A stretch of DNA of 64,000 nucleotides, taken from Bacillota bacterium (lineage in GTDB: Bacteria; Bacillota; DSM-12270; Thermacetogeniales; Thermacetogeniaceae). The stretch is from contig JABLXW010000015.1 of the NCBI GenBank assembly GCA_013177945.1, forward strand, positions 55,395 to 119,394. Direction: 5' to 3'. Position numbers and translations under genes: made by a program. The notes beneath the pieces were generated by a model. That model saw only the letters and a list, made by a program, of their open reading frames with translations. It was not told where the DNA came from and did no database searches. Positions 1 through 64,000 of this stretch are shown here, piece by piece (the stretch's first letter is position 1; every line of letters begins with the position of its first letter).

Positions 1-857
1 ACCTGGGGCTCATCACTGCCAAAACCGGAGAATATGAGGGTGCGCGAGCGCAGGCAGTCGCGAAATAGATCCCGCGCCCAGTGGCGGTCTCCCCATTCCT
101 GCAACTGGCGTTCCGTAAGAAGAATTTTTTCCGGTGGAAAATCTTTTTGTTTCAGTTTGGCCGCGCACCCGTTAATTTTATAGATCTTGAGACACCGTAT
201 GTCTTCTTTAATGAAAAATTTTCCTGAATCTCTCCTGTATTCTTCAAGATCGGTTATAACCAGGGCGGCGTTCTCAGAACCATTGATAAAGGTTGAATTA
301 TATGCCTCTTCCAGGCAACAATCATAATTCGTGGTGATAATCTCGTCTATTAAGCCCTCACGGGCAAGAAACGAGATGTATCTGTGAGCGATGGTCGGCT
401 GTAGTTCGCTGAAATCCTGGATTGCTAAAACATCTTCCACTAAAGATCGCGGGGCATTCGTCCCGGCTACCCATGTATACATTTCGCAAAGTTTATCCAG
501 AGTGACGTATTTTTTTAGATACTTGTCGCCTCCGGAATTATTGCTGAGTTCTTTGAGCAGACATTTTTTGTCGTTACATACACCCTGATGCTGGTTTTGA
601 TGCTGTTTTTCGCATTCCAGGAAAGAGCAACACCATTTAGCCCATTGTTTTTGTTCTTTACCTTGCAGCCGCAAGTCCAATAATTTACAGGCAATTAAAC
701 TGATCATGCGCCTGGTATCAGCAACTCCTGTTCTACCATCTTTGTGTACTGCGTTTCTCGAAACTCCGGCTCCGATGAAAGGAACCACTTTGCCTGTAAA
801 AAAACGATCAACCAGCCGGGATATTTTGTCACTTACTTTAATTTTTCCCTTGCCCAT
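1..857 (-). CDS. SIR2-like domain protein (N-terminal part, runs off the window)
   Basis: An open frame begins at ATG 857 on the minus strand and stays open to base 1, giving about 285 residues without a stop. A ribosome site (AGAGGTCG) lies about 10 bases upstream. The start reads MGKGKIKVSDKISRLVDRFF, followed by VVPFIGAGVSRNA, the glycine-rich NAD-site motif of SIR2-like proteins. ITTNYDCCLEEAYN matches the family TTNYD motif, and near the window edge LIFSGFGSDEP matches the usual GYSLSDPD-like motif. The position where most family members have a catalytic-type His (often LHG) reads KINGC, so that residue may be absent. Known family roles include NAD-depleting antiphage effectors and deacetylases; I infer a defence-type role. 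Its partners would lie left of the window. Confidence 0.75.
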   Translation of the reverse strand, partial: MGKGKIKVSDKISRLVDRFFTGKVVPFIGAGVSRNAVHKDGRTGVADTRRMISLIACKLLDLRLQGKEQKQWAKWCCSFLECEKQHQNQHQGVCNDKKCLLKELSNNSGGDKYLKKYVTLDKLCEMYTWVAGTNAPRSLVEDVLAIQDFSELQPTIAHRYISFLAREGLIDEIITTNYDCCLEEAYNSTFINGSENAALVITDLEEYRRDSGKFFIKEDIRCLKIYKINGCAAKLKQKDFPPEKILLTERQLQEWGDRHWARDLFRDCLRSRTLIFSGFGSDEPQ

Positions 858-1204
858 TTCCCAAACGACCTCTGATGCTTAAGTAACTATCTGAATTATG
901 AGTTCGGCAATAATATCCAAAATCCTTCCTGAATATTCCTAAAAATTACAAATTATAACGGTACGCACCAACCCCCGTTTCGCTTGCCCGCCGATCTGTG
1001 CCGTGTTTTTAAAATCCCAGATTGCTTTGATTATATTTTAAAAAATGTTGGGGCAGGAAAATTCTTGGGAATTTAGAAAAGATCGGGCAGGAAGTTCCGG
1101 CTTTTTGTCGAATTTCTCTTTTGGCGAACTCCGAAAGAGCACGGAAGCTGCAGCTCATAAAGCCGTCCGGCGCTCAATTTAGGGATCGGAGGGGGCTCTT
1201 TTCC
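858..1204. other. Intergenic region between divergent SIR2-like gene and sugar operon
   Basis: No gene is supported here. The stretch is AT-rich near 900-1060 and must hold promoters for both directions, but no clean -35/-10 pair stands out. A TATATT box lies near 1032. The segment at about 1087-1116 (GCAGGAAGTTCCGG, then CTTTTTGTCGAA) looks like an intergenic motif I associate with related Firmicutes; that is memory, not a search. An upstream TTG extension of manC to 1121 is possible, but it lacks a ribosome site and family similarity. Confidence 0.4.
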
Positions 1205-2302
1205 TTGGAAACGGCAGTTGTCATTATGGCCGGCGGCTCCGGCGAGAGGTTCTGGCCGTACAGCAGAAGAGAAAGGCCCAAGCAGTTTCTGGCAATCGGC
1301 GGGAGAGAGAGCCTTCTTCAACAGGCCGTTGCAAGGGCGAAGCTGCTTGTGGACGTAGAAAAAATCTACATCGTTACCGGCCGGGGCTACAGCGAACTGG
1401 TGCGAGAGCAGGCCCCGGAGCTCCCCCCTGAAAACCTGATTGTCGAACCGGTAGGCCGCGATACGGCGCCCTGCATAGCCCTGGCGGCCCTGCTTTTAGC
1501 GGCAAGAGACCCGGAGACGCTCATGGTTGTCCTGCCGTCGGATCACATGATTCTCGACGAGCGCCGTTTTTGCGAAGCGATAACCCGTGCGCTTGCACTG
1601 GCGGCCGATACAAACGGACTCGTGACCGTCGGCATCCAGCCCACACGCCCCGAAACAGGCTACGGCTACATCCGCTTAGGGGAGCCGGCAGAGGACGGGT
1701 CGGCTTACAGGGTGGACAGGTTCGTGGAAAAGCCCGATGCCTGCCGGGCGGCCGAGTATCTGGCTTCGGGTGAGTATCTCTGGAACAGCGGCATGTTTAT
1801 ATGGAGGGCGAAGGCGATCAGAGAAGCGATTTCCCGCCACCTCCCGGAGCTGGCTGCTGCCATGGAGCCCATCGAGAGAGCGCTGGGCACCGCTGATTTC
1901 GAAGAGACCCTCAACGATCACTTTCCCCGCCTGCCCAAGATCTCCATCGATTACGGTGTAATCGAAAAGGCGGCCAATGTCTGGGTCGTGCCCGGGAGCT
2001 TCGGCTGGGATGACCTGGGGTCGTGGACGGCGCTGGAGCGGGTGCTGGAGCCTGACGGCTTCGGGAACCTTGTTGAAGGAAAAGCCGTTCTCGTCGATAC
2101 CGAGAATGTGATTGCCAGGAACGACAACCGGGATAAATTAATGGTCACTCTTGGCCTTAAGGACCTGCTGGTCGTTGATATGCCCGATGTGCTGCTGGTG
2201 GCCCATAAGGATAGGGAACCGGAGCTCAAAAAAGTGGTCAGGGAGCTGGAGAGCCGGGGTTTGAGCCGGTATTTGCACAGCTTCGGCGGAGGAGAGGAGT
2301 AA
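1205..2302 (+). CDS. manC: Mannose-1-phosphate guanylyltransferase
   Basis: This cytoplasmic enzyme makes GDP-mannose from mannose-1-phosphate and GTP. The N-terminus carries the nucleotidyltransferase signature VIMAGGSGERFWPYSR followed by RPKQF. VLPSDHMI, a FVEKPD motif and WNSGMFIW follow in family order. The frame is open from 1121, but TTG at 1205 is preferred because GGAGGGGG sits 9 bases upstream (1188-1195) and homology begins right there. That gives 365 residues, a normal length for the short form without the fused isomerase domain. It is the first gene of a six-gene operon; manB follows after 4 bases. Its product feeds Gmd further downstream. Confidence 0.93.
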   Translation: METAVVIMAGGSGERFWPYSRRERPKQFLAIGGRESLLQQAVARAKLLVDVEKIYIVTGRGYSELVREQAPELPPENLIVEPVGRDTAPCIALAALLLAARDPETLMVVLPSDHMILDERRFCEAITRALALAADTNGLVTVGIQPTRPETGYGYIRLGEPAEDGSAYRVDRFVEKPDACRAAEYLASGEYLWNSGMFIWRAKAIREAISRHLPELAAAMEPIERALGTADFEETLNDHFPRLPKISIDYGVIEKAANVWVVPGSFGWDDLGSWTALERVLEPDGFGNLVEGKAVLVDTENVIARNDNRDKLMVTLGLKDLLVVDMPDVLLVAHKDREPELKKVVRELESRGLSRYLHSFGGGEE

Positions 2303-2306
2303 TTCG

Positions 2307-3704
2307 GTGGCGCTCCGTGGGGTGGTTGAACTTAACCGGCAGATATTCCGCCAGTACGACATTCGCGGCCACGCAGAGCGGGACTTCCCGGATGAAACGG
2401 TTCGGCTTCTGGGCCGGGCCTTTGGCACTTATGTCCGGGAGCGTGGGATTTCAGAGGTGCTGGTGGGGCGGGACAACCGCCTCAGCTCAGAAAGGTTGAG
2501 AAATGCTTTCGTTGCAGGGCTGCTTGCCACCGGGTGTACGGTCATCGACATCGGTCTTGTGGCAACTCCGATTCTCTATTACGCCATGGTGCACTGCGGC
2601 ACTAAAGCTGGGGCGATGATCACCGGCAGCCACAACCCTCCCGATGAGAACGGCTTCAAGCTTGCCTGCGGTGAAGGGACGCTCTACGGGGAAGAGATCC
2701 TGAAGTTAAAGGAAATGGCAGAAGCCGGTCGATTCAAATCCGGGAAAGGCAGGATGGAAAAAAGGGATTTAGCAACCCCGTACCTCGCCATGCTCCAGGA
2801 GAAGATCGAGCTGGGCCCGCGCAGTTTGAAAGTTGCCGTGGACTGCGGCAACGGAACTGCTTCCCTTTTTGCCGAGAAGATCTTAAGGGCCTGGGGGTGC
2901 GAGGTGATTCCCCTTTACTGCGAATCGGATCCCCGCTTCCCCAACCATCACCCGGATCCTGTGGTTGCCGCCAATTTAGAAGATCTGAGGCAGGCGGTTT
3001 TGGAGCACGGGGCCGACCTGGGTGTGGCTTACGACGGCGATGCCGACAGGATCAGTGTGGTTGACGAAAAAGGGGAGATCATCTGGGGAGATCTGTTGAT
3101 GTGCCTCTTCTGGCGGGAGATTCTGGCCCGCCACCCGGGGGCTTTGGCGATCATTGAGGTTAAGTGCTCCCAGGCGCTGGTCGATGAGGTAGTCCGCTTG
3201 GGAGGGAGGCCGTTTTTCTATAAAACAGGCCACTCTTTGATCAAGGCCAAGATGAGGGTGACGGGAGCGGTTTTTGCCGGCGAGATGTCCGGCCACATGT
3301 TCTTCGCGGACGAATACTTTGGCTTTGACGATGCCTTCTACGCTACAGGAAGGCTGTTGAGAATATTATCCAACACACCCAAGACGCTCTCTCAGCTTCT
3401 TGAAGATGTGCCCAGGTATTATGCTACTCCGGAAATACGCATCCCCTGCCCTGATGAAGATAAGTTCAAAGTGGTGGAGCGCCTGAAGGAAGAGTTTCGC
3501 CGGGATTATGAAGTTGTTGATGTAGACGGGGTGAGGGTAATTTTTCCCGAAGGCTGGGGCCTGGTGCGCGCCTCCAACACCCAGCCTGCGCTCGTGGCGA
3601 GGTGCGAAGCAAAAACCCCGGAAGGTCTTAGTAAAATCTGCAGCATCGTCAAAGAAGCCGTTGCCCGGCATCCGGAAGCAGGGGATTTCGACTGGAAGCA
3701 TTAG
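2307..3704 (+). CDS. manB: Phosphomannomutase / phosphoglucomutase
   Basis: It interconverts hexose-6-phosphate and hexose-1-phosphate and supplies mannose-1-phosphate to ManC and probably glucose-1-phosphate to RfbA. Family motifs appear in order: FRQYDIRG at the N-terminus, the catalytic phosphoserine loop TGSHNPPDENGFK, the metal-binding DGDADRI loop, GEMSGH in domain 3 and RASNTQPALV in the C-terminal phosphate-binding loop. The 465-residue length is normal for the bacterial alpha-D-phosphohexomutase family. The GTG start at 2307 follows a GGAGGAGAGGAG ribosome site inside the end of manC, which suggests translational coupling. Specificity between mannose and glucose cannot be read from sequence alone. 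Confidence 0.92.
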   Translation: MALRGVVELNRQIFRQYDIRGHAERDFPDETVRLLGRAFGTYVRERGISEVLVGRDNRLSSERLRNAFVAGLLATGCTVIDIGLVATPILYYAMVHCGTKAGAMITGSHNPPDENGFKLACGEGTLYGEEILKLKEMAEAGRFKSGKGRMEKRDLATPYLAMLQEKIELGPRSLKVAVDCGNGTASLFAEKILRAWGCEVIPLYCESDPRFPNHHPDPVVAANLEDLRQAVLEHGADLGVAYDGDADRISVVDEKGEIIWGDLLMCLFWREILARHPGALAIIEVKCSQALVDEVVRLGGRPFFYKTGHSLIKAKMRVTGAVFAGEMSGHMFFADEYFGFDDAFYATGRLLRILSNTPKTLSQLLEDVPRYYATPEIRIPCPDEDKFKVVERLKEEFRRDYEVVDVDGVRVIFPEGWGLVRASNTQPALVARCEAKTPEGLSKICSIVKEAVARHPEAGDFDWKH

Positions 3705-3804
3705 GGTTAAGCCGGCAAATATGGTTAAGCAGAAATGTACGGGTTGACCAAGTGGTGTTATGGGCATTGTCAAAAAAACTCGGATGGAGAAGGAGAGCCC
3801 CCCG

Positions 3805-4665
3805 GTGAAGGTTTTGATTACAGGTGCTGCAGGGCAGCTTGGTACCGATCTGGTGAGAGTTTTGGGCGACGGCGGCTGCCAGGTGATCCCCGCAGGCCGC
3901 GCCGACTTCGATATCACCGATCTCGAGGCCACCGTAAAATTCATTACCGGTGTTCAACCGGACGCCGTTGTGCACAGCGCTGCCTTTACGGATGTTGACG
4001 CCTGCGAAAGTCAGCGTGAAAAAGCCTTTGCCGTCAACGGTCTGGGAGCGAGGAATGTTGCTGTTGCAGCAAGAAAGGTAGATGCCAAGCTCTTTTACAT
4101 CAGCACTGATTATGTCTTCGATGGCCTTAAGGAGGGGCCTTACTTTGAGTTCGACAGGCCGAATCCGCTCAACGTTTACGGGAGATCGAAGCTGTGGGGC
4201 GAAGAGCTGGTTAAGGAGCAGCTGCAGAAGTTTTTCATCATCCGCACTGCCTGGCTTTACGGGCGGGCGGGCAGGAACTTTGTGAAAACGATGCTGATGC
4301 TTGGGAGGGAAAAGGGGGAATTGCAGGTCGTTAACGACCAGAGGGGCACTCCCACGTATACCGGGGACCTGGCGCTCCAGATCAAAGAACTGCTTCCCAC
4401 GGAACTGTACGGCACATATCACTGTTCCTCTCAAGGGGCCTGCACCTGGTACGAGTTCGCCGTCGAGATCTTCAGGCTGGCCGGTCTGAGCGTCAGGGTT
4501 GAGCCTGTAACCTCCGAGGAGTTTCGGCGCCCGGCAAAACGACCCAAGAATTCGGTGCTGGAAAACTTCGCACTCAAGCTCGAGGGGCTCGACATCATGC
4601 CTCACTGGAAGGAGTCGCTGGAGAAGTTCATGAGAGCATTTAAAAGAGAGGAAATGATATTGTGA
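3805..4665 (+). CDS. rfbD: dTDP-4-dehydrorhamnose reductase
   Basis: This short-chain dehydrogenase reduces dTDP-4-keto-L-rhamnose to dTDP-L-rhamnose, the last step of the pathway. The Rossmann motif VLITGAAGQLG opens the protein, and the STDYVFDG segment and YGRSKLWGE hold the catalytic Tyr and Lys. The frame extends upstream to 3760, but GTG 3805 has AAGGAGAG about 7 bases before it and starts exactly at the family N-terminus (VKVLITG), giving 286 residues. The stop overlaps the rfbA start by 4 bases. The gene order rfbD-rfbA-rfbC-rfbB is a complete dTDP-rhamnose set. Confidence 0.92.
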   Translation: MKVLITGAAGQLGTDLVRVLGDGGCQVIPAGRADFDITDLEATVKFITGVQPDAVVHSAAFTDVDACESQREKAFAVNGLGARNVAVAARKVDAKLFYISTDYVFDGLKEGPYFEFDRPNPLNVYGRSKLWGEELVKEQLQKFFIIRTAWLYGRAGRNFVKTMLMLGREKGELQVVNDQRGTPTYTGDLALQIKELLPTELYGTYHCSSQGACTWYEFAVEIFRLAGLSVRVEPVTSEEFRRPAKRPKNSVLENFALKLEGLDIMPHWKESLEKFMRAFKREEMIL

Positions 4666-5726
4666 AGGCCTTGGTTCTGGCAGGGGGAAAGGGAACCCGC
4701 CTGCGGCCCCTGACATATACGATCCCCAAGCAGCTGGTTCCCGTGGCCAACCGCCCGATCATTCACTACGTGATGGATCAGATCGCCGGCGTGGGCATCA
4801 GAGATGTGGGGGTCATCATTTCGCCTGATACCGGTTCGCAGATAAAGGAGGCACTGGCAGAGAACCTCTGGGGATTTAATTTTACCTTCATCCTTCAGGA
4901 AGAGCCCAGGGGCCTTGCCCATGCCGTCATGGTGGCTCGCGACTTCCTGGGCGATGACCCTTTCCTGATGTATCTCGGAGACAACCTCATCGGGCAGGGC
5001 ATCGAGGCTTTTGTCGAAGAGTTTCGGCAGTCGAAGCCCGAGGCGATGATCCTTTTGAAGGAAGTAGCTGACCCGCGCATGTTTGGAGTTGCCGAAGTTG
5101 ACTGCGACGGCAAGATCAGGCGCCTCGTCGAGAAGCCAAAAGTTCCCCCTTCTAATCTGGCGCTGGTTGGAATTTACCTTTTCTCTCCTTCCATCCATGA
5201 AGCTGTTCTGGAGATTAAGCCTTCCTTTCGGGGGGAACTGGAGATCACCGATGCCATCCAGAAACTCCTCGACAGGAGAAAGACCGTAAGGAGCTTCATC
5301 CTCAAAAGATGGTGGCTTGACACCGGGAAGAAAGACGATCTGCTGGAGGCCAACCGTGTCGTTTTAGACGAACTCGTGAGAGAGAGCCTGGAGGGAGAAG
5401 TTGACGGGGGGAGCAGGGTTGCGGGACGCGTCTTTCTGGCGAAAGGAGCCCGGATTGAAGGGAGCACCGTCCGCGGCCCGGCGGTTATCGGGAAGGGAAC
5501 GATCGTCAGGAATTCGTTTATAGGCCCCTATACAAGCATCGGCAGCGACTGCGCGGTTGAAGGTTCTGCCCTCGAACACGCTGTGATCCTGGACGGCGCC
5601 AGGATTGCAGGCATTGCGCGCCTGGAGGACAGCGTTGTCGGGAGAAATGCCGTTATCTCGAAAGGGAGCCAAAACAGCCAGGCTCTGCGGCTGATGGTGG
5701 GTGATGATGCGGAGGTGCTGCTGTAG
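4662..5726 (+). CDS. rfbA: Glucose-1-phosphate thymidylyltransferase, long form
   Basis: It makes dTDP-glucose from glucose-1-phosphate and dTTP, the entry step to dTDP-rhamnose. The N-terminus MKALVLAGGKGTRLRPLT is the nucleotidyltransferase signature. IPKQLVPVANRPIIHYV and a VEKPK motif follow. At 354 residues it is the long form, with a C-terminal left-handed beta-helix of hexapeptide-like repeats (about residues 245-350) that short RmlA proteins lack. The GTG start overlaps the rfbD stop (GTGA). The long form is usual in actinomycete and archaeal clusters and occurs in Firmicutes. Assignment to dTDP-glucose rests mainly on the operon. Confidence 0.88.
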   Translation: MKALVLAGGKGTRLRPLTYTIPKQLVPVANRPIIHYVMDQIAGVGIRDVGVIISPDTGSQIKEALAENLWGFNFTFILQEEPRGLAHAVMVARDFLGDDPFLMYLGDNLIGQGIEAFVEEFRQSKPEAMILLKEVADPRMFGVAEVDCDGKIRRLVEKPKVPPSNLALVGIYLFSPSIHEAVLEIKPSFRGELEITDAIQKLLDRRKTVRSFILKRWWLDTGKKDDLLEANRVVLDELVRESLEGEVDGGSRVAGRVFLAKGARIEGSTVRGPAVIGKGTIVRNSFIGPYTSIGSDCAVEGSALEHAVILDGARIAGIARLEDSVVGRNAVISKGSQNSQALRLMVGDDAEVLL

Positions 5727-6292
5727 TGCCGTTCAGTTTTCAGAGGTTAGAGATTCCGGAGGTCGTCCTCATCGAGCCGAAGGTCTTTCAGGATGGGCGC
5801 GGTTTCTTCATGGAGACCTACAAGTTCTCCGATTTCACAGCATTCGGCATCACCGAGCGCTTCGTTCAGGATAACCATTCTCGATCATTAAGAGGCGTCC
5901 TCCGCGGCCTCCACTACCAGAATCCCCCGAATGCCCAGGGAAAGCTCGTCCGGGTCGTCGCCGGTGAGATATTCGATGTAGCCGTGGATATCAGGAGAGG
6001 CTCCCCGACCTACGGGAAGTGGGTTGGTGAGAGGCTTTCGGCAGAAAACAAGCGGATGCTCTACATCCCCCCGGGGTTTGCCCACGGCTTCTGTGTCCTG
6101 AGTCAGGAGGCCGAGGTCGTCTACAAGGTGACCGAAGAATACGCACCTGAGCACGAGGCGGGGATCATCTGGAACGACCCTGACATCGGCATCCGCTGGC
6201 CGGTCGCAGAACCCATCATCTCTGAAAAGGATGCAGCCTTTCCCCGCCTCAAGGAAGCAGAAAACTATTTCTTTTTCTTTTATCAGGACTAG
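5726..6292 (+). CDS. rfbC: dTDP-4-dehydrorhamnose 3,5-epimerase
   Basis: This cupin-fold epimerase inverts C3 and C5 of dTDP-4-keto-6-deoxyglucose. Family motifs are [11 protein letters not shown] near the start, FVQDNHSRS, and LRGLHYQ with the catalytic His. [29 protein letters not shown] and [17 protein letters not shown] follow. Its 188 residues match the family. The GTG start shares a base with the stop codon of rfbA (TAGTG), so the two are probably translationally coupled. It lies between rfbA and rfbB. Confidence 0.93.
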
Positions 6293-6344
6293 AGGACGCT
6301 TCTCAGGGGAGAGGGAAGGCAAGGAGGCTCAAGGTGAAGAAAAA

Positions 6345-7376
6345 ATGAAGCTGCTCATTACCGGCGGTGCGGGTTTCATCGGGAGCAATTTCATTCGCTA
6401 TATCCTACGGGAGCATCCAGAATGGGAGATCGTCAACCTCGACAAACTCACTTATGCCGGGAATCTGGCTAATTTGAAGGATGTCGAAGATAATCCCCGG
6501 TACAGGTTCGTCAGGGGGGATATTGCCGACCGCGGGCTGGTGGAGAGGCTCTTCCATGAGGAGAAGTTCGATGTAGTTGTTAATTTCGCCGCCGAGTCCC
6601 ACGTGGACCGGAGCATCCTCGACTCCTCCCCCTTCATCGAGACGAACGTCAAGGGAGTGCAGGTGCTCCTGGAGGCGGCAAGGGAGTTCGAAATAAAGAA
6701 ATTCGTTCAGATCTCCACCGATGAGGTTTACGGCTCCCTCGCCCACGACGATCCGCCCTGCACCGAGGAGAGCCCCCTGCTTCCCAACAGCCCCTACTCC
6801 GCCAGCAAGGCGGCGGCCGACCTCTTGTGCCGCGCCTATCATAAAACTTACAAACTTCCCATTGTCATCACCAGGAGTTCCAACAACTACGGCCCGTACC
6901 AGTTCCCCGAAAAGCTGATCCCTCTGATGATCACCAACGCCCTGGAAGACAAGCCCCTGCCCGTCTACGGGGACGGCCAGAACGTCCGGGACTGGCTCTT
7001 CGTCGAGGACAACTGCCGGGCCATTGCCCTTGTCATCGAGAAAGGAAAACCCGGAGAGATCTACAACATCGGAGGCGGAGAAGAAAAGCGAAACATCGAT
7101 GTGGTAAAGACCATCCTCCGGCTCCTGGGGAAACCGGAAAGCCTGATCACTTTTGTCAAGGACCGCCCCGGCCACGACCTGCGCTACGCCCTCAATACCG
7201 GCAAGATGCTTCGAGAACTCGGCTGGCAGCCTGTAGTTTCCTTTGAAGGGGGCCTCGCCCAAACAGTTAAGTGGTACCTCGAAAACCGCACCTGGTGGGA
7301 GCGCGTCCGTGCCGGCGCCCACCTCGATTTCATGGAACAGTGGTACATTTTGCATAAAAAATACGCTGATAACTAA
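6345..7376 (+). CDS. rfbB: dTDP-glucose 4,6-dehydratase
   Basis: It converts dTDP-glucose to dTDP-4-keto-6-deoxyglucose with bound NAD. The protein starts with the Rossmann motif [18 protein letters not shown], and [10 protein letters not shown] is diagnostic of Rml[12 protein letters not shown], the STDEVYGS segment and the [11 protein letters not shown] catalytic Tyr-Lys motif follow, then [18 protein letters not shown]. The frame is open from 6231, inside rfbC, but ATG 6345 matches the family N-terminus and has AGGTGA upstream; 343 residues result. It closes the rhamnose operon, and the DNA after it changes to a much more AT-rich composition. Confidence 0.94.
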
Positions 7377-7456
7377 AAAGAATATGGGTTAATTTGATTC
7401 GCTGATTCCTTAAAGTAGCGATTTAAGTAGGATATTTAACCATAAAGGAGGAAAAT

Positions 7457-7753
7457 ATGGCGAATGATAATATAATTTATCCATTAAAAGCAGAAAAGTT
7501 TCTTAATGCTGCTCTAAAACATTATGAAGCCATTAAAGGGTCGTATATCTACAATGCGATTGTGCGTGATTTGTGGCAGAAGACTGATCAGGTAAACGCA
7601 GGATACGGGCAATGGCTCAGGCAAATGCTTGAAGTTGATACACAAACTACAACATCAAGGGCGGTCGGATCATGGATTTACGCTGTGGGTCTGGTGATTA
7701 ACTGTTCGGCGGTATTCTCACAGCTATATTTCTTGAGGCAACAACTGAATTGA
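7457..7753 (+). CDS. Small hypothetical protein
   Basis: This 98-residue frame starts at ATG 7457 with a good AAAGGAGG site 6 bases upstream, so it is likely translated. I do not recognise a family. The N-terminal half is charged and helical (LKAEKFLNAALKHYEAIKG), and the C-terminal part has a hydrophobic stretch around AVGLVINCSAVFSQLYF that could be one membrane helix or a helix-bundle core. It stands alone between the rhamnose operon and an AT-rich block of polysaccharide genes, and could be a remnant of a longer protein. Confidence 0.45.
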   Translation: MANDNIIYPLKAEKFLNAALKHYEAIKGSYIYNAIVRDLWQKTDQVNAGYGQWLRQMLEVDTQTTTSRAVGSWIYAVGLVINCSAVFSQLYFLRQQLN

Positions 7754-7870
7754 ATATTAACTGGTATTTTAGGTGTATTTAGATACATTTTTATTGCTGT
7801 GTATATCTCTTACCATCTCTGATAGTGATATTAAGCTTATTAAACAAAATATTTTTAGGTGTGGATAACA

Positions 7871-8530
7871 ATGAAAAGTAAGGATAATTTTGTTAAAACA
7901 GATTTCGACTTTGGTTGGAAAAGGTGGCAAGGTATTCCTGCCTATGCAGATTTAACTCTTCAACATCAAAGAGGAGATATCCTTGATGTAGGATGTGCTA
8001 CTTGTCAGCTTTACACATTTTTGCGATCAAAGGGTTGGGAAAAAAGGTATTATGGAATTGATATTCAAAAATATGAGGGCTATGAATATCCTAAAGGTGC
8101 AGAGCTTATCATAGGAGATGCTCTAAAAGTAGAATTTCCAAGTTTTGATACGGTTTTACTCTATAATATTTTGGAGCATGTTGATGACCCAATAACATTA
8201 TTAAGAAAAGCAATCAATGCTGCCAGAGAAAATGTTCTTATTAATGTGCCGAAAAGAAATGAGGAAATGTGGAAATATGGTGTTGTTGAATATCATCAGC
8301 TTGACAAGACTCATAAGCATTGCGGTTTTTCAAAAGAAGAAGTCTATAAATTAGTGGATTTAGCAGAAGGAGAGATAAAAACTTATAAAGAGGTGGGAAA
8401 AACAAATGCAACGATTGGGATTGGGCTGTGGAACAATATAATACCAAAAGGAATTGTTTATTTGCTTAGTAAAATATTTTCCTCCAAAACTTTTTATCAA
8501 GAAATATGGTGCGAGGTTGTGAGAAAATGA
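7871..8530 (+). CDS. Class I SAM-dependent methyltransferase
   Basis: A small methyltransferase of about 219 residues. Motif I is GDILDVGCATCQLYTFL, followed by YYGIDIQ (acidic loop), LIIGDALKVEF and VLLYNILEHVDDPITLLRK, the order typical of methyltransferase type 11/23 proteins in glycan clusters. ATG 7871 is preferred over GTG 7859 because AGGTG lies upstream. The stop overlaps the following glycosyltransferase (ATGA at 8527-8530), so the pair is one transcriptional unit. Base composition is markedly AT-richer than the rhamnose operon, suggesting separate acquisition. The substrate, perhaps a sugar O-methyl or lipid-linked acceptor, cannot be told. Confidence 0.78.
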   Translation: MKSKDNFVKTDFDFGWKRWQGIPAYADLTLQHQRGDILDVGCATCQLYTFLRSKGWEKRYYGIDIQKYEGYEYPKGAELIIGDALKVEFPSFDTVLLYNILEHVDDPITLLRKAINAARENVLINVPKRNEEMWKYGVVEYHQLDKTHKHCGFSKEEVYKLVDLAEGEIKTYKEVGKTNATIGIGLWNNIIPKGIVYLLSKIFSSKTFYQEIWCEVVRK

Positions 8531-9738
8531 AAATAGCAGTTTTTCACAATTTACCTTCTGGAGGAGCAAAAAGGGCACTGTATGGTTTTGCTAAGTATTT
8601 GACTAAATCAGGCCATTTGGTAGATGTTTTTATTCCATCAACTGCTGATGAGACATTTTTACCATTGAAAGACGTTGCCAATAAAGTCTATGTATTTCCA
8701 GTAAGAAAAACTATTACTGGCCTGATTTATTCTACTTTCCGCTATATTCCCCCAATAAATATGAAAATTTCTTTAAGAGACCTTGAAAGAACGGAGAAAG
8801 AAATTGCTGATGTTATTAATAAGAAGGATTACGATATTGTGTTTAGTGAACAGGATCAAAATACTATGTCACCATTTTTTCTGAAATTCATTAAAAAACC
8901 AGCTGTTTACTATTGCCAGCAACCTTCAAGATTTCATGAAGCAATTTTACGGAACATCTCTCAAAATAGAAAACAGGGAGATTATCCTCAATTGTTGAGA
9001 AAAATATGGCATAAATATTTTGTTAGTAGACTGCCAGAGATAGACAGAGAAAATGCTTCCTTTTCTAGGTATATCTTAACAAATTCATATTTTTCCAGAG
9101 AGTCTATCTTGAGAAGCTATGGGCTTAATTCTTTTGTTTCTTATCTTGGAGTAGATACAGATATATTTAAACACCTTGAAATTCCTAAGGTGAACTTTGT
9201 CTTGTCTGTAGGAAGTTGTGGTCCATCTAAGGGATTTGATTTTATTATAAAATCTTTAGCTCGTATTGATTCCAAAATACGCCCTAGGTTTATTATTGTT
9301 TCCAACAGCGTTGATGTAGGATGGAAAAATTATTTGGAGCAACTGGCAATCAAAGTTGGCATTGAGTTAGAAATAAAACACTTAGTTTCAAATAATGAAC
9401 TTGTGCAGCTTTACAATAAGGCAAAATTGGTTCTTTATGCTCCCTACCTCGAGCCTTTTGGACTTGTGCCATTAGAAGCAATGGCCTGTGGAACACCAGT
9501 AGTGGCAGTAAGAGAGGGGGGAGTAAGAGAGAGCGTGATTCATGATGAAACAGGAATTCTCACAGAAAGGGATGAAGACATGTTTGCCCAAGCTGTTAGT
9601 GAACTCCTCTTAAACAAAGAGAAAAGAGAAAAGATGGCTAAAAGATGTATAGAAGTAATTCGTAATTTTTGGACATTAGAGCATGCTGGAGAAAGATTAT
9701 TAAATCATTTGAATCGTGTTATGGGGGTAAAAATATGA
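8527..9738 (+). CDS. Glycosyltransferase, GT4 family
   Basis: A GT-B fold retaining glycosyltransferase of 403 residues that would add a sugar from a nucleotide donor to the growing polysaccharide at the inner membrane face. The C-terminal half shows the GT4 signature: VLSVGSCGPSKGFDFIIKSL, then LYAPYLEPFGLVPLEAMA with the EX7E motif, and CGTPVVAVREGGVRESV. ATG 8527 overlaps the methyltransferase stop, and the homologous start MKIAVFHNLPSGGAKRALYG begins there. It is AT-rich like its neighbour. The next frame opens at 9735 by another 4-base overlap but is broken. Confidence 0.85.
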   Translation: MKIAVFHNLPSGGAKRALYGFAKYLTKSGHLVDVFIPSTADETFLPLKDVANKVYVFPVRKTITGLIYSTFRYIPPINMKISLRDLERTEKEIADVINKKDYDIVFSEQDQNTMSPFFLKFIKKPAVYYCQQPSRFHEAILRNISQNRKQGDYPQLLRKIWHKYFVSRLPEIDRENASFSRYILTNSYFSRESILRSYGLNSFVSYLGVDTDIFKHLEIPKVNFVLSVGSCGPSKGFDFIIKSLARIDSKIRPRFIIVSNSVDVGWKNYLEQLAIKVGIELEIKHLVSNNELVQLYNKAKLVLYAPYLEPFGLVPLEAMACGTPVVAVREGGVRESVIHDETGILTERDEDMFAQAVSELLLNKEKREKMAKRCIEVIRNFWTLEHAGERLLNHLNRVMGVKI

Positions 9739-9904
9739 ACTGGCAAGGTAAAAATATCTTAATATCTGGAATAAGTGGATTTGTTGGTCTTATTTAGCAG
9801 AAGAGTTGCTAAAAAGAGGAGCAAATGTTTTTGGTTTAATCAGGAAGAGAGCCGATGGAACAAAACCGAGGAACTTGGTAGATAAAGGGATTGTTGCTTT
9901 ATAA
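9735..9904 (+). pseudogene. NAD-dependent sugar epimerase/dehydratase, N-terminal remnant
   Basis: Starts at ATG 9735, overlapping the stop of the preceding glycosyltransferase, and reads MNWQGKNILISGISGFVG, a Rossmann start of extended SDR sugar enzymes. A one-base loss near 9792 then shifts the frame. The continuing frame reads YLAEELLKRGANVFGLIRK and stops at 9904. Only about 55 of the usual 310-350 residues remain. The neat overlap shows it was once the next gene of this operon. It may have been a dehydratase or the reductase partner of Gmd. Confidence 0.7.
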
Positions 9905-9920
9905 TATGGTGCTAAATAAT

Positions 9921-10565
9921 ATGGTGCTAAAGGCTGGCATTTCTAAAAACGATGTATTCCTTATCCCCCTTGGCATAGACCACGGCAGGTTTCGTATTCT
10001 AAAGGATATCAGAGAACGGCCGAAAAGGTTGCTATGATGTATTCAACTGCTAGCTATAAAGCGCCGGAAGATGGTTTGAAAGCATTAGAAATTTGTAAAA
10101 AAGAGACACCCAGATTTACAGGTGACCCTGTTTGGGCCAGGTTCTAGACCCAAGAAATTGCCATCGTGGGTAGAATATGTAGCAAATGTCAATGATGAAG
10201 AGCTGATTCAAATATATAACTCATGCAGTATCTTCGTTTCTTCTAGTGTAGCTGAGGGTTTTGCCTTTCCTCCTGCTGAAGCTATGGCTTGTGGTTGTGC
10301 AGTTGTCGCGACCGATAGTGGTGGCATTCGCGAGTATGCAGAACATGAGAGGACTGCTTTGTTATCTCCGCCGAGAAAACCGGAAGCATTGGCTGAAAAT
10401 TTGCTTCGCGTTTTAAAGGATGACAACTTCTGAATACAACTTGCAAAGGCAGGGCATGAACAGATCAAAGAATTTACCTGGGATCGAAGTACAGACTTGT
10501 TGGAAAAAGCTTTGCTGGAGCACATGGAAGAAATACATTTAAGTAAAATAAGTAAAGGGAGATAG
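9921..10565 (+). pseudogene. Degenerate GT4 glycosyltransferase
   Basis: Pieces of one GT4 glycosyltransferase are spread over at least three frames. MVLKAGISKNDVFLIPLGID begins at 9921, a middle part lies at 10031-10110, and VTLFGPGSRPKKLPSWVEYV begins at about 10119. The last piece keeps the signature VAEGFAFPPAEAMACG, then VVATDSGGIREYAEH. An in-frame TGA at 10434 interrupts the tail, which then continues in the same frame to 10565. Two frameshifts, one stop and a lost N-terminal half make it a pseudogene. Confidence 0.8.
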
Positions 10566-10571
10566 TAAAAA

Positions 10572-11600
10572 ATGCCAAAGAAAGCTTTAATCACAGGGGT
10601 TACTGGGCAAGACGGGGCGTATCTTGCAAAGTTATTGCTCGAAAAGGGTTACAAAGTCTATGGAACTTTTCGTCGAACAACGGGTATCATGTCGTGGCGG
10701 CTGGAAGAGCTAGGCATCTTGGACAAGATTAAACTTGTTCCTATGGATCTTTTGGAGCTTACTAATATCATACGTGTGATCGAGGACATAAGACCTGACG
10801 AAGTCTATAATTTGGCTGCCCAAAGCTTTGTCGCCCTTTCTTTTGAACAACCGATCTTAACCTGCGAGACCAATGCTATAGGAACTCTAAGGCTTCTCGA
10901 AAGTGTAAGGACTATCACCCCAAAAACTAAATTCTATCAGGCTTCATCCAGTGAAATGTTCGGCAGGGTCTTAACCGAGCGCCAGAATGAGGACACCCCC
11001 TTTTATCCAAGAAGCCCTTACGGGGTATCGAAGCTTTTTGCTCACTGGATTACTGTGAATTACCGGGAAGCCTACGGCATGTTTGCTGTTTCCGGCATCT
11101 TGTTTAACCATGAATCCCCTCTGCGGGGTGAAGAATTTGTTACACGAAAGGTTTCTAAAGGAGTAGCGCGGATGAAGTTGGGTTTGCAGGATAAACTTGT
11201 CTTGGGAAATCTGGAGGCTAAACGCGACTGGGGGTATGCCCCTGAATATGTTGAGGCTATTTATCTAATGATGCAGCAGGATGAACCAGACACTTACATT
11301 ATCGCAACCGGGGAATATCACTCTGTGCGTGAATTTGTGCAGAGGGCATTCGAGGTTATAGGTATTGAGCTGGAGTGGGAAGGAAAAGGAGTGGAGGAAA
11401 AAGGAGTAGACAAGCATTCGGGCAAAGTGCTCGTCGAAGTTAGCCCAGACTTTTTCCGACCAGCAGAGGTTAATACGTTGTTGGGGGATTACTCGAAAGC
11501 AAAAGGCAAACTGGGCTGGCAACCTAAAACCTCGTTTGAAGAGCTGGTAAGAATTATGGTAGAAAAAGATGTAGAGAGGGAGCGAAAGAAAACTCGATGA
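10572..11600 (+). CDS. gmd: GDP-mannose 4,6-dehydratase
   Basis: It converts GDP-mannose to GDP-4-keto-6-deoxy-D-mannose, precursor of GDP-rhamnose, GDP-fucose or GDP-perosamine. The N-terminus [20 protein letters not shown] is characteristic of Gmd. [40 protein letters not shown] with the catalytic Tyr and Lys, and [18 protein letters not shown] follow. Length is 342 residues. A GGGAG site precedes ATG 10572. Substrate would come from ManC/ManB at the window start. No intact GDP-keto-sugar reductase follows; an IS256 element lies directly downstream. Confidence 0.92.
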
Positions 11601-11612
11601 CAGAGCTAAAAG

Positions 11613-12969
11613 GGTAGCGTAAAATCAATTGTATAAAAAGGAAAAACCAAAAAAAAGGGCGTACCCTCAAATAGACCATATTCCCAAAACAACCAAAAGG
11701 AGGGTACACCTTGAAAATCAGTTTAAATGCATGATGTCGAGGTCAACGAGAAATGGAGGCAGGAAATTTTCATCAACGATCTGGCCTTCTATATCAGGCA
11801 GTTCATCAAACACGCCCTTGAAGAAGCAATAAAGCAGGAAATTAACCAGCTTTCTGGGTTATGAACAGTACAAGAGGGGAAATGACAAAAGGGATAACTA
11901 TCGCAATGGATATTACGAACGAGATCTCCTCACCCGGTTTGGCTTGATTGAAGATATTCAAGTGGCAAGAGACCGTAACGGCGAATTTGAATCGAAGGTT
12001 CTTCCTCGCTACAAGCGGAGAGAAGAGAAAATCGACAGACAGATCATTGATCTTTTCATTGGTGGAATCAGCACCCGAAAAATGAAGAAGATCACCAAAG
12101 AACTGCTGGGCAAAGGTTATTCCGCCGGCACCATCTCCCGAATCAACAAGCAACTCACCCAGGAGATGCGAGCCTGGCTGGAACAGCCCATTGAAGACAA
12201 TATCATCTACATCTTCTTAGACGGCCTAAACCTGCCGGTTAAGCGGTTTACGGTGAGCAAGGAATCCCTTCTGGTGGCCATCGGCATCACCATCTACGGA
12301 TACAGAAATCCTGGGAGTCCAGCTTGGAGACAGGGAAAGTTCAGCTTCCTGGAGGGAGTTTTTCAAAGACTTAAAAAGGCGGGGGTTCAAAGGAGAGCAT
12401 TTAATCATGGGAATCATGGACGGCCTGCCGGGCCTGGAAAGCGCCTTCACCGAGGCCTTCCCAAAAGCCAAAGTGCAGAGGTGCGTCGTCCACAAGCTCC
12501 GGAACATCGCATCAAAACTTCCCCGCAAAATCCAGAAAGATTGTCTTGACCACGCCAAACGCATCTTTTATGCAGGCTCCCATGAAGAAGCTGAAGAACG
12601 TTTCCACGCCTGGAAAGATGTCTGGGAAAAAATAGCGCCTAGAGCCGTAGCATGCCTGGAAAAGGATCTGCAAGCAGTACTTCAGTTCTATACCCAGCCC
12701 AAGCCTTTGTGGAAGCTTCTGCGGTCCACCAATACCATCGAACGTACCTTCAAGGAATTTAAAAGACGTACAAGACAGATGGACAGCCTCCCTAATGAGG
12801 ACTGCTGCCTGAGATGCATTTTTGCAATATCACAGGATCTGAATCAAACCTGGTCGGAAAAGAGGATTGATGGGTTCTTGAAAATGCAGCAGAAAGTGGT
12901 TGCCTAAAAATGTTAATCTTTGAGGGTTGCCCAACATAAAAAATTTTACACAAAAGGCTTGACACTACC
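11613..12969 (+). mobile_element. IS256-family insertion sequence, degenerate
   Basis: The left end begins GGTAGCGTAAAATCAATTG (11613) and the right end closes with ACACTACC (12962-12969). Read on the opposite strand, the right end gives GGTAGTGTCAAG, so the ends form imperfect inverted repeats about 1357 bases apart, a normal IS256 length. Transposase DNA fills the inside. The same left end recurs near 18956 and a transposase fragment near 35320. No clear 8-9 bp target duplication is visible, consistent with an old or rearranged insertion. Confidence 0.75.
11727..12907 (+). pseudogene. IS256-family (mutator-type) transposase, frameshifted
   Basis: The coding pieces read MHDVEVNEKWRQEIFINDLA from 11727, then after a one-base loss near 11852 GYEQYKRGNDKRDNYRNGYY. 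WLEQPIEDNIIYIFLDGLNL holds the first catalytic Asp, and further shifts follow near 12300. The last piece from 12407 keeps the second Asp in IMDGLPGLESAF, the CVVHKLRN motif and the catalytic Glu in STNTIERTFKEFKRRT. Order and residues match the DDE mutator family (typically about 400 residues), but at least two frameshifts prevent a full product. Confidence 0.85.
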
Positions 12970-13087
12970 ACTGTCAGGTAGTAAAGATTGAATGATGAGA
13001 TCCCCCTGTGCGCTAGGGTGTATAAGGTTACCGAGCGGACAATACTTAACAACGGCTAGCTTCTCCTCGATCCTGAGGCCTTGAGGT

Positions 13088-13467
13088 GGAAACCTACTGG
13101 ACTACTTTACCGATCCTGTAGATGAAATCATCGCCCTTTACCATGGCCATGACACAAGTGAACAGTTCCGCAGTAAAATCAAAACCGACCTCGACCTGGA
13201 ACGGCTGCCCAGCGGCAAGTTTGCTCTCTATTCGACTTGGTCTTATATCTTGGGGTGTTTGCTTACAATGTTCTGCGGCTGATAGGGAAGCTCAACCTCT
13301 CTATAAAGAAGGTGCCCCTGCGCCGGATGGTCCAACATCACCATCTGCGAACAGTCATTCAAAACTTGATCACCATGGCCTCACGGCTGGTCCGTCATGC
13401 CCGGCGGTTTGGCAAGTACAGTCCCTGGTATCCGGCTTTTGAAAATCTGTATGTGCTATTAGCCTAA
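13088..13467 (+). pseudogene. IS1380/IS4-like transposase, C-terminal remnant
   Basis: Two frames together give the end of a DDE transposase. DEIIALYHGHDTSEQFRSK (from about 13118) leads to LERLPSGKFA, and after a frame change near 13228 the text becomes FDLVLYLGVFAYNVLRLIG. LRTVIQNLI and SRLVRHARRFGKYSPW follow, ending at 13467. The EQFRSKIKTDLDLERLPSGKF to YNVLRLIG to RLVRHARR order is typical of IS1380-type transposase tails. The N-terminal half is absent; the fragment abuts the right end of the IS256 element. Confidence 0.65.
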
Positions 13468-13508
13468 GCAGAACCTCTGGATTACAGTGATATAAATCCC
13501 GCATTCAA

Positions 13509-13560
13509 GCCTTTCCACGAAAGGCCTGTTTTCCTATACCCTTTTTTTTCCTATACCCTT
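13509..13560 (+). terminator. Possible terminator hairpin with short direct repeat
   Basis: GCCTTTC (13509-13515) pairs with GAAAGGC (13519-13525) across a CAC loop and is followed by TGTTTTCC. A TTTCCTATACCC sequence is then repeated twice with a T-run between the copies. It lies between the IS1380 remnant and the polymerase gene and may end transcription from the IS region. The stem is only 7 bp. Confidence 0.4.
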
Positions 13561-13735
13561 TTTATAGAAAGCTGGACATATAATTATAACACCTTGATAA
13601 TCTGCAAAAAGCGACAACCGATTTGTATGTAATTAAAGGTTTGCTGTATGGTAAATATAACTCTCATAACTATTTTACTGTTAAATCAAGCTTGTTCCTT
13701 TTTGTATTCATGGATTCAGGTTATATTTATGTAAA

Positions 13736-14953
13736 ATGATAAATGTGGATGGTGACATGATGGCCAGCGTAACACTAGTCTATTTGGTAACTATATATTT
13801 AGTATGTTTGATGTTTGTAATAAAAAGTAAAAACTTTCTCAACCCTGTACATGTATTTTTACTTTCCATGGTTCCACCATATGTAGTATTTTATTTTGTA
13901 GGTGATACCGAATTGCATAGGAAGTCATATCTACTTTACATTATTACTGTTACATCTTTTATCATAGGCTATTTCTATGCAGTAGCGATTCTTAAACTAT
14001 TGTGCTCGAGTTCAATAAAAAAAGCAATTAAAAAAGCAAATCCTGGTGTTCAGTATCAGTTTAAGAAGATAAAGCCGTTGTTGAACATATTTCTTTTTAT
14101 AGGTTTAATTGGTTTCGTGCTTGCAGCAATTAAGGCGTATAAGTTCAGCCAATTAGGGCCGGGTGGCCCTCTTTTCAACTTGCGTTATGCCAATACTGTT
14201 TTGAGAGTAGATATTGGTATTCCTAAATATATGTTGTTGTTCCTGCATATCTCAGTTTTATTAATGATTCTATATCGAAAGCATAATTACAAAACAATCC
14301 TTTTTCTCGCTTTAATATGGGCCGTTTCTTCCATGTTTACGATGGCTAGAACTGAACTTCTATTAGCACTTACATCTGTTTCTGCAGCTTACTACCTTAG
14401 TAGCCGTTTTATTTATAGAGATTCTTCCCTTTCTTTAAAACCATTTATTATTACTGGGGTCGTTTTTAGTTTAGGTTTTATTGGAATAGCTTTTGCAACA
14501 CATAAAATTAGATCTTCTTTGTTGAGCACGTTCCTCGATTATTATATTGGGCCAATAGTCGCTTTTGATCGATATGTATTGGGATTCAATAGTTATACTT
14601 TAGGTTGGAACATATTTTATCCTTTTACCAAACTATTAAGCATTCTTGGCTACCAATTTATATCAGGACCCTACGTTCCGCCTGGTCAAGTTAATGTTTT
14701 CACCATGATGGCAGGGCCTTACCTTGATTACGGCGATATCGGCCTTGTTATTGTGCCATTTTTTTTGGGATTAGTGTATGCAATTATTTATAGGGGAGTT
14801 GTAAAAGGTGACATTTATTTTATCACATTTTATTCTTTGTTTGTTTTTCCTTTGATTATTTCTTTCTTTGCATACGAATATGCTCTAGCTAGTTGGTTAT
14901 ATTACATAGCTATTTTGTTTGTAGTAAAAATTTGGGAGTTACTACAACGTTAG
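13736..14953 (+). CDS. Oligosaccharide repeat unit polymerase (Wzy-like)
   Basis: A 405-residue integral membrane protein with about ten to twelve hydrophobic segments and a long extracytoplasmic loop, the topology of O-antigen/capsule polymerases that join lipid-linked repeat units. FTMARTELLLAL with a basic residue, and the aromatic stretch FNSYTLGWNIFYPFTK, resemble the Wzy-type family. Wzy proteins are poorly conserved, so the call rests on topology, AT-rich composition and the surrounding glycosyltransferases. ATG 13736 has a weak ribosome site; ATG 13757 or 13760 is an alternative. No flippase (Wzx) gene is seen in this window. Confidence 0.7.
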   Translation: MINVDGDMMASVTLVYLVTIYLVCLMFVIKSKNFLNPVHVFLLSMVPPYVVFYFVGDTELHRKSYLLYIITVTSFIIGYFYAVAILKLLCSSSIKKAIKKANPGVQYQFKKIKPLLNIFLFIGLIGFVLAAIKAYKFSQLGPGGPLFNLRYANTVLRVDIGIPKYMLLFLHISVLLMILYRKHNYKTILFLALIWAVSSMFTMARTELLLALTSVSAAYYLSSRFIYRDSSLSLKPFIITGVVFSLGFIGIAFATHKIRSSLLSTFLDYYIGPIVAFDRYVLGFNSYTLGWNIFYPFTKLLSILGYQFISGPYVPPGQVNVFTMMAGPYLDYGDIGLVIVPFFLGLVYAIIYRGVVKGDIYFITFYSLFVFPLIISFFAYEYALASWLYYIAILFVVKIWELLQR

Positions 14954-14993
14954 TTGAGATAATTACGAAAAGTTGGACATAAGGAGGTTTTCA

Positions 14994-15968
14994 GTGGCAG
15001 ATTTTCCTACTATGCATCCAAGACTTGATATCATCATTGTCAATTGGAATTCTGGACATCAATTGCAATGTTGCCTGAATTCGATTCTTAGAGCTGACAA
15101 GGAAAGCTTTATTGTAGAGCGAGTAGTGGTGGTGGATAATGCATCCACTGATGGTTCGGCAGAAGGAGTTGAAGATTTTGATCTCCCCTTGTGTTTAATA
15201 CATAACATTGAGAACCGGGGTTTTGCTGCAGCTTGCAACCAGGGTGCAAAAGGTAGCAAAGCCGATTACCTGCTATTTCTAAATCCGGATACCTGCCTTT
15301 TTAAAGATTCTCTGACAAAGCCACTAACGTTTATGGAACAAAAGGAAAACAGGAATATAGGTATACTGGGCATTCAACTGGTGGACGATAATGGTCAAAT
15401 CAGCCATACCTGTGCCCGTTTTCCTACACCAGGCCGTTTCTTTTCAAAGATGTTTGGGCTTGATCGCTTGTTTCCTAAACTTTTCCCAAGCCATTTTATG
15501 ACTGAATGGGATCATAGGGAAGGTCGAGTAGTGGATCAAGTAATAGGTGCGTTTTTTTTGGTGCGACGTTCCATATTTGAGGATTTAGGAGGTTTTGACG
15601 AACGCTTCTTCGTCTATTTTGAAGATCTTGACTTTGCTCTTCGTGCACGGCAAGCCGGGTGGCATAATTTCTATCTGGCCGATGTACAAGCTTACCATAA
15701 GGGCGGGGGTACTTCAGAACAAGTTAAAGCTACACGTCTGTTCTACTCTTTACGCAGTCGAATTCTTTATGGCTACAAACATTTTGGGTGGTGGTCAGCA
15801 ACCGGCTTAATGCTGGGGACGCTATTACTGGAGCCGCTAACACGTATAGCATGGGCTGTTATTCGCCGTTCTGGTAGAGATATCATCGAGACTATCAATG
15901 GTTATTTTATGTTATGGAGGGCATTACCAGCATTATTAGAAGCGACCAGGAAGTGTGATAAATTATGA
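14994..15968 (+). CDS. Glycosyltransferase family 2
   Basis: A GT-A fold inverting glycosyltransferase of the rhamnosyltransferase-like group, 324 residues. LDIIIVNWNSGHQLQCCLNS opens the domain. VVVVDNASTDGSAEG, ENRGFAAACNQGA, the DXD-like LFLNPDTC, and FDERFFVYFEDLDFALRARQ, which holds the usual ED acidic pair, follow. GTG 14994 is chosen because AAGGAGG lies 6 bases upstream; the longer TTG start at 14973 would precede that site. C-terminal hydrophobic stretches may anchor it to the membrane. Its stop overlaps the next ATG by 4 bases. A rhamnosyl donor is plausible given rfbABCD nearby but is not shown. Confidence 0.87.
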   Translation: MADFPTMHPRLDIIIVNWNSGHQLQCCLNSILRADKESFIVERVVVVDNASTDGSAEGVEDFDLPLCLIHNIENRGFAAACNQGAKGSKADYLLFLNPDTCLFKDSLTKPLTFMEQKENRNIGILGIQLVDDNGQISHTCARFPTPGRFFSKMFGLDRLFPKLFPSHFMTEWDHREGRVVDQVIGAFFLVRRSIFEDLGGFDERFFVYFEDLDFALRARQAGWHNFYLADVQAYHKGGGTSEQVKATRLFYSLRSRILYGYKHFGWWSATGLMLGTLLLEPLTRIAWAVIRRSGRDIIETINGYFMLWRALPALLEATRKCDKL

Positions 15969-17032
15969 AGGTCCTTTTACTCAGTAGATACACCCGTCTT
16001 GGTGCCAGCAGCCGGGTTCGTTTTTATCAGTACATTCCATACCTGAAAGAACAAGGCATTGAAGTTACGGTGTCTCCTTTATTTGGTGACGATTACATTA
16101 AAAACCTTTACTCAGGTAACAAAAAATGTTTTGGAAGCATTATCGCAGCATATTTTAGGCGACTTGGTGTTTTGCTTAAGAGCCGGCGATTTGATTTGTT
16201 GTGGATTGAAAAAGAACTGTTTCCCTGGCTACCAGCCTTGGCGGAGGCGGTGCTCCAATGGTTTAATATCCCCTATGTCGTTGACTACGACGATGCGGTA
16301 TTTCACCGTTATGATCTGCATTCGAATGTGTTAGTTCGTTCATTCTTGGGCCGTAAAATAGATAAAGTTATGCGCCGAGCTGCTTTGGTGTTAGTTGGTA
16401 ATGACTATCTGGCAGAGCGCGCTTATCGGGCTGGTGCGAAACGTGTGGAGTATCTGCCTACTGTAATTGATTTGAACCGTTACAATGTAGTGGATAAAGC
16501 TGGTGACACAAGTTTTAACATCGGCTGGATCGGTTCCCCTGCCACAGCAAAATACCTTAACTTGGTGCACCCGGCACTTGCTGAGGTTTGCAGGAAAAGA
16601 AATACTCGTTTGGTTTTGGTGGGTTCGGGCGAAATTAAACTGGAAAATGTGCCTATAATGCTACGTAGCTGGTCAGAAGAGACTGAAGTGGCTGACATTC
16701 AAAGTTTTGATGTGGGTATCATGCCTCTGCCAGATGAACCATGGGAACGGGGAAAATGTGGTTACAAACTTATTCAATATATGGCATGCGGCGTACCGGT
16801 TGTAGCCTCGCCGGTTGGAGTAAACAAGCAAATTGTTGAAAACGGGGTAAACGGCTATTTGTGTCAAACCACAATAGACTGGGTTAATGCCCTAACTACT
16901 TTGCGCGATATTCCGGAGTTAAGAGTTAAAATGGGTAGAGCAGGGCGAATAAAAGTTGGGAAGAAATATTGCACACAGGTTACAGCGCCACGACTGGTTG
17001 CTTTGCTGCATTCGATAGGAGGAGTGGGCTAA
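15965..17032 (+). CDS. Glycosyltransferase, GT4-like
   Basis: A GT-B fold protein of 355 residues. The start MKVLLLSRYTRLGASSRVRF is typical of GT4 relatives in capsule loci. The donor domain has FNIGWIGSPATAKYL, LVLVGSGEIK, and FDVGIMPLPDEPWERGKCGY followed by KLIQYMACGVPVVASPVG. It overlaps the upstream GT2 gene by 4 bases, and its TAA stop shares a base with the ATG of the amidotransferase, so the three genes form one tightly coupled unit. Confidence 0.83.
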   Translation: MKVLLLSRYTRLGASSRVRFYQYIPYLKEQGIEVTVSPLFGDDYIKNLYSGNKKCFGSIIAAYFRRLGVLLKSRRFDLLWIEKELFPWLPALAEAVLQWFNIPYVVDYDDAVFHRYDLHSNVLVRSFLGRKIDKVMRRAALVLVGNDYLAERAYRAGAKRVEYLPTVIDLNRYNVVDKAGDTSFNIGWIGSPATAKYLNLVHPALAEVCRKRNTRLVLVGSGEIKLENVPIMLRSWSEETEVADIQSFDVGIMPLPDEPWERGKCGYKLIQYMACGVPVVASPVGVNKQIVENGVNGYLCQTTIDWVNALTTLRDIPELRVKMGRAGRIKVGKKYCTQVTAPRLVALLHSIGGVG

Positions 17033-18924
17033 TGTGTGGTATAGCAGGTTTTTTAGGCACTAACACAACTTATAGCAAGCAAGCATTGAAAGAAATGACT
17101 TCTTTACTGAAACATCGCGGTCCGGACGGAGAAGGTTTTTATTTTGATGATTTTGTAGCACTGGGACACCGGCGGCTGTCTATTATCGATCTTGAGGGAG
17201 GCCAACAGCCTATAACTAATGAGGATGGTTCTGTGGTAACGATCTTAAACGGCGAGATTTATAATTACATTGAGTTGCGTCAAGAACTACTGAAAAAAGG
17301 TCATCGTTTTTCTACAAAAACAGATACCGAATGTTTGGTACATTTATACGAAGAATACGGAGTAGATTTTCTTCGGTTTTTGAGGGGTATGTACGCTTTG
17401 GCTTTGTGGGATAAAAATCTGAGAAAACTAGTTCTGGCTAGAGATCGTGTGGGTAAGAAACCCCTTTATTATACTGTTCGAAACGGAGTATTGATTTTTG
17501 CTTCTGAATTAAAAGCACTGAAAAAGTATCCCATAGTGGATACTTCAATTTCCCTACAGTCAATATGGGATTATCTTACATTTGGATTTATTCCTTCGCC
17601 AAATACAGTTTATAAAAAAATATGTAAGCTTCCACCGGGACATCTGCTCGTTTATGATGGTAAAGGTGGGGTTAAAATTGAACGATACTGGCATGTTAAA
17701 TTTACTCCTAAGCTGTCTGTATCCAGGGAAGAGGCACTCGAACAGCTAGAAAGAAGTCTTGAGAAGGCTGTTTGCTTGCGGCTCAGGTCGGATGTTCCCG
17801 TGGCATCCTTTCTTTCTGGGGGAATAGACAGCGGTTTAGTTACTGCCATCGCAGCCCAAAACTACCCTGACCGCATAAAGACCTTTACCATCGGCTTTGA
17901 AGACGGCGACTTTGATGAGAGAAATTTGGCCAGAAAGGTGGCTGAGCGTTATAGTACCGATCATCACGAGTTTCTGGTGAGACCAAATCTGGAGGATGAT
18001 CTTGGTAAGATTGTGGCAGCGTATGATGAACCTTTTGCGGATTCTTCCGCAGTTCCATCCTGGTACGTGGCCCGGGAGGCTGCCAAGCATGTTAAAGTAG
18101 TGCTTAACGGTGACGGTGGTGATGAGGCTTTTTGCGGCTACCGGAGATATTTGGCTGCTAAATTTTTTAGTACTATCAGCTTTTCGCAAAGCGGCTTAAT
18201 AAAAAACACGTTGAACTATATAGTTGATACAATGCCCGAACCGACGGCAGCTCGTTCACTGTACGGCTTTTTTCACCGTTTCTTAAGGGGAGTTGCCCTA
18301 AATGAAGTGGAGAGGTACCTTGCTTGGACCGGTGACAAATTAAATGAAGCGGATAAATCAGAAATGTTCTTATCTAATCTGGTAGGGAGTGTTAACCCTT
18401 CCATAAGAATTGTGGAAGATACACTAAACGAATTATCCATTTCTGGTGAAAAAATTGGATTTTTAGATAGGATGCTTTGGTTGGACATGCGCTTAATATT
18501 GCCCGATGACCTTCTGGTAAAAATGGACATTGCTACCATGACCCATTCTCTGGAAGCCAGATCGCCATTTTTAGATCATGAATTATTTGAATTTGCTATC
18601 AGGTTGCCACTTAATATAAAGTTGCCAGGACGTACTACCAAACCTTTACTGAGATCTCTGGCTAAACGATACTTGCCGCACGAAGTTGTGACAGCTCCCA
18701 AAAAAGGTTTTGAGGTACCGCTGGCAAGGTGGCTTAAAAGTGATCTGGCGGGTATGGTTCAAGATCTGCTTATTTCTACCAATGCAGAAATTTATGATTT
18801 TCTGAAGCATAAAGCTGTTGTTTCTTATATCCAGCGTACTGATATAGAACCTAAGCGGTGGGCTGGTGTCGTATGGAGTTTATTGTGGCTGGAACTTTGG
18901 TTAAGACAAAATAAGTCTTTGTAG
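17032..18924 (+). CDS. asnB: Asparagine synthase (glutamine-hydrolysing)-type amidotransferase
   Basis: A 630-residue two-domain enzyme. Met-Cys at the start (MCGIAGFLG) gives the N-terminal nucleophile of class II glutamine amidotransferases, which fixes the start at ATG 17032 although the frame is open from 16969. The glutaminase domain includes LKHRGPDGEG and LNGEIYNYIELR. The ATP-pyrophosphatase PP-loop is FLSGGIDSGLV near residue 265, and LDHELFEFAIRLP lies in the synthase domain. In polysaccharide clusters such enzymes often amidate a hexuronic acid or another sugar carboxylate rather than aspartate. The nucleotide-sugar 6-dehydrogenase at 19296 fits that reading; this is inference. Confidence 0.88.
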   Translation: MCGIAGFLGTNTTYSKQALKEMTSLLKHRGPDGEGFYFDDFVALGHRRLSIIDLEGGQQPITNEDGSVVTILNGEIYNYIELRQELLKKGHRFSTKTDTECLVHLYEEYGVDFLRFLRGMYALALWDKNLRKLVLARDRVGKKPLYYTVRNGVLIFASELKALKKYPIVDTSISLQSIWDYLTFGFIPSPNTVYKKICKLPPGHLLVYDGKGGVKIERYWHVKFTPKLSVSREEALEQLERSLEKAVCLRLRSDVPVASFLSGGIDSGLVTAIAAQNYPDRIKTFTIGFEDGDFDERNLARKVAERYSTDHHEFLVRPNLEDDLGKIVAAYDEPFADSSAVPSWYVAREAAKHVKVVLNGDGGDEAFCGYRRYLAAKFFSTISFSQSGLIKNTLNYIVDTMPEPTAARSLYGFFHRFLRGVALNEVERYLAWTGDKLNEADKSEMFLSNLVGSVNPSIRIVEDTLNELSISGEKIGFLDRMLWLDMRLILPDDLLVKMDIATMTHSLEARSPFLDHELFEFAIRLPLNIKLPGRTTKPLLRSLAKRYLPHEVVTAPKKGFEVPLARWLKSDLAGMVQDLLISTNAEIYDFLKHKAVVSYIQRTDIEPKRWAGVVWSLLWLELWLRQNKSL

Positions 18925-18955
18925 TGACGTTTGAAGTGAGGTGTTAGAAAAATGA

Positions 18956-19050
18956 GTAGGTAGTGTAAAATCAATTGTATAAAAAAGGAAGACCATAAAA
19001 GAGGGCGTACCCTCAAAATAGAACCCTATTTCAAAAACAACCAAAAGAAG
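18956..19050 (+). mobile_element. IS256-type left-end remnant
   Basis: About 95 bases match the left end of the IS256 element at 11613: GGTAGTGTAAAATCAATTGT, then AAAAGGAAGACC, GGGCGTACCCTC, and ending in AACAACCAAAAG. The match stops abruptly at about 19050, where the DNA turns into an unrelated coding remnant. Only the end of the element is left, so it cannot move by itself. Confidence 0.75.
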
Positions 19051-19055
19051 GGATT

Positions 19056-19200
19056 TTGGGATCAACCTCGCCGTGATTACGAGCGACAACTACGTGCTGG
19101 TTGCCCAGAGATCGTCGCACGTGAAGTCCCGCCTGCTCGTGTGGAGCGTTGCCGTGAACGAGGGTCTGGGCCTCCGGCGCGAGGTGGTAACCGCGCCTTA
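19056..19200 (+). pseudogene. Fragment of a NUDIX-like gene paralogous to the gene at 23563
   Basis: The open frame reads FGINLAVITSDNYVLVAQRS, then HVKSR, and ends in AVNEGLGLRREVVTAP before a TAG at about 19200. The intact gene at 23563 has FGINLAVLTRDNYVLLVQRS, VNVKSRPGLWNIAVNEGL at the same place, so roughly 70 percent of about 40 residues agree. Only a sliver from the middle of a roughly 340-residue protein remains, joined directly to the IS256 left end. Confidence 0.75.
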
Positions 19201-19295
19201 GCTATTCTGAGGGTAACAAGAGGCTGACCATCTGAGCACGCGGGGCTTTTGGTGAAAAGGCGAAAAAGGGCAATTTTTTGGGGAGGGGTTGAAGC

Positions 19296-20633
19296 TTGAC
19301 AGCAGAAAAAACTATGGGATGTGCGGTGGTCGGGCTGGGGTATGTCGGGCTGCCGCTTGCGGTACAGGCGGCCCAGGCGGGGTATCTGGTTTATGGTGTG
19401 GATGTTAATGAAGAAAAGGTGGAACAACTAAAGCAGGGGAAGTCGGATGTTCTTGATGTGCCTTCTCATGTTGTCGCGGAATTAGTTGCTTCCGGTTTGT
19501 TCTTCCCCAGTACAGATTTTTCTTCCCTGCAGGAAGCAGATGCGGTTGTCATCTGTGTTCCAACTCCTCTGCGCAAGTCCAAAGACCCGGATATGTCCTA
19601 CGTTTTGTCTGCAATCCGGTTTTTCAAACCCTACCTGCGAAGAGGTCACCTCGTTGTTGTGGAGAGCACGGTCTATCCTGGAGCTACTGAAGAACTGATC
19701 AGACCTGAGCTGGAGGAGGGCGGTCTCAAGGTTGGGCGTGACTTTTTCCTTGCTTTTTCTCCTGAGCGCGTTGATCCCGCCAACCGCGTTTATGGTATTA
19801 AAAACACGCCTAAGGTCGTCGGGGGCGTTACCCCCGAATGTACAAAAAGGGCAGTTGAGTTCTACAGTTCTTTTGTAGACGAAGTTGTTCCGGTGTCTTC
19901 TGCCCGGGCTGCGGAAATGGTGAAGTTGCTGGAAAACGTCTTCCGCGCCGTGAACATCGCCCTTATCAACGAGACTGCGATTATGTGCGACCGGATGGGA
20001 ATCGATGTCTGGGAGGTGATCGAAGCCGCTGCGTCGAAGCCCTTCGGGTTTATGCCCTTTTACCCCGGGCCTGGGATTGGAGGCCATTGTATCCCTGTTG
20101 ACCCGATTTACCTTTCATGGAAGGCAAAGAGCATGGGGTATCACCACAGGTTTATCGAGCTTGCCACGGATATTAACAGCGAAATGCCCAATTACGTTGT
20201 GGGGAAAATTTCTGAGATCCTCAACCTTAAGGCAAAGGCGATCCGCGGGAGCAGGATTCTTCTCCTTGGTGTCGCTTATAAGCCGGACGTAGGCGATGTG
20301 AGAGAGTCCCCCGCGCTGGAGATATACCACTTGCTGCGCGAGCGCGGTGCACTTGTTGACTACCATGATCCATATGTAGAATCTTTTAAATATCTGGAAA
20401 CAAGTGTTAGGTCCGTAGAACTCAATCAAGATAATGTTCAAAATTATGATCTTCTCGTGTTGACCACAAATCACTCATGCTTCGATTACCGGTGGCTTGC
20501 GGATCACGCCGAACTGATTTTTGATACGCGGAACGGCTTTAAAAATGTTGAGGGATCGAACATTTTCAGGATCGGGGCCCCTTTGCCTAAAGCGAGCGGG
20601 GTACCCGCGGGCGCGGGGTATGAGTGCTCATGA
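19296..20633 (+). CDS. Nucleotide-sugar 6-dehydrogenase (UDP-GlcNAc/UDP-ManNAc type)
   Basis: It oxidises C6 of a UDP-hexose or UDP-N-acetylhexosamine to the uronate with two NAD. The N-terminal Rossmann motif is CAVVGLGYVGLPLAVQAAQA. YPGATEELIRPELEEG, the middle domain AEMVKLLENVFRAVNIALINE, and the catalytic Cys motif GPGIGGHCIPVDPIYLSWK follow. The C-terminal domain has LLLGVAYKPDVGDVRESPA. The 445-residue length and the HCIPVDP motif resemble the WbpA/TviB/WecC group more than UDP-glucose dehydrogenase. TTG 19296 has GGGAGGGG 7 bases upstream. A 4-epimerase overlaps its end. Together they could make a UDP-GlcNAc/GalNAc uronate for amidation by the AsnB-like protein. Confidence 0.87.
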   Translation: MTAEKTMGCAVVGLGYVGLPLAVQAAQAGYLVYGVDVNEEKVEQLKQGKSDVLDVPSHVVAELVASGLFFPSTDFSSLQEADAVVICVPTPLRKSKDPDMSYVLSAIRFFKPYLRRGHLVVVESTVYPGATEELIRPELEEGGLKVGRDFFLAFSPERVDPANRVYGIKNTPKVVGGVTPECTKRAVEFYSSFVDEVVPVSSARAAEMVKLLENVFRAVNIALINETAIMCDRMGIDVWEVIEAAASKPFGFMPFYPGPGIGGHCIPVDPIYLSWKAKSMGYHHRFIELATDINSEMPNYVVGKISEILNLKAKAIRGSRILLLGVAYKPDVGDVRESPALEIYHLLRERGALVDYHDPYVESFKYLETSVRSVELNQDNVQNYDLLVLTTNHSCFDYRWLADHAELIFDTRNGFKNVEGSNIFRIGAPLPKASGVPAGAGYECS

Positions 20634-21568
20634 GCAGAACTTGTCTTGTAACTGGTGGAGCGGGCTTTATCGGTTCTAATTTGACGCTCGAACTGGTGAG
20701 ACGGCGGTGGCGCGTCAGGGTTCTGGACAACCTTGCGACAGGGAGGCTGCAGAACCTCGAGCCTGTTTTAGACCAGATCGAGTTTATTCAGGGCGATGTC
20801 CGGAATCGTGAGGACGTCGAGCGTGCCGTAAAAGGGGTCGAATTCGTCTTCCACCAGGCGGCCCTGCCTTCGGTGCCGCGCTCGGTGGAGGACCCTCTGT
20901 CAACAAATGAGGTTAATGTCACGGGTACGCTGAATCTCCTGCTGGCCGCCCGCGACCTGGGAGTGCGCCGGGTGGTTATTGCCTCTTCATCATCTGTCTA
21001 CGGCAACATTCCTGTTTTGCCCAAGAGCGAGGAGCTTAAGCCCTGCCCCGCCTCCCCTTACGCGGTGAGCAAGCTGGCGCAGGAGCTTTACGCCAAAAAC
21101 TTCTGGGAACTCTACGGGCTCAGCACCGTCTGCCTGCGCTACTTCAACGTCTTCGGCCCCCGGCAGGATCCCCAATCCCAATATGCCGCTGTCATACCGA
21201 GATTCATTGCTGCTTTGCTTTGCGGCCGCAACCCTGTAATTTACGGAGACGGGAACCAGTCCCGCGATTTTACTTTCGTGGCCGATGTGGTGGAGGCCAA
21301 CCTCCGGGCGGCGGAAGCGGAGGGAGTGGACGGCGAGGTTTTTAATGTCGCGCGCGGGGAAAATGTTACGATAAATGACCTGCTGGGGATGCTTGGAGAC
21401 ATTACAGGCGTTGCGCTTACTGCTGAGCACCAGGAGCCGCGGCCCGGTGACGTGAGGCATTCACGTGCCGATATTACGAAAGCGCGGCGTCTTCTGGGGT
21501 ATGTTCCACAATATGGTTTGCATGAGGGCCTCGAAGAAACGGTAAAGTGGTTCAGGCAACACCTGTAA
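20630..21568 (+). CDS. NAD-dependent nucleotide-sugar 4-epimerase
   Basis: An extended SDR enzyme of 312 residues. [18 protein letters not shown] begins the Rossmann fold. VFHQAALPSVPRSVEDP, ASSSSVYG, CPASPYAVSKLAQE with the catalytic Tyr and Lys, and LRYFNVFGPRQDP follow. AALPSVPRSVEDP is typical of WbpP/TviC-type UDP-GlcNAc or UDP-GlcNAcA 4-epimerases. ATG 20630 overlaps the dehydrogenase stop (ATGA) and is preferred over GTG 20624. The gene pair resembles TviB-TviC in Vi capsule synthesis (known family fact); the actual substrate is inferred. Confidence 0.85.
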   Translation: MSRTCLVTGGAGFIGSNLTLELVRRRWRVRVLDNLATGRLQNLEPVLDQIEFIQGDVRNREDVERAVKGVEFVFHQAALPSVPRSVEDPLSTNEVNVTGTLNLLLAARDLGVRRVVIASSSSVYGNIPVLPKSEELKPCPASPYAVSKLAQELYAKNFWELYGLSTVCLRYFNVFGPRQDPQSQYAAVIPRFIAALLCGRNPVIYGDGNQSRDFTFVADVVEANLRAAEAEGVDGEVFNVARGENVTINDLLGMLGDITGVALTAEHQEPRPGDVRHSRADITKARRLLGYVPQYGLHEGLEETVKWFRQHL

Positions 21569-21644
21569 TAGGAGCCCGGTGGATTGATTGCCTGTTGCGT
21601 GCTTGTTAGCGTAATGCCTGTTAGCGTGCGAGGGAGCGGGAGAA

Positions 21645-22784
21645 TTGGCCAGAGTACTGATTATATCTCACTACGCCAGGTCGTTGCTCAATTTTCGCGG
21701 GGAGCTTATTCGAACGTTGACGGAACTGGGGCACGAGGTAACAACCCTGGGGCCGGAGGCAGGCTTTGAAGAAAAGCTGAAAGCTCTTGGGGCCGGTTAT
21801 ATCCAGATCCCATTGGAGAGGACGGGACTTAACCCTCTCAGGGATTTTTCTACGCTGCTTGCTTTGGTGCTGGAAATGAAGAAGCTCAAGCCCGATGTCG
21901 TCTTTTCCTATGCGGTCAAGCCCGTGATTTACGGCTCTCTGGCGGCCCGGGTGGCAGGGGTTCCCGCGGTCTGCTCCATGATTACGGGAGTGGGCTCTGT
22001 CTTTTTGGAAGAGAGCGGTAGATATATTTTGCTGGCGCGGCTGGTGAAACTGCTTTACAAGGCAGCCTTGAGGTCTAATCGCGTGGTGTTTTTCCAAAAT
22101 CCCGATGACATATCGCTTTTTAGAGAAACAGGTCTTTTGCCGGCAAAGTGCCGGGTAGTCCTGGTCAACGGCTCCGGGGTAGATGTGGAGCGGTTTTCAT
22201 ATGTTGAGCCGCCGGTGAAACCCCTTTCTTTTCTGCTTATTGCCCGGCTTATCTGGCACAAAGGGATTCGCGAATACGTGGAGGCAGCCCGTTTGCTTAA
22301 GTCTCGCTACCCGGAAGTGTCCTTTAAATTGCTCGGCCCTTTGGATACCAATCCCTCGGCCATCGGGAAGAAAGAGGTGGAAGCCTGGGTGGCTGAAGGG
22401 GTAATAGAGTACCTGGGGGAAACCGATGACGTGCGTCCCTACCTGGCTGCCTGCAGCGTTTATGTGCTGCCATCTTACAGAGAAGGCACCCCCCGCTCGG
22501 TGCTGGAGGCGATGGCCGTGGGGAGGCCGGTGATCACAACCGATTCGCCTGGCTGCCGGGAGACGGTGAAAGACGGCGTAAACGGTTTTCTCGTTCCCGT
22601 TAAGAATAGCGTTGCTCTGGCGGAGGCTATGGAGAGGTTTATCTTAAATCCAGAGATAATCGTGGAAATGGGCAAAAAGAGCAGGGAAATCGCGGAGCAA
22701 AAATACGATGTCCACAGGGTAAACCAGGTCATCCTGGAGGCTATGGGCTTAAAAGAGAGAGTGTTTTCTTGTTGTCCTATATAG
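21645..22784 (+). CDS. Glycosyltransferase, GT4 (PglA/WbpH-like)
   Basis: A GT-B fold transferase of 379 residues. The start ARVLIISHYARSLLNFRGEL, FSYAVKPVIYGSLAARVAGV and MITGVGSVF are typical of capsular GT4 enzymes related to PglA. The donor motif is PSYREGTPRSVLEAMAVG followed by RPVITTDSPGCRETV. TTG 21645 has GGGAGCGGGAG upstream. With the downstream PglC-, PglD- and PglE-like genes it forms a set like those that build N,N-diacetylbacillosamine-initiated glycans, where PglA adds the second sugar. Confidence 0.83.
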   Translation: MARVLIISHYARSLLNFRGELIRTLTELGHEVTTLGPEAGFEEKLKALGAGYIQIPLERTGLNPLRDFSTLLALVLEMKKLKPDVVFSYAVKPVIYGSLAARVAGVPAVCSMITGVGSVFLEESGRYILLARLVKLLYKAALRSNRVVFFQNPDDISLFRETGLLPAKCRVVLVNGSGVDVERFSYVEPPVKPLSFLLIARLIWHKGIREYVEAARLLKSRYPEVSFKLLGPLDTNPSAIGKKEVEAWVAEGVIEYLGETDDVRPYLAACSVYVLPSYREGTPRSVLEAMAVGRPVITTDSPGCRETVKDGVNGFLVPVKNSVALAEAMERFILNPEIIVEMGKKSREIAEQKYDVHRVNQVILEAMGLKERVFSCCPI

Positions 22785-23072
22785 TGACTGGGATAGTGCG
22801 AAAGACAATACACTTTCTTTCTTTGGTGGTTTATAGTATATTTCAAGCTTAACCGTACACGAATGAATAAAAACCAGAGTTTTAAAAAAACCACCTTCTA
22901 TTGGTGGTGGATGGGAAAATGTGCCCGGTGGTGGGAAAATGGCTGAAGGAAAAAAGAATCCCACACGATCTTTTTCTTGGCTTCCGGAATGATGTGCCTC
23001 AGATATTGAAAGAAAGTGATATTTTCACTCTTATTTCTAAACGTTAAGGTCTTCCGCGATGATGTATAATGG

Positions 23073-23322
23073 AGGCCATGGCAGCCGGGAAACCGGTAGT
23101 GGACACCGATGTTCGGGGAAACCGTGATCTGGTGGAGCATGGCAAAACCGGCTTGCTCGTGTAATTGGGAGATACCCATGGGTTAACTACAGGTTGATTA
23201 GAGATGCAGATTTACGCTCCAAAATGGAAAAGGCAGCGTTTGAGAAGATCAGTGATTATTCTTTAGATAATGTTCTCTCAGAGATGAAATCAATTTACCG
23301 TAGTTATCTATATCTGAAATAA
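23073..23322 (+). pseudogene. GT4 glycosyltransferase C-terminal remnant
   Basis: From about 23073 the frame reads [20 protein letters not shown] and [10 protein letters not shown], the classic end of a GT4 donor domain, then meets TAA at about 23161. Shortly after, LIRDADLRSKMEKAAFEKIS and LDNVLSEMKSIYRSYL complete the C-terminal helices. The front three quarters are absent. It is similar in kind to the intact gene just upstream and may be left from a duplication or exchange of glycosyltransferases. The 22785-23072 stretch before it holds no gene I can support. Confidence 0.7.
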
Positions 23323-23432
23323 GTTTGTTATATAAAGAGTTAAAAATATTGCCGTGTTAATACATTAATGGAAATACTGGCATATTACCTGTTTATCTGA
23401 ATTAAGAGGATAATCTGGAGGAATTCAGAAGT

Positions 23433-23561
23433 ATGGACCCAAGGTGGTTATCATTGATGCAATCCGAGTTGGTAACAGGGCCTTTATGGATGATCCTGGG
23501 TGCGATTCTGGATGAGCCGGTAAAAAAGGCGTGCCGGAAAGTTTACCGCAAAAAGCGCTAG
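23433..23561 (+). CDS. Small ORF (42 residues) upstream of the NUDIX-like gene
   Basis: ATG 23433 is preceded by GGAGGA about 10 bases upstream and opens a 42-residue frame ending at TAG 23559-23561, one base before the ATG of the NUDIX-like gene. It has a hydrophobic centre (GPLWMILGAIL) and a basic tail (KACRKVYRKKR), like a small membrane-associated peptide. The spacing suggests translational coupling. I do not recognise a family; it may be a leader peptide or the end of a decayed gene. Confidence 0.45.
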   Translation: MDPRWLSLMQSELVTGPLWMILGAILDEPVKKACRKVYRKKR

Positions 23562-23562
23562 A

Positions 23563-24582
23563 ATGATGCGGCATATGATACCAGCTCGAGAAGTGCCCAG
23601 GGAAATGTTTTTTACGCCGCATGATGCAAAATATGGATGGGTTGTCCTGGATACTACCAATGGTAGAGGTTATGGCAAGGCGCAACTGGTTACCCGTTAT
23701 GTAAATGAGGATGCTCAACTACCGGATGTCTTGAAGAAGTTGCGCTCAGAAACTGCGGCGGAAATATTAAAATCAGGAGAAACGGGGGTTATACGGCCCT
23801 GGAACGGGAAAAGGTATTATCTGAAGTCTTTTTCGATTACCAGAACCCGTGATGATGAGCGGCCCAGAATTCATTTTGAGTTTGGGCCCTCCGATTACTT
23901 AAATTTCCTGGCAACCTCCTTGAATTTGGACCGTGAATTATATGTTAATGATGAAAAGTTCACATTGCGGGACAAATACCTGGCGGGGAAAGATCCTTAT
24001 GGAAAACCGGTGGCTTTTCTTGCTCACAGTTTCGGGATTAATCTGGCGGTTCTCACAAGGGATAACTATGTTTTGCTGGTTCAAAGATCGGTGAATGTTA
24101 AATCCCGCCCCGGACTATGGAATATTGCTGTTAACGAGGGTCTGCAACGCCCAACGGATGGTGATGTCAATGGGAACCCAAATTTTTATAGAGCGGCCAT
24201 TAGGGGAGTATATGAAGAGCTGGGAGTATCGATTACGGAGTCTGACAGTGATTGGCCCTTGTTTTTGAGCTTTGGCCTTGATTGGGAATTGTATCAGTAT
24301 GCCTTAGGTCGCGTGCGCTTGAATTTAACGGCGAAGGAAATTCTGGAGATTAGAGAGGTCGCTTGCAAGGATAAATGGGAAAGCAGGGAATTGCATCCTG
24401 TAATATTTTCACTTAAATCTCTGGCATCATTCGTACGGGAACATTATCCGTGGTCACCCGCCGGCCTGGTTTGTTTGATCCATACCTTGATGATGGAAGA
24501 GGGTTTGACGATTGAGAAAGTTATGAAAGAATTCGCAAAAGCCGGGATCAGGCATGAGGTTTTTAGAGGTTCTTCTACTTAG
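23563..24582 (+). CDS. NUDIX-fold-like protein of unknown function
   Basis: A 339-residue protein. The N-terminal 150 residues are unknown to me (PAREVPREMFFTPHDAKYGW onward). The C-terminal half resembles a NUDIX hydrolase fold: FGINLAVLTRDNYVLLVQRS, GLWNIAVNEGL, then AAIRGVYEELGVSI, an imperfect version of the GX5EX7REUXEEXGU box in which the RE pair reads RG. It may therefore bind rather than cleave a nucleotide diphosphate. ATG 23563 follows the small ORF with no gap. A fragment of a paralogue sits at 19056, so this protein type occurred at least twice in the locus. Confidence 0.6.
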   Translation: MMRHMIPAREVPREMFFTPHDAKYGWVVLDTTNGRGYGKAQLVTRYVNEDAQLPDVLKKLRSETAAEILKSGETGVIRPWNGKRYYLKSFSITRTRDDERPRIHFEFGPSDYLNFLATSLNLDRELYVNDEKFTLRDKYLAGKDPYGKPVAFLAHSFGINLAVLTRDNYVLLVQRSVNVKSRPGLWNIAVNEGLQRPTDGDVNGNPNFYRAAIRGVYEELGVSITESDSDWPLFLSFGLDWELYQYALGRVRLNLTAKEILEIREVACKDKWESRELHPVIFSLKSLASFVREHYPWSPAGLVCLIHTLMMEEGLTIEKVMKEFAKAGIRHEVFRGSST

Positions 24583-24672
24583 CATGTACAATGATTATAG
24601 ATATTGATATGGGTTTGTTCGAAATCATTTAAAATAACGTGATGATTCTGGCTATTAATATGGAGGAGGAGC

Positions 24673-25302
24673 ATGGGGAAGAGTATTGCCGAAGTGGTTA
24701 AGCGCGGGATAGATATCTGCGTAGCGGCTGTGGGGCTTGTTTTGTTTGCCCCTCTTTTTACAGTGATTGCTCTTTTGATCAGGCTCGATTCCTCCGGGCC
24801 GGTATTTTTCCGGCAGGTGCGGCCGGGCCTGCACGGAAAGCCTTTTGTGCTTTACAAGTTTCGCACCATGCGGGAGGCTTTCGACGGGGATGGAAAACCA
24901 CTGCCTGACGAAAAGCGCCTGACACGGCTTGGGTATTTTCTGAGAAGCACCAGTCTTGATGAACTGCCGGAGCTATACAACGTGCTCAAGGGGGAGATGA
25001 GCCTTGTGGGCCCCCGACCCCTGCTCATGGAGTATCTTGACCGCTATACACCTGAACAGGCGCGCCGCCATGAGGTGAAGCCGGGGATCACCGGATGGGC
25101 GCAGGTGCACGGGCGCAATGCCCTTTCCTGGGAGGAGAAGTTCCGGCTTGACGTCTGGTATGTAGATCACCGGTCTCTCTTGCTTGATCTCAAGATCCTC
25201 CTGCTCACACTTTGGAAGGTACTGCGGCGGGAGGGGATAAGCCACTCCGGCTATGCCACCATGCCGGAGTTTAAGGGAAGTGGAAAATATGGATCCTGTT
25301 AG
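24673..25302 (+). CDS. pglC: Initiating sugar-1-phosphate transferase (PglC-like)
   Basis: A monotopic polyprenyl-phosphate sugar-1-phosphate transferase, 209 residues, which starts glycan assembly by moving a sugar phosphate to undecaprenyl phosphate at the membrane. It has one N-terminal hydrophobic helix ([20 protein letters not shown]) and lacks the extra membrane domain of WbaP. Family motifs include [20 protein letters not shown] with KFRTM, the [20 protein letters not shown] segment with its Asp-Glu pair, VGPRPLL and [17 protein letters not shown] 24673 has GGAGGAGG upstream. The PglD- and PglE-like genes directly downstream point to a diacetamido or acetamido sugar as substrate. Confidence 0.88.
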
Positions 25303-25915
25303 GGATGCCGTATTTGTGGTCGGAGCCGGCGGCCATGCCAAGGTGGTGATGGCAACGCTGCTCGATGCGGGTTTTTCGATTACTGCGTTGCTGGACGACG
25401 ACCAGACTAAATGGGGCTCTGAATTTTTCGGTTTACGGGTGGCAGGCAGTTTGGAAATGTTGCGTGATATGCGTTGCAGTGCCGTTATAGCCGTCGGCGA
25501 TAACCGGTCCCGGAGGGATATCTCATTGCGTTACGGCGAATGCCGATGGTTGACCGTGGTGCATCCCGCTGCGTACGTACATGATAGTGTGCAGCTTGGA
25601 GCCGGTACGGTGATTATGGCTGGTTCAGTTATCCAGCCGGATTCCCGTCTTGGAGATCATGTAATTGTTAATACCGGAGCAACCATTGATCACGATTGTG
25701 AGATCGCGGATTTTGTCCATATTGCTCCCGGTGTTCACCTGGCCGGGGGTGTTTCTGTGGGTGAAGGGGCCTTACTTGGAATCGGTTCAGTGGTTTTACC
25801 TGGAAAAAAGATTGGAGCATGGGCGATAGTTGGAGCTGGGAGCGTTGTCGTTGATGATGTTCCCTCGTTTATAACGGTCGCCGGGGTGCCGGCGCGCCCG
25901 GTGGGAAAGGAATGA
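25289..25915 (+). CDS. pglD: Sugar N-acetyltransferase, PglD/NeuD family
   Basis: A 208-residue acetyl-CoA-dependent transferase. The N-terminal Rossmann-like part has FVVGAGGHAKVVMATLLDAG. The C-terminal left-handed beta-helix shows hexapeptide repeats (LGAGTVIMAGSVIQPDS, then CEIADFVHIAPGVHLAGGV). NTGATIDHDCE holds the catalytic His of the PglD/NeuD family. ATG 25289 lies inside the end of pglC and follows AAGGGAAG; the longer start at 25253 has no such site. It would acetylate the amino group made by the aminotransferase immediately downstream. Confidence 0.85.
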   Translation: MDPVRDAVFVVGAGGHAKVVMATLLDAGFSITALLDDDQTKWGSEFFGLRVAGSLEMLRDMRCSAVIAVGDNRSRRDISLRYGECRWLTVVHPAAYVHDSVQLGAGTVIMAGSVIQPDSRLGDHVIVNTGATIDHDCEIADFVHIAPGVHLAGGVSVGEGALLGIGSVVLPGKKIGAWAIVGAGSVVVDDVPSFITVAGVPARPVGKE

Positions 25916-27028
25916 ATGAAGATGAAGAGAATCCCGATGGCGCTTCCTGATCTGGATGAAAGCGATATCGAAGCGGTGATTGAGGTTCTGCGCAGCGGCA
26001 GGCTGGCGCTGGGGCAGCGGGCGGAGGAGTTCGAGCGGCTTATTTGCGAATACATCGGGGTGGAGCACGCCGTAGCGGTGAGCTCCGGGACGGCGGCCTT
26101 GCACCTGATAGTGCGGGCGTTAGGAATCGGCCCTGGGGATGAGGTGCTGGTGCCATCCTTTACCTTCGCGGCCAGCGTCAACGTCATCCTATACGTGGGT
26201 GCGACGCCCGTTTTCGTGGACATCGATCCGGAAACTTACTGCCTCGACCCCCAGGAACTGGAGCGGAAGATCACTCCCAGGACGAAGGCGGTCCTGGCGG
26301 TGGACGTTTTCGGACACCCGGCGGAGTGGGATGCCATCCTGGAGGTTGCGGGGAGGCACGGTCTCAGGGTGATCGATGACTCCTGCGAGGCGCTGGGGGC
26401 CGAGTACAAAGGGAAAAAGGTTGGGCAGTTCGGGGATGCTGCCGCCTTCGCCTTCTATCCCAACAAGCAGATCACCACCGGCGAGGGAGGGATCATCGTC
26501 ACCTCCGATGAAGAGATCGCCCGGCTTTGCCGGAGCATGCGCAACCAGGGGCGGGGGGAGATGGGGGCATGGCTGTATCACGAGCGGCTGGGGTTCAACT
26601 ACCGGATGGACGAGATGTCCGCTGCCCTCGGGGTTTCCCAGCTCAGGCGCATCGAGACATTCCTGGCGAAGCGGGAGCAGGTGGCCCGGTGGTATGGCGA
26701 GCGCCTGGCCGGGCTGGATTGGGTGCGGCCTCCGGTGGTGAAGCCTTACGTAAAGATGAGCTGGTTTGTGTATGTGGTCACCCTGGCGGAAGGAATCAAG
26801 CGGGATGCCGTGATGCGCTCACTGGAGGAGCAGGGGATTCCTACCCGCGGTTATTTCTCGCCTATCCATCTGCAGCCCTATATTCGGGAGCGGTTCGGAA
26901 CCCGGGAAGGAGAGCTTCCGGTCACCGAGTCTGTAGCCCGAAGGACCATTGCCCTTCCCTTTCACAATAATCTCTCCGAGTCTGAGGTGGACCTGGTGGT
27001 GAAGGCTCTTGAAAACGCCGTAAGATGA
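25916..27028 (+). CDS. DegT/DnrJ/EryC1 aminotransferase (PglE-like)
   Basis: A PLP-dependent sugar aminotransferase of 370 residues that converts a UDP-4-keto-6-deoxy sugar to the 4-amino sugar using glutamate. VSSGTAALHLIVRALGIGPG opens the cofactor site. PSFTFAASVNVILYVGATP, DSCEALGAEYKGKKVG, and FAFYPNKQITTGEGGII with the PLP-binding Lys follow, then FNYRMDEMSAALG. ATG 25916 directly follows the pglD stop; ATG 25922 is an alternative. No matching UDP-GlcNAc 4,6-dehydratase (PglF) is present in the window, so the keto-sugar must come from elsewhere or from RfbB-type chemistry. Confidence 0.88.
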   Translation: MKMKRIPMALPDLDESDIEAVIEVLRSGRLALGQRAEEFERLICEYIGVEHAVAVSSGTAALHLIVRALGIGPGDEVLVPSFTFAASVNVILYVGATPVFVDIDPETYCLDPQELERKITPRTKAVLAVDVFGHPAEWDAILEVAGRHGLRVIDDSCEALGAEYKGKKVGQFGDAAAFAFYPNKQITTGEGGIIVTSDEEIARLCRSMRNQGRGEMGAWLYHERLGFNYRMDEMSAALGVSQLRRIETFLAKREQVARWYGERLAGLDWVRPPVVKPYVKMSWFVYVVTLAEGIKRDAVMRSLEEQGIPTRGYFSPIHLQPYIRERFGTREGELPVTESVARRTIALPFHNNLSESEVDLVVKALENAVR

Positions 27029-27033
27029 GCCGA

Positions 27034-27062
27034 AAACAAGGGGACGGTTTTCTTGTTTGCGC
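27034..27062 (+). repeat. REP-like GGGACGGTT repeat
   Basis: AAACAAGGGGACGGTTTTC followed by TTGTTTGCGC lies 5 bases after the aminotransferase stop. It is one copy of a dispersed imperfect palindrome whose ends (CAAACA and TGTTTG) can pair around a conserved GGGACGGTTCT centre. A second short copy at 27252-27276 ends in GACAA and TTGTC. The copies mark the boundary between the polysaccharide locus and the accessory island. Confidence 0.7.
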
Positions 27063-27407
27063 GCACTGTTTGTTCTTGTTTGTTTCGCCGAGTACCTGGC
27101 GGAAGACGACATTGTGCGCTTTGATGACGATTTTGGGCGGGATGTCGTCGCGGTTGATTAAGTGTTCATTAGGGAAGATCTGTTAAGAGAAGCCCAGGAA
27201 TAGCAGGAAAAAAATCGGGAAGAAATAATCAGGCCGGGAGAGGAGGAGGGAGACAAGGGGACGGTTCTTTTGTCTATTGGAGGATAGGCAAAAGGAGCCG
27301 TTTTTTGATGTAAGGGACTTTCCGGCAGGGTAGTTGAATCTGGATAGAGTATAGTGTCCAGCGGACTCGGCCAGATCTTTTACATCTGGTGTTGTACAAT
27401 AATACGC
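27063..27407. other. Intergenic region with a short coding remnant and a REP copy
   Basis: The frame near 27090-27165 reads AEYLAEDDIVRFDDDFGRDV before a stop, a short piece of an unrecognised protein. The rest, to 27407, contains the REP copy at 27252-27276 and nothing else I can support. Compensating long ORFs and a clear promoter are lacking. Confidence 0.35.
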
Positions 27408-27788
27408 TCAAGATATGATGATGCCTCCAAGGGCGAAGCGGAAGAGCTTGAAGTGGAAGATTGAAGAAGGCAGCCGGGGAGGGCATAAAAAATGGCGGGT
27501 CTCCCGCCACCTGGTTGATTTTGACTCTCTGTTAGACTCTTTTAAACTCCAGACATCACCGCCGGCCATTTTGAAGATTTCGAAGTGATGTTCCCAACTG
27601 GCCAACTCTTTTGCATCGATTTTTACCGGAGTGACCCCGAATGTACGGTAGAAAGTGAAAAAGTCATCTGTTTCGATGCCGTATTTTTTCTGAAATTCGA
27701 GCAATACCTGCTGCGAATGCTCCGGTTCCTTTACAAATACGAAACCCGCTTCCTCCCCAAACAGGTCCTTTAAGTCATTCAAGTACAT
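27408..27788 (-). CDS. Hypothetical protein
   Basis: On the minus strand, ATG 27788 has GGGGAG about 6 bases upstream and opens a 126-residue frame: MYLNDLKDLFGEEAGFVFVK and so on. The first 85 residues look like a real acidic, soluble protein (KKYGIETDDFFTFYRTFGV). The last 35 or so, rich in Arg and Pro, may be read-through into non-coding DNA after a truncation. No family is recognised. Longer starts up to 27917 lack a ribosome site. It stands alone at the edge of the accessory island. Confidence 0.45.
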   Translation of the reverse strand: MYLNDLKDLFGEEAGFVFVKEPEHSQQVLLEFQKKYGIETDDFFTFYRTFGVTPVKIDAKELASWEHHFEIFKMAGGDVWSLKESNRESKSTRWRETRHFLCPPRLPSSIFHFKLFRFALGGIIIS

Positions 27789-28269
27789 GATACTCCCCAC
27801 CAACCTTGAGTGATCATATGATCTCATACTCACAGTAATTGACTTGTTTACTAAAAAAGTATTTCCGCTTTTGGCTGAATTTATAATTAATAATCGAGAA
27901 TTAAATATAGCTTGCAAGTAGATTAAAACTTATTGCGGTTGAACAGTCAAACTAAAAACACTCAGTAAATTGAATGTATTCAGGTGAATGTAGGCTCTAC
28001 CTACCATTTTCTTATGGAATTCCCTAATAAACGAAAAAATTTTCGTCCCCAGGCAGTAAGTATTGATAACCCCAACTATCCCTAACTCCTTTTTCCGACT
28101 TGATGTCCCTCTTGCCGGTAACCAGGGACCCCTCGTCAGGGGACCGTTTGTCCTGCAACCCTGCGCTGTGGTCGGTGATTCTCTCATGGCAGAGACCGGA
28201 ACACGGTAATATCGCAGCAGCAGTACCCGGTCGAAAGGGAAAAGGTGCCTGTTAAATCCTGCTTTTCGT
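27789..28269. other. Non-coding stretch
   Basis: AT-rich to about 28080, then a GC-rich part. No convincing ORF, RNA gene or repeat is visible before the 75-bp direct repeat that begins at 28270. The promoter of the minus-strand gene ending at 27408 should lie at about 27800-27900; an exact box cannot be assigned. Confidence 0.3.
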
Positions 28270-28344
28270 ACCTATGGGCGAACGGGGAATGGAATGTTAT
28301 ATGAGCCTTGAGAGGTTCTTAATTGAGCGTGCCCTGCTTTTCCG
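28270..28344 (+). repeat. 75-bp direct repeat, copy 1
   Basis: The 75 bases beginning ACCTATGGGCGAACGGGG and ending TGCCCTGCTTTTCCG are identical to 29903-29977. The segment has an open frame (MSLERFLIERALLF) in both copies, but the downstream sequences differ. Perfect identity against diverged flanks points to a recent copy event. Confidence 0.8.
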
Positions 28345-28494
28345 TGTCCCGGGGATTAGAAAGATAAACTCGGTGGAAGAGACACCTGCGACCGTAACCG
28401 TATATGTCGGTGATGCCGGGGGCGAGGCCCCCCACCGAGCTTCTTGCGGCTGCCAAAGAGGTGCGGAAAAGCACCGGCCGATCACAGTTCGGCA

Positions 28495-28662
28495 CAAACA
28501 AAGGGACGGTTCTCATGTTTGCGCCTGCAGGCAGGGGCAGGCGGCGAAACACGAGGTCGAAAAACCAAGCGGCAGACCTGTTGGTGTCCTGCACCAGGAT
28601 GGAAAAACCGGAGCGAGACAAAATCTTACATGATTGTCAGCAGGACCGCCCCCCTGTTTTGG
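28495..28662 (+). repeat. REP/RAYT-derived element (diverged copy)
   Basis: It begins with ACAAAGGGACGGTTCTCATG at 28497 and closes with the inverted motif CAGGACCGCCCCCCTG near 28640-28655. Inside, the order of short motifs (CTGCAGGCAGGGGCAGG, GAAACACGAGG, GACCTGTTGGTGTCCTGCAC, GGATGGAAAAACCGGAGC) matches the longer elements at 50459 and 52259. Internal ORFs are chance products of the repeat. The part before it (28345-28494) contains only a frameshifted coding scrap. Confidence 0.6.
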
Positions 28663-29119
28663 CGTTCCCCTGATTGTAAAGCGAACTTAGAGCGATAACC
28701 GCGTGTAGCAATGTTACAAAGGGGGTAGTGTTTTCCAATAGACTTCGCACACGAAATTTATGGGACCCCTTGCTTTGGGTGTGGGTTCTGTGAAAAGCGG
28801 GAGGTTTTATTTACGCAGGCGCGTTTTCAGAGTGGCTCTAAAGAGCAGGTTTACCTTGCTGGTTGTGTTTTCTCCTGATAGAATAATCACCAGGAATTAA
28901 TCCGTTTGGGAGGAACTGTATTACTGCCTGGTTAATTTGGGAGAACAGGGAGAAGAAGGTTGTGAGGCAATGAAAGCGAGGTTTCCGGAGATCTTCAACT
29001 GCAGGGTGGCACCCAATGCAGGAGTTTTTGGGAAGTGGTAAATATGAATCCTATTAAATTTGGCAGAATAATACCAGATACCCTCAAGATCGAAATTGAT
29101 TATAACGGAGGTTTATGCT
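28663..29119. other. Leader region upstream of hicB copy 1
   Basis: It contains the sigma-A promoter listed separately (28856-28884). A segment of about 75 bases (28971-29046: GGAGATCTTCAACTGCAGGG and GAGTTTTTGGGAAGTGGTAA) recurs nearly identically at 33415-33487. A GGCAGAATAATACCAG box lies near 29059. No gene longer than 25 codons is supported. Confidence 0.4.
28856..28884 (+). promoter_or_regulatory. Sigma-A-type promoter
   Basis: TTGCTG (28856-28861) and TAGAAT (28879-28884) are separated by exactly 17 bases. The TAGAAT box is embedded in CCTGATAGAATAATCACCAG, an imperfect inverted repeat. Very similar sequence precedes the DUF433 antitoxin at 42629-42657. It probably drives the hicB1 locus 240 bases downstream. 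Confidence 0.5.
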
Positions 29120-29344
29120 ATGCGCCAGTTTAAAATTATAGTGGAGAAGCATCAGGACGGGTACGTGGCGTACCCTCTTGGATTAAAGGGAATTATAGTT
29201 GGCCAGGGGGATACCTGCGAAGAGGCGCTCGCTGACGTAAAATCTGCCATTCGGTTTCACATTGAAACTTTTGGAGAAGAGGTATTAGAAACTGACTCAC
29301 CCGTACTTGAGGTTTTTGTGACTGAAGCAGGAGTGGCCGTATAG
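29120..29344 (+). CDS. hicB: HicB-family antitoxin, copy 1
   Basis: A 74-residue protein with the HicB partial RNase-H-like fold: MRQFKIIVEKHQDGYVAYPL, then GLKGIIVGQGDTCEEALADV and KSAIRFHIETFGEEV. In this family it neutralises the HicA mRNA interferase and represses its own promoter. ATG 29120 has GGAGG about 10 bases upstream. The stop overlaps the GTG of hicA. A scrap of a very similar hicB lies at 44982-45045. The C-terminus lacks an obvious DNA-binding domain, as in many short HicB proteins. Confidence 0.8.
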   Translation: MRQFKIIVEKHQDGYVAYPLGLKGIIVGQGDTCEEALADVKSAIRFHIETFGEEVLETDSPVLEVFVTEAGVAV

Positions 29345-29582
29345 TGGTCAAATTTCCAGTAGATGCCCCCAAACAAAGGGTTATTAAGGCACTTGAAATT
29401 TTAGGTTTTCAGCTTGTTAGAGAACGAAGCATATTGCGATGGTTCGCAAAAACCCGGATGGTACCCGAACTCCGCTGACAATGCCAAATCATCCAAGAAT
29501 AAAAGCTTCCACCTTAAGAACTATTTGTACTCAAGCAGGTATTTCCAGAGAAGAATTCTTAAAAGCGTATGATCAGGCGTAA
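29344..29582 (+). pseudogene. hicA: HicA-family toxin, copy 1, frameshifted
   Basis: GTG 29344 begins VVKFPVDAPKQRVIKALEIL and GFQLVRERS. Then one base is missing near 29427-29429. In the shifted frame the text continues HIAMVRKNPDGTRTPLTMPN and HPRIKASTLRTICTQAGISR, then EEFLKAYDQA, ending at TAA 29582. The His that begins the second piece is the catalytic His of this HicA subtype, so the break falls right before it. Apart from the missing base the whole toxin (about 79 residues) is present. Confidence 0.8.
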
Positions 29583-29591
29583 AAACTCTGG

Positions 29592-29811
29592 ACAAACAAA
29601 GGGACGGTTCTCATGTTTGCGCCTGCAAGCAAGGGCAGGTGCAGAGAAGGGCAGGCGGCGAAACACGAAGTCGAAAAATCAAGCGGCAGACCTGTTGGTG
29701 TCCTGCACCAGGATGGAAAAACCGGAGCGGGACAAAATTCTTGCATGATTCTCAGCAGGACCGCTCCACTGTTTTGGCAGACAGCAGGACCGTTTCCCTG
29801 TTTTCCTGGAC
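29592..29811 (+). repeat. REP/RAYT-derived element (diverged copy)
   Basis: CAAACAAAGGGACGGTTCTC at 29593 starts it. The inner motifs GACCTGTTGGTGTCCTGCAC and GGATGGAAAAACCGGAGC follow, and two closing inverted motifs (CAGCAGGACCGCTCCACTG at about 29754 and CAGCAGGACCGTTTCCCTG at about 29782) end it. It runs directly into the Rpn-family C-terminal scrap. Confidence 0.6.
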
Positions 29812-29902
29812 CGGACCGGGTGCTGGACCATCTGTTTGCCGCCGGCTCCCTGGAAGAAGCCCGGAACATCATCTGGGAGAAGCTGAGCAGGTTCATTCAG
29901 TA
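29812..29902 (+). pseudogene. Rpn-family nuclease/transposase, C-terminal scrap
   Basis: The last 30 codons of an Rpn-type protein remain: RVLDHLFAAGSLEEARNIIW followed by EKLSRFIQ and a stop. The same end occurs at 31563 and 41934. Here the rest of the gene is replaced by the REP/RAYT element, and the stop codon directly precedes the second 75-bp repeat. Confidence 0.75.
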
Positions 29903-29977
29903 ACCTATGGGCGAACGGGGAATGGAATGTTATATGAGCCTTGAGAGGTTCTTAATTGAGCGTGCCCTGCTTTTCCG
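29903..29977 (+). repeat. 75-bp direct repeat, copy 2
   Basis: Identical to 28270-28344 over all 75 bases. It starts directly after the stop codon of the Rpn scrap. The following 200 bases up to hicB2 hold no gene I can support, although two frames are open. Confidence 0.8.
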
Positions 29978-30179
29978 GCGCCAGGTGGCGCAAATCACCT
30001 TTCCACTGGGTGCAAGAACAGGTGGATCTCTTGGGTCTGGGCCTCGACCTGGCTTTCCTGAATAAGAATTTTCTGCGAGGTTTTGAGCCCAGGACAAGGT
30101 ATTTTAGGTCCAATTTTTTAATTAATATAACACCCTTGAAACCTTTCAGAAATTTTTGAAACAGGAAGGAGGCAAAATT

Positions 30180-30410
30180 ATGCAAAGACGATTTAAAGTC
30201 GTTTTAGAATGGAACGAAGAGGATGGGGGGTATACCGTTACAGTACCGGCTTTGCCGGGATGTATAACCGAAGGAGATACTCTCGAGGAAGCATTAAGAA
30301 ATGCTGAAGAAGCTATTACTGGCTATCTCGAAGCATTAAAGATTCAGGGCCGGCCGATTCCCGAAAAAGACGCAAAACTATTTTTTGGAGAAGTTGAGGT
30401 TTCATTATGA
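30180..30410 (+). CDS. hicB: HicB-family antitoxin, copy 2
   Basis: A 76-residue HicB-type antitoxin: MQRRFKVVLEWNEEDGGYTV, TVPALPGCITEGDTLEEAL and RNAEEAITGYLEALKIQG. The PALPGC(I/H)(T/S)(E/Q)G motif is diagnostic of the family. ATG 30180 follows AGGAAGGAGG. The stop overlaps the hicA ATG (ATGA at 30407-30410), the usual arrangement in which antitoxin precedes toxin for this subgroup. It differs clearly from copy 1, so the three loci are not simple duplicates. Confidence 0.85.
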   Translation: MQRRFKVVLEWNEEDGGYTVTVPALPGCITEGDTLEEALRNAEEAITGYLEALKIQGRPIPEKDAKLFFGEVEVSL

Positions 30411-30612
30411 CGCGCCTTCCCAGGGTTTCCGGCAAAGACGTTGTAGCAGCCTTGCGCCGAGCAAGATTTAAACTTCTTTATGTTTGAATCACCTGCCGGC
30501 CATCTTGTCACGGTTCCTGTACATGGCAAAAAGTTACTCAAACCAAAAACCTTGAAAAGTATCCTAACCCAAGCTGACCTTTCAGTTGACGAGCTCATTG
30601 AATTGCTATAAA
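30407..30612 (+). pseudogene. hicA: HicA-family toxin, copy 2, catalytic segment deleted
   Basis: ATG 30407 begins MTRLPRVSGKDVVAALRRAR and FKLLYV and then stops. In another frame from about 30483 the text is FESPAGHLVTVPVHGKKLLK, PKTLKSILTQADLSVDELIE and LL, ending at TAA 30612. Between the two halves the GSH segment with the catalytic His is missing, and the frame changes. The product cannot be an active HicA-type RNase, while its antitoxin gene is intact. Confidence 0.8.
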
Positions 30613-31125
30613 TCTTAGAAAAAAAGAATTTGGAAGCCAATTAACTCTGACACAAAAAATCGCTTCAAAAAACTAATCCCGGCGGCAATGATTGTGATCC
30701 CATTTTGGTTCATTGCCGTTATTCTCTGGCAAATCACAAGAAAGCTCTTCTATCTACCGATTTTCCGCATTAACCAAATTTTAATCTAAACTTCCTAAAA
30801 AGAGACAGTTTTTGGAAGTTTGAAGTTTTGTGAAAACTGGCGGCTTTATCTTTAAAGCCTTAAGAATTTGGCATTAAAGGAGAAACATTACCAATCTGCT
30901 GCACAATCTGGCCATTGACCGTCAAAGTCACGCGTCAAGTGGAGATCGGAGCATTTTCAGGGCATCTCTGCCGGAGGTAGCTAATTTTTCTCTTTGACAG
31001 ACCTTATTGAATATCATGTTGAACCGCAATCGTACGTACAAAAGAACTTTAACGAGTCAGCCGGTTATACGAGAAGCACCGGCGGAAGATATTACCGGTG
31101 GCCGTGTTCGGCTACGACCGGGCGC
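30613..31125. other. Intergenic region, gene-poor
   Basis: AT-rich. A 33-codon hydrophobic frame (30688-30789, MIVIPFWFIAVILWQITRK) could encode one membrane helix, but it has no ribosome site. GAAGTTTGAAGTTTTG near 30815 is a short internal repeat. From about 31000 the sequence grades into the N-terminal edge of the Rpn-family remnant. No RNA gene or promoter is assigned. Confidence 0.3.
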
Positions 31126-31563
31126 ATGCTGGCCCGGATGAAGCTGGACCCGGCTCGGATGGAGTTGCTGGCCGCTTTTTTCGAGACCTACCTGAAGCTG
31201 AACCGCGAGGAAGAAGAACAGCTTTACCGGGAATTGGGTAAAATAGACAAAAAAGAGGTTGATGCCATTATGCAAATAACCACCAGCTGGCATGAAAAAG
31301 GCCGTGCGGAGGGCCTTGCGCAAGGCCGCGCAGAAGGCCGTGCGGAGGGCCTTGTGGAAGGTAAAATTAAAGCAAAGCAGGAGGTCATATGCAGGTACCT
31401 GGCCCGCAGGTTTGGAGCGGATTCTGCCGCCATACAGGAAAAGGTGCCGCAACTGACCGACATGGATGCGCTGGACCGGGTGCTGGACCAGCTGTTTGCC
31501 GCCGGCTCCCTGGAAGAAGCCCGGAACATCATCTGGGAGGAGCTGAGCAGGTTCATTCAGTAA
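31126..31563 (+). pseudogene. Rpn-family recombination-promoting nuclease, N-truncated
   Basis: The frame keeps the C-terminal half of an Rpn/PDDEXK-type protein: MLARMKLDPARMELLAAFFE, TYLKLNREEEEQLYREL and IMQITTSWHEKGRAEGLAQG. Short repeats (GRAEGLAQGRAEGRAEGLVE) and a DUF4351-like end to SRFIQ follow. The N-terminal nuclease domain with its catalytic acid residues is absent. A nearly identical 400-bp copy lies at 41520-41934. The frame stays open upstream to 30994, but that part does not look like the family. In intact proteins the GRAEG repeats form a coiled region. Confidence 0.75.
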
Positions 31564-31886
31564 GTGTATCTTTCGATTATTCCGACCCAACCTTCTCAGC
31601 GCTATGCTTTTAAACCCCTCGCAGCTTGTTTCATCCCGAAAAAGCTGATGTGGACCTCCTCCTTGTGGTTCGACCATTCACGATCTTGCTTGCCGCTCGA
31701 TGACCCCCGAACTCAAGGAGATCTACAAAAAAATAGTGGCGTCGCACCGCGCTCATCGCCGGAAGATTTACAGCTTGATCAAACGACCTGTGCTATAATG
31801 GTGGCAAAAAAAGAGTGCCGGTCAGCCGAAGCTTTAATGCATCGTGAACTGAAAAAAGAAACAGAAAAACAGGAGGGTTTTGCGTC
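31564..31886. other. Leader region of hicBA copy 3
   Basis: The first 85 bases repeat at 41935-42020 together with the Rpn fragment, so the duplicated unit runs past that gene. An extended -10 promoter is listed separately at 31791. The rest holds no ORF I can support. Confidence 0.4.
31791..31799 (+). promoter_or_regulatory. Extended -10 promoter for hicBA copy 3
   Basis: TGCTATAAT (31791-31799) combines a consensus TATAAT with the upstream TG of an extended -10 element. No matching -35 at 17 bases is clear; extended -10 promoters can do without one. It lies about 90 bases before hicB3 ATG 31887. Confidence 0.45.
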
Positions 31887-32114
31887 ATGCCCCAAGTGTA
31901 CCATTATACCGTGATTCTGGAGCGGGAAGAAGAGGGGGGTTTCCACGCTTTTTGTCCTGCTTTACCCGGGTGCCATTCCCAGGGGGAATCGCTAGAGGAA
32001 ACGCTTTCGAACATCCGGGAAGCGATTCTGGCTTATCTGGAAAGTCTCAAGGCACATAACGAACCGCTGCCCCGGGAAGATCTCTTGATTAAGCCTGTAG
32101 AGGTTGCTTTATGA
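31887..32114 (+). CDS. hicB: HicB-family antitoxin, copy 3
   Basis: A 75-residue HicB protein: MPQVYHYTVILEREEEGGFH, AFCPALPGCHSQGESLEETL and SNIREAILAYLESLK. CPALPGCHSQG is the family signature. ATG 31887 follows CAGGAGGG. The stop overlaps the hicA start (ATGA at 32111-32114). It is again a distinct HicB sequence rather than a copy of the other two. Confidence 0.85.
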   Translation: MPQVYHYTVILEREEEGGFHAFCPALPGCHSQGESLEETLSNIREAILAYLESLKAHNEPLPREDLLIKPVEVAL

Positions 32115-32275
32115 CAAGAAAGCTCCCTGTGGTTACAGCGAAAGAAGTAATCCGGGTTGCGGAACGTATAGGGTTTGTTTTTGACCGGCAAAAGGGAGCC
32201 ATGCGGTTTATTACCGGCCGTCGGACAAGCGTCGTGTCGTTGTTCCTGTACATTCAGGTAGAGAAATTTATCAAC
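32111..32275 (+). pseudogene. hicA: HicA-family toxin, copy 3, frameshifted and truncated
   Basis: ATG 32111 gives MTRKLPVVTAKEVIRVAERI and GFVFDRQKG. One A is missing from the AAAAGGG run near 32191. Adding one base restores QKGSHAVYYRPSDKRRVVVP and VHSGREIYQ. The break therefore falls in the GSH motif with the catalytic His. After GREIYQ the sequence diverges into unrelated DNA at about 32275, so the C-terminal end is also lost. Confidence 0.8.
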
Positions 32276-32316
32276 TCTTCTTTTTTTGTAGTTTTTCTAG
32301 CAGTTCCCGGCTCTTT

Positions 32317-32559
32317 GTGGTGGACAACGCCGACTGGCTCGTCGGCGGCCTTATGGCTCCGGGCGGCGCTATTTTCGGCTACGTCAATCTTTTCAACACC
32401 TTTGAAGGTTGCGTGGTGCTGAGCAAAGAACCCATGGCTTACGGCCTCGATTGTGATTGTGGGGCAATTTATATCGTGGACGTACCTCACCGGGTCACCC
32501 ACCGGTACAGCCTGGTCGAACTGGTAGCAAACTTCGTACAACAAGGTGCCGTGGACTGA
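32317..32559 (+). pseudogene. Unrecognised C-terminal protein fragment
   Basis: About 80 residues of good coding character: MVDNADWLVGGLMAPGGAIF, GYVNLFNTFEGCVVLSKE, GLDCDCGAIYIVDVPHRVTH and RYSLVELVANFVQQG, ending at 32559. It lacks a ribosome site and begins right where the hicA3 remnant ends, so it looks like the tail of a larger gene joined by deletion. I do not recognise the family. Confidence 0.4.
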
Positions 32560-32569
32560 GATGAGGATC

Positions 32570-33148
32570 TTATTTTATCCTCGCCAGTGCCCGGTTTACC
32601 TCGTTGATGTAAAAATACTCCGGGTCAAACTTTTTGCCGCCAGTATCCTTTTCTGCCCAGAGCAGATAATTGTTGTATTCCTGGTGTTTGGGGTTTCGTA
32701 TAACGCGCAGGAAGTCCTGGTACCCACCAATGCCGCCGACATCCTCCGGCGGCCTGTGGCGGGCACCGGCAATACACAAGGGATAGTGCCGTCCTTCTTC
32801 GGCCGTTAGTGTTTTTTCCAGAACGACCTCGTGCTGCCAGTTGTCTCCGAAATCATAGGTATAAATACATCTTTTGCGCTCTATGAGCAGCTCGTCGATT
32901 TTTGTTCTTTTGGCGTTAAGCTCTTTTTTGCCGCCGTATAATTCACCCGGGGCATAATCAGGGTCGGGAATATGAACAACCATATCACCTAGGTCAAAAT
33001 CAAAAAGGTGATAATCCTGCCAGCCGAAAGAGGCCTGAATGATTTTGTGCAGTTTATAGAAGGTGATGTTTTGCGGCACCAAAATCCGCCTCCAGATGGG
33101 CGGTTCGATTTCCAGTAAAGTTATTTTTAGCTGATACACAGTACTCAC
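32570..33148 (-). CDS. Plasmid pRiA4b ORF-3 family protein
   Basis: A 192-residue soluble protein on the minus strand. VYQLKITLLEIEPPIWRRIL, then FYKLHKIIQASFGWQDYHLF, FDLGD and YTYDFGDNWQHEVVLEK are the hallmarks of the pRiA4b ORF-3-like family, whose function is unknown and which is often carried by plasmids and other mobile DNA. GTG 33148 is preferred since GGAGG lies 9 bases upstream, although the frame opens at 33163. A 3'-end copy of the same gene at 47106-47212 is interrupted by an IS21 element. Confidence 0.85.
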   Translation of the reverse strand: MSTVYQLKITLLEIEPPIWRRILVPQNITFYKLHKIIQASFGWQDYHLFDFDLGDMVVHIPDPDYAPGELYGGKKELNAKRTKIDELLIERKRCIYTYDFGDNWQHEVVLEKTLTAEEGRHYPLCIAGARHRPPEDVGGIGGYQDFLRVIRNPKHQEYNNYLLWAEKDTGGKKFDPEYFYINEVNRALARIK

Positions 33149-33805
33149 CAAGTCAACCTCCAATCTGTCTGCTTATTCCGGCAGTGCTTCAGTTATCATT
33201 ACCGTATGTATGGGGCTTTCCGGTCATACCACGTTAGAGCAGTTTTATTCTGTAGCGGTTTCCACCGCGGTGCAACTCTGGGATTTCCTGCCTGAATTGT
33301 ACCATTTCCTCAAACAGACGGCAATATACGCCTTCAAAGGCTGTCACCTCCGGGGGCCAAGCTGCTGTTGAAAGGTAGCCGGGGCTATGTGGCATATGTG
33401 GTGTCTAATGTAATGAAAGCAAGCTTCCGGAGATCTTCAACTGCAGGGTGGCACCTCATGCAGGAGTTTTTGGGAAGTGGTAAATATGAATTAAAGTTGG
33501 CGGAATAACACCAGGGCAAACAAAGGGACGGTTCTCATGTTTGCACAAGCAGACAAGGGTAAGTGATGAAACACGGAATCACAAAAAATATAAAAAATGT
33601 TAAGTGGTAGACCTGTTAGTGTTCTGCACCAGATGGAAAAACCGGAGCGGGATAAAAAGCGGGATAAAATCCTGCAGAAAAATCAAGGTGATAGAGGGGA
33701 GCAGCCTTAGACAGATTTCGAGGATAATCTTTTCGGTAAGCTGTTGCCATAACCACTTACTGGGTTTATAATAGCGTACAGAAAGAACTGCTTGGAGGGT
33801 ATGAA
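33149..33805. other. Intergenic region with repeats and a small minus-strand ORF
   Basis: A 37-codon minus-strand frame (33234-33347, ending in HRGGNRYRIKLL) may be a protein tail. Bases 33415-33487 repeat 28971-29046. From 33517 to about 33715 lies a REP/RAYT-derived element: CAAACAAAGGGACGGTTCTC, GACCTGTTAGTGTTCTGCAC, then GATAGAGGGGAGCAGCC with the RAYT tail motif. The closing inverted motif is missing. The vapBC promoter follows. Confidence 0.5.
33744..33772 (+). promoter_or_regulatory. Sigma-A promoter of vapBC
   Basis: TTGCCA (33744-33749) and TATAAT (33767-33772) are separated by exactly 17 bases, a near-consensus vegetative promoter. The vapB start codon at 33806 lies 34 bases after the -10 box, with GGAGGG at 33794-33799 as ribosome site. 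Confidence 0.75.
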
Positions 33806-34063
33806 ATGGAACAGGTTATAGTGAGAGTTTCCAGTAAGCGACAAATAACCTTGCCTGCCGCAATTTATAAAAAGCTCGGCATCCAGCCGGGACAAAAACT
33901 GTTATTAGAAGTTCAAGGGGACAAAATTATTCTTTCGCCGAAAACTACAAGTTATACGGAACTGCTGGCCGGTTCATTGAAGAACGTCTACGGCCGAACT
34001 CCAGAAGAGGTCAACGCTTATATCAGGAAGGAACGCGAAACATGGGACAGGACGCTTTCTTAA
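33806..34063 (+). CDS. vapB: AbrB/SpoVT-type antitoxin (VapB)
   Basis: An 85-residue antitoxin with an N-terminal swapped-hairpin AbrB DNA-binding domain: VIVRVSSKRQITLPAAIYKK, LGIQPGQKLLLEVQGDKI and ILSP. The C-terminal part (GRTPEEVNAYIRKERETW) would wrap the toxin. ATG 33806 follows GGAGGG, downstream of a strong promoter. It overlaps vapC by 22 bases. Members of this family bind their own promoter as antitoxin or antitoxin-toxin complex. Confidence 0.88.
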   Translation: MEQVIVRVSSKRQITLPAAIYKKLGIQPGQKLLLEVQGDKIILSPKTTSYTELLAGSLKNVYGRTPEEVNAYIRKERETWDRTLS

Positions 34064-34524
34064 ACAGAATTGCCCATGTCAAACGCTTATTACTCGACAC
34101 CAATGCAATAATCTATTTTTTGCAAGGTATTAGCCCTTACGACACCGTTTTAAATCCTTTATTCCATCTTTTTGAAGAAGGAAGACTCCAAGCTGTCATT
34201 TCTGTGATTACTGAAGCCGAACTCCTGGTTGGGCCGCTTAAAAAAAATGACAAAGAAGCCTTAGCAAGGGTAAGGCTACTGCTCAATGAGTTTCCGGGCA
34301 TGAAAGTAATCTCGATTTCGCGCCAGATTGGCCAGATGGCCGCTTCTATTAGAGTTGAAACTAATTTGCCTCTGCCCGATGCGCTCATCATTGCCACGGC
34401 TAAGGCAGCTGGTTGCGATGCAATTATTGGAAACGATCAATCCTGGTCTAGAATTGATACGCCGGAGGTACTCCTTCTTGATGATTATGTTTTCTTTCAT
34501 CCCGCCTGCTTACGGCCCCGATGA
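34042..34524 (+). CDS. vapC: PIN-domain toxin (VapC)
   Basis: A 160-residue PIN-domain ribonuclease. The conserved acidic residues are present: Asp in RLLLDTNAIIYFL, Glu in VITEAELLVG, Asp in LPLPDALIIATAKAAGCDAI, and Asp in IIGNDQSWSR. The toxin therefore looks intact, unlike the HicA toxins next door. It overlaps vapB by 22 bases. Its last 77 bases overlap the end of relE on the other strand. VapC toxins cleave tRNA or rRNA; the target here is unknown. Confidence 0.9.
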   Translation: MGQDAFLNRIAHVKRLLLDTNAIIYFLQGISPYDTVLNPLFHLFEEGRLQAVISVITEAELLVGPLKKNDKEALARVRLLLNEFPGMKVISISRQIGQMAASIRVETNLPLPDALIIATAKAAGCDAIIGNDQSWSRIDTPEVLLLDDYVFFHPACLRPR

Positions 34525-34753
34525 GAACCGTTCTTTCGGCGTCGAGAATCTCGTAGAGGATGCGGATGTTCCCGACACGTAGCCTGTAGTAGTTCTTTTC
34601 GAGGCAGATACAGCCTAGCGGTCGCGGTTCTTCAGCCAGCCCTTCCAGGGCGCGCCGCACTTTCTCCTGCTCTGCCGGTGTTAGCCTCGCGTAATCGTGG
34701 CGGAAGCGGTTGACATTCTTGGGTTTAACGCTGTACACGACCCTGTTCTTCAA
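34448..34753 (-). CDS. relE: RelE/ParE-family toxin
   Basis: A toxin of about 100 residues on the minus strand: VYSVKPKNVNRFRHDYARLT, PAEQEKVRRALEGLAEEP, NYYRLRVGNIRILYEILDAE and AVSRRDERKH. YRLRVGNIRILYEI and the basic C-terminus are typical of RelE-type ribosome-dependent mRNA endonucleases. The start is uncertain: TTG 34753 overlaps relB by 29 bases, GTG 34738 by 14. The C-terminal tail (NHQEGVPPAYQF) is encoded by DNA that overlaps vapC in antisense and may be an extension beyond the family end. Confidence 0.82.
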   Translation of the reverse strand: MKNRVVYSVKPKNVNRFRHDYARLTPAEQEKVRRALEGLAEEPRPLGCICLEKNYYRLRVGNIRILYEILDAERTVLIGAVSRRDERKHNHQEGVPPAYQF

Positions 34754-35015
34754 CTTCCCGCATTATCTCGAATACGTCCTTATCCTCGGGGTTGTCGGTG
34801 GGTTGCTCGAAGATTTCCCGGGCCAGTCTGATGTCCTGGACCAGCTCGTAGGACTCCAGCAGTTCCCTGTAGGCTTCTGCGCTTAGCAGCACCCCTTCTA
34901 CCTCGTTGTTCCTGAGGATCAGCAGCGGCTTCTCCTTACACTTGGCCAGATATTTCCCCAGCGACCTGGAGAGGGCGGTGACGCTGACCAGGCTGTCGAT
35001 GTCGAATGAAAGCAC
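34725..35015 (-). CDS. relB: Phd/YefM-family antitoxin (RelB)
   Basis: A 96-residue antitoxin: LSFDIDSLVSVTALSRSLGK, YLAKCKEKPLLILRNNEVEG and VLLSAEAYRELLESYELVQ. The VSVTALSRSL and LRNNEVEGVLLSAEAY motifs define the Phd/YefM family. GTG 35015 is preferred because GGAGG lies 8 bases upstream; ATG 35030 lies before that site. A sigma-A promoter precedes it on the same strand. The relBE pair converges with vapBC. Confidence 0.85.
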   Translation of the reverse strand: MLSFDIDSLVSVTALSRSLGKYLAKCKEKPLLILRNNEVEGVLLSAEAYRELLESYELVQDIRLAREIFEQPTDNPEDKDVFEIMREVEEQGRVQR

Positions 35016-35039
35016 AGGAAACACCTCCATTTGAGGATT

Positions 35040-35068
35040 ATTCTATATAAAATAGTGCGCAATATCAA
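35040..35068 (-). promoter_or_regulatory. Sigma-A promoter of relBE
   Basis: On the minus strand TTGATA (35068-35063) and TAGAAT (35045-35040) are separated by 17 bases. The -10 box lies 25 bases from the proposed GTG start. The TAGAATAATC sequence resembles the -10 context at 28879 and 42652, near other toxin-antitoxin loci. Confidence 0.7.
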
Positions 35069-35102
35069 GCGAAAAATTATCGGGGGCCGTGTAAAATTTG
35101 CA

Positions 35103-35158
35103 CAAACAGAGGGACGGTTCTCATGGGCACAAACAGAGGGACGGTTCTCATGTTTGCG
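35103..35158 (+). repeat. Tandem pair of REP-like repeats
   Basis: Two copies of CAAACAGAGGGACGGTTCTC lie 25 bases apart, the second one complete with ATGTTTGCGCAAGCAG. They separate the relBE promoter from the Rpn-family fragment. Similar double copies occur at 41452 and 50431. Confidence 0.75.
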
Positions 35159-35189
35159 CAAGCAGTCAAGGGTAAGTGACGAGAACCGG

Positions 35190-35325
35190 ACAGCTTCGAG
35201 ATTGTCTTCCCCTTCCTGGATGTTCTAAATTTCCGGTTTTACAAACTGGAGTTAAAAAAACTTGACTGGCGGGAGTACATCCATAGCGACAATCCGGTAG
35301 CAGCGGCGCTGTTAAGCAAAATGGG
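35190..35325 (+). pseudogene. Rpn-family nuclease, internal fragment
   Basis: One open stretch reads FEIVFPFLDVLNFRFYKLEL, then KKLDWREYIHSDNPVAAALL and SKMG. This matches the part of Rpn/PDDEXK_2 proteins that follows the nuclease core (LDWR, NPVA and ALLSKM motifs). It is cut at its 3' side by the IS256 transposase fragment. It is not the missing half of the copies at 31126 or 41520, because the regions do not join. Confidence 0.7.
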
Positions 35326-35515
35326 CAGCACTTTCTCTATCTCCCAGTTGCACCCCCAGGATCTTCCAGTAGCCATCGGCAGTGATGCCGATGGCTACGA
35401 GGAGAGACTCTTTGCTCACAGTGAAGCGTTTTATCGGCAGGTTTAAGCCGTCAAAGAAGATATAGATGTTATCTTCAATAGGCTGCTCCAGCCAGGTACG
35501 CATCCCTAGCAAAAC
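35325..35515 (-). pseudogene. IS256-family transposase fragment
   Basis: On the minus strand about 60 residues match the transposase at 12160-12350: MRTWLEQPIEDNIYIFFDGL, NLPIKRFTVSKESLLVAIG and then ILGVQLGDRES. It contains the first catalytic Asp region but nothing else. Orientation is opposite to the 11.6-kb element. It marks an old insertion between the Rpn fragment and the reverse-transcriptase locus. Confidence 0.8.
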
Positions 35516-35742
35516 TTTCAAACACCAGAAGGGGATGTATCTGGGCTGGTGCCAAGACGGGAAAGGTGAATAGAGGAGAGGCAGTCATGTAGTCATGTAG
35601 CACAGTTTTGGCTGCTTTTTTTATTTTTTTCTTCGGATGTAAGCCAGATGTAGGCAGGATTTTTCTTTTCCTGAAGGATTTGGAGGATAACTGTCGAATT
35701 ATACCAAAAAGAGGTAAATATTGCTGTAGGTGAGTGGAAGAT

Positions 35743-35946
35743 ATGTTAGTAGGAAAGAGCTCGTTTTATCGGGCTTCTCCTTTGATGTTTGAACTTTATG
35801 AGAATCTCATAAGTGAGTTTGAAAATGATGAGAGATACTCAGGTTTTAAGGACCATGCTCGACCTACTGCAGACAATTATCCTCAGATGGCAGGAACCTT
35901 GTATCGTCATTTCCCAGCTCATTTTTATAAAGCGCAGGATTTATAA
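35743..35946 (+). CDS. N-terminal piece of the RT fusion protein
   Basis: The first open part encodes MLVGKSSFYRASPLMFELYE, NLISEFENDERYSGFKDHAR and PTADNYPQMAGTLYRHFPAH, then runs to TAA 35944. The following frame continues smoothly with DFINSYQKKYGDRASICEQE and into the methyltransferase-like motif, which shows that one base is missing near 35940. No family is recognised for this leader on its own. The DNA before it (35516-35742) has no gene. Confidence 0.5.
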   Translation: MLVGKSSFYRASPLMFELYENLISEFENDERYSGFKDHARPTADNYPQMAGTLYRHFPAHFYKAQDL

Positions 35947-36014
35947 ACTCCTACCAGAAAAAGTATGGTGATAGAGCGTCTATTTGTGAGCAGGAGAGTG
36001 TCGTTGTAGTAGAC

Positions 36015-37841
36015 GTGGGAGCTGGGGTAGGAACTTTTAGCTTAGCTTTAATGGATTTAGTAATGCAGGAAAAAGCAAAAGGCGCTGATGTTTGTGAGAA
36101 ATTTTATTTGATCCTGATCGAACCCAATGTGTTATATCACGAAGTAGCCAATGAATTATTAAAACAATGTGCGCAAGGGTCAAATCTACAGGTTAAATGG
36201 ACGATAATTGCTGGAAAGTTTCCTGATGAACCATGTCTAAGTGAAGTATTGGAAAGAGTGGCTGGGTATGATTCTAAATTTGTGATAATTGCCATGAGTA
36301 ATCTGTGGAACTGGCTAGAAGATGGAAAAAGTCTCCTCGATATTTTTTTGCCGTGGCGGCGAAAGACGGAAGCAGAAACAGTATATGATAGAGCGTGTAA
36401 TTTCTTAAAAGAGTTTGCGGAGAATACTCCGGCGTTGCAGGTTGCATTATTATCAGTCGAAACTAAGGAGCCAAAGCTTCGCAAGAAACTGGATAAATTT
36501 TACAAAAGGTTAAAGCAGGCTTCGCAGGATATTTATATCTTGAAGGGCCCAGACACAAATTTTATAAGATACGAGAACTTCCCAAGATCTTATTATAGAG
36601 AAGTGAAAACGAAGATTGAGCACGTGAATAGCTATAATGCTGCCTTTGCAGTTTTTGGTTTGATTGTGAACAAAATGAGCGAGCTAGAAAATTTAAAAAG
36701 GGCGTATTTTAAGAGCCGCCAGGCATTGCGATGGGAGTTTCCTTGTGATGAAGTTGAAATCAAACTGTTTGAACAAGATCTCGAACACAACCTGAAGCAA
36801 CTGGGAAAAAGGATCCTTACCGGTTACAATTTTGGGGAATTTCTACTGGAGTATGAAGTGCCGAAAAATGATAAAGAGACAAGGCCAAGGGTTATGGACA
36901 GTTTAAGTGATAGTATAGTTGGGGCCGCGTTTTTAGATGTTGTGGGTAGAGGTATAGACAGGAACTTTTGTAGGACGAGTTATGGTAACAGGATCAATGA
37001 AAAAATTGATAGTGAATATATGTATAAGTATTTTTGGCATTCGTATCGAAATTTCATGTATAAACCGAAAAGTTGGTTCGCAAAAAACGGTTTTAATTTT
37101 TTTGTGAAGATGGATATCAAGTCTTTTTATCCTTCGGTAAAACAGGAGAAATTAATTGAAAAGCTTATCAGGTTATTACCTGCAAAAGAACCGAGAGTAT
37201 TAAACTTGTTAAATTCTATGATTAAAAGATCAATTTTTGGTTCTCCTGAAGGTTGTGGTATACCCCAGGGGCCGATCTGTAGCGGTTTTTTAGCGAATTG
37301 TTATTTAGACGAATTTGACCGCGAAATGGAAGCCAAATTGGGACCAAATGGATATCGGAGATATGTGGATGATATGATTATCTACACACATGATGAGGAA
37401 AGTTGTAAAGAATCGATCAAGTATGTGTCGGAAAAATTATGTGAGTTAGGGTTAAAAAATCATACAGGTAGAAAGCTGAAAGAGGGAACGATTGAAGATT
37501 ATTTATCATTGATTGAGCGTGATCGGGAAGTGGATGATTTCCAGAAGGATTTATCGAGAATCTTGAGGGGGTTGTATAGTTTAGATTGGAATAACTACCG
37601 CGAGTTTATAAGAAAACCTGATGAGTTCGTCAGGTTATATAGTGAGTGCCTTCGGACTATTGGAGTTATTATCAACCCTGAGTGGTTGCGGAGAAAGCTT
37701 TTGCTTGGAAAAGGCTTGAGTGCGGCTTTATCCTTTGTGTCCAGGTATTTTAGTTCTCAAATGTACCGCGTAAATTTCCTCATCCTGCCAAATTACTCAA
37801 TGCAAATGAGTGGGCAAAGGATTTTAAGTCGAAAAATTTGA
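36015..37841 (+). CDS. Methyltransferase-like domain fused to reverse transcriptase (main ORF)
   Basis: The longest piece, 609 residues from GTG 36015; similarity extends upstream of that codon in the same frame. It starts inside the glycine-rich DVGAGVGTF loop of a class I SAM-binding fold, with FYLILIEPN as the acidic second motif and FVIIAMSNLWNWL further on. The second half is a reverse transcriptase: FVKMDIKSFYPSV (motif A with the first Asp), GCGIPQGPICSGFLANCYL then DEFD (motif B), and RRYVDDMIIY (motif C, YVDD at 37362-37373). The SGFLANCYLDEFD form resembles defence-associated (UG/Abi) RTs more than retrons or group II introns. The last 30 residues, after 37765, are probably frameshift noise. 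Confidence 0.75.
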   Translation: MGAGVGTFSLALMDLVMQEKAKGADVCEKFYLILIEPNVLYHEVANELLKQCAQGSNLQVKWTIIAGKFPDEPCLSEVLERVAGYDSKFVIIAMSNLWNWLEDGKSLLDIFLPWRRKTEAETVYDRACNFLKEFAENTPALQVALLSVETKEPKLRKKLDKFYKRLKQASQDIYILKGPDTNFIRYENFPRSYYREVKTKIEHVNSYNAAFAVFGLIVNKMSELENLKRAYFKSRQALRWEFPCDEVEIKLFEQDLEHNLKQLGKRILTGYNFGEFLLEYEVPKNDKETRPRVMDSLSDSIVGAAFLDVVGRGIDRNFCRTSYGNRINEKIDSEYMYKYFWHSYRNFMYKPKSWFAKNGFNFFVKMDIKSFYPSVKQEKLIEKLIRLLPAKEPRVLNLLNSMIKRSIFGSPEGCGIPQGPICSGFLANCYLDEFDREMEAKLGPNGYRRYVDDMIIYTHDEESCKESIKYVSEKLCELGLKNHTGRKLKEGTIEDYLSLIERDREVDDFQKDLSRILRGLYSLDWNNYREFIRKPDEFVRLYSECLRTIGVIINPEWLRRKLLLGKGLSAALSFVSRYFSSQMYRVNFLILPNYSMQMSGQRILSRKI

Positions 37842-38437
37842 AACTAGTAAAAAAACTCAAGCGGTTAAAAGAGGAATTGGAAAATAGGCTACAACGGCTT
37901 TACGACTGTTACGGAGATCTTTCAACAACTGGGCTTGATGCCGATATTAGAAAAAAGATAACGGCGAAATACAGATTTTACACATACAGAGCAAGTATCT
38001 TGTCTTCGCCTGGAATAATCCCCGTAATAAAGAAAATTTTACCGTCCCCGTGGTTATATAATATAACTGTTTTGCGGAGTTACCCGGCATTGATCCCGGA
38101 CCTTGTTCGAATATTAGAGAATGAGAGTTCTGAATACCTAAAGTATGTAGCTATTTGGGCATTGGGTGAAATGAAGCCAAACTGTTCCAATGCTGTCTCA
38201 GCTTTAACCAAAATTTTGTTTTTTGATGAAAGTTTAGGCATCAAGCTGATGGCATCTCAGTCACTGCTAAAGATTGATTACTGGGATGGATTTGATTGGG
38301 AGAGGTTAGAGCAAGAGATTTTGAAAATGCAGAAAATACCCCGCTTATTGAAAAATCTAATTCTTATCTGGGGCCGCAGTGGTTCTGATAAATTAAAGTT
38401 GAATTGGATGAGAGCGTTAGAGAAGATGAAAATGTAG
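37838..38437 (+). CDS. HEAT-like helical C-terminal piece of the RT fusion
   Basis: A helical, basic protein piece of about 199 residues: LVKKLKRLKEELENRLQRLY, then YNITVLRSYPALIPDLVRIL, SEYLKYVAIWALGEMKPNCS and AVSALTKILFF. SSEYLKYVAIWALGEM is a typical HEAT/armadillo-like repeat. Its TTG overlaps the RT stop, but the same frame is open upstream to about 37765 and there reads KFPHPAKLLNANEWAKDF, so it is best seen as the continuation of the RT protein. UG/Abi RTs are known to carry alpha-helical repeat tails, which fits. A third base loss near 38415 leads to the last 50 residues, ending at TAG 38577. Confidence 0.6.
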   Translation: MKLVKKLKRLKEELENRLQRLYDCYGDLSTTGLDADIRKKITAKYRFYTYRASILSSPGIIPVIKKILPSPWLYNITVLRSYPALIPDLVRILENESSEYLKYVAIWALGEMKPNCSNAVSALTKILFFDESLGIKLMASQSLLKIDYWDGFDWERLEQEILKMQKIPRLLKNLILIWGRSGSDKLKLNWMRALEKMKM

Positions 38438-38689
38438 CGAATGCATTGAGGTGGATAAACAGATGTAGTGACAACGTTATGCGTATACCAGATAAATTGC
38501 CGGAGTACGTTAGAGGTAAGGAATATCCCTTGATGGAGCCTGGCCTTGATATCTCGGCATACAGTTCGTATTATTAGGGTTATTAAGGGTGTTATTATCA
38601 ATGAAAAGGAGGCAAATGGTTGTAAGTTTCGAGAAACGATGAAATTGAACTTAAGTTCGAAGATCTTTAGCGTGAGGGGAAAGATACTG

Positions 38690-39640
38690 ATGATCGTTTC
38701 GGCCAGCAGGAGGACAGACATACCGGCTTTTTACGGAGAATGGCTGTATCGCCGCGTTGAAGAAGGCTGGGCGGTGGCTGTTAACCCTTTTACTAAGGCT
38801 GCGGTCATGGTGTCGCTGGATCCCCAGGACGTTTATGCACTCGTGCTCTGGTCGAAGAATTTCCGGCCGTTTTTGCCCTACCTGGAGTACCTGGATCAGC
38901 GCAAGTATAACCTTTATTTTCTGTTCACGATCACCGGGATGAGTGGCCAGTTTGAACCTCATGTTCCCCCGAAGGAGGAGATGGTTGAGGTTTTCCGTTA
39001 TCTCTCAGAGAGGTATTCCCCAGAACATGTCCAGTGGAGGTTTGACCCGATCCTGATAACAACTGAGATGGGTCGGGATTATTATCTGGAGAGGTTTGAA
39101 TACATGGCCAGGAGGCTCAAGGGTTATACCCGGCGTTGTTACATAAGTTTCGCCAACCGCTACCGCAAGGTTGAGGTGCGCTTTCAGAAGAGGTTTGGGA
39201 ATTCCAGCAGATGGTTGGAGTTGGAGCTGGAGGAGAAGCAGAAGCTGGTGCGGGAGATGGCGCAAATCGCTGAGAGGTACGGTATCAGCTTGTATAGCTG
39301 TTGCCAGCCCGAACTGGTAGGAGAAGGCGTAAAGAGGGGCAGTTGTGTAGATTACCTTTATATGACCGCGGTTTTCGGGGAATTAATACCTGCGCCCAAA
39401 AAATCTCCGACCAGGGCCGGGTGCTGCTGCTATGAGAGCATCGACATCGGCATGTACGACACCTGTCTTCACGACTGTGTATACTGTTACGCCAATCAGG
39501 ATCACTGGAGGGCTCTTAAGAGGTATCGTGCTCACAGGCCCGAGAGTCCGAGTTTGCTGCCAGGAGAATGTAAATTTAACGAGAACAAGGGTAGCAATCG
39601 AATCCCCGGCCTTTTCTGCCAGCCAAAATTAATTTCGTGA
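38690..39640 (+). CDS. DUF1848 family protein
   Basis: A 316-residue protein: MIVSASRRTDIPAFYGEWLY, LVLWSKNFRPFLPYLEYLD and VQWRFDPILIT define the DUF1848 family. The C-terminus carries a cysteine cluster, GCCCYESIDIGMYDTCLHDC followed by VYCYAN, likely to bind a metal or an iron-sulphur centre of radical-SAM type; the function is unknown. ATG 38690 has GAGGGGA 9 bases upstream; the earlier start at 38546 lies in the tail of the RT locus. It is intact in the middle of decayed DNA, so it may be under selection, or be a recent neighbour. Confidence 0.85.
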   Translation: MIVSASRRTDIPAFYGEWLYRRVEEGWAVAVNPFTKAAVMVSLDPQDVYALVLWSKNFRPFLPYLEYLDQRKYNLYFLFTITGMSGQFEPHVPPKEEMVEVFRYLSERYSPEHVQWRFDPILITTEMGRDYYLERFEYMARRLKGYTRRCYISFANRYRKVEVRFQKRFGNSSRWLELELEEKQKLVREMAQIAERYGISLYSCCQPELVGEGVKRGSCVDYLYMTAVFGELIPAPKKSPTRAGCCCYESIDIGMYDTCLHDCVYCYANQDHWRALKRYRAHRPESPSLLPGECKFNENKGSNRIPGLFCQPKLIS

Positions 39641-40624
39641 GTGGGGGTATTTTTAACCTCCGGGTTGCTCCTCTCAAGACTCAAACTCGCTGGTTTATTT
39701 TTGTGCTGGGGCGGGAGTTCCTGTTTATGCCAGGTATCGGATGAATCGAAGTTTCTATAATTCTGGAGTGTATAATTCTGGAAGTGTTGTAAACCGGTAA
39801 ATTTTTTGAGAGGGAGTTTTAAGGCAAGTTGACTGACCGGTGGTTATCCCCGAAGTTATAGATAGGAGAGATCAAAAATCTACCTTAAGCTCGAGGAGCG
39901 AGCGACAAATTCGGCCGCGGTTGCTGAACTGCTTTCGGCTGTGAACCGTGCTTGTTACGATGCTTTCCAGCGTGCCCAACACTGAAAAACCTGTCGCCCC
40001 TCGAATTAGCTTTGCTGATCTTGAGTGCTTTTTTCCATGATATTGGCATGTGCCCGGCAGAAGACGATGTTGCGGCCTTCAAAAAAACAATTAGAAAATC
40101 ATCAAGATGAAACAAGCAGCCAGCAGCGGTTAGCCGATTGGATTAGAACTTCCCATGCGGCTCGGAGCGAAAGAATTGTCAGGAAATGAGTTTGAACTAT
40201 CAGAACGTTGTATTGAGAGGGAGATTAAGGCTTGCAACGAAGTTTTGATAAAAATGCACGGTTTGCTCAAAGCAGAAGAGATTTCGAAATCTACCAGCTG
40301 AATTTGCCGCATCAAGTTGACTGCAGTCAAATTCGCCCAAAAGTTGACCATGACGGGAATCCTTTAGGCATCCTTGGTGCGGGAGTAGCCTGAGTACCAG
40401 ACTGAACCAAGCAGTCTTCACTTCCTTAACCCGGTTTGTAGTACTTGAGTCTAAGGCGGCTGAGGAAAATGGTAGCCAAGGGTAGGTGAGAGAAGATAAC
40501 AGGTATTTTCTCAATATGCTTGCAAAAATACACCGTGCTCCAAATGTTTCTTGGCCCCCCGGATCCCCAGGGGTGCATAGTGAAGAATACTTTTTGCGGG
40601 GCAAAAAGCCGGGGAAGTTGAATG
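39641..40624. other. Degenerate region between DUF1848 and the SDR gene
   Basis: It holds the HD-domain pseudogene described at 39877-40200. At about 40203-40312 lies another open scrap, ERCIEREIKACNEVLIKMHG and LLKAEEISKS, from an unrecognised protein. The rest up to 40624 shows no gene, repeat or RNA that I can support. Confidence 0.4.
39877..40200 (+). pseudogene. HD-domain protein remnant
   Basis: Pieces in several frames resemble HD-domain proteins that are often fused to Hsp90-like ATPases. YLKLEERATNSAAVAELLSA and VNRACYDAFQRAQ come first. LSPLELALLILSAFFHDIGM holds the His-Asp pair, followed by CPAEDDVAAFKKT. LADWIRTSHAARSERIV carries a second family motif. A deletion between the first two parts and two frame changes show that the gene is dead. 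Confidence 0.55.
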
Positions 40625-41380
40625 TTATATCGCAGTATAACCCCCGTCTACAACCAGGTTATGACCGTTGACAAATGACGCCTCATCACTTGCTAAAAAT
40701 AAGGCGCAAGCGGCAACTTCCTCTGGTCTCCCGTCCCTTTTCAATGGAACACCTTCCACAAATTTGCCTACAATAGGAACATCTGTCTCAGTCATTTCTG
40801 TAACAATAACACCGGGATTGATGGCGTTAACACGGATCCCCGATGGACCCAATTCAGCAGCTAGTGCTCTTGTAAAATTGGTAATAGCGCCCTTTGAAGT
40901 GCAGTAAGTTGTGGCAGAGGCTGCACCAACAATTCCGGCGACACTTGAGATGTTAATAATGCTTCCCTTTATTCCCCGCTTAAGCATTTCTTCAGCGGCA
41001 AACTTTGCCGCAAAATATGAGCCTTTAACATTAATGTTCATAAGCCTGTCGTATTCTTCTTCGGAAACTTCTGTAATTGGTTTCATCATAAAGATACCTG
41101 CATTATTTACCAAGATGTCAATGCGGCCGAAAGCATCTAAGGCTTTCTTGATCAAATTCCTTAAGTCATCAAGTTTTGATACGTCGGTCTTTTGAAAAAC
41201 CGCTTCTCCACCCTGTTCAATAATCTCCTGATGTGTTGGCTTTCCTCCTTCACGAGGTTCTTCTCTGATATCCCCTATAACTATTCGTGCTCCTTCTTTG
41301 GCAAAATGCAAAGCAATCTTTCTTCCGATACCCGAACTTGCACCAGTGATTACGGCGACCTTATCTTGTAATAAAGGCAA
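40625..41380 (-). CDS. Short-chain dehydrogenase/reductase (3-oxoacyl-ACP reductase-like)
   Basis: A classical SDR of 251 residues on the minus strand. KVAVITGASSGIGRKIALHF binds the cofactor. VIGDIREE with an Asp after the second strand suggests NAD rather than NADP. DILVNNAGIFMMKPI, SIINISSVAGIVGAASATTY and YCTSKGAITNFTRALA hold the catalytic Ser-Tyr-Lys. GHNLVVDGGYTAI closes the protein. TTG 41380 has AGGAAGGAG about 8 bases upstream. Substrate could be a sugar, alcohol or 3-ketoacyl thioester; FabG and glucose dehydrogenase cannot be told apart. It is intact and monocistronic. A 55-bp piece of this gene recurs at 42123. Confidence 0.88.
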   Translation of the reverse strand: MPLLQDKVAVITGASSGIGRKIALHFAKEGARIVIGDIREEPREGGKPTHQEIIEQGGEAVFQKTDVSKLDDLRNLIKKALDAFGRIDILVNNAGIFMMKPITEVSEEEYDRLMNINVKGSYFAAKFAAEEMLKRGIKGSIINISSVAGIVGAASATTYCTSKGAITNFTRALAAELGPSGIRVNAINPGVIVTEMTETDVPIVGKFVEGVPLKRDGRPEEVAACALFLASDEASFVNGHNLVVDGGYTAI

Positions 41381-41451
41381 TTGAAAGGCTCCTTCCTAAT
41401 TTGAGTTTTCCATTTAGTTATCCTACCCTTAAAATGCTTTTTTATTCAAAA

Positions 41452-41509
41452 GCAAACAGGGGGACGGTTCTCTTGTGGGCAAACAAGGGGACGGTTCTCA
41501 TGTTTGCGC
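41452..41509 (+). repeat. Double REP-like repeat
   Basis: CAAACAGGGGGACGGTTCTC and CAAACAAGGGGACGGTTCTC stand 27 bases apart, ending in ATGTTTGCGCCTGCAG. The second copy runs into the Rpn-family remnant, exactly as at 29592, where the element lies before an Rpn tail. Confidence 0.75.
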
Positions 41510-41519
41510 CTGCAGTTTC

Positions 41520-41934
41520 GGGACCCGGCGCGCATGGAGTTGCTGGCCGCTTTTTTCGAGACCTACCTGAAGCTGAACCGCGAGGAAGAACAGCTTTACC
41601 GGGAATTGGGTAAAATGGACAAAAAAGAGGTTGATGCCATTATGCAAATAACCACCAGCTGGCATGAAAAAGGCCGTGCGGAGGGCCTTGCGCAAGGCCG
41701 CGCAGAAGGCCGCGCGGAGGGCCTTGTGGAAGGTAAAATTAAAGCAAAGCAGGAGGTCATATGCAGGTACCTGGCCCCCAGGTTTGGAGCGGATTCTGCC
41801 GCCATACAGGAAAAGGTGCCGCAACTGACCGACATGGATGCGCTGGACCGGGTGCTGGACCAGCTGTTTGCCGCCGGCTCCCTGGAAGAAGCCCGGAACA
41901 TCATTGGGAGGAGCTGAGCAGGTTCATTCAGTAA
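41520..41934 (+). pseudogene. Rpn-family nuclease, N-truncated copy 2, frameshifted
   Basis: Nearly identical to 31148-31563: RDPARMELLAAFFETYLKLN, the GRAEGLAQGRAEGRAEGLVE repeats and DRVLDQLFAAGSLEEARNII. One base is missing at about 41905 (ATCATTGGGAGG against ATCATCTGGGAGG), so the frame ends early in IGRS. The duplication continues for about 85 bases past the stop. The nuclease domain is absent, as in the other copy. Confidence 0.75.
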
Positions 41935-42020
41935 GTGTATCTTTCGATTATTCCGACCCAACCTTCTCAGCGCTATGCTTTTAAACCCCTCGCAGCTTGT
42001 TTCATCCCGAAAAAGCTAAT

Positions 42021-42716
42021 GCGGATCCTCCTCCTTGTGGTTCGATCATCCACAACACTCTTCTGTGGTTCGAAAATTGCCGCCCGCTGGACGGCGGGGC
42101 TCATCGTGATGAACGGGGAGGACCGCTTCACCCTGTTCAATAATCTCCTGATGTGCTGCCTTTCTTCCTTCACGAAGTCAGCGGACATCAAGGATTTTCT
42201 CCGAGGCCGACATCGTTAACTGGGGCTACCTTATCCACCAGAGAAGGGCAAACAAGGGGAAACAAGGGGACGGTTCTCATGTTTGCGCCGGCAGACAAGG
42301 GCAAGGAGCATGTCCTAAACGTCGTGGAATTTCGGTGACGCCCTTTTTGCCTTTTGCGGTAGAGAAAAATTGACTCCTTGCGATTAGAGGCAAAAAATTT
42401 ACTGCAGGCGGTTTGATAGAAGCGGCCCAATTTGCGCCGGAATAATAACAGGGCTCAAGGTGCCAAGATGTCCTCAAGCGCGAAGCAGAAGAGCTTGGTA
42501 GATATTGAGATCTACCAGAGGGGCGCCCCCATCATCTGTCTGCTTATGGAGAGGGCCTGTGCTGAGGCAGGCCGTGGCGCCGGTGGAGACCTCGAGACAC
42601 AGGAGACCGGGGAAAAGGCCGGTTTTCCTTGCCGGTTTCCTTATCTCCTGGTAGAATAACACCAGATAGTGCTTTGGAAGTATATTTCGTTGCAGGAGGC
42701 CAAAGGGGATTTCATA
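42021..42716. other. Intergenic region with REP repeats, SDR scrap and promoter
   Basis: Bases 42123-42177 repeat 41200-41257, part of the SDR gene, in the same orientation. A REP pair lies at 42248-42289 (AACAAGGGGAAACAAGGGGA, then CGGTTCTCATGTTTGCG). The promoter of the DUF433 gene is at 42629-42657. No intact gene is seen. Confidence 0.5.
42629..42657 (+). promoter_or_regulatory. Sigma-A promoter with operator-like palindrome
   Basis: TTGCCG (42629-42634) and TAGAAT (42652-42657) have a 17-base spacer. The -10 box sits inside CTGGTAGAATAACACCAG, an inverted repeat (CTGGT and ACCAG) that could be the operator of the antitoxin. The start of the DUF433 gene lies 60 bases downstream. The same layout is seen at 28856. 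Confidence 0.6.
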
Positions 42717-42889
42717 ATGCAGGAAATTTATCCAGGAGTGGTAGCGGATCCGGGAATTAAAGGTGGCAAGCCTGTGATTAAAGGAACGCGGGTCCCGGTT
42801 GCCCTTTTATTCTGGGCAAGTTGGCCGGTGGTGCAACATATGAAGAACTAATTGAGGAGTTTGATTTAACCCGCGAGCAAATCCTTAGT
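42717..42889 (+). pseudogene. DUF433 antitoxin, 5' part (split by IS110)
   Basis: ATG 42717 begins MQEIYPGVVADPGIKGGKPV and IKGTRVPVALL, the DUF433 signature. One base is missing near 42810. The next frame continues LGKLAGGATYEELIEEFDLT and REQIL, and the IS110 element then interrupts it at TAGT (42886-42889). The remaining part is found on the other side at 44459. DUF433 proteins are antitoxins of DUF5615 PIN-like toxins. Confidence 0.8.
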
Positions 42890-43148
42890 AGACCCCCATG
42901 CCGCTTTTTAGCGACACCAACAGAGGATGAAAATGGGTTCGTGTCGAACCATCCTTATTGCGGCTGGCGACGAGAGGTCGGTAGCACCTGGTGTTTTCAA
43001 GCCCGATCAGTAGACAGACCCCGGCGGCCTGGTGCACCACAGATTGTTGCTCCCTTTTCGGGAAGCACGCAGGGAGACCTGAGCCCTAAAAAGGCTGCTG
43101 CACCAGCCGCAACAAAAACTGCCACCGCGAAAGGGGAAAGCTTTTCAA
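42890..43148 (+). ncRNA. Candidate bridge RNA region of the IS110 element
   Basis: The 259 bases between the left end and the recombinase ATG have no ORF but show potential for stems, such as GGTTCGTGTCGAACC (42933-42949) and a GGTGCACC-rich part further on. In IS110-group elements this 5' region encodes the bridge RNA whose loops pair with target and donor (established knowledge). The assignment here is by position; the loops were not folded. Confidence 0.45.
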
Positions 43149-44409
43149 ATGGAGATCATTTATGAGCGCTGTTGTGGTCTAGATGTGCACAAAAAGAGCA
43201 TTACGGCTTGCATCATCACTCCTGAAGGCAAGGAACTCAAAACTTTCGGAACTATGACCGGTGACCTGGTGGCCTTGGTTCAGTGGATCAAAGAGAAAGG
43301 CTGCACCCACGTGGCCATGGAAAGCACCGGCGTGTACTGGAAACCGATTTACAACCTCCTGGAGATGGAGGAAATCACTACCCTCGTGGTCAACGCCCAA
43401 CACTTCAAGGCAGTGGCCGGCCGGAAGACTGACTTGAAAGACGCTGAGTGGCTCGCCGACCTTCTCCGGCACGGGCTTCTGCAAGGAAGCTACATCCCCG
43501 ACCGGGAGCAGAGGGAGTTAAGGGAGTTGGTCCGCTACCGGAAGAGCCTGGTTAACGAGCGCGCCCGGGAAGTCAACCGCCTGCAAAAAGTTTTGGAGGG
43601 GGCCAACATCAAGCTTTCCTCTGTGGCCAGCGACGTTCTGGGGGCCTCTGGGCGCTCCATGATCGAAGCCATCATTCACGGCATAGATAACCCCAGGTTT
43701 CTAGCCGGACTGGCCCAGGGACGGATGAAGAGCAAGAAGGAGCAGTTGGAAAAAGCCCTTACCGGTTTAATCGGCCCCCACCAGAGGATGCTCTTGGCTG
43801 TTATCTTAGAACATATTGACTTCTTAGACCGGCAAATTGCCCGTTTGGACCAGGAGATCGAGGAGCGGATGCGCCCTTTTGAAGAAGCCCTGGCCCTTTT
43901 GGACACCATTCCCGGCGTGGGCAAACCAAGCCGCCGAGCAAATCCTGGCCGAAATCGGGACCAACATGGAGCGTTTTCCTACCGCTGCCCACCTGGCTTC
44001 TTGGGCGGGGATGTGTCCAGGCAACAACGAGAGCGCTGGAAAGCGCAAATCAGGTCGGACACGCAAAGGAAATAATTCTTTACGCAATATCCTGGTGGAA
44101 GTTGCCCGGGCTGCCGGGAGAACCAAAAACACCTACTTGTCTTCAAAGTACCACCGGATTGCCGCCCGCCGGGGGGCCAACCGGGCGGCCGTAGCTGTTG
44201 GCCACACCATTCTGGTGATCGTTTACCACGTTTTAAAAAGGCGCACACCGTACATCGAGCTGGGTGCTGACTATTTTGACCGGCTCAAAAAAGATGCCAT
44301 CGTCCACCGGGCGGTTAAGAAACTTGAGTCTTTGGATACAAGGTTTCGTTGGAACTGGATGTTGCCTAAGTTTCTTGGTTTCCTAAGTTTTCTGGACCAA
44401 CTCTCGTAA
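43149..44409 (+). pseudogene. IS110-family recombinase, frameshifted
   Basis: ATG 43149 begins MEIIYERCCGLDVHKKSITA with the DEDD first Asp (GLDVHKK). HVAMESTGVYWKPIYNLLE, VNAQHFKAVAGRKTDLKDAE and WLADLLRHGLLQGSYIP complete the N-terminal RuvC-like domain. An extra base near 43922 shifts the frame at TIPGVGK. The second piece (QAAEQILAEIGTNMERFPTA then HLASWAGMCPGNNESAGKRK) keeps the C-terminal domain with its catalytic Ser region, ending at 44409. Only this one change separates it from a full recombinase of about 420 residues. Confidence 0.85.
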
Positions 44410-44458
44410 CAGATTGCCTTTGGCGGTTATTGCCTATTGCGCTAGGTTATTTTCAGGG

Positions 44459-44519
44459 TAGTGCGCTGCGCTATGCGGCGACGGTATTGGATGAAGAACA
44501 GGTTAGAGCGGTTCTGTGA
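44459..44519 (+). pseudogene. DUF433 antitoxin, 3' part
   Basis: Directly after the IS110 right end the frame reads SALRYAATVLDEEQVRAVL and stops at TGA 44519. This is the conserved end of DUF433 antitoxins, and it joins to the 5' part at 42889. Its stop overlaps the GTG of the toxin gene by 4 bases. Confidence 0.8.
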
Positions 44520-44686
44520 GATTAAGATTTCTCGTCGATGAAGATTTGCCACGGTCCACTGCGAAGGCACTTGCTGCTGCCGGGTATGAGGCTTTAGATG
44601 TTCGGGATTTTGGTCTGCGTGGTGCCAAGGACCATGAAATCTTGGTCTATGCCCTCCAAAATGAAGCCGTAAAACAAAGACCGTGA
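44516..44686 (+). pseudogene. DUF5615 PIN-like toxin, C-truncated
   Basis: GTG 44516 overlaps the antitoxin stop and begins VRLRFLVDEDLPRSTAKALA, AAGYEALDVRDFGLRGAKDH and EILVYALQNEAV, the N-terminal half of a DUF5615 PIN-like toxin with its first Asp (LVDEDLP). The frame then ends at TGA 44686 after 57 residues, where about 110 are usual. The C-terminal acidic residues are lost, so the toxin should be inactive. Confidence 0.75.
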
Positions 44687-45141
44687 CGATATATATGGTC
44701 ACCGAACTTGAGCCTGAGGAAGCCTTGCGAAGACTCGAGCGGATTGACGAGGAATGGCTCCTTTCCCGCTTGAATGAACTGACTCAAAACTTTGCATAAC
44801 GCTGGATTACCTTTAAGAAAAAAGAATTTTCTCCGGGAAAGTTTTTCCAGGGAGGTTTCTCGGGGGCCACAGGTGATGTTCGATTGGGAAGATTGCTTTA
44901 AATTGGCCAGGCTTTTATGCGAGTCAAAATCGGCCTTTTCAATAGTACTGCCAGAGCGTTTTTTAGAGGTTGTACTGCCGAAGAGCGCTCGCTGACGTAA
45001 AACTGCCATCCGGTTTCACATTGAAACCTTTGGTGATGAAGTACATTTCAATGGTTCATGAAAACCTTGGGTCCTCAGCCTGCTTATAGTGTTGCGGCGG
45101 ACCGGTAATTGTAGAGAAAATGGAGAAGACAAGGAGGCGAA
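44687..45141. other. Region of short gene scraps, including a hicB fragment
   Basis: A 34-codon frame at 44695-44799 reads MVTELEPEEALRRLERIDEE, perhaps a protein tail. At 44875 a frame starts MFDWEDCFKLARLLCESKSA. It runs into 44982-45045, where the DNA matches the middle of hicB1 (GCTCGCTGACGTAAAA and CGGTTTCACATTGAAAC). These are broken ends of several small genes rather than one gene. Confidence 0.45.
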
Positions 45142-45390
45142 TTGATCTGGAGAACGAGAAAAATTTTTTTCGCGCTTCAAGAAGTCGTCGAAGCCGTTGA
45201 GGCATTGCCGCAAGATGATCAGTTGTTGTTAATCGAAATTATTCGTCGGCGCCTGATCCAGCATCGGCGTGCAGAACTGGCAGCAGAGGTGGCTGAAGCC
45301 CGCCGGGCTTATCAGAAAGCAAGGTATTGCTTGACGTTGTTTGAGGATAAAACGGGGACAGGAGAAAGGTGGGTTTATGGACGGCAGTAA
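45142..45390 (+). CDS. Putative antitoxin-like small protein, fused tail
   Basis: TTG 45142 lies 7 bases after AAGGAGG and opens 82 residues. EVVEAVEALPQDDQLLLIEI, then IRRRLIQHRRAELAAEVAEA and RRAYQK resemble small helical antitoxins (addiction-module component type) that accompany RelE-like toxins. The last 20 residues (LTLFEDKTGTGERWVYGRQ) do not fit and overlap the next gene, so the original C-terminus was probably lost. No toxin gene follows. Confidence 0.5.
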   Translation: MIWRTRKIFFALQEVVEAVEALPQDDQLLLIEIIRRRLIQHRRAELAAEVAEARRAYQKARYCLTLFEDKTGTGERWVYGRQ

Positions 45391-47104
45391 TCTCTCATGG
45401 TTAACAGAGGAATATATTCGTCATCTGGCGGACGGGCGAAGTTTTGAGCGCGGGATGAATTACTACGCCGGCGGAAACATTCGCCATCCCCTCCGGCAAG
45501 GGATGGAACTGCGCGGTGAGTGTTATGGGTCACAGTCGAAGCCGTACAGGGTCAGGGTTGTATTGGATAATAACGGCATCCGGGAGGCATCCTGTACCTG
45601 CCCCCGGGGAGGGGTTTGCAAACATATCATTGCCCTCTTGCTAACCTATGTTCATGAACCGGATTCTTTTGAGGTTTTAACGTCACTGGACGCCATGCTT
45701 GCCCGGCTCAGCAGGGAAGAACTCATTTCGCTGATCGTTGAGATGCTTCAGCGGGAGCCGTCTTTGTCGGCTGTAGTTGATCTGGCTGTGGCTACGGCCG
45801 GCGGGCAGTCTCTGGATGTGGCGGCATTGAGCCGAGAAGTGAAGAGAGCGTTGAGCCTGGATGACCCCTTTGAAATAGAGATGGGCCTGCGGAACATCTT
45901 GCGAACGGCCGAGCGCCTCGCCCGGAAAGAAGACTGGCCGGGGGCAGGTGCGGTCTACCAAACGGTGCTTGACGCTCTGACAGAGATTTATGGCAATGAG
46001 TTGTTGAGCATGGACGATGATGGAGCCATCGCCGCCATTGCCTGCGAATGTGTGGAGGGATTGAGCGAGTGCCTTAATCGAGGTGATTGCGACCGCGACA
46101 CGCGGCAGGCCTGGTTGATGTCTCTTATGAAGGCCGAACTGGCTGACATAGAAATGGGTGGTGTCGATTTTGCCGGTGAAGCCCTGGACGCCATATTTGA
46201 GCATGCCGGCGAGCAGGATTGGGAGCTGCTTCGGGAATGCGTATGTGAACATATCCCGAAAAGCGGCGAATGGGGGCGGGAGAAGCTGGTAGGAATACTG
46301 GTAGCCTGGGAGGAAAAGAACGGCCGCTATGAGCAGGCCAGGCGGTTAATCCAGGAAATGGGAACCGCGGAACAGCGGGCTTTTCTTATGGTCAGAGATG
46401 GCGAGCCTGGAAGAGCGGTAGCCCTGGCGAAGCAGCACATGAGGGATAAGCCGGGGATTATCATGCGCCTGGCCGGTGCGCTGGCAGACGCCGGAGCCGG
46501 GGACCACGCCGTGGCACTGTTAACCCAACTGGCCGGTTCGAAGGATTCCCATCCCGGTTACCTGGAATGGCTGGCGAACTACCACAGCAGGAATGGAGAA
46601 TTGGACGAGGCATTAAAATGGCAGCGCCGGCTTTTTGAGCAGCATCCTACCCTTGCGTCATTTAGAAAATTACGCCAGATTTGTGAAGAGCTCGGAGTTT
46701 GGCCGCGGGTGCGCAACGAGATATTGAAAGTGCTGGAGCGCAAAAAGCAGGCAGACATTCTGATTGAGATAGCCCTGGACGAGGGGGATGTAGCGCGGGC
46801 GCTGGAACTGGTGCCCGGGATTCCTCCGGGGGACTGGCACGACTATCGAGGTAAAGTAGCCAGGGCCGCCGAAGAAAAGCATCCCCGGGAGGCCATAAAG
46901 CTGTACCGGGAAATGGCGGAAGCGGCTATTGCACTTCGCCAGCGCAAACACTACAGCTATGCTGCGGGGCTGCTGTGCCGCGTCAGGAACCTCTATGAAC
47001 GCCTGGGTGAACAGGCGGACTGGAAAAACTACATCACCGCCCTGAAGAATAGATATGCCCGTTTCTCCGCTCTGCGTGAGGAATTAAAAAAAGCCGGCTT
47101 ATAA
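45377..47104 (+). CDS. SWIM zinc-finger protein
   Basis: A 575-residue cytoplasmic protein. The SWIM domain near residues 70-95 is complete: ASCTCPRGGVCKHIIALLLT gives the CxC...CxH zinc ligands. The rest is helical and TPR-like (EDWPGAGAVYQTVLDALTEI; AVALLTQLAGS; LEWLANYHSRNGELDEALKW), ending in a conserved-looking KNYITALKNRYARFSALREE. ATG 45377 follows AAAGGTGG; the longer frame from 45341 reads through the upstream antitoxin-like gene. SWIM-repeat proteins of this layout occur in many bacteria with unknown function. Codon use is normal, and it appears intact. Confidence 0.85.
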   Translation: MDGSNLSWLTEEYIRHLADGRSFERGMNYYAGGNIRHPLRQGMELRGECYGSQSKPYRVRVVLDNNGIREASCTCPRGGVCKHIIALLLTYVHEPDSFEVLTSLDAMLARLSREELISLIVEMLQREPSLSAVVDLAVATAGGQSLDVAALSREVKRALSLDDPFEIEMGLRNILRTAERLARKEDWPGAGAVYQTVLDALTEIYGNELLSMDDDGAIAAIACECVEGLSECLNRGDCDRDTRQAWLMSLMKAELADIEMGGVDFAGEALDAIFEHAGEQDWELLRECVCEHIPKSGEWGREKLVGILVAWEEKNGRYEQARRLIQEMGTAEQRAFLMVRDGEPGRAVALAKQHMRDKPGIIMRLAGALADAGAGDHAVALLTQLAGSKDSHPGYLEWLANYHSRNGELDEALKWQRRLFEQHPTLASFRKLRQICEELGVWPRVRNEILKVLERKKQADILIEIALDEGDVARALELVPGIPPGDWHDYRGKVARAAEEKHPREAIKLYREMAEAAIALRQRKHYSYAAGLLCRVRNLYERLGEQADWKNYITALKNRYARFSALREELKKAGL

Positions 47105-47105
47105 G

Positions 47106-47212
47106 GGATTTTATTTTATCTTCGCAAGTGCCCGGTTTACCTCGTTGATGTAAAAATACTCCGGGTCAAACTTTCTGCCGCCAGTATCCTTTTCTGCCCG
47201 GAGCAGATATTG
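47106..47212 (-). pseudogene. pRiA4b ORF-3 gene, 3' remnant
   Basis: The bases match the 3' end of the intact gene at 32570-32680 almost one for one (CAAGTGCCCGGTTTACCTCG; GTAAAAATACTCCGGGTCAA). The match stops where the IS21 element begins. A continuation of about 40 bases, GTGTTTGGGATTTCGTATAA, is found past the element at 49588-49617. The first two thirds of the gene are gone. Confidence 0.8.
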
Positions 47213-47276
47213 TATTTGTCAATAAAAAAGTTGACCACTTGATCTCTAAAAAATTGACCACCTGCATAGGATAATT

Positions 47277-47560
47277 TTGCTAAAACATCCAGTTCGGTTT
47301 GCCAGCACAGCATCCTCGCCTACGAATCCGCCTTTGAGAAGGTCTGGACTGGAAAACCCGGCTGAGACGTTGCTGTTACCTGCTCTCAAGCTTCGTCATC
47401 GGGTTCAATGCCGGGGGTTCCGGCGATCGCAGGAGAGCATCAACGCTTGGGTGATCCGGCTGCGGAGCGACGACCTGCTGGCAGTCATCTGCAGTTTACA
47501 CCTGGCCGGGTATCCCGGGCACCTTCTGCGATCTCCTGGACCAGATCCCGCCCATATAGC
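47277..47560. other. Unassigned segment inside the IS21 element
   Basis: Between the left terminal repeats and the broken istB lie about 280 bases without similarity to istB in any frame that I can read. Two plus-strand ORFs (up to 109 codons) are open but Pro/Arg-rich and lack ribosome sites, so I treat them as non-coding. The segment may come from a replacement or rearrangement within the element. Confidence 0.35.
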
Positions 47561-47969
47561 CGGCAGTATAAAAACGTACACGATAACCCTGCCGGCAGGC
47601 GCATAAAGCCAGGGCAATGGCCAGGTGCGTTTTACCGGTTCCGCTGTTACCAAGGAAGATAATATTTTCCTTGGCTTTGATGTATTCTCCCCGGCTTAAA
47701 GTTAACACTTTAGGCTTGCTCAAGCCTGGTAAGGCAGTAAAGTCGAACTCTTCGAGGGTCTTGAAATAAGGGAAGTTAGCCCGGCGGATCCGGTTCTTAA
47801 GAGCGCTTTCTTCTCTGCTCAATATCTCCTGTTCTAAAAGAGCGCATAAGTATTCCTCATAAGTGCGGTTGGTTTCTGCTGCTGTGCGGGCAAAACTTTT
47901 GTAGTGCTGGGCTACCGCCGGAAGCTTCAGTTTGTGTAAATACTCTTTAAGAAGGAGTTCTGTGCTCAA
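47496..47969 (-). pseudogene. istB: IS21 helper ATPase IstB, C-truncated
   Basis: ATG 47969 overlaps the end of istA by 4 bases. The product reads MSTELLLKEYLHKLKLPAVA, then IRRANFPYFKTLEEFDFTAL, and the Walker A motif FLGNSGTGKTHLAIALALCA. After RVRFYTA (about residue 137) the similarity ends and only GYMGGIWSRRSQ follows before a stop. IstB is normally about 250 residues, and the Walker B, sensor and later motifs are missing. Confidence 0.85.
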
Positions 47970-49465
47970 TGGATCATCATCCCTTTATTGCAGCTTCCCA
48001 GGATATCGAACTGTTTCAGGTTCGGCCTGGACACCCGGTAGGCTGAAAGGTCATGGGTTTCTCTGAAAGTAAGGCATTTACCGGTCAGCTGCTCAAGGAT
48101 GTTTTTCACTCCGGGGGCGTGATAGACCTTTTCTTCTAAAGCCTTATTTAAGGCGGATGTTAGAGCGTCCCATCCAACTTCCCGGTGGTACGTGAGGATC
48201 TGTACAAATTCTTTTTCCGGTTGGGCATGATGTTTTTTTAAGGCCGCCAGGTAACGGTAATATACTGGCGGGAGGTCTGCACGGTGAAAGGGTTTAGCAT
48301 CCTCCAAAGCCCTGGGTTTGCGGTAAAGGGCCTCAAGGTAATGATCCAAGTCATATATCTCCTCTTCCGTGCCATAAGAGTGGCGGTGAGTGGCCACCAG
48401 CCGGTGGTCAGCGTAGATTTCCACCCGGTGAACATAAGCCCGGATCACCACCAGCCGTCCTGCACAGGAAGAAGGTACAGAATAATAATTGTTTTCAAAG
48501 CGCACCAGCTGGTTCCGGGCAGCTTTGACCTCAATATGACGGCAACAGGGGAAGAAGCGGGAAGGCAGAGGAAGGAGATGCTCTTTTTCCGCCTGCCAGG
48601 CTTCATACACCGTCATCTTGGTGCCAGGTGCTTTGTGGGTCCTGGCGTAGTCCAAACAGCGCTCCAAAAACAATTCGTTTAATTCTGCCCAATCCGAAGC
48701 TTCCGGAATGGGAGTGAAAAAGTTGCGGTGGGCAAAACCTACCAGGTTTTCCGCCCCGCCCTTCTCATTCCCCCTGCCGACATTGCAGTAGCGGCTTTCA
48801 AAAAGGTAATGGCTGCGGAAAGCAATAAAGCTGTTCTGTTCAATGCGGTTTCGGCCTGCAAGAACCTTGAAAACGGCTGTCTTTAAGTTGTCGTAAGTGA
48901 TACTCAGAGGAACGCCGCCCAGGAAGATAAACCCTTGGGTATGGCCTTCGAAGAAGGCTTCCTGCCTTTGGGTAGGAAAAACCATAACAAAGGGCATCCG
49001 GCTAAAGCTCAGGCGCAGGCAGAAAAACTGCACCAGTGTTTTTGCTTTGTTTAAGATGACCACATCCTCACCCCAATCACATTGGGCATTACTTCCAGGG
49101 CGGAATCCTAAGGGAATAAAGGTTTCCTTGGCGTTTCTACGCAATTCTCCAACTATCCGCCTTATAGTAGAGGGGCTTCCAGTATAACCGTATTCTTCCA
49201 CTAAACGCTGGTATAAACGGTCTCCGGTGAGGCGACGCTTATTCTCCTTTTCTTCGGACACCCACTGGGCCAAAACCTCCCGGATGTGTCCGGTTACAGG
49301 CCTGCGCCTGGTACCCCTAAGCCGGTACGTAGGCGGTTCTGCATCCTGCAGCGCTTTTCTTATAGTTTGTCTGGCGAAGCCCAATTTCCTCGAGATCCAC
49401 CGGATGGATTTCCCTTCTACGTAGTAGAGCCTGCGGATCATCTCCTTGTCGACCACATCGATCAT
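47966..49465 (-). CDS. istA: IS21 transposase IstA
   Basis: A 499-residue transposase from ATG 49465, which has GAGGAAAGAGGG just upstream; a longer frame to 49549 lacks a site. MIDVVDKEMIRRLYYVEGKS, then IRWISRKLGFARQTIRKAL is the N-terminal helix-turn-helix. The DDE core follows: the first Asp in SNAQCDWGEDVVIL, the second in PLSITYDNLKTAV, and the Glu in GRGNEKGGAENLVG. YYSVPSSCAGRLVVIRAYVH lies in the C-terminal barrel. It is intact, whereas IstB is not, so transposition would need IstB from elsewhere. Confidence 0.92.
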   Translation of the reverse strand: MIDVVDKEMIRRLYYVEGKSIRWISRKLGFARQTIRKALQDAEPPTYRLRGTRRRPVTGHIREVLAQWVSEEKENKRRLTGDRLYQRLVEEYGYTGSPSTIRRIVGELRRNAKETFIPLGFRPGSNAQCDWGEDVVILNKAKTLVQFFCLRLSFSRMPFVMVFPTQRQEAFFEGHTQGFIFLGGVPLSITYDNLKTAVFKVLAGRNRIEQNSFIAFRSHYLFESRYCNVGRGNEKGGAENLVGFAHRNFFTPIPEASDWAELNELFLERCLDYARTHKAPGTKMTVYEAWQAEKEHLLPLPSRFFPCCRHIEVKAARNQLVRFENNYYSVPSSCAGRLVVIRAYVHRVEIYADHRLVATHRHSYGTEEEIYDLDHYLEALYRKPRALEDAKPFHRADLPPVYYRYLAALKKHHAQPEKEFVQILTYHREVGWDALTSALNKALEEKVYHAPGVKNILEQLTGKCLTFRETHDLSAYRVSRPNLKQFDILGSCNKGMMIH

Positions 49466-49570
49466 CCCTCTTTCCTCCTGTTGCCAAAGGATTTCCTCCT
49501 CCAGCATAACAGGGAATTTGATCTTGGTGGTCAACTTTTCGCTGATCATCTGGTCAACTTTTAGAGTAAC

Positions 49571-49889
49571 AAAAACAGATATCGCATTTCGGGTGTTTGG
49601 GATTTCGTATAATGAAGATAACGCCGCTGTTTACGCGGCGAAGCCGGAATTATTCCCCTTTCCCGCCCTCACCGTGATTTTGCTGCCGGCACACGGTCGT
49701 ACGCATTACCCGGTGCCCGGTGCCCGTGTAAGCATTACCCCTTGCACCTTCACCGGTCTGTCTTGGGGTACCAAGCCCAAAGGACCCTTCACGAAAGCGC
49801 CTCGCGGCGCGTTACGGCCGGATATCGCACCTCCGGCGGGGAGATGCCCTCAGCAGCGAAACTTACGGCTACACCTCTGATTGATTTTT
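49571..49889. other. Intergenic region
   Basis: It starts with the second piece of the pRiA4b ORF-3 remnant (to about 49617). CGCCGC (49622-49627) pairs with GCGGCG (49635-49640) in a short hairpin without a T-run. The rest is GC-rich, with a doubled CCGGTGCCCG; no gene is supported. Confidence 0.35.
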
Positions 49890-50357
49890 CTACTCTTCGA
49901 TCAGATCGATCGTCCAGTTTGCGGCCTGGATGGCCGCGTCCAGTTCACGGTAGGCCTTGGCCAGGGCGTCGGCTTCCCGCCTCCACCGGGCGATGTCAAT
50001 GGTGGGCTGGAACTTCACCTCGGAGCGGGTGAGCCGCCATCCGCCGCGCTCCGGGGCGGCCGCCTCGGCCAGGTCCTTTGCAACCTGGTGGCGGAGCTTC
50101 AGCATGTCCCGCCTGGCGATGGCCTCCATGATTGCTCTTCCATCCGGGAGTTGGGCGTGAGCGTTCGTCCGGTTGATGGCGATCACCAGCCTTTCCAGGC
50201 GCTCGGCCAGCCTGTTGATTTCGGCAACAAGGTCCTCCGGCTTTTCTGCCGGCTGGTCCCCTTCCTGCACCCGGGCGTCGTTGATTGCCCGTTCTTTCAG
50301 GGCGCCGATCTGATCCTTCAGGCTCTTGCGCTCCAGGAGCGCTTCCGCCAGCTTCAT
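49890..50357 (-). CDS. DIP1984 family protein
   Basis: A 155-residue helical protein: MKLAEALLERKSLKDQIGAL, KERAINDARVQEGDQPAE, ERLVIAINRTNAHAQLPDGR, MLKLRHQVAKDLAEAA and then ADALAKAYRELDAAIQAANW. This fits the DIP1984 family of unknown function. ATG 50357 has GGAGGTGAGGAG directly upstream; frames further upstream run through REP repeats and are not real. The gene appears intact and monocistronic. Confidence 0.85.
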   Translation of the reverse strand: MKLAEALLERKSLKDQIGALKERAINDARVQEGDQPAEKPEDLVAEINRLAERLERLVIAINRTNAHAQLPDGRAIMEAIARRDMLKLRHQVAKDLAEAAAPERGGWRLTRSEVKFQPTIDIARWRREADALAKAYRELDAAIQAANWTIDLIEE

Positions 50358-50458
50358 TCTCCTCACCTCCTGTCGGGCTAGTAGGTTAGACACAGAAAAA
50401 AGGAAAAAAGTTCCCGGAACAAACAAGGAACAAACAAGGGGACGGTTCTCATGTTTTA

Positions 50459-50704
50459 CAAACAAGGGGACGGTTCTCATGTTTGCGCAAGCAGGCAAGG
50501 GTAAGTGACGAAACACGAAATCAAAAAAGTTAAGTGGTAGACCTGTTAGTGTTCTGCACCAGATGGAAAAACCGGAGCTATAAAATCCTGCAGAAAAATC
50601 AAGGTGATAGAGGGGAGCAGCCTCAGACAGATTGCGAAAATAACGGGGCTGACTGTTGAAATAAAGCCTGAAGGAGGCAAACAGCAGAACCGTCCCCCTG
50701 TTTT
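50459..50704 (+). repeat. 245-bp REP/RAYT-derived element, copy 1
   Basis: It begins with CAAACAAGGGGACGGTTCTC and ends with the inverted motif CAGAACCGTCCCCCTGTTTT, so GGGGACGGTTCT stands at both ends in opposite orientation. The last 110 bases read IKVIEGSSLRQIAKITGLTV, like the C-terminal helix-turn-helix of REP-associated tyrosine transposases (RAYT). I take it as an internally deleted, non-autonomous derivative. An extra REP copy lies just before it at 50431. Copy 2 at 52259 differs at only 4 positions. Confidence 0.8.
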
Positions 50705-50924
50705 GCCCCCGAAGCAGAGCAGGCTGCCCTGGCCCGGCAGCTGGCCGAAATCGCCGCCGAACAGTCAAGGGATGAACCTTGCCGGGAGGCAGGAAATCTG
50801 GAAATAAGCAGAGAAATAACCGATAGAGTTTTTGTCTGGGAGGAGGACATGAGAGCCCGCGTTCGATCTTTTGTTATGGGTGTGGATACCTGGAGAAATC
50901 ATTCAAATGAATTGAGGTGCAAGC
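50705..50924. other. Region upstream of the SEC-C gene
   Basis: One frame here is open from the repeat to about 50939 and reads EAEQAALARQLAEIAAEQSR and EISREITDRVFVWEEDMRAR. It has coding character but no start and probably is the tail of a destroyed gene. A promoter for the SEC-C gene is not evident. Confidence 0.35.
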
Positions 50925-52304
50925 ATGAAGGTCTTTGAAGTGGAGAGGAACGACATCTGCCCCTGCGGCAGCGGGCGCAAGTTTAAAAAGTGCTGCCAGG
51001 AGAGGGTGGAGGAGGCGATTCGCCGGATCGGCCGGGTGATCGGCCTGGGAAACTGTACGGCCGGGGGGCGGGAGATTGTTGAAACCCTCGGATTTGTGTG
51101 CGGGATGCGGGCTGAGGAAGAGGGGCACATGCCGGACCCGGAGACGCTTGGCAGACTGCTGCAGGATGCCTGGGATGAGGAAGAACGGCTGCGCGACTCC
51201 GGGGATGAGGTCGGTTTAAGAGTTCTTTCGGACCGGCTTCAGGGGCTTCTGGGTGAGAAGCCGTATTTGAGGCATCTCAGGGTTCCGGTATGGCAGTTCG
51301 ATTTTGATGAAGACTTTGACATTATGGAATACCTCGACGGAACCTGGGGATATCTGCTTGCGACAAGATCGGTGGAGTTGTTCCGTCTGTCGCTTCTTTA
51401 CGATGACTGCACCGAAGACGAGCTCAAATTGCTGCTCACAGGGCTGAGCTGGCTGGTGGCGGACGACATGCGAGAGCTGTTCTGGCGGTCTGTTCTTTCC
51501 AGGACGAGGAATGACCTGCTGTCGGCTGCCAGAGAGATGAGTGAAATATCTAAAAAATACCAGGATGAGAGTCAGCACGAGTTTTACGCAAAGATACAAA
51601 CCATTTTCAGCAAATATCCAGTATACAAAAAAATGCTGTCGGAAAGCCTGGCGGAAGAGATTAAACCTGCAGTAGCTGCCGTTGTACAGGGAAAAATAAA
51701 GGTGGACGTTCCCCTCTACTCCGTCCTGGGGGGGATTTACGCAACAATCTCCGGCTTTATCGAAAGTTTTGAAAACCTGCTTTTACGCCGCAGGGTACCC
51801 CCTGCGCTGCTGTCGCTGCTGGAGGAAGCGCTTCTGGGCGCCGGTGGGTACGAATTTTTCCTTCCGGAAGTCCTCAATTCTCTCAATGAGAAAATTCAGG
51901 AAATCCAGGACAGCGAGCTGGGAAAATCACTTTGCAATCTGATGCTTTACCTTTCTTTGATGTTTGACGATAACGGGTATGCGCTTCTCGAATACCTTTA
52001 TCTGAGGAATGCCTGCACGTTCCTGGCCGGGCTCCCCCTGGCTCTAACGGAGGCCGGGGTGGAGTTTAAAGACGTCAAAGATCTGTGCGACGAGAACCTG
52101 GTTGAAAAGTACGCCGCTTACCTGGAGTCCCGGAATCTGGCGGAAGAAGCCGGACATGTGCGGGATGTCTACCGGTCCTTTGGTGTACGGGCAAGGGAAA
52201 AGGCTGCAGCCGGGCAGAAAGATCTGGTTAGCTTCGCCCGGTCGCTTGTGGAAGAAGGCAAACAAGGGGACGGTTCTCATGTTTGCGCAAGCAGGCAAGG
52301 GTAA
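50925..52304 (+). CDS. SEC-C metal-binding motif protein
   Basis: A 459-residue protein with a zinc-binding SEC-C motif at its N-terminus, NDICPCGSGRKFKKCCQERV (the motif otherwise known from SecA tails). The remainder is acidic and helical without recognised domains (RLLQDAWDEEERLRDSG; PVWQFDFDEDFDIMEYLDGT; LYLSLMFDDNGYALLEYLYL). ATG 50925 has GAGGTGC just upstream. Its last 15 or so residues (KQGDGSHVCASRQG) are encoded by the REP repeat at 52259, so the natural C-terminus has been replaced by repeat-encoded residues. The gene lies between two near-identical 245-bp direct repeats. Confidence 0.8.
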   Translation: MKVFEVERNDICPCGSGRKFKKCCQERVEEAIRRIGRVIGLGNCTAGGREIVETLGFVCGMRAEEEGHMPDPETLGRLLQDAWDEEERLRDSGDEVGLRVLSDRLQGLLGEKPYLRHLRVPVWQFDFDEDFDIMEYLDGTWGYLLATRSVELFRLSLLYDDCTEDELKLLLTGLSWLVADDMRELFWRSVLSRTRNDLLSAAREMSEISKKYQDESQHEFYAKIQTIFSKYPVYKKMLSESLAEEIKPAVAAVVQGKIKVDVPLYSVLGGIYATISGFIESFENLLLRRRVPPALLSLLEEALLGAGGYEFFLPEVLNSLNEKIQEIQDSELGKSLCNLMLYLSLMFDDNGYALLEYLYLRNACTFLAGLPLALTEAGVEFKDVKDLCDENLVEKYAAYLESRNLAEEAGHVRDVYRSFGVRAREKAAAGQKDLVSFARSLVEEGKQGDGSHVCASRQG

Positions 52305-52504
52305 GTGACGAAACACGAAATCAAAAAAGTTAAGTGGTAGACCTGTTAGTGTTCTGCACCAGATGGAAAAACCGGAGCTATAAAATCCTGCAGAAAAATC
52401 AAGGTGATAGAGGGGAGCAGCCTCAGACAGATTGCGAGGATAACGGGGCTGACTGTTAAAATAGAGCCTGAAGGAGGCAAACAGCAGAACCGTCCCCCTG
52501 TTTG
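52259..52504 (+). repeat. 245-bp REP/RAYT-derived element, copy 2
   Basis: Matches copy 1 at 50459-50704 base for base with an offset of exactly 1800 and only 4 differences, all in the last 70 bases. It carries the same RAYT-like tail (VIEGSSLRQIARITGLTVKI) and inverted terminal motifs. It overlaps the 3' end of the SEC-C gene. The two copies are in direct orientation and could recombine to delete the gene. Confidence 0.85.
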
Positions 52505-52549
52505 TGCCCCTGTTTGTGTGTGCCGGTTCTTTTATAACACTTTTCTGCT

Positions 52550-52615
52550 GTGCGGGATACTCCGTTACTCGGGGGGAGAAGTAACAATGGTTACTTTGTC
52601 CGGAGCATCCCGCAC
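52550..52615. other. Nested inverted repeat / structured RNA candidate
   Basis: The outer stem GTGCGGGATACTCCG (52550-52564) pairs with CGGAGCATCCCGCAC (52601-52615) in 14 of 15 positions. Inside it AAGTAAC (52579-52585) pairs with GTTACTT (52590-52596) around an AATG loop. Neither stem is followed by a T-run on the plus strand. It is not part of the REP element that ends at 52504. Function unknown. Confidence 0.55.
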
Positions 52616-52662
52616 GCTGCACTTTTTTCATTTCATATAGCAAAAGGCATGCCAGGGATATT

Positions 52663-52707
52663 AAAAAAAGTTACCCTTCACTTCGATTTGCAGACCGAAA
52701 TGAAGGG
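52663..52707 (-). terminator. Rho-independent terminator of the GntP-family permease gene
   Basis: On the minus strand, CCCTTCATTTCG (52707-52696) pairs with CGAAGTGAAGGG (52685-52674) in 11 of 12 positions, followed by TAACTTTTTTT. It lies about 65 bases past the stop of the permease gene (52774). Confidence 0.75.
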
Positions 52708-52773
52708 CAGAAAAGAAAGTGGGGGAAATTTGTAATAGCACGTGCACCAGCTTTCGGGCCTTGATTTAGTAAA

Positions 52774-54144
52774 TTATACTATTCCAAATATAGAAACGAT
52801 CGCAATTACGATAAAAACTGTTAAGGTTTTCATGACCGTGATTGCGAAAATATCGGGATAGGACTCCCTGTGCGTTAAGCCGCAAATTGCCAGCAGGGTG
52901 ATCACCGCACCGTTATGAGGCAGGGTATCGAAACCACCGCAGGCCATTGCAGCTATTCTGTGCAGCAACTCAGGGCTGACTCCCACCCGGTGGGCCCATT
53001 CAAGATACTGTTTTCCCATGATTTCAAGTGCGATGCTGAGACCGCCGGAGCCGGACCCTGTGATGCCTGCTAAAGAGGTCACCGCGATCGCTTCCGAAAC
53101 AAGCGGAGTGCCTTTAATACCTAAAACTGCAGAAGCAATTGCTTTGAAGCCCGGAAGAGAAGCGATCACGCTCCCGTAGCCTACCTCAGACGACGTATTC
53201 ATGATGGCCAGCAGCGACCCGATTGTACCTGTGTTGAGGCTTTTTACAACAGAATCTTTAAAGTATTTCCAGTTGAAAGTGATCGCCAGCAAAATTCCTA
53301 TAACAATGGCCAGGATTAAGGCCCAAATTCCGGCTACGCTGCTCAGCTGCACCCCCGGGTAATTGCTTAAAATCGCCGGGTCCCACCTGCTAATCCATTT
53401 GGTGAAGAAAAAGTTGCCTCCCAGAACTGCCAGCAGGGGTATGCACGAGATTGCAGCATTGGGCAGCCTGTCATCGTTTGAAGTTTCAGGTTCGTTAAGG
53501 GTATGCTTTCCATAGCCTTCCCCTTTTGCGATCGCTTTGCGCTTCCGGTATTCAAGCCACGCCATGCCTCCTGTAAAGAGGATGACTGCCCCAATCAGTC
53601 CGGTCCATGGTGCTGCGTAGGTGGTAGTTCCAAAGTATTTGGTGGGGATAATGTTTTGTATCTGCGGCGATCCGGGCAGGGCGTCCATTGCGAACGTAAA
53701 AGAACCCAAGGCAATGCAGGCGGGGATGAGTCTTTTAGGAATGTTTGCTTCCTTAAAAAGGGCCGCGGCGAATGGGTACACTGCAAAGGCCACAACGAAT
53801 AAGCTGACACCGCCGTAGACCAGAACCGCACATGACAACACCACCGCTAATATGGCACGTTCTGGCCCCAACTTTTGAATTAAAGCCTTGGCGATTGAGC
53901 GGGCCGCGCCGCTGTCTTCCATGACTTTTCCGAAAACTGCACCCAGCATAAAGATCGGGAAGAAGCTTTTCGCGTAGCCCACCGCTTTTGCCATAAATAA
54001 CTCGGTATAGGTTGGCAGCAAACTTGCCCCGGAAAATAAAGCCGCGAGCAGGGCGCAAACCGGGGCAAACAGTATCACGGAAAAACCGCGGTATGCCAGG
54101 AAAATCAGCAGTGCGAGACTTAAGATGATGCCTAAGATAGCCAC
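52774..54144 (-). CDS. GntP-family permease (hydroxybutyrate/gluconate type)
   Basis: A 456-residue membrane transporter with about 12-14 hydrophobic segments. ILFAPVCALLAALFSG, SFFPIFMLGAVFGKVMEDSG, FTFAMDALPGSPQIQNIIPT and SGSGGLSIALEIMGKQYLEW are typical of the GntP family, which imports gluconate, fructuronate or D-beta-hydroxybutyrate with protons. The GTG/ATG start at 54144 follows GGAGGGTC. It is divergent from the sigma-54 activator and lies beside CoA-transferase and crotonase genes, so a short hydroxy acid is a more likely substrate than a sugar acid; this is inference. A good terminator follows. Confidence 0.85.
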   Translation of the reverse strand: MAILGIILSLALLIFLAYRGFSVILFAPVCALLAALFSGASLLPTYTELFMAKAVGYAKSFFPIFMLGAVFGKVMEDSGAARSIAKALIQKLGPERAILAVVLSCAVLVYGGVSLFVVAFAVYPFAAALFKEANIPKRLIPACIALGSFTFAMDALPGSPQIQNIIPTKYFGTTTYAAPWTGLIGAVILFTGGMAWLEYRKRKAIAKGEGYGKHTLNEPETSNDDRLPNAAISCIPLLAVLGGNFFFTKWISRWDPAILSNYPGVQLSSVAGIWALILAIVIGILLAITFNWKYFKDSVVKSLNTGTIGSLLAIMNTSSEVGYGSVIASLPGFKAIASAVLGIKGTPLVSEAIAVTSLAGITGSGSGGLSIALEIMGKQYLEWAHRVGVSPELLHRIAAMACGGFDTLPHNGAVITLLAICGLTHRESYPDIFAITVMKTLTVFIVIAIVSIFGIV

Positions 54145-54689
54145 AATTTTGACCCTCCTTCGACCTGTCTTTTTTTAAGTCTTGTCGTGTGCCTGTTTCG
54201 TTTTGACTGGTAGGTTAGCCCGGCAGCAGCAGATTAATTCTGTGGTTAAAACAACGGTTAAAACAACAAACCGGCCGGCTTCCGAACTCCTCTTTTGATC
54301 ATTTGTTTCCGGTCATGAAAGGCCACCTCCCGGTTAGGCGGTATAAGAAGCAGCAACCTACTGGGATGTGCTCAGCAAGTTTTATGCCAGGGTTTATTAC
54401 CCGGGAACGTAATGGGAAGGAAATGCTAAGGATTCGTGGAAAATTGTGGATTCAAACATATTGATCAAGAAAATTGGTGAGCAAGATTGCTTGAAAAGGA
54501 TTTTCAAAAGAGGATTTTTCATGAAGTTTCCCTTTAGGGTTTAACGCGTGCCAGTATTTGTGACGGCGAATAACTGAAATGTTATAATTTTTTAGGATAA
54601 TAGTCACAGCGTAAAATTTTAATTGCAAGTTTTTGCAATCGTTTATTCACCATTGCACCTGTTTTTTAATGTTTTTGATAATTGATATA
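54145..54689. other. Divergent control region
   Basis: The region between the permease and the regulator. It is AT-rich in the part near the regulator. ATTGCAA (54622-54628) and TTGCAAT (54633-54639) form an inverted repeat with a 4-base gap, a candidate activator site. No ORF is supported. A minus-strand promoter for the permease could not be assigned; GGCACACGAC near 54190 resembles only half of a sigma-54 site. Confidence 0.45.
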
Positions 54690-54705
54690 TGGCACGTAAA
54701 TTGCA
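54690..54705 (+). promoter_or_regulatory. Sigma-54 (RpoN) promoter
   Basis: TGGCACGTAAATTGCA matches the -24/-12 consensus TGGCAC-N5-TTGCA in every position. It faces the regulator gene (ATG 54801). Two direct repeats of GTGAATTGCAGC follow at about 54711 and 54725, perhaps regulator-binding sites. The layout suggests that the activator controls its own gene, and perhaps others in the module. Confidence 0.75.
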
Positions 54706-54800
54706 ACCACGTGAATTGCAGCTTGTGAATTGCAGCCTTGAAATTGTGAAAATAAGCACGAGAACTTGCTCTAAAGTTATTCATAGGGGGTGGGGGGATC

Positions 54801-56375
54801 ATGAATGATACCGAGAGAAAAGAAAATTCTAAACAAAAATTAGTTGCTAAAAAAGACAACTGTATTCGCCGGGAAAAAATTGTGCATTTGCATGATTATT
54901 GTAAGAAAATCACCGGACATGATTCTCACGAGTTAACAAAAAAAATAGAAGAGGTCTTGGCTGAGTTCAGGCAAACAATCCATTTGTATGAAGGAACTCT
55001 GGAAAACTTGTATGACGGAATATTTATTGCCGATCGCAAAGGTTTTGCTGTTTTTTGCAATCGGGCCTTCGAAAAACTTACCGGACTTTCTAGAGAACAG
55101 ATAATAAACATGAACGTAAGTGAAATGGAGGAGAAGGGATTTATTTCGGAGTCGATTGTGAAAAAAGTTCTTAATACCGGCAGGCCCTGCACGTTGACAA
55201 TACAATATCCGACGGGCCGGGATATTGTTGTCTCAGCCGTTCCATATTTTATCGATGGAAAATTGTCTTACGTTGTTTGCAGTTTGCGGGACCTTACGGA
55301 GTTAATTGCGCTGAAGGCGGAGCTGGAAGAGGTCAGGAGGCAGCTGGATATTTCAAAGCTGCAGCTGGACAACATCAAGCTGGAAAAGATTAAAAACAGT
55401 CAGGAATTTATATTTCGCAGTTCGACCATGGAAAAGGTCTTATCGCTGGCTTTAAAGGTGGGTAGAGTTGATACTACTGTGCTTATATTAGGTGAATCAG
55501 GTGTGGGCAAGGATCTGCTGGCTAAATTTATCCATTCGGTTTCAGAGCGGAGCGAAGGCCCTTTTGTCAAGATTTGCTGCGAGGCCATACCGGAGACCCT
55601 CCTGGAATCAGAATTGTTCGGCTACGAAAAAGGCGCCTTTACAGGAGCCAAAGGGAATGGGAAAATGGGGCTTTTCGAGCTGGCCAATAAAGGCACCTTA
55701 TTTCTTGACGAGATCGGAGAGCTGCCTGTGAGGCTTCAAACGAAGCTGTTGAACGTGCTCCAGGATCGCAAAATTATGCGCCTTGGGGGAACAAAGCCGA
55801 TCGACATTAACGTGAGAATTATAGCGGCAACAAATCGGAACCTGGAGAAAATGGTTGCCGAAGGGAAATTCCGGGAGGACCTGTTTTTCAGGCTTAATGT
55901 AGTTCCGATCACCATCCCCCCGCTCAGAGAGCGCCGCAATGATATACTGCCGCTGATAAACCATTTTCTGGCGCAGTATAATAAAAAGTACGATTTAAAG
56001 AAAAAACTTTCGGCAGCCGCAATTGACAGGTTGTTGGCTTATAATTGGCCGGGTAATGTCCGGGAGCTCCAGAACGTAATTGAAAGGCTGGTTGTTTTAA
56101 GTTCTACGGACCTGATTGACGTGGACGAACTCCCTAAAGAAATTCTTGAGAAAGGCTCCAGCAGTAAGTTGCAACAGGAAACACCTGCAAAAGAGGAGGA
56201 TATTTTTACGGCCCGTTTTTCAAGCTATCGGAATCTCCATGACTTTTTATACGAAGCAGAAAAGTCCATGATATCCTGGGCGCTCGAGAAGACGGACAAT
56301 CAGCGTGATGCAGCTGCAATTTTAGGAATTGACGCCTCTACTCTGACGCGCAAGAAGCAGCGGCTTGGGATCTGA
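54801..56375 (+). CDS. PAS-domain sigma-54-dependent transcriptional activator
   Basis: A 524-residue activator. After a charged N-terminus, a PAS domain spans roughly residues 60-170 (YEGTLENLYDGIFIADRKGF; NRAFEKLTGLSREQI) and probably senses a small ligand. A coiled segment (LKAELEEVRRQLDISKLQLD) leads to the AAA+ domain with Walker A GESGVGKDLLAKFIH, the sigma-54 contact loop GAFTGAKGNG, Walker B LFLDEIGELP, and RLNVVPITIPPLRERRNDI. The C-terminus is a Fis-type helix-turn-helix (NQRDAAAILGIDASTLTRKK). ATG 54801 follows GGGGTGGGG. It lies between the permease and the acyl-CoA genes and most likely controls both. Confidence 0.92.
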   Translation: MNDTERKENSKQKLVAKKDNCIRREKIVHLHDYCKKITGHDSHELTKKIEEVLAEFRQTIHLYEGTLENLYDGIFIADRKGFAVFCNRAFEKLTGLSREQIINMNVSEMEEKGFISESIVKKVLNTGRPCTLTIQYPTGRDIVVSAVPYFIDGKLSYVVCSLRDLTELIALKAELEEVRRQLDISKLQLDNIKLEKIKNSQEFIFRSSTMEKVLSLALKVGRVDTTVLILGESGVGKDLLAKFIHSVSERSEGPFVKICCEAIPETLLESELFGYEKGAFTGAKGNGKMGLFELANKGTLFLDEIGELPVRLQTKLLNVLQDRKIMRLGGTKPIDINVRIIAATNRNLEKMVAEGKFREDLFFRLNVVPITIPPLRERRNDILPLINHFLAQYNKKYDLKKKLSAAAIDRLLAYNWPGNVRELQNVIERLVVLSSTDLIDVDELPKEILEKGSSSKLQQETPAKEEDIFTARFSSYRNLHDFLYEAEKSMISWALEKTDNQRDAAAILGIDASTLTRKKQRLGI

Positions 56376-56804
56376 CTTAAAAAGTGCTGCCACCAGGCGT
56401 TTCTTGAGGTCTAGAATCCCGGTAAATCAAGCAGTTTTTCAACGCGTTGAAATGCCCCGCCTCTTGTCCTGTCCTTGTGCCGAGGCAGAGGGTTTGAGAA
56501 CGGATGCTTTTTTGAATTGACAGGGGAGGATTGAAGAACATCCTTCCCTTTTTTATTTATTTTTCGCTCTCCCTTCTTCCCAGTCTCCAAAAACTGCGGC
56601 GAGTTCCGCCTCGCGGGCGGGGCGGAGGGGAGCGGCGAAACAACTGGTATGCTTTTTGCTTGAAAGGTTGGGGCAAATGTACTAAAGCCCTAGCCAGGAG
56701 GTGGTCGGATCTATGGACGGCACGAAGTTTTAAAGTGCGCGGTCGGTTGAAGTAATTACCCAGATGTTATTGAACCAGACGAAGCTTACGGGAGGTGTTC
56801 TTTT
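56376..56804. other. Intergenic region before the CoA-transferase operon
   Basis: It contains the terminator at 56523-56560. Past it, GGCACG near 56717 with TTTTAA could be half of a sigma-54-like site, but the -12 TTGCA is missing. No convincing vegetative promoter is seen, and no gene; a 74-codon frame at 56531 starts inside the terminator and is rejected. Confidence 0.4.
56523..56560 (+). terminator. Rho-independent terminator
   Basis: GGGGAGGAT (56523-56531) pairs with ATCCTTCCC (56540-56548) around an 8-base loop, with one G-U pair, and is followed by TTTTTTATTTATTTTT. It lies 150 bases after the activator gene and should separate it from the CoA-transferase operon, which therefore needs its own promoter. 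Confidence 0.8.
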
Positions 56805-58385
56805 ATGGTGAGGTTCCTCTCTGCGGAAGAGGCAATAGATCTGATACGAGACGGCGCTACAGTAGGGGTGTCCGGCTTTATCGGCGCAGGCTATCCAGAG
56901 CACCTGGCGCGGAAAATTGAAGAAAAATTTCTGGCCACGGAGCATCCGCAGAAATTAACGGTAGTATACAGTGCCGGAATGGGTGACTACGGGTCTCGCG
57001 GCATGAACCATTTTGGTCATGCCGGCTTGGTGAAGAGGATCATCGGAGGACATTATGGGCTGGTTCCTCGCTTTCAAGAGCTTGTGGCAAAGAATGAAGT
57101 AGAAGCATACTGCTGGCCTCAGGGAGTAGTTGCCCATTTTTACCGGGCGGTGGCCGGCAACAGGCCTGGCGTAATAACCAAGGTGGGGTTGGGCACCTTC
57201 GTTGATCCTCGCGTTGAAGGCGGCAAGCTTAACGACTGTACCAGGGAAGACCTGATCAAAGTTCTAGAAATTGATGGAGAGGAATGGCTTCTTTACAAGG
57301 CATTTCCCATCGACGTGGCACTAATTAGAGGAACGTCGGCGGACGAGAACGGCAACATCTCTATGGAAAAAGAGGCGGTGCTTACCGAAGCCCTCTATAT
57401 CGCCGAGGCTGCAAAAAGGTCGGGCGGCATTGTAATCGCTCAGGTCGAAAGGATTGTACGTTCGGGTTCGATACCACCTAAACAGGTCAAAGTTCCGGGC
57501 GCTGTTGTCGATGTGGTGGTTGTCGCGCCGGCTGAAGATCACCCTCAGACGTTTGGCAGCCCGGATTACAACGCGTGTTGGGCGGGGGAGATACGCGTGC
57601 CTATGGGACAGGTCCCTCCCATACCGCTTGATGAGCGCAAGGTGATTGCCCGCCGTGCTGCCATGGAGTTGAGGCCGGCATCAATCGTGAACCTTGGATT
57701 TGGGATTCCTGAAGGAGTTGCTGCCGTAGCGGCAGAGGAGGGAATCCAGAATGAAATGCTTCTCACCGTTGAGGCCGGAGCGTTTGGCGGAGTGCCGGCG
57801 GCAGGTCTGAGCTTCGGAGCAACTTATAATGCCGAGGCGATTTTCGACCACGCCCAGCAGTTTGATTTCTACGATGGTGGAGGTTTGGACATCACGTTTT
57901 TAGGCCTGGCGCAGGTCGACAGAGAGGGAAACATTAACGTAAGTAAATTCGGCAGAGTGGTCGGCCCGGGTGGTTTTATCAACATCGCGCAGAACACGCC
58001 GAAGGTGGTTTTTTGCGGAACTTTGACTGCAGGCGGGTTGAAGATCGAGGTTAAGGACGGCAGAGTTGGCATAGTCCAGGAAGGCAAATTTAAGAAATTT
58101 GTGAACAAAGTGGAGCAGATTACTTTTAGCGGGAAGTATGCTCGCGAAGTCGGCCAAAAAGTTCTTTATATTACTGAGCGGGCCGTTTTCGAGCTGCAGC
58201 AGGACGGTCTGGTTCTCACGGAGATAGCACCGGGGATCGACTTGCACGAGCATGTTCTAAGCCAGATTGAATTTCCGGTCAAGATCGCCGAAGATTTGCG
58301 GACGATGGATCAGAGAATCTTTTTGGATAAGCCTATGGGACTGAAAGACGATATCAGGTCAGGCGATTCGTGTCTGGTTAAATAA
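56805..58385 (+). CDS. Acyl-CoA:carboxylate CoA-transferase (fused alpha-beta)
   Basis: A 526-residue class I CoA-transferase with both subunits in one chain, like propionate/acetate CoA-transferases (Pct, YdiF). The alpha half has GATVGVSGFIGAGYPEHLAR and the beta half has IVNLGFGIPEGVAAVAAEEG. The catalytic Glu is in LTVEAGAFGGVPAAG, near residue 327. GGGLDITFLGLAQVDREGNI and NVSKFG follow. ATG 56805 follows GGGAGGTG. It would activate an incoming acid by exchange with acetyl-CoA or another acyl-CoA. It is first in an operon with crotonase and acyl-CoA dehydrogenase. Confidence 0.9.
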   Translation: MVRFLSAEEAIDLIRDGATVGVSGFIGAGYPEHLARKIEEKFLATEHPQKLTVVYSAGMGDYGSRGMNHFGHAGLVKRIIGGHYGLVPRFQELVAKNEVEAYCWPQGVVAHFYRAVAGNRPGVITKVGLGTFVDPRVEGGKLNDCTREDLIKVLEIDGEEWLLYKAFPIDVALIRGTSADENGNISMEKEAVLTEALYIAEAAKRSGGIVIAQVERIVRSGSIPPKQVKVPGAVVDVVVVAPAEDHPQTFGSPDYNACWAGEIRVPMGQVPPIPLDERKVIARRAAMELRPASIVNLGFGIPEGVAAVAAEEGIQNEMLLTVEAGAFGGVPAAGLSFGATYNAEAIFDHAQQFDFYDGGGLDITFLGLAQVDREGNINVSKFGRVVGPGGFINIAQNTPKVVFCGTLTAGGLKIEVKDGRVGIVQEGKFKKFVNKVEQITFSGKYAREVGQKVLYITERAVFELQQDGLVLTEIAPGIDLHEHVLSQIEFPVKIAEDLRTMDQRIFLDKPMGLKDDIRSGDSCLVK

Positions 58386-58412
58386 GAGTATTGCAAGGAG
58401 GAGGAGCAGCAA

Positions 58413-59225
58413 ATGAAAGACTTCAAGTATTTTTTGATCGAAAAGGACGAGGGGATTGCCGTAATCACGTTTAACCGGCCCGAGGCTCTGAATGCGCTGA
58501 GCATCCCTCTCATGGAAGAGCTCGAGGAACTGGTCGACAGCCTGCCTGCGGAAAAAGATATCCAGGTTGCCATTTTTACAGGCGCCGGGGAAAAGGCCTT
58601 TATTGCGGGTGGGGATATCAAGGTCATGTATCCCATGACGCCGCATGAGGCGAAAGAGTACGCAAAACTGGGCCAGCGGGTCTTGTACAAGATAGAAAAT
58701 TTGGAGATCCCAACAATCGGAGCAATTAACGGGTACGCGTTGGGCGGCGGTACGGAAGTCGCGATGGCCTTTGATATCAGGATCGCGTCAGAGCGCGCCG
58801 TATTTGGCCAGCCGGAGGTTTATCTTGGAATTACTCCCGGATATGCAGGCACCCAGCGCCTCCCGCGGCTTGTAGGAAAAGGGATGGGTAAAATGCTTAT
58901 TTTCACGGGAGATCACATCAGCGCCGAAGAGGCTTATAGAATTGGCCTCGTTCAGAAAGTTGTTCCCCACGAGAAGCTGTTGGAGGAAGCCAAAGCTTTA
59001 GCGCGCAGGATCATGAAAAACAGCCCCGTTGCCGTGAGGCTGGCAAAAGTTGCGATTAACCAGGGCCTGGAGATGGACTTTTGGTCGGCCTGCGTCTACG
59101 AGGCCCATGTCTTTGGTATGTGTTTCACCTACGAGGATCAGTCCGAAGGAATGTCGGCCTTTATTGAAAAACGCAAGCCCCAGTTTTCGGGGAAAATGCT
59201 TCCAAAAATCAAGACAAATGGTTGA
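58413..59225 (+). CDS. Enoyl-CoA hydratase / isomerase (crotonase family)
   Basis: A 270-residue crotonase-fold enzyme that interconverts trans-2-enoyl-CoA and 3-hydroxyacyl-CoA. AVITFNRPEALNALSIPLME, then FTGAGEKAFIAGGDIKVM (oxyanion-hole region) and INGYALGGGTEVAMAFDIRI are family motifs. The usual catalytic Glu positions are represented by PEVYLGITPGYAGTQRLPRL: the first acidic residue is present, while at the second (often E in PGxGGTQ-RLPR context) the reading is not certain. ATG 58413 has GGAGGAGGAG upstream. Known relatives include dehydratases for carnitinyl-CoA and related substrates, so 3-hydroxybutyryl-CoA is a guess. Confidence 0.9.
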   Translation: MKDFKYFLIEKDEGIAVITFNRPEALNALSIPLMEELEELVDSLPAEKDIQVAIFTGAGEKAFIAGGDIKVMYPMTPHEAKEYAKLGQRVLYKIENLEIPTIGAINGYALGGGTEVAMAFDIRIASERAVFGQPEVYLGITPGYAGTQRLPRLVGKGMGKMLIFTGDHISAEEAYRIGLVQKVVPHEKLLEEAKALARRIMKNSPVAVRLAKVAINQGLEMDFWSACVYEAHVFGMCFTYEDQSEGMSAFIEKRKPQFSGKMLPKIKTNG

Positions 59226-59255
59226 TTGGCAAAATCTTATAAGGAGGTAGCCAAG

Positions 59256-60395
59256 ATGGCTTATCTGTTGTCGGAACAGCATGAACTCATGAGAAGGACC
59301 GTCCGGGAATTCGCAGAAAAGGAGATAACTCTTGCCCGCTCCAGGGAAATAGATGATAAATCCGAATTCCCCTGGGATCTTGTTAAGCGAGCCGCCGAAT
59401 TGAACCTGTTTGGGGTAACCATCCCGGAAGAATACGGCGGAGTCGGCAGCGATATGTTAAGCCGGGCCATCGCGATGGAAGAAATATCGAGGGCCAACGC
59501 TACTTTAGGTATTATTGTCGGTGCAAGCGGCCTTTGTGCGGACAGCATCAATATTGCAGGTACGGATGAACAAAAGCGAAAGTATCTTGTACCCCTGGCT
59601 AAGGGGGAAGTGCTTGGCGCTTTTGGCCTCACCGAGCCCGGCGCGGGATCTGACGCAGCTGCTCAGCAGTCTACGGCCGTTCGCGACGGCAACTTCTGGG
59701 TGATTAACGGAACCAAGTGTTTCATTACCAACTGCGGGCCTGCCGAAGTGTACGTCGTGATTGCTAAAACCCCGGAGGAAGAGGGGGTTAGGGGTCCGAG
59801 TGCCTTTATCGTGGAAAAGGGCACCCCAGGGTTCACCATCGGAAAGCTTGAAGAAAAGCTGGGCCTTCACGGTTCTGCTACCGGCGAGCTGATCTTCAGC
59901 GACTGCCGGGTCCCCGCTGAAAACCTCCTCGGGCAGTTGGGACGGGGCCTGCATACCGCCCTCCAGGTTTTAGATCTGGGCCGGATTTGTATTGCAGCTA
60001 TGGGGATCGGAATTGCCCAGGCGAGCCTCGAGGCTGCCGTGGAGTTTGCCAAGCAGCGCAAGACTTTTGGCGTTCCAATAGTGAAGCACCAGGCGATCGC
60101 ATTTTACCTCGCAGAAATGGCCACCAAGATTGAGGCGGCACGTTCTCTAAACTACCGGGCGGCTTCCCTGTGCGACGCCGGGCAGCCTTTTACTAAAGAA
60201 GCTGCGATGGCTAAGTACTTCGCTGGCGAAATCGCCGTCTGGTGTGCCGACCGGGCGATCCAGATCCACGGCGGCTACGGATACAGCAAGAATTTCCCTG
60301 TCGAACGCTACTGGAGAGAAGCCAAGCTCTGCGAAATCGGGGAAGGAACTTCAGAAATCCAGAAGATCGTAATCAGCAGGTTGGTGACGGGATAA
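59256..60395 (+). CDS. Acyl-CoA dehydrogenase
   Basis: An FAD enzyme of 379 residues that oxidises acyl-CoA to enoyl-CoA or, with electrons supplied, works in reverse. AYLLSEQHELMRRTVREFAE opens the helical domain. GAFGLTEPGAGSDAAAQQST and FITNCGPAEVYVVIAKT form the flavin site. LDLGRICIAAMGIGIAQASL, IQIHGGYGYSKNFPVERYWR and IGEGTSEIQKIVI with the catalytic Glu follow. ATG 59256 has AAGGAGG 8 bases upstream; the earlier start at 59226 lies before that site. Its partner is the ETF encoded next. Chain length appears to be short, as judged by overall similarity to butyryl-CoA dehydrogenases. Confidence 0.92.
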   Translation: MAYLLSEQHELMRRTVREFAEKEITLARSREIDDKSEFPWDLVKRAAELNLFGVTIPEEYGGVGSDMLSRAIAMEEISRANATLGIIVGASGLCADSINIAGTDEQKRKYLVPLAKGEVLGAFGLTEPGAGSDAAAQQSTAVRDGNFWVINGTKCFITNCGPAEVYVVIAKTPEEEGVRGPSAFIVEKGTPGFTIGKLEEKLGLHGSATGELIFSDCRVPAENLLGQLGRGLHTALQVLDLGRICIAAMGIGIAQASLEAAVEFAKQRKTFGVPIVKHQAIAFYLAEMATKIEAARSLNYRAASLCDAGQPFTKEAAMAKYFAGEIAVWCADRAIQIHGGYGYSKNFPVERYWREAKLCEIGEGTSEIQKIVISRLVTG

Positions 60396-60414
60396 AAGTA
60401 TCCTGGCTAAAAAA

Positions 60415-60450
60415 GGGCCGGAAAGCCGGTTTGCAGGCCCTTTCCGGCCC
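60415..60450 (+). promoter_or_regulatory. Intercistronic hairpin between acyl-CoA dehydrogenase and etfB
   Basis: GGGCCGGAAAG (60415-60425) pairs perfectly with CTTTCCGGCCC (60440-60450). The 14-base loop contains CCGG and GGCC, which can pair further. There is no T-run after it, so it is unlikely to end transcription. It may stabilise the upstream transcript or set the ratio of dehydrogenase to ETF. Confidence 0.6.
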
Positions 60451-60480
60451 TCTTCATCATACAAAGGGAGCGTGGATTTT

Positions 60481-61254
60481 TTGCGGATCGTAGCCTGTTA
60501 TAAGTATGTGCTGGATGAGCAGGACATCAGGGTAAACCCCGAAACCCAGTCTCTTTTAACCGATCGGGCTGCCTGGAAGATCAGCGACTACGACCGGAAC
60601 GCCATCGAAGAGGCCGTAAGGATCAAAGAGCAGCAGGGGGGTACGGTGTTTGCGCTGACTGCCGGCCCTTCCCAGGTCAAGGTTTCCTTAAAAGACGTTC
60701 TGGCCCGGGGAGCCGATGAGGGAATTTTCGTTCAGGTTGAAAACACGGCATTGGCTGATCCTGCTTTTACGGCCCGGGTGCTGGCTCAGGCGATCCGGAA
60801 GATTGGAGACTGCGACCTGGTCATTTGCGGCGAGGGTGCCAGCGACGATTACGCCCAGCAGGTTGGGCCGCGCCTGGCGGTTCTTTTAGGGTGTCCGGCA
60901 GTTACTTACGTGGCCAAACTTACAGTTGAAGAAAGAATTTTACGGGCGGAGCGGAAACTGGAGGACGGGATCGAGGTTGTAGAGGCGCCGCTGCCTGCTG
61001 TGGTCACGGTAACGGGAGAGATCAACCAGCCCCGCATTCCCACTTTAAAGCAGGTGATGGGAGCCGGCAGGAAGCCGATGCAGACGTGGAAGCTGGAAGA
61101 TTTAGGGCTCAATCCTTCAGAAGTCCGAATTTGCCTCGAGAATCGCTCATTAAAAGGAGCAGTTGTTTCCAGAAAGCGCCTGGTTTTCAAAGGGGAACCC
61201 GCTGAAGCCGTTTTTCATGTTGTAGAGGCTTTGAGCAAAGAAGGGGTTATTTAA
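60481..61254 (+). CDS. etfB: Electron transfer flavoprotein beta subunit (FixA-like)
   Basis: The beta subunit of ETF, 257 residues from TTG 60481. LRIVACYKYVLDEQDIRVNP is the family start, and GGGAG lies 11 bases upstream. The longer GTG start at 60472 is too near that site. AIEEAVRIKEQQGGTVFALT, ARGADEGIFVQVENT and DLVICGEGASDDYAQQVGPR are the usual ETF-beta motifs. It pairs with EtfA (next gene) and, given the following fixC and fixX, belongs to the FixABCX type, in which electrons are split between a low-potential acceptor and quinone. Confidence 0.92.
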   Translation: MRIVACYKYVLDEQDIRVNPETQSLLTDRAAWKISDYDRNAIEEAVRIKEQQGGTVFALTAGPSQVKVSLKDVLARGADEGIFVQVENTALADPAFTARVLAQAIRKIGDCDLVICGEGASDDYAQQVGPRLAVLLGCPAVTYVAKLTVEERILRAERKLEDGIEVVEAPLPAVVTVTGEINQPRIPTLKQVMGAGRKPMQTWKLEDLGLNPSEVRICLENRSLKGAVVSRKRLVFKGEPAEAVFHVVEALSKEGVI

Positions 61255-61273
61255 AAGTCAAGGAGGCTCGAAA

Positions 61274-62242
61274 ATGGCGCAGAAAAAGGTCTGGGTTATT
61301 TCCGAACAACAGAATCTTCTCGCGGAATTGATCGCAGGAGCAAACACCTTGATTCCGGGGGAGATTTCCATTTTTGCTGCGGCGCTTGGAAACCTCGAGG
61401 CGGCGAGAGCCGCGGCCGGTGCAGGAGTCCAGCAGGTGTATTACTTCAAACCCGGAGACGGAATTCCCGTTGAGGCTGCTTTTTGCCAGCTGGCCCGGCT
61501 AATCAGGGAAAACGGCGGAGATCTGGTCCTTGTGGGAGCTACAAAAAGAGGAAAGACCCTGGCTGCCCTTCTGGCTGCAGAACTGGACAGCGGCCTTGCC
61601 ACTGAGGCTAAGGTGCGGGACTGGAACGAAGAGTTGCCTGCCACTCAGCGCTTATTATATGGCGGATTGGCAGTAAGCACAGATGCCTTTGTTTCTGGAA
61701 TTCCCATCATCACCGTTCCCCCCCGGACCTGGGAGTGCCCTGCGCCTGCCGGCGAAACTTCTCACACTTCCCAGGGCGGCTTTACTGAGGTTTCCGTGGA
61801 AGAGGGTCCGGTGCGGGTTATAGAGCGGCAGCCGCGCCAGTTGTCTGCTGCGAATCTGGAGGAGGCCCAGGTGGTAATCTGCATCGGCCGGGGTGTGAAA
61901 AAGCGGGAGGACCTGGCAATGTTCGAAGAGCTGGCCGGCCTCCTGGAGGGGGCCCTGGCCTGCACCCGCCCTGTGGCCGAAGAGGAGGGCTACCGCTGGT
62001 TCCCGGAGGACTCCTACATCGGGATTTCCGGGCGGAAGGTTAAACCCAGGCTCTACATCAGCGTGGGTAGTTCCGGGCAGATCCAGCATGTGGTGGGCTG
62101 CCGTGACGCCGGGATCATTCTCGGGATCGATAAGAACGAAGACGCCCCCATTTTTGAGGCGTCCGACTACGGGATTGTGGGTGATCTCTACCAGGTGGTC
62201 CCGGAGCTTATCAAAAGGATCAAAGAAGTGAAATCGCGCTGA
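61274..62242 (+). CDS. etfA: Electron transfer flavoprotein alpha subunit (FixB-like)
   Basis: The alpha subunit, 322 residues. VWVISEQQNLLAELIAGANT starts the N-terminal domain. DLVLVGATKRGKTLAALLAA lies in the middle. The FAD-binding C-terminal domain shows PRLYISVGSSGQIQHVVGCR, then DAGIILGIDKNEDAPIFEAS and DYGIVGDLYQVVPEL. ATG 61274 follows AAGGAGG. It is in the usual order after etfB and 7 bases before fixC. With EtfB it would pass electrons between the acyl-CoA dehydrogenase and FixC/FixX. Confidence 0.93.
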   Translation: MAQKKVWVISEQQNLLAELIAGANTLIPGEISIFAAALGNLEAARAAAGAGVQQVYYFKPGDGIPVEAAFCQLARLIRENGGDLVLVGATKRGKTLAALLAAELDSGLATEAKVRDWNEELPATQRLLYGGLAVSTDAFVSGIPIITVPPRTWECPAPAGETSHTSQGGFTEVSVEEGPVRVIERQPRQLSAANLEEAQVVICIGRGVKKREDLAMFEELAGLLEGALACTRPVAEEEGYRWFPEDSYIGISGRKVKPRLYISVGSSGQIQHVVGCRDAGIILGIDKNEDAPIFEASDYGIVGDLYQVVPELIKRIKEVKSR

Positions 62243-62249
62243 AACTGGG

Positions 62250-63551
62250 GTGGAGATTTTGAGCGAAGAGAGGTTTGACTGCATCGTTGTGGGGGCAGGC
62301 CCTGCGGGTTCTACTGCCGCCTACGAACTTGCCCGCCAGGGCCTGGAGGTGCTTCTGGTCGAAAGGGGGCCCGCGGCAGGGAGCAAAAACATGATGGGGG
62401 GTCGCCTGTACAGCTACTCCCTCCACCGGGTGATTCCCGAGTTCTGGAACGAGGCTCCCGTGGAGCGGTGCGTCGTGAAGGAGGAGTTGAGTTTTCTTAC
62501 CGAGAGCGCGGCCGTCACCGTGGCCCTCGAGAACGAAGCTTTAGGGGAGGCTCCGTGCCACTCCTTTACCGTGCTGCGCGCCGATTTCGATGCCTGGCTG
62601 GCAGGCAAGGCCGAAGAGGCGGGAGCGGTGCTGGCCACCGGGATCCGGGTGGACGACCTCCTCTGGGCGGAAGACCGGATCTGCGGCATCAGGGCAGGGG
62701 AAGACGAAATCTTTGCCAATGTGGTCATTGCGGCCGATGGGGTGAACTCCCTGCTCGCCCGGAAGGCGGGCCTCCGGGGGGAACTCCCGCCGGAGCACGT
62801 CTCCGTGGGGGTCAAAGAACTGATTGCCCTCCCTGCCCAAACCATAGAGGAGCGCTTCGGCCTGGAGGGGGGGAAAGGCGCGGCCCGCCTCTTCGTCGGC
62901 TCCTGCACCAGAGGGGTGCAGGGGGGAGGTTTTTTATACACCAACAAGGAAAGCATTTCCCTGGGCCTTGTCTTCTCCCTTCATGCCCTGGCCCGGGCAG
63001 GGGTGAGCGTGGCCGAGGCCGTTGAGGACTTCAAATTTCATCCCGCCCTCCGCCCGCTTCTGGAGGGAGGAGAGGTGCTTGAATACTCTGCCCACCTGGT
63101 CCCCGAGGGAGGCCTGGCGATGCGGCCCCGCCTGGTAGCAGGCGGCCTCCTGGTGGCGGGGGATGCCGCGGGATTTGTGATCAATACCGGCTTCATGGTC
63201 AGAGGGATGGACCTGGCCATCACCTCGGGGGCTGCCGCCGCCAGGGCCGTAATGCAGGCGCGGGAAGCAGGGGACTTCAGCGCCTCCGGCCTGGGGGTTT
63301 ACGAGGAGATTCTGCAGCAGACCCATGTCCACCACGATCTCACGGGTTACCGGAACGCTCCCCGCTTTCTCGAAACCCCCGGGCTTTATCATACTTACCC
63401 CGAACTTGCCGTGGACATTTTCACGGACCTCTTCAAGGTGAAAGGGGAGCCTCCCCGCAGGGTCAGGCAACTGGTTATGGAGCACCTGCGCAAGAAAGTC
63501 CCGCTCTGGCAACTGGTGCGGGATGCCTGGAAGGGAGCGAGGAGCATATGA
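62250..63551 (+). CDS. fixC: FixC-like flavoprotein (ETF-quinone oxidoreductase family)
   Basis: A 433-residue FAD protein. The dinucleotide motif CIVVGAGPAGSTAAYELARQ starts at about residue 12. GSKNMMGGRLYSY and VVIAADGVNSLLARKAGLRG follow, then VAGGLLVAGDAAGFVINTGF and MVRGMDLAITSGAAAA, which are diagnostic of FixC/ETF-QO proteins. The start is uncertain: GTG 62250 has no clear site, and TTG 62259 has GGTGGAG only 3 bases before it. The stop overlaps the fixX ATG. FixC accepts electrons from EtfAB and reduces quinone, with FixX bound. Confidence 0.9.
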   Translation: MEILSEERFDCIVVGAGPAGSTAAYELARQGLEVLLVERGPAAGSKNMMGGRLYSYSLHRVIPEFWNEAPVERCVVKEELSFLTESAAVTVALENEALGEAPCHSFTVLRADFDAWLAGKAEEAGAVLATGIRVDDLLWAEDRICGIRAGEDEIFANVVIAADGVNSLLARKAGLRGELPPEHVSVGVKELIALPAQTIEERFGLEGGKGAARLFVGSCTRGVQGGGFLYTNKESISLGLVFSLHALARAGVSVAEAVEDFKFHPALRPLLEGGEVLEYSAHLVPEGGLAMRPRLVAGGLLVAGDAAGFVINTGFMVRGMDLAITSGAAAARAVMQAREAGDFSASGLGVYEEILQQTHVHHDLTGYRNAPRFLETPGLYHTYPELAVDIFTDLFKVKGEPPRRVRQLVMEHLRKKVPLWQLVRDAWKGARSI

Positions 63552-63829
63552 AGCGCCTGAGCATTTCGGAACGCCTTGCCCTGAATAAATTCGAGGTTGA
63601 CCACGAAGAACCGCATATTGTACTGAAGAGGGACATCTGCAGGAGCTGCTCGGTTAAGCCCTGCACCTTCGTCTGCCCAGCCGGGCTCTACACCTGGAAC
63701 GGGGAGGAGATTAACTTTGACTACGCCGGGTGCCTGGAGTGCGGCGCCTGCCGGGTGGTCTGCCCGAAGGGGGCCCTGACCTGGAACTACCCCCGCGGTT
63801 CCTTCGGTGTAATCTTTCGTTATGGCTAG
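63548..63829 (+). CDS. fixX: FixX-like ferredoxin
   Basis: A 93-residue iron-sulphur protein. DICRSCSVKPCTFVCPAGLY and GCLECGACRVVCPKGALTWN hold the cysteines; CxxCxxCxxxCP in the second motif is a standard [4Fe-4S] site, and the first cluster of cysteines is less regular, as in other FixX proteins. ATG 63548 overlaps the fixC stop by 4 bases. It completes an etfBA-fixCX operon like fixABCX of nitrogen fixers and the cai-linked fix genes of E. coli. Confidence 0.92.
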   Translation: MKRLSISERLALNKFEVDHEEPHIVLKRDICRSCSVKPCTFVCPAGLYTWNGEEINFDYAGCLECGACRVVCPKGALTWNYPRGSFGVIFRYG

Positions 63830-64000
63830 GGATTAACCGCAACTTTGGGATAAATTTCAGGCATGGTCATTAATCTCGTACCTGGGCCGCGCCGAGGCGG
63901 AAGTTGGCCGGCACCACCAGAAGCGTTCTTGCCCGGAAGAAACAACGCTGGGTTGTTTTTCCCATCTTCCGGTGTTACAATGGAAGTAGGTGAAAGAGGG
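63830..64000. other. Region after fixX, with promoter for an off-window gene
   Basis: No gene is seen in the last 170 bases. A sigma-A promoter at 63953-63981 faces right and probably serves a gene beyond the window. No clear terminator for the fix operon is visible. Confidence 0.4.
63953..63981 (+). promoter_or_regulatory. Sigma-A promoter
   Basis: TTGTTT (63953-63958) and TACAAT (63976-63981) are separated by 17 bases. It points out of the window on the right side, and its gene is not visible. Confidence 0.6.

Follow-up and report, generated by a model that had tools for sequence, protein, structure and literature searches.

The gene at positions 35743–38577 (forward strand) of the 64,000-nucleotide stretch of DNA analyzed here (hereafter, the window) is almost certainly a disrupted member of the UG25 family of reverse transcriptases (RTs), and it is followed on the same strand by an intact DUF1848 gene. 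Taken as a whole, as a UG25-type DRT operon encoding a methyltransferase-like domain, an RT, and an alpha-Rep tail, plus a DUF1848 partner, and acting by the mechanism proposed below, this reading has in our estimate a probability of roughly 0.6. UG25 is thought to defend against phages, and the window copy, being disrupted, is an unremarkable representative of a rare defence type that is already catalogued, by itself one further damaged example of UG25. The useful outcome is an Rsm22/METTL17-like fold paired with a DUF1848 partner, together with three intact two-gene operons (L017, L018, and L020), which are short, testable constructs. The features of the locus and its upstream region are as follows.

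33806–34063, forward: small gene upstream of the PIN toxin gene
34042–34524, forward: PIN-domain toxin gene, upstream of the RT gene
34448–34753, reverse: ParE
34725–35030, reverse: Phd/YefM
35743–35943, forward: segment 1, N-terminal helices before the methyltransferase fold (PADLOC RT_UG25 positions 11–59, E 2e-4)
35946–36660, forward: class I methyltransferase-like domain (alignments; Pfam and structural matches of a relative's domain)
36660–37470, forward: RT core with MDIKSFYPSV, GIPQGPICSG, and YVDD (PF00078, 59.5 bits; PADLOC RT and UG models)
37471–38577, forward: thumb region and alpha-Rep/HEAT-like helical tail (HEAT_2, 8.5e-5; alphaRep chains; tblastn segments)
38690–39640, forward: intact DUF1848 gene, operon partner (PF08902, E 2e-90; PADLOC RTasDUF1848, E 3e-70)

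The RT gene and its frame breaks

Region 35743–38577 encodes one protein of approximately 945 residues, whose reading frame is divided into four segments by three net losses of one base. Intact homologues with the same domain order, 924–935 residues long, were found in three other Bacillota genomes, namely L017:8131–10905 (924 aa), L009:754–3549, equivalent to L020:11652–14447 (931 aa), and L018:7803–10610 (935 aa from stop to stop), and a broken relative is present in Syntrophaceticus schinkii (L010/L012; genome G018). With the three intact relatives as tblastn queries, the window gene is recovered as collinear segments at approximately 35743–35943, 35946–37766, 37772–38407, and 38425–38565, the three switches having the same direction, with one base missing at each, and the stop codon of the gene ends at 38577. 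The first segment, whose frame is closed by a stop at 35944, is 42–43% identical to the intact relatives, and the central one shows 38% identity to L018 (E 3e-161), which, judged from the alignment, is far beyond chance. Motifs DVGAGVGTF, LILIEPN, MDIKSFYPSV, GIPQGPICSGFLANCYL, and YVDD share one frame (stop-to-stop 35931–37841). Both the boundaries and the motifs given for this gene in the preliminary description are correct. The other two switches lie inside the tail region, at about 37770 and within approximately 38385–38437.

In the sequence as given, the frame breaks are genuine. Since the RT is split by three of them, the window copy is probably inactive, while its DUF1848 partner is intact. 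Assembly or sequencing errors in a gene that is intact in the organism are a somewhat unlikely explanation. They would agree with the single direction of all three switches, with the retention of every catalytic motif and of an intact DUF1848 gene, and with the state of the S. schinkii Sp3 draft, which also has two breaks, one of them at a run of eight A; however, the window switches are outside long homopolymers, and the one long stretch that aligns with a sister genome has few single-base gaps over 3.6 kb. The Sp3 copy goes out of frame at L012:2140–2165 and L012:3945–3965, one of these being the run of eight A; both breaks are no more than about 20 residues away from two window switches, but have the opposite direction. 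Programmed frameshifting is not proposed despite an in-frame A_AAT_TTC-like heptamer near the second switch, since none of the intact relatives requires a shift and no comparable heptamer is present at the third switch.

Domain composition and family assignment

The N-terminal domain carries motif I DVGAGVGTF at about 36012, motif II LILIEPN, and a motif IV-like FVIIAMSNLWNWL, with D(V/I/L)GAGxGTF and (V/I)EP(N/S) kept in all copies that cover the domain. The corresponding domain of L017 matches Pfam Methyltransf_28 with 26.3 bits, above the cut-off of 23.3, and, more weakly, other methyltransferase families. The domain modeled alone by AlphaFold2 (7 rows; pLDDT 77.5, pTM 0.81) consists of alternating strands and helices; its fold is of the Rossmann type and includes motif I as well as the acidic end of strand 2. 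According to VIA-align, METTL17/Rsm22 chains are the top structural neighbors (Z 15.6–17.6, 238–247 residues aligned; 14.3 for the next group). The domain shares the fold of these proteins (Z as high as 17.6, across 246 residues), but only 12–15% identity, and Pfam Rsm22 is absent from its hits up to E 5. Taken together, the predicted structure and the profile match support an N-terminal class I methyltransferase (SAM) fold. No substrate-defining motif was recognized in this domain, and no published description of it for UG25 was found in our literature search, which did not cover Mestre 2022.

At the other end of the protein, the tail matches HEAT_2 with 23.2 bits, just below the Pfam cut-off of 27.7, and designed alphaRep chains with E-values from 6e-7 to 2e-4, and the tail segment is 47% identical to the tail of L018 (tblastn). 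The model of the whole protein is of low quality (pLDDT 64); the best solved folds found with this low-confidence model by Foldseek include AbiK, DRT4, UG15, and Abi-P2 alongside group II-like RTs. Like AbiK, Abi-P2, and DRT4 (class 1 UG/Abi RTs, in which an alpha-Rep/HEAT tail replaces the thumb), which are among these best matches, the window protein has an RT followed by what may be a helical-repeat tail of this type. To our knowledge, these enzymes as described so far have neither a fused methyltransferase fold nor a DUF1848 partner. DRT1 and DRT5 also couple an RT to an enzyme-like domain, but in their case the fused or paired domain is a nitrilase and not a SAM fold.

Class was assigned by profile scores (PADLOC and NCBIfam). 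The PADLOC models RT_UG25 (PDLC03763) and RT_UG35 (PDLC03774) are full-length, and the partner model is RTasDUF1848 (PDLC03815). RT_UG35 (3e-82) and RT_UG25 (5e-80) match the central part of the window gene with near-equal scores (268 vs 275 bits), and RT_UG25 is the top model for the first and the last segments; the segments cover positions 11–59, 83–606, and 642–780 of 870 in the UG25 profile. The window gene is filed under UG25 because the intact relatives score higher with UG25 (370–409 bits, E 5e-111 to 1e-122) than with UG35 (303–327 bits). It shares with UG25 and RTasDUF1848 the whole length, the domain order, and the same-strand DUF1848 gene, and differs in being split by the three frame switches and in being the most diverged of the five UG25 copies. 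UG35 likewise covers its methyltransferase region, RT, and tail; however, the genome with the RT closer to UG35 has no DUF1848 at all.

YVDD and the G(L/I)(P/A)QG motif are kept in all copies, and the motif A Asp is present. The group II and retron models of NCBIfam match the RT core only, and both assignments are rejected: the group II intron RT model (group_II_RT_mat, cut-off 300 bits) gives 99 and 87 bits, and the retron RT model (St85, cut-off 235 bits) gives 62 and 56 bits. Of the preliminary description, the SAM fold at the N-terminus, the UG/Abi defence-type RT distinct from group II introns and retrons, and the HEAT-like tail (here, HEAT/alpha-Rep) stand. Its suggestion of an undescribed defence RT does not, as RT_UG25 and RT_UG35 cover all three parts of the protein and the class UG25 was already established, the myRT paper having expanded its six starting sequences to 25 (PMC8934634); the DUF1848 partner had been overlooked.

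The family is sparse: a UG25/UG35-like gene was found in five out of 398 sampled genomes of the phylum Bacillota, including the UG35-closer one (L019, genome G063), which is cut by a contig end. The source genome of the window (2.7 Mb) belongs to the same family as S. schinkii G018. Apart from one distant RT, the scan of the genome contig collection yielded no more than two close relatives; among phages and plasmids, only RT-domain matches were obtained, none covering 80% of the protein, and the viral contigs scanned contained no relative of the UG25 protein.

The DUF1848 partner

In all five UG25 loci, a DUF1848 gene adjoins the UG25 gene on the same strand, upstream of the RT in G015 and G018 and downstream of it in the window, G102, and G386. 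The two genes overlap by 4 nt in L017 and are 23 nt apart in L018. The window genome, G015, and G018 each have no DUF1848 other than the RT partner. Among 17 genomes of the window's family lacking the RT, a DUF1848 match was observed in one, and that match is a fragment. The genome in question, G001, is a sister of the window genome from the same genus; its truncated fragment lies in L069 at about 10100, and it has no match to a UG25/UG35-like RT. The RT tree is identical in topology to that of DUF1848, with the change in gene order falling between the two clades; with five rows, this agreement provides modest evidence. All five partners keep a CX3CX2C motif, which is C-terminal in the window gene and on the basis of which they are probably radical-SAM enzymes, Pfam Radical_SAM giving only a weak match.

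The pairing itself is already catalogued, as PADLOC 'RTasDUF1848'. This profile also matches DUF1848 proteins not linked to an RT, and so by itself is no proof of linkage. An exclusive association of DUF1848 with the RT is rejected: most DUF1848 genes in the relatives are not adjacent to a UG25-type RT, and the RT-linked copies fall in a nine-row branch (93/93) together with four unlinked ones. No paper naming DUF1848 was found in the literature search. Some of the unlinked DUF1848 genes are followed by genes for a HepT-like protein and a Polbeta-type nucleotidyltransferase (MNT/HEPN-like), in L065:6682–8457, L068:509–2510, and, partly, L066:6858–8737; the families were checked in L065, and L066 and L068 were judged by eye. 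A simple toxin–antitoxin pair, with DUF1848 as a toxin held by the RT, is disfavored, since DUF1848 is intact where the RT is broken, i.e., in the window and in G018.

Proposed mechanism and genomic surroundings

In other DRTs, effectors are coupled to the synthesis of DNA (PMC13275509, PMC13174585, PMC12632851). Classes 1 and 3 perform template-free DNA synthesis, which in DRT1 controls an effector (PMC13275509), and class 2 performs RNA-templated DNA synthesis (PMC12632851, PMC13174585). By analogy, we tentatively suggest a mechanism for intact UG25 operons, as a conjecture that may well need revision. The alpha-Rep tail would hold the RT in an oligomer, and the RT would make non-genomic DNA, as in other DRTs; phage infection would disturb this DNA product or the RT complex; and the fused methyltransferase-like domain and DUF1848 would serve as sensor or effector, which would arrest the phage, probably through abortive infection. 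The more specific variant, in which the antiviral step is a chemical modification of the RT's DNA product, of a nucleotide pool, or of an RNA target by a fused active methyltransferase and radical-SAM DUF1848, seems doubtful. If true, a defence RT working with methyltransferase-type and radical-SAM proteins would represent new chemistry among DRTs. Our literature search found no report of a phage-defence test or other experimental study on UG25.

As for the class, the sequence features lean in two directions, the alpha-Rep tail to class 1 and the profile ranking to class 2. A system similar to class 2 (DRT2, DRT9, DRT10), where repetitive cDNA is made from a cis-encoded noncoding RNA and is then processed or protected by DUF1848, would be somewhat unlikely. 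For UG25 members, the NCBIfam models Drt2 and Drt3a, both of class 2, come directly after group II in the ranking, and in PADLOC the score of UG17 (DRT10) is good; yet the tail resembles that of class 1 enzymes, and neither an Rfam match near the operon nor a sequence shared by the flanks was found, although with five diverged loci this is a weak test for a template RNA. Moreover, L020 has almost no space 5' of the operon and about 224 nt 3' of it, so that the room for a common RNA is limited.

We regard as unlikely the absence of effectors, with the fold being a degenerate SAM- or RNA-binding platform and DUF1848 a house-keeping add-on for nucleotide repair or modification. METTL17 is generally described as such a degenerate SAM-binding or RNA-binding platform, and METTL17/Rsm22 are the best structural neighbors of the domain; its motif IV-like SMCNLLHW lacks (D/N/S)PPY, the motif of amino-methyltransferases; and DUF1848 is found alone in many relatives. 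On the other hand, every copy that covers motif I and the acidic end of strand 2 retains both, which suggests that SAM binding is under selection.

The toxin–antitoxin genes at 33806–35030 are surroundings and not a part of the RT system. The operon in L020 neighbors DruA and a DrmD-like helicase (PADLOC), and the neighbors of the relatives' operons fit defence islands. In L017, a 639-residue dCTPase/deaminase-type defence gene (L017:11191–13110; PADLOC dCTPase, 9e-111) lies directly upstream of the UG25 operon. A different RT protein was observed in Lachnospiraceae, where a 2497-residue frame (L013:5763–13253) is matched from end to end by PADLOC RT_UG29 (1589 bits) and has a DnaG-type zinc ribbon and Toprim domains N-terminal to the RT.

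Follow-up and report, generated by a model that had tools for sequence, protein, structure and literature searches.

Two near-identical direct repeats that bracket a SEC-C gene in the stretch of DNA analysed here (the window; 64,000 nucleotides, C15:55395-119394 of a 55-contig draft genome, G000, of 2,712,212 bases) are MITEs of a TIR-flanked RAYT, and as such are real and well explained. On the fuller account, which we consider probable, they are MITEs of a TIRYT-type RAYT element, recognised in trans by their hairpins, that landed beside a SEC-C gene already resident there. What is new is a hairpin rule for the element ends, together with recurrent MITE pairs that bracket genes.

The repeats and a complete element on another contig

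The original prediction placed the repeats at 50459-50704 and 52259-52504 with an offset of 1800 and four differences; coordinates and offset are exact, and the count becomes five differences in 246 positions (four over the first 245). The locus reads as follows:

45341..47104, + strand: SWIM-type gene, upstream of SEC-C in G000, G015, G004, and G001
50430..50456, + strand: extra partial left-end hairpin, in tandem before MITE 1 (27-nt repeat with the same sequence as the left end of MITE 1, 28 bp before it)
50459..50704, + strand: MITE 1 (left end of 29 bp, last ~200 bp of the transposase gene, right end)
50925..52304, + strand: SEC-C motif protein, 459 aa (PF02810, 37.7 bits vs. a cut-off of 20.4)
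52259..52504, + strand: MITE 2, 98.0% identical to MITE 1

The ends of both repeats are inverted hairpins, confirming that GGGGACGGTTCT stands at one end and its inverse at the other: it lies on the + strand at 50466 and 52266 and on the − strand at 50697 and 52497. Across the 2,712,212 bases of the genome it occurs exactly 20 times, and the same pattern read backwards not once. The partial end at 50430..50456 folds together with the next copy (z −3.9). The helix-turn-helix (HTH) tail VIEGSSLRQIA(K/R)ITGL is legible in one frame of each repeat, as predicted, but it is not a coding unit: on translation all three frames are interrupted by stops, and RAYT sequence downstream of GLTV is partly deleted in both copies. 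The repeats are therefore MITEs and the tail is a pseudogene remnant; with the frames broken, a role as a functional protein part is ruled out. In alignment, both repeats cover positions 13-41 and 662-905/906 of the RAYT element, with the stretch between missing. They share both ends with the autonomous element, carry an internal deletion, exist in several copies, and have zero coding capacity. With MITE 1 as query, 22 matches were found in the genome, 14 of them on contig C15. We give almost no credence to an assembly artefact, in which the second repeat would be a misjoin: the genome is a draft and the repeats are 98% identical, but five positions distinguish the copies, and another assembly (G001) likewise has several MITE copies together on a single contig, C25.

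That the repeats are non-autonomous RAYT derivatives is borne out by a single full-length RAYT gene on contig C7, which shares their ends and HTH tail and encodes 260 aa with a IEGSSLRQIARITGL tail (C-terminus ...IKEIEGSSLRQIARITGLTVHTVYKAVNKD, 260 residues). It is the single gene recovered from the genome with the PF01797 (Y1_Tnp) profile (68.3-69.8 bits vs. a cut-off of 23), and it is flanked by a left-end match, GCAAACAAGGGGACGGTTCTCTTGTTTGC, and a right-end match, GCAAACAGGAGAACCGTCCCGCTGTTTGG; the complete element spans ~0.9 kb and holds this one HUH/Y1 transposase gene. Its translation contains HLH in GNHLHLL as well as YIHQNP, i.e., the HUH and Y---NP motifs as defined in the available part of PMC6006769. 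A C-terminal HTH extension is present at residues 226-259 (HTH_7, HTH_23, and HTH_28, E 1.7e-4 to 2.7e-3, all under Pfam's curated cut-offs). The element ends are inverted (89% over 28 bp), and GGGGACGG agrees with the published TIR consensus GGGGWSAS at 7/8 positions. The gene scores under the curated cut-off of the NCBIfam model NF047646 (REP_Tyr_transpos; 77.7 vs. 80 bits), and the protein matches the IS200 model NF033573 weakly (19.7 against 55).

Placed by published motif descriptions, the C7 transposase would best fit the TIRYT branch (TIR-associated RAYT; HUH subclass 2.1). As excerpted, the papers on TIRYT/TIRtron (PMC3733652) and on TnpAREP subclass 2.1 (PMC6006769) describe what is also seen here: an HUH/Y1 transposase whose C-terminus carries an HTH, flanking inverted repeats in which a GGGG-rich motif (a probable one here) takes the place of GTAG REPs, and TIR copies dispersed in the genome. 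The same part of PMC6006769 groups RAYT group 1 (Bertels et al.) with TIRYT/subclass 2.1. Two differences from these accounts, as far as they are available, are that the copies here retain the 3′ end of the gene and that the ends here form hairpins whose loop is long and fixed and whose stem varies, whereas the papers describe TIRs, some of them self-complementary. IS200/IS605 elements likewise have a transposase of the Y1 superfamily and end hairpins; here, however, the IS200 match is weak and there is one full copy in the genome. The system also resembles REPIN/BIME in its small palindromic non-coding copies tied to one chromosomal RAYT gene. REPINs, however, consist of two inverted REPs with a GTAG/GTGG foot (PMC6006769, available part), while the copies here are 160-250 bp long with a transposase-gene remnant, and a GTAG foot is absent at the ends read.

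Across the shared 3′ part the SEC-C MITEs are 83-84% identical to the C7 element, which is therefore a relative and a possible enzyme source, not the direct parent. The same RAYT is found, at identical contig coordinates, in G007 and in a contig of Thermacetogenium sp. UBA5472, so the organism's family is probably Thermacetogeniaceae. Among the best 80 of 207 relatives, the closest RAYT (85% identical) lies in L145 (JAGUVT010000147.1), from a DeMMO MAG labelled Deltaproteobacteria, where either misbinning or transfer might account for it. One genome (G051) has 27 RAYT matches, many of them fragments. A search of plasmid sequences with the MITE gave no match, and the phage search gave one distant RAYT relative (28% identity).

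Other copies and gene-bracketing pairs

Further copies with other genes between them, for which the original prediction proposed a search, are present, e.g., around a HicB-like gene and an AbiEii gene. In addition to the SEC-C pair, the window contains:

27034..27061, + strand: solo left-end hairpin
28495..28660, + strand: shorter MITE, left member of the pair around the HicB-like gene
29593..29804, + strand: shorter MITE, right member of the HicB-like pair, 94.6% identical to 28495-28660
33517..33730, + strand: MITE without right end
35103..35182, + strand: two tandem left ends (35103-35158), rest lost
41453..41515, + strand: two tandem left ends (41453-41507), rest lost
42260..42305, + strand: left-end remnant

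Close pairs in the window are 28495/29593 (HicB-like), 33517/35130 (bracketing MazE-PIN plus a second gene pair), 41480/42260, and 50459/52259, all in direct orientation. Pair members long enough to compare are each other's closest or nearly closest relatives: the SEC-C MITEs share 98.0% identity, with the next closest copy (in G001) at 95.1%; a pair on contig C20 also shares 98.0%, with the next closest copy (again in G001) at 96.3%; and 28495 and 29593 share 94.6%, with 29593 at 94.9% to a shorter copy in G004. The simplest reading of these identities would be local duplication or conversion behind close pair members. The deletion join of the SEC-C MITEs recurs in full copies on C20 and in G001, and a second group of copies (28495, 29593, 8988 in G001, and those in G004 and G015) has the same left part and a further deletion before the right end. 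In G004 the site of 29593 is nearly empty, but ~254 bp are missing there instead of the MITE alone. Tandem partial left ends (35103-35158, 41453-41507, 50430-50486) precede three MITE copies, a layout that would arise if a left end already in place served as landing site for new copies.

A regulatory role, in which the copies would be fixed hairpins (REP-like terminators or mRNA stabilisers) that do not move, could be read from the several copies at or just past gene 3′ ends (SEC-C, AbiEii, the HicB-like operon). We consider it very unlikely, given that full MITEs include a piece of the transposase gene, have a deletion in common, and occupy positions that differ between sister genomes.

On C20 (positions 114542-117377, locus L025) the order is S1 (614 bp), MITE, AbiEii gene, MITE, S2. 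The 614-bp copies comprise the 3′ part of a deacetylase gene and the following ORF, and S2 is 99.5% identical to S1. Bases private to S2 stand at the left edge of that copy and one private to S1 at the right edge of the other, in each case adjoining a MITE end; at the left edge G001 matches S1. This pattern would fit a circle that entered the chromosome by a single crossover, as judged from 3-4 differences in a draft assembly.

The window around these copies is itself rearranged. Positions 25000-47000 form a mosaic of blocks, many 85-98% identical, that are reordered in G001, G002, G004, G011, and G015, with toxin-antitoxin genes and pieces of IS among them. The 3′ end of one gene, weakly DUF4351-like, is present in three partial copies (29813-29903, 31122-31572, 41521-41943) and resembles Rpn-type nucleases, and a DRT UG25/UG35-type reverse transcriptase extends across three ORFs at 35734-38437, apparently broken.

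All left ends found in the window lie on the + strand, where GC skew is positive, and the C20 and C7 copies lie on the − strand with negative skew; C5 is an exception, and 36-48 kb of C15 is mixed with skew close to zero. RAYT orientation matches the skew of the flanks at 63 of the best 80 of 207 loci. A preference for the lagging-strand template is expected of such enzymes, but at the same loci RAYT genes are no more biased than other ORFs (58/72 vs. 62/82; Fisher p 0.56), and MITE orientation in relatives is mixed; we draw no conclusion on orientation.

The SEC-C gene and its neighbours

The SEC-C ORF has one SEC-C motif and zero other confident domains. As a candidate for a known defence protein it was rejected, model matches being limited to the SEC-C motif, sub-threshold hits aside. 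Homologues are 81-83% identical in G015, G004, and G011 and 61% identical in G001. The SWIM-type gene upstream (SWIM_XIII match weak) has 95-96% nucleotide identity to its counterparts in G015, G004, and G001, and its order and strand relative to SEC-C agree in all four genomes, while in these three sisters no MITEs adjoin SEC-C. The interval between the two genes varies. In G015 SEC-C directly follows the SWIM-type gene (aligned blocks 64 bp apart); in G004 ~1.7 kb separates them and contains what reads, judging by its sequence, as a MazE-like/PIN-like gene pair; in G000 they are 3.8 kb apart, with MITE 1 and genes for an IS21-like transposase and a DUF6847 protein in the gap; and in G001 the distance is ~10 kb. 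Since SEC-C follows the same SWIM-type gene on the same strand in sisters where no MITE lies next to it, it appears ancestral at this place; from these comparisons, it looks like a long-standing resident and not cargo.

The downstream repeat has altered the gene. The last 15 codons and the stop of the SEC-C ORF come from MITE 2; nucleotide homology to G015, G004, and G001 ends at 52257, just 5′ of it, and the ETRTSHSI ending of the G015 and G004 proteins (...EEETRTSHSI or similar) is GKQGDGSHVCASRQG in G000. Comparison shows that MITE 2, at the SEC-C 3′ end, replaced the last codons of the gene. No clean empty site for either SEC-C MITE was found in the relatives, and the 52505-55000 interval to the right of MITE 2 has zero matches in 19 relatives. 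Because this interval is unmatched and G015 and G004 have a different sequence to the left of SEC-C, the comparison does not prove a simple insertion; as the relatives' sequence does not resume to the right of MITE 2, a deletion or rearrangement accompanied or followed insertion.

These arrangements bear on the proposal that the pair mobilises the gene as a unit, i.e., that the transposase treats the outermost two ends, the left one of MITE 1 and the right one of MITE 2, as a single pair and carries MITE-SEC-C-MITE along whole. Both MITEs are complete and directly oriented, and similar pairs bracket the HicB-like gene (28495/29593) and the AbiEii gene (C20), with pair identities of 98.0, 94.6, and 98.0% and, on C20, with MITE-AbiEii-MITE between two copies of host sequence. 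We nevertheless judge such a composite improbable, as SEC-C follows the SWIM-type gene in G015, G004, and G001 with no MITE adjoining it, its pair is without a flanking duplication, and zero further MITE-SEC-C-MITE units occur among 61 genomes. TIME-COMP composites are likewise genes bracketed by two MITEs (PMC13367494, available part), but TIMEs, as described there, derive from Tn3-family transposons with 5-bp target repeats; here the elements are Y1/HUH, movement of SEC-C as a unit is unsupported, and a TIME-COMP-like second unit around SEC-C was not found in the 61 genomes. For the AbiEii gene on C20, movement as a unit would be plausible from the sequence pattern; the equivalent for SEC-C is unsupported.

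A direct pair might also arise by RecA-type recombination, a circle carrying one MITE and the gene having recombined with a resident MITE in the absence of transposition, much like the origin proposed for MITESen1 pairs in the part of PMC13367494 available. All pairs are indeed directly oriented, and the differences beside MITE ends on C20 are those of a single crossover with a slightly different circle. For SEC-C, however, there is neither a duplication nor a second copy, and gene order is conserved; the C20 pattern consists of 3-4 differences that could be later mutation. We regard this origin as unlikely.

We return to MITEs that probably landed beside a resident gene. We infer that the C7 transposase, or a lost relative, would move the MITEs in trans as single strands after recognising their two end hairpins, and that the MITEs would have landed beside resident SEC-C in a region that gathers IS and toxin-antitoxin genes. 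One of the two may then have arisen locally from the other, or both may have been homogenised by conversion. Repeats that are nearly identical and flank a gene do not by themselves make it cargo, which corrects a tempting inference.

Hairpin ends across related RAYT loci

The ends were compared across the best 80 of 207 related RAYT loci, all from named genomes, by a core-based search of the flanks, which covers only ends that carry the core. With at least 100 bases of flank present for 79 (upstream) and 74 (downstream) of these 80, the core (at most one mismatch, within 250 bp of the gene) was found upstream of 51 and downstream of 41; as controls, the reversed core gave 0 and a wrong-strand search gave 2 and 5. 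The bases flanking the core are complementary to each other, forming a stem around a loop. Counted with the C7 element alongside the 80 loci and with register shifts of 0-2 permitted, stems of at least 5 bp occur in 36/48 distinct left ends (mean 10.4, maximum 19 in 2000 shuffles) and in 33/40 distinct right ends (shuffled mean 9.1, maximum 19). Stem pairs 4 to 7 each show at least four pair types (i.e., covariation), and among the 35 elements with both ends, the two ends of one element have 11.1/15 stem letters in common, compared with 6.6 between elements. As the stems covary and match within an element, the termini are hairpins in which the loop is fixed and the stem specific to the element. 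Left ends fold better than shuffles (z −3.1 for MITE 2, z −4.5 for the C7 element); for right ends the effect is weaker (z −2.0 and −1.6, respectively).

The available part of PMC6006769 places 20/26 TIRYTs in subclass 2.1 with a common TIR motif, GGGG[AT][CG]A[CG], and reports no REP-like structures for this subclass; the excerpted text of De Nocera et al. (2013; PMC3733652) describes some TIRs as self-complementary. The REP model in that part of PMC6006769 uses loops of 2-5 nt in its short hairpins and would, we infer, miss the hairpin ends found here. A literature text search with the core strings gave no transposon title among the matches listed, and literature searches on TIRYT, and on RAYT with group 1, inverted repeat, IS200, or Clostridium, found only PMC3733652 and PMC6006769.

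A broader proposal, which we hold to be doubtful, is that TIRYT-type RAYTs would recognise a hairpin with a free stem and an 11-12-nt loop that stays the same across phyla, that the ends would meet via loop-loop pairing, and that MITEs in direct pairs would be exchangeable borders that move toxin-antitoxin and defence genes as circles between relatives. On one strand, the loop of the left end is complementary to that of the right end, so the ends could find each other by such pairing; MITEs as circle-forming gene borders are suggested by the 614-bp duplication around MITE-AbiEii-MITE on C20.

The literature discusses RAYT transposases as domesticated enzymes. For the TIR-flanked branch, the searches in PMC6006769, in the part available, gave no REP-like end structure. 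The covarying hairpins are a concrete, testable candidate recognition signal for this branch, and the MITE pairs would be natural substrates.
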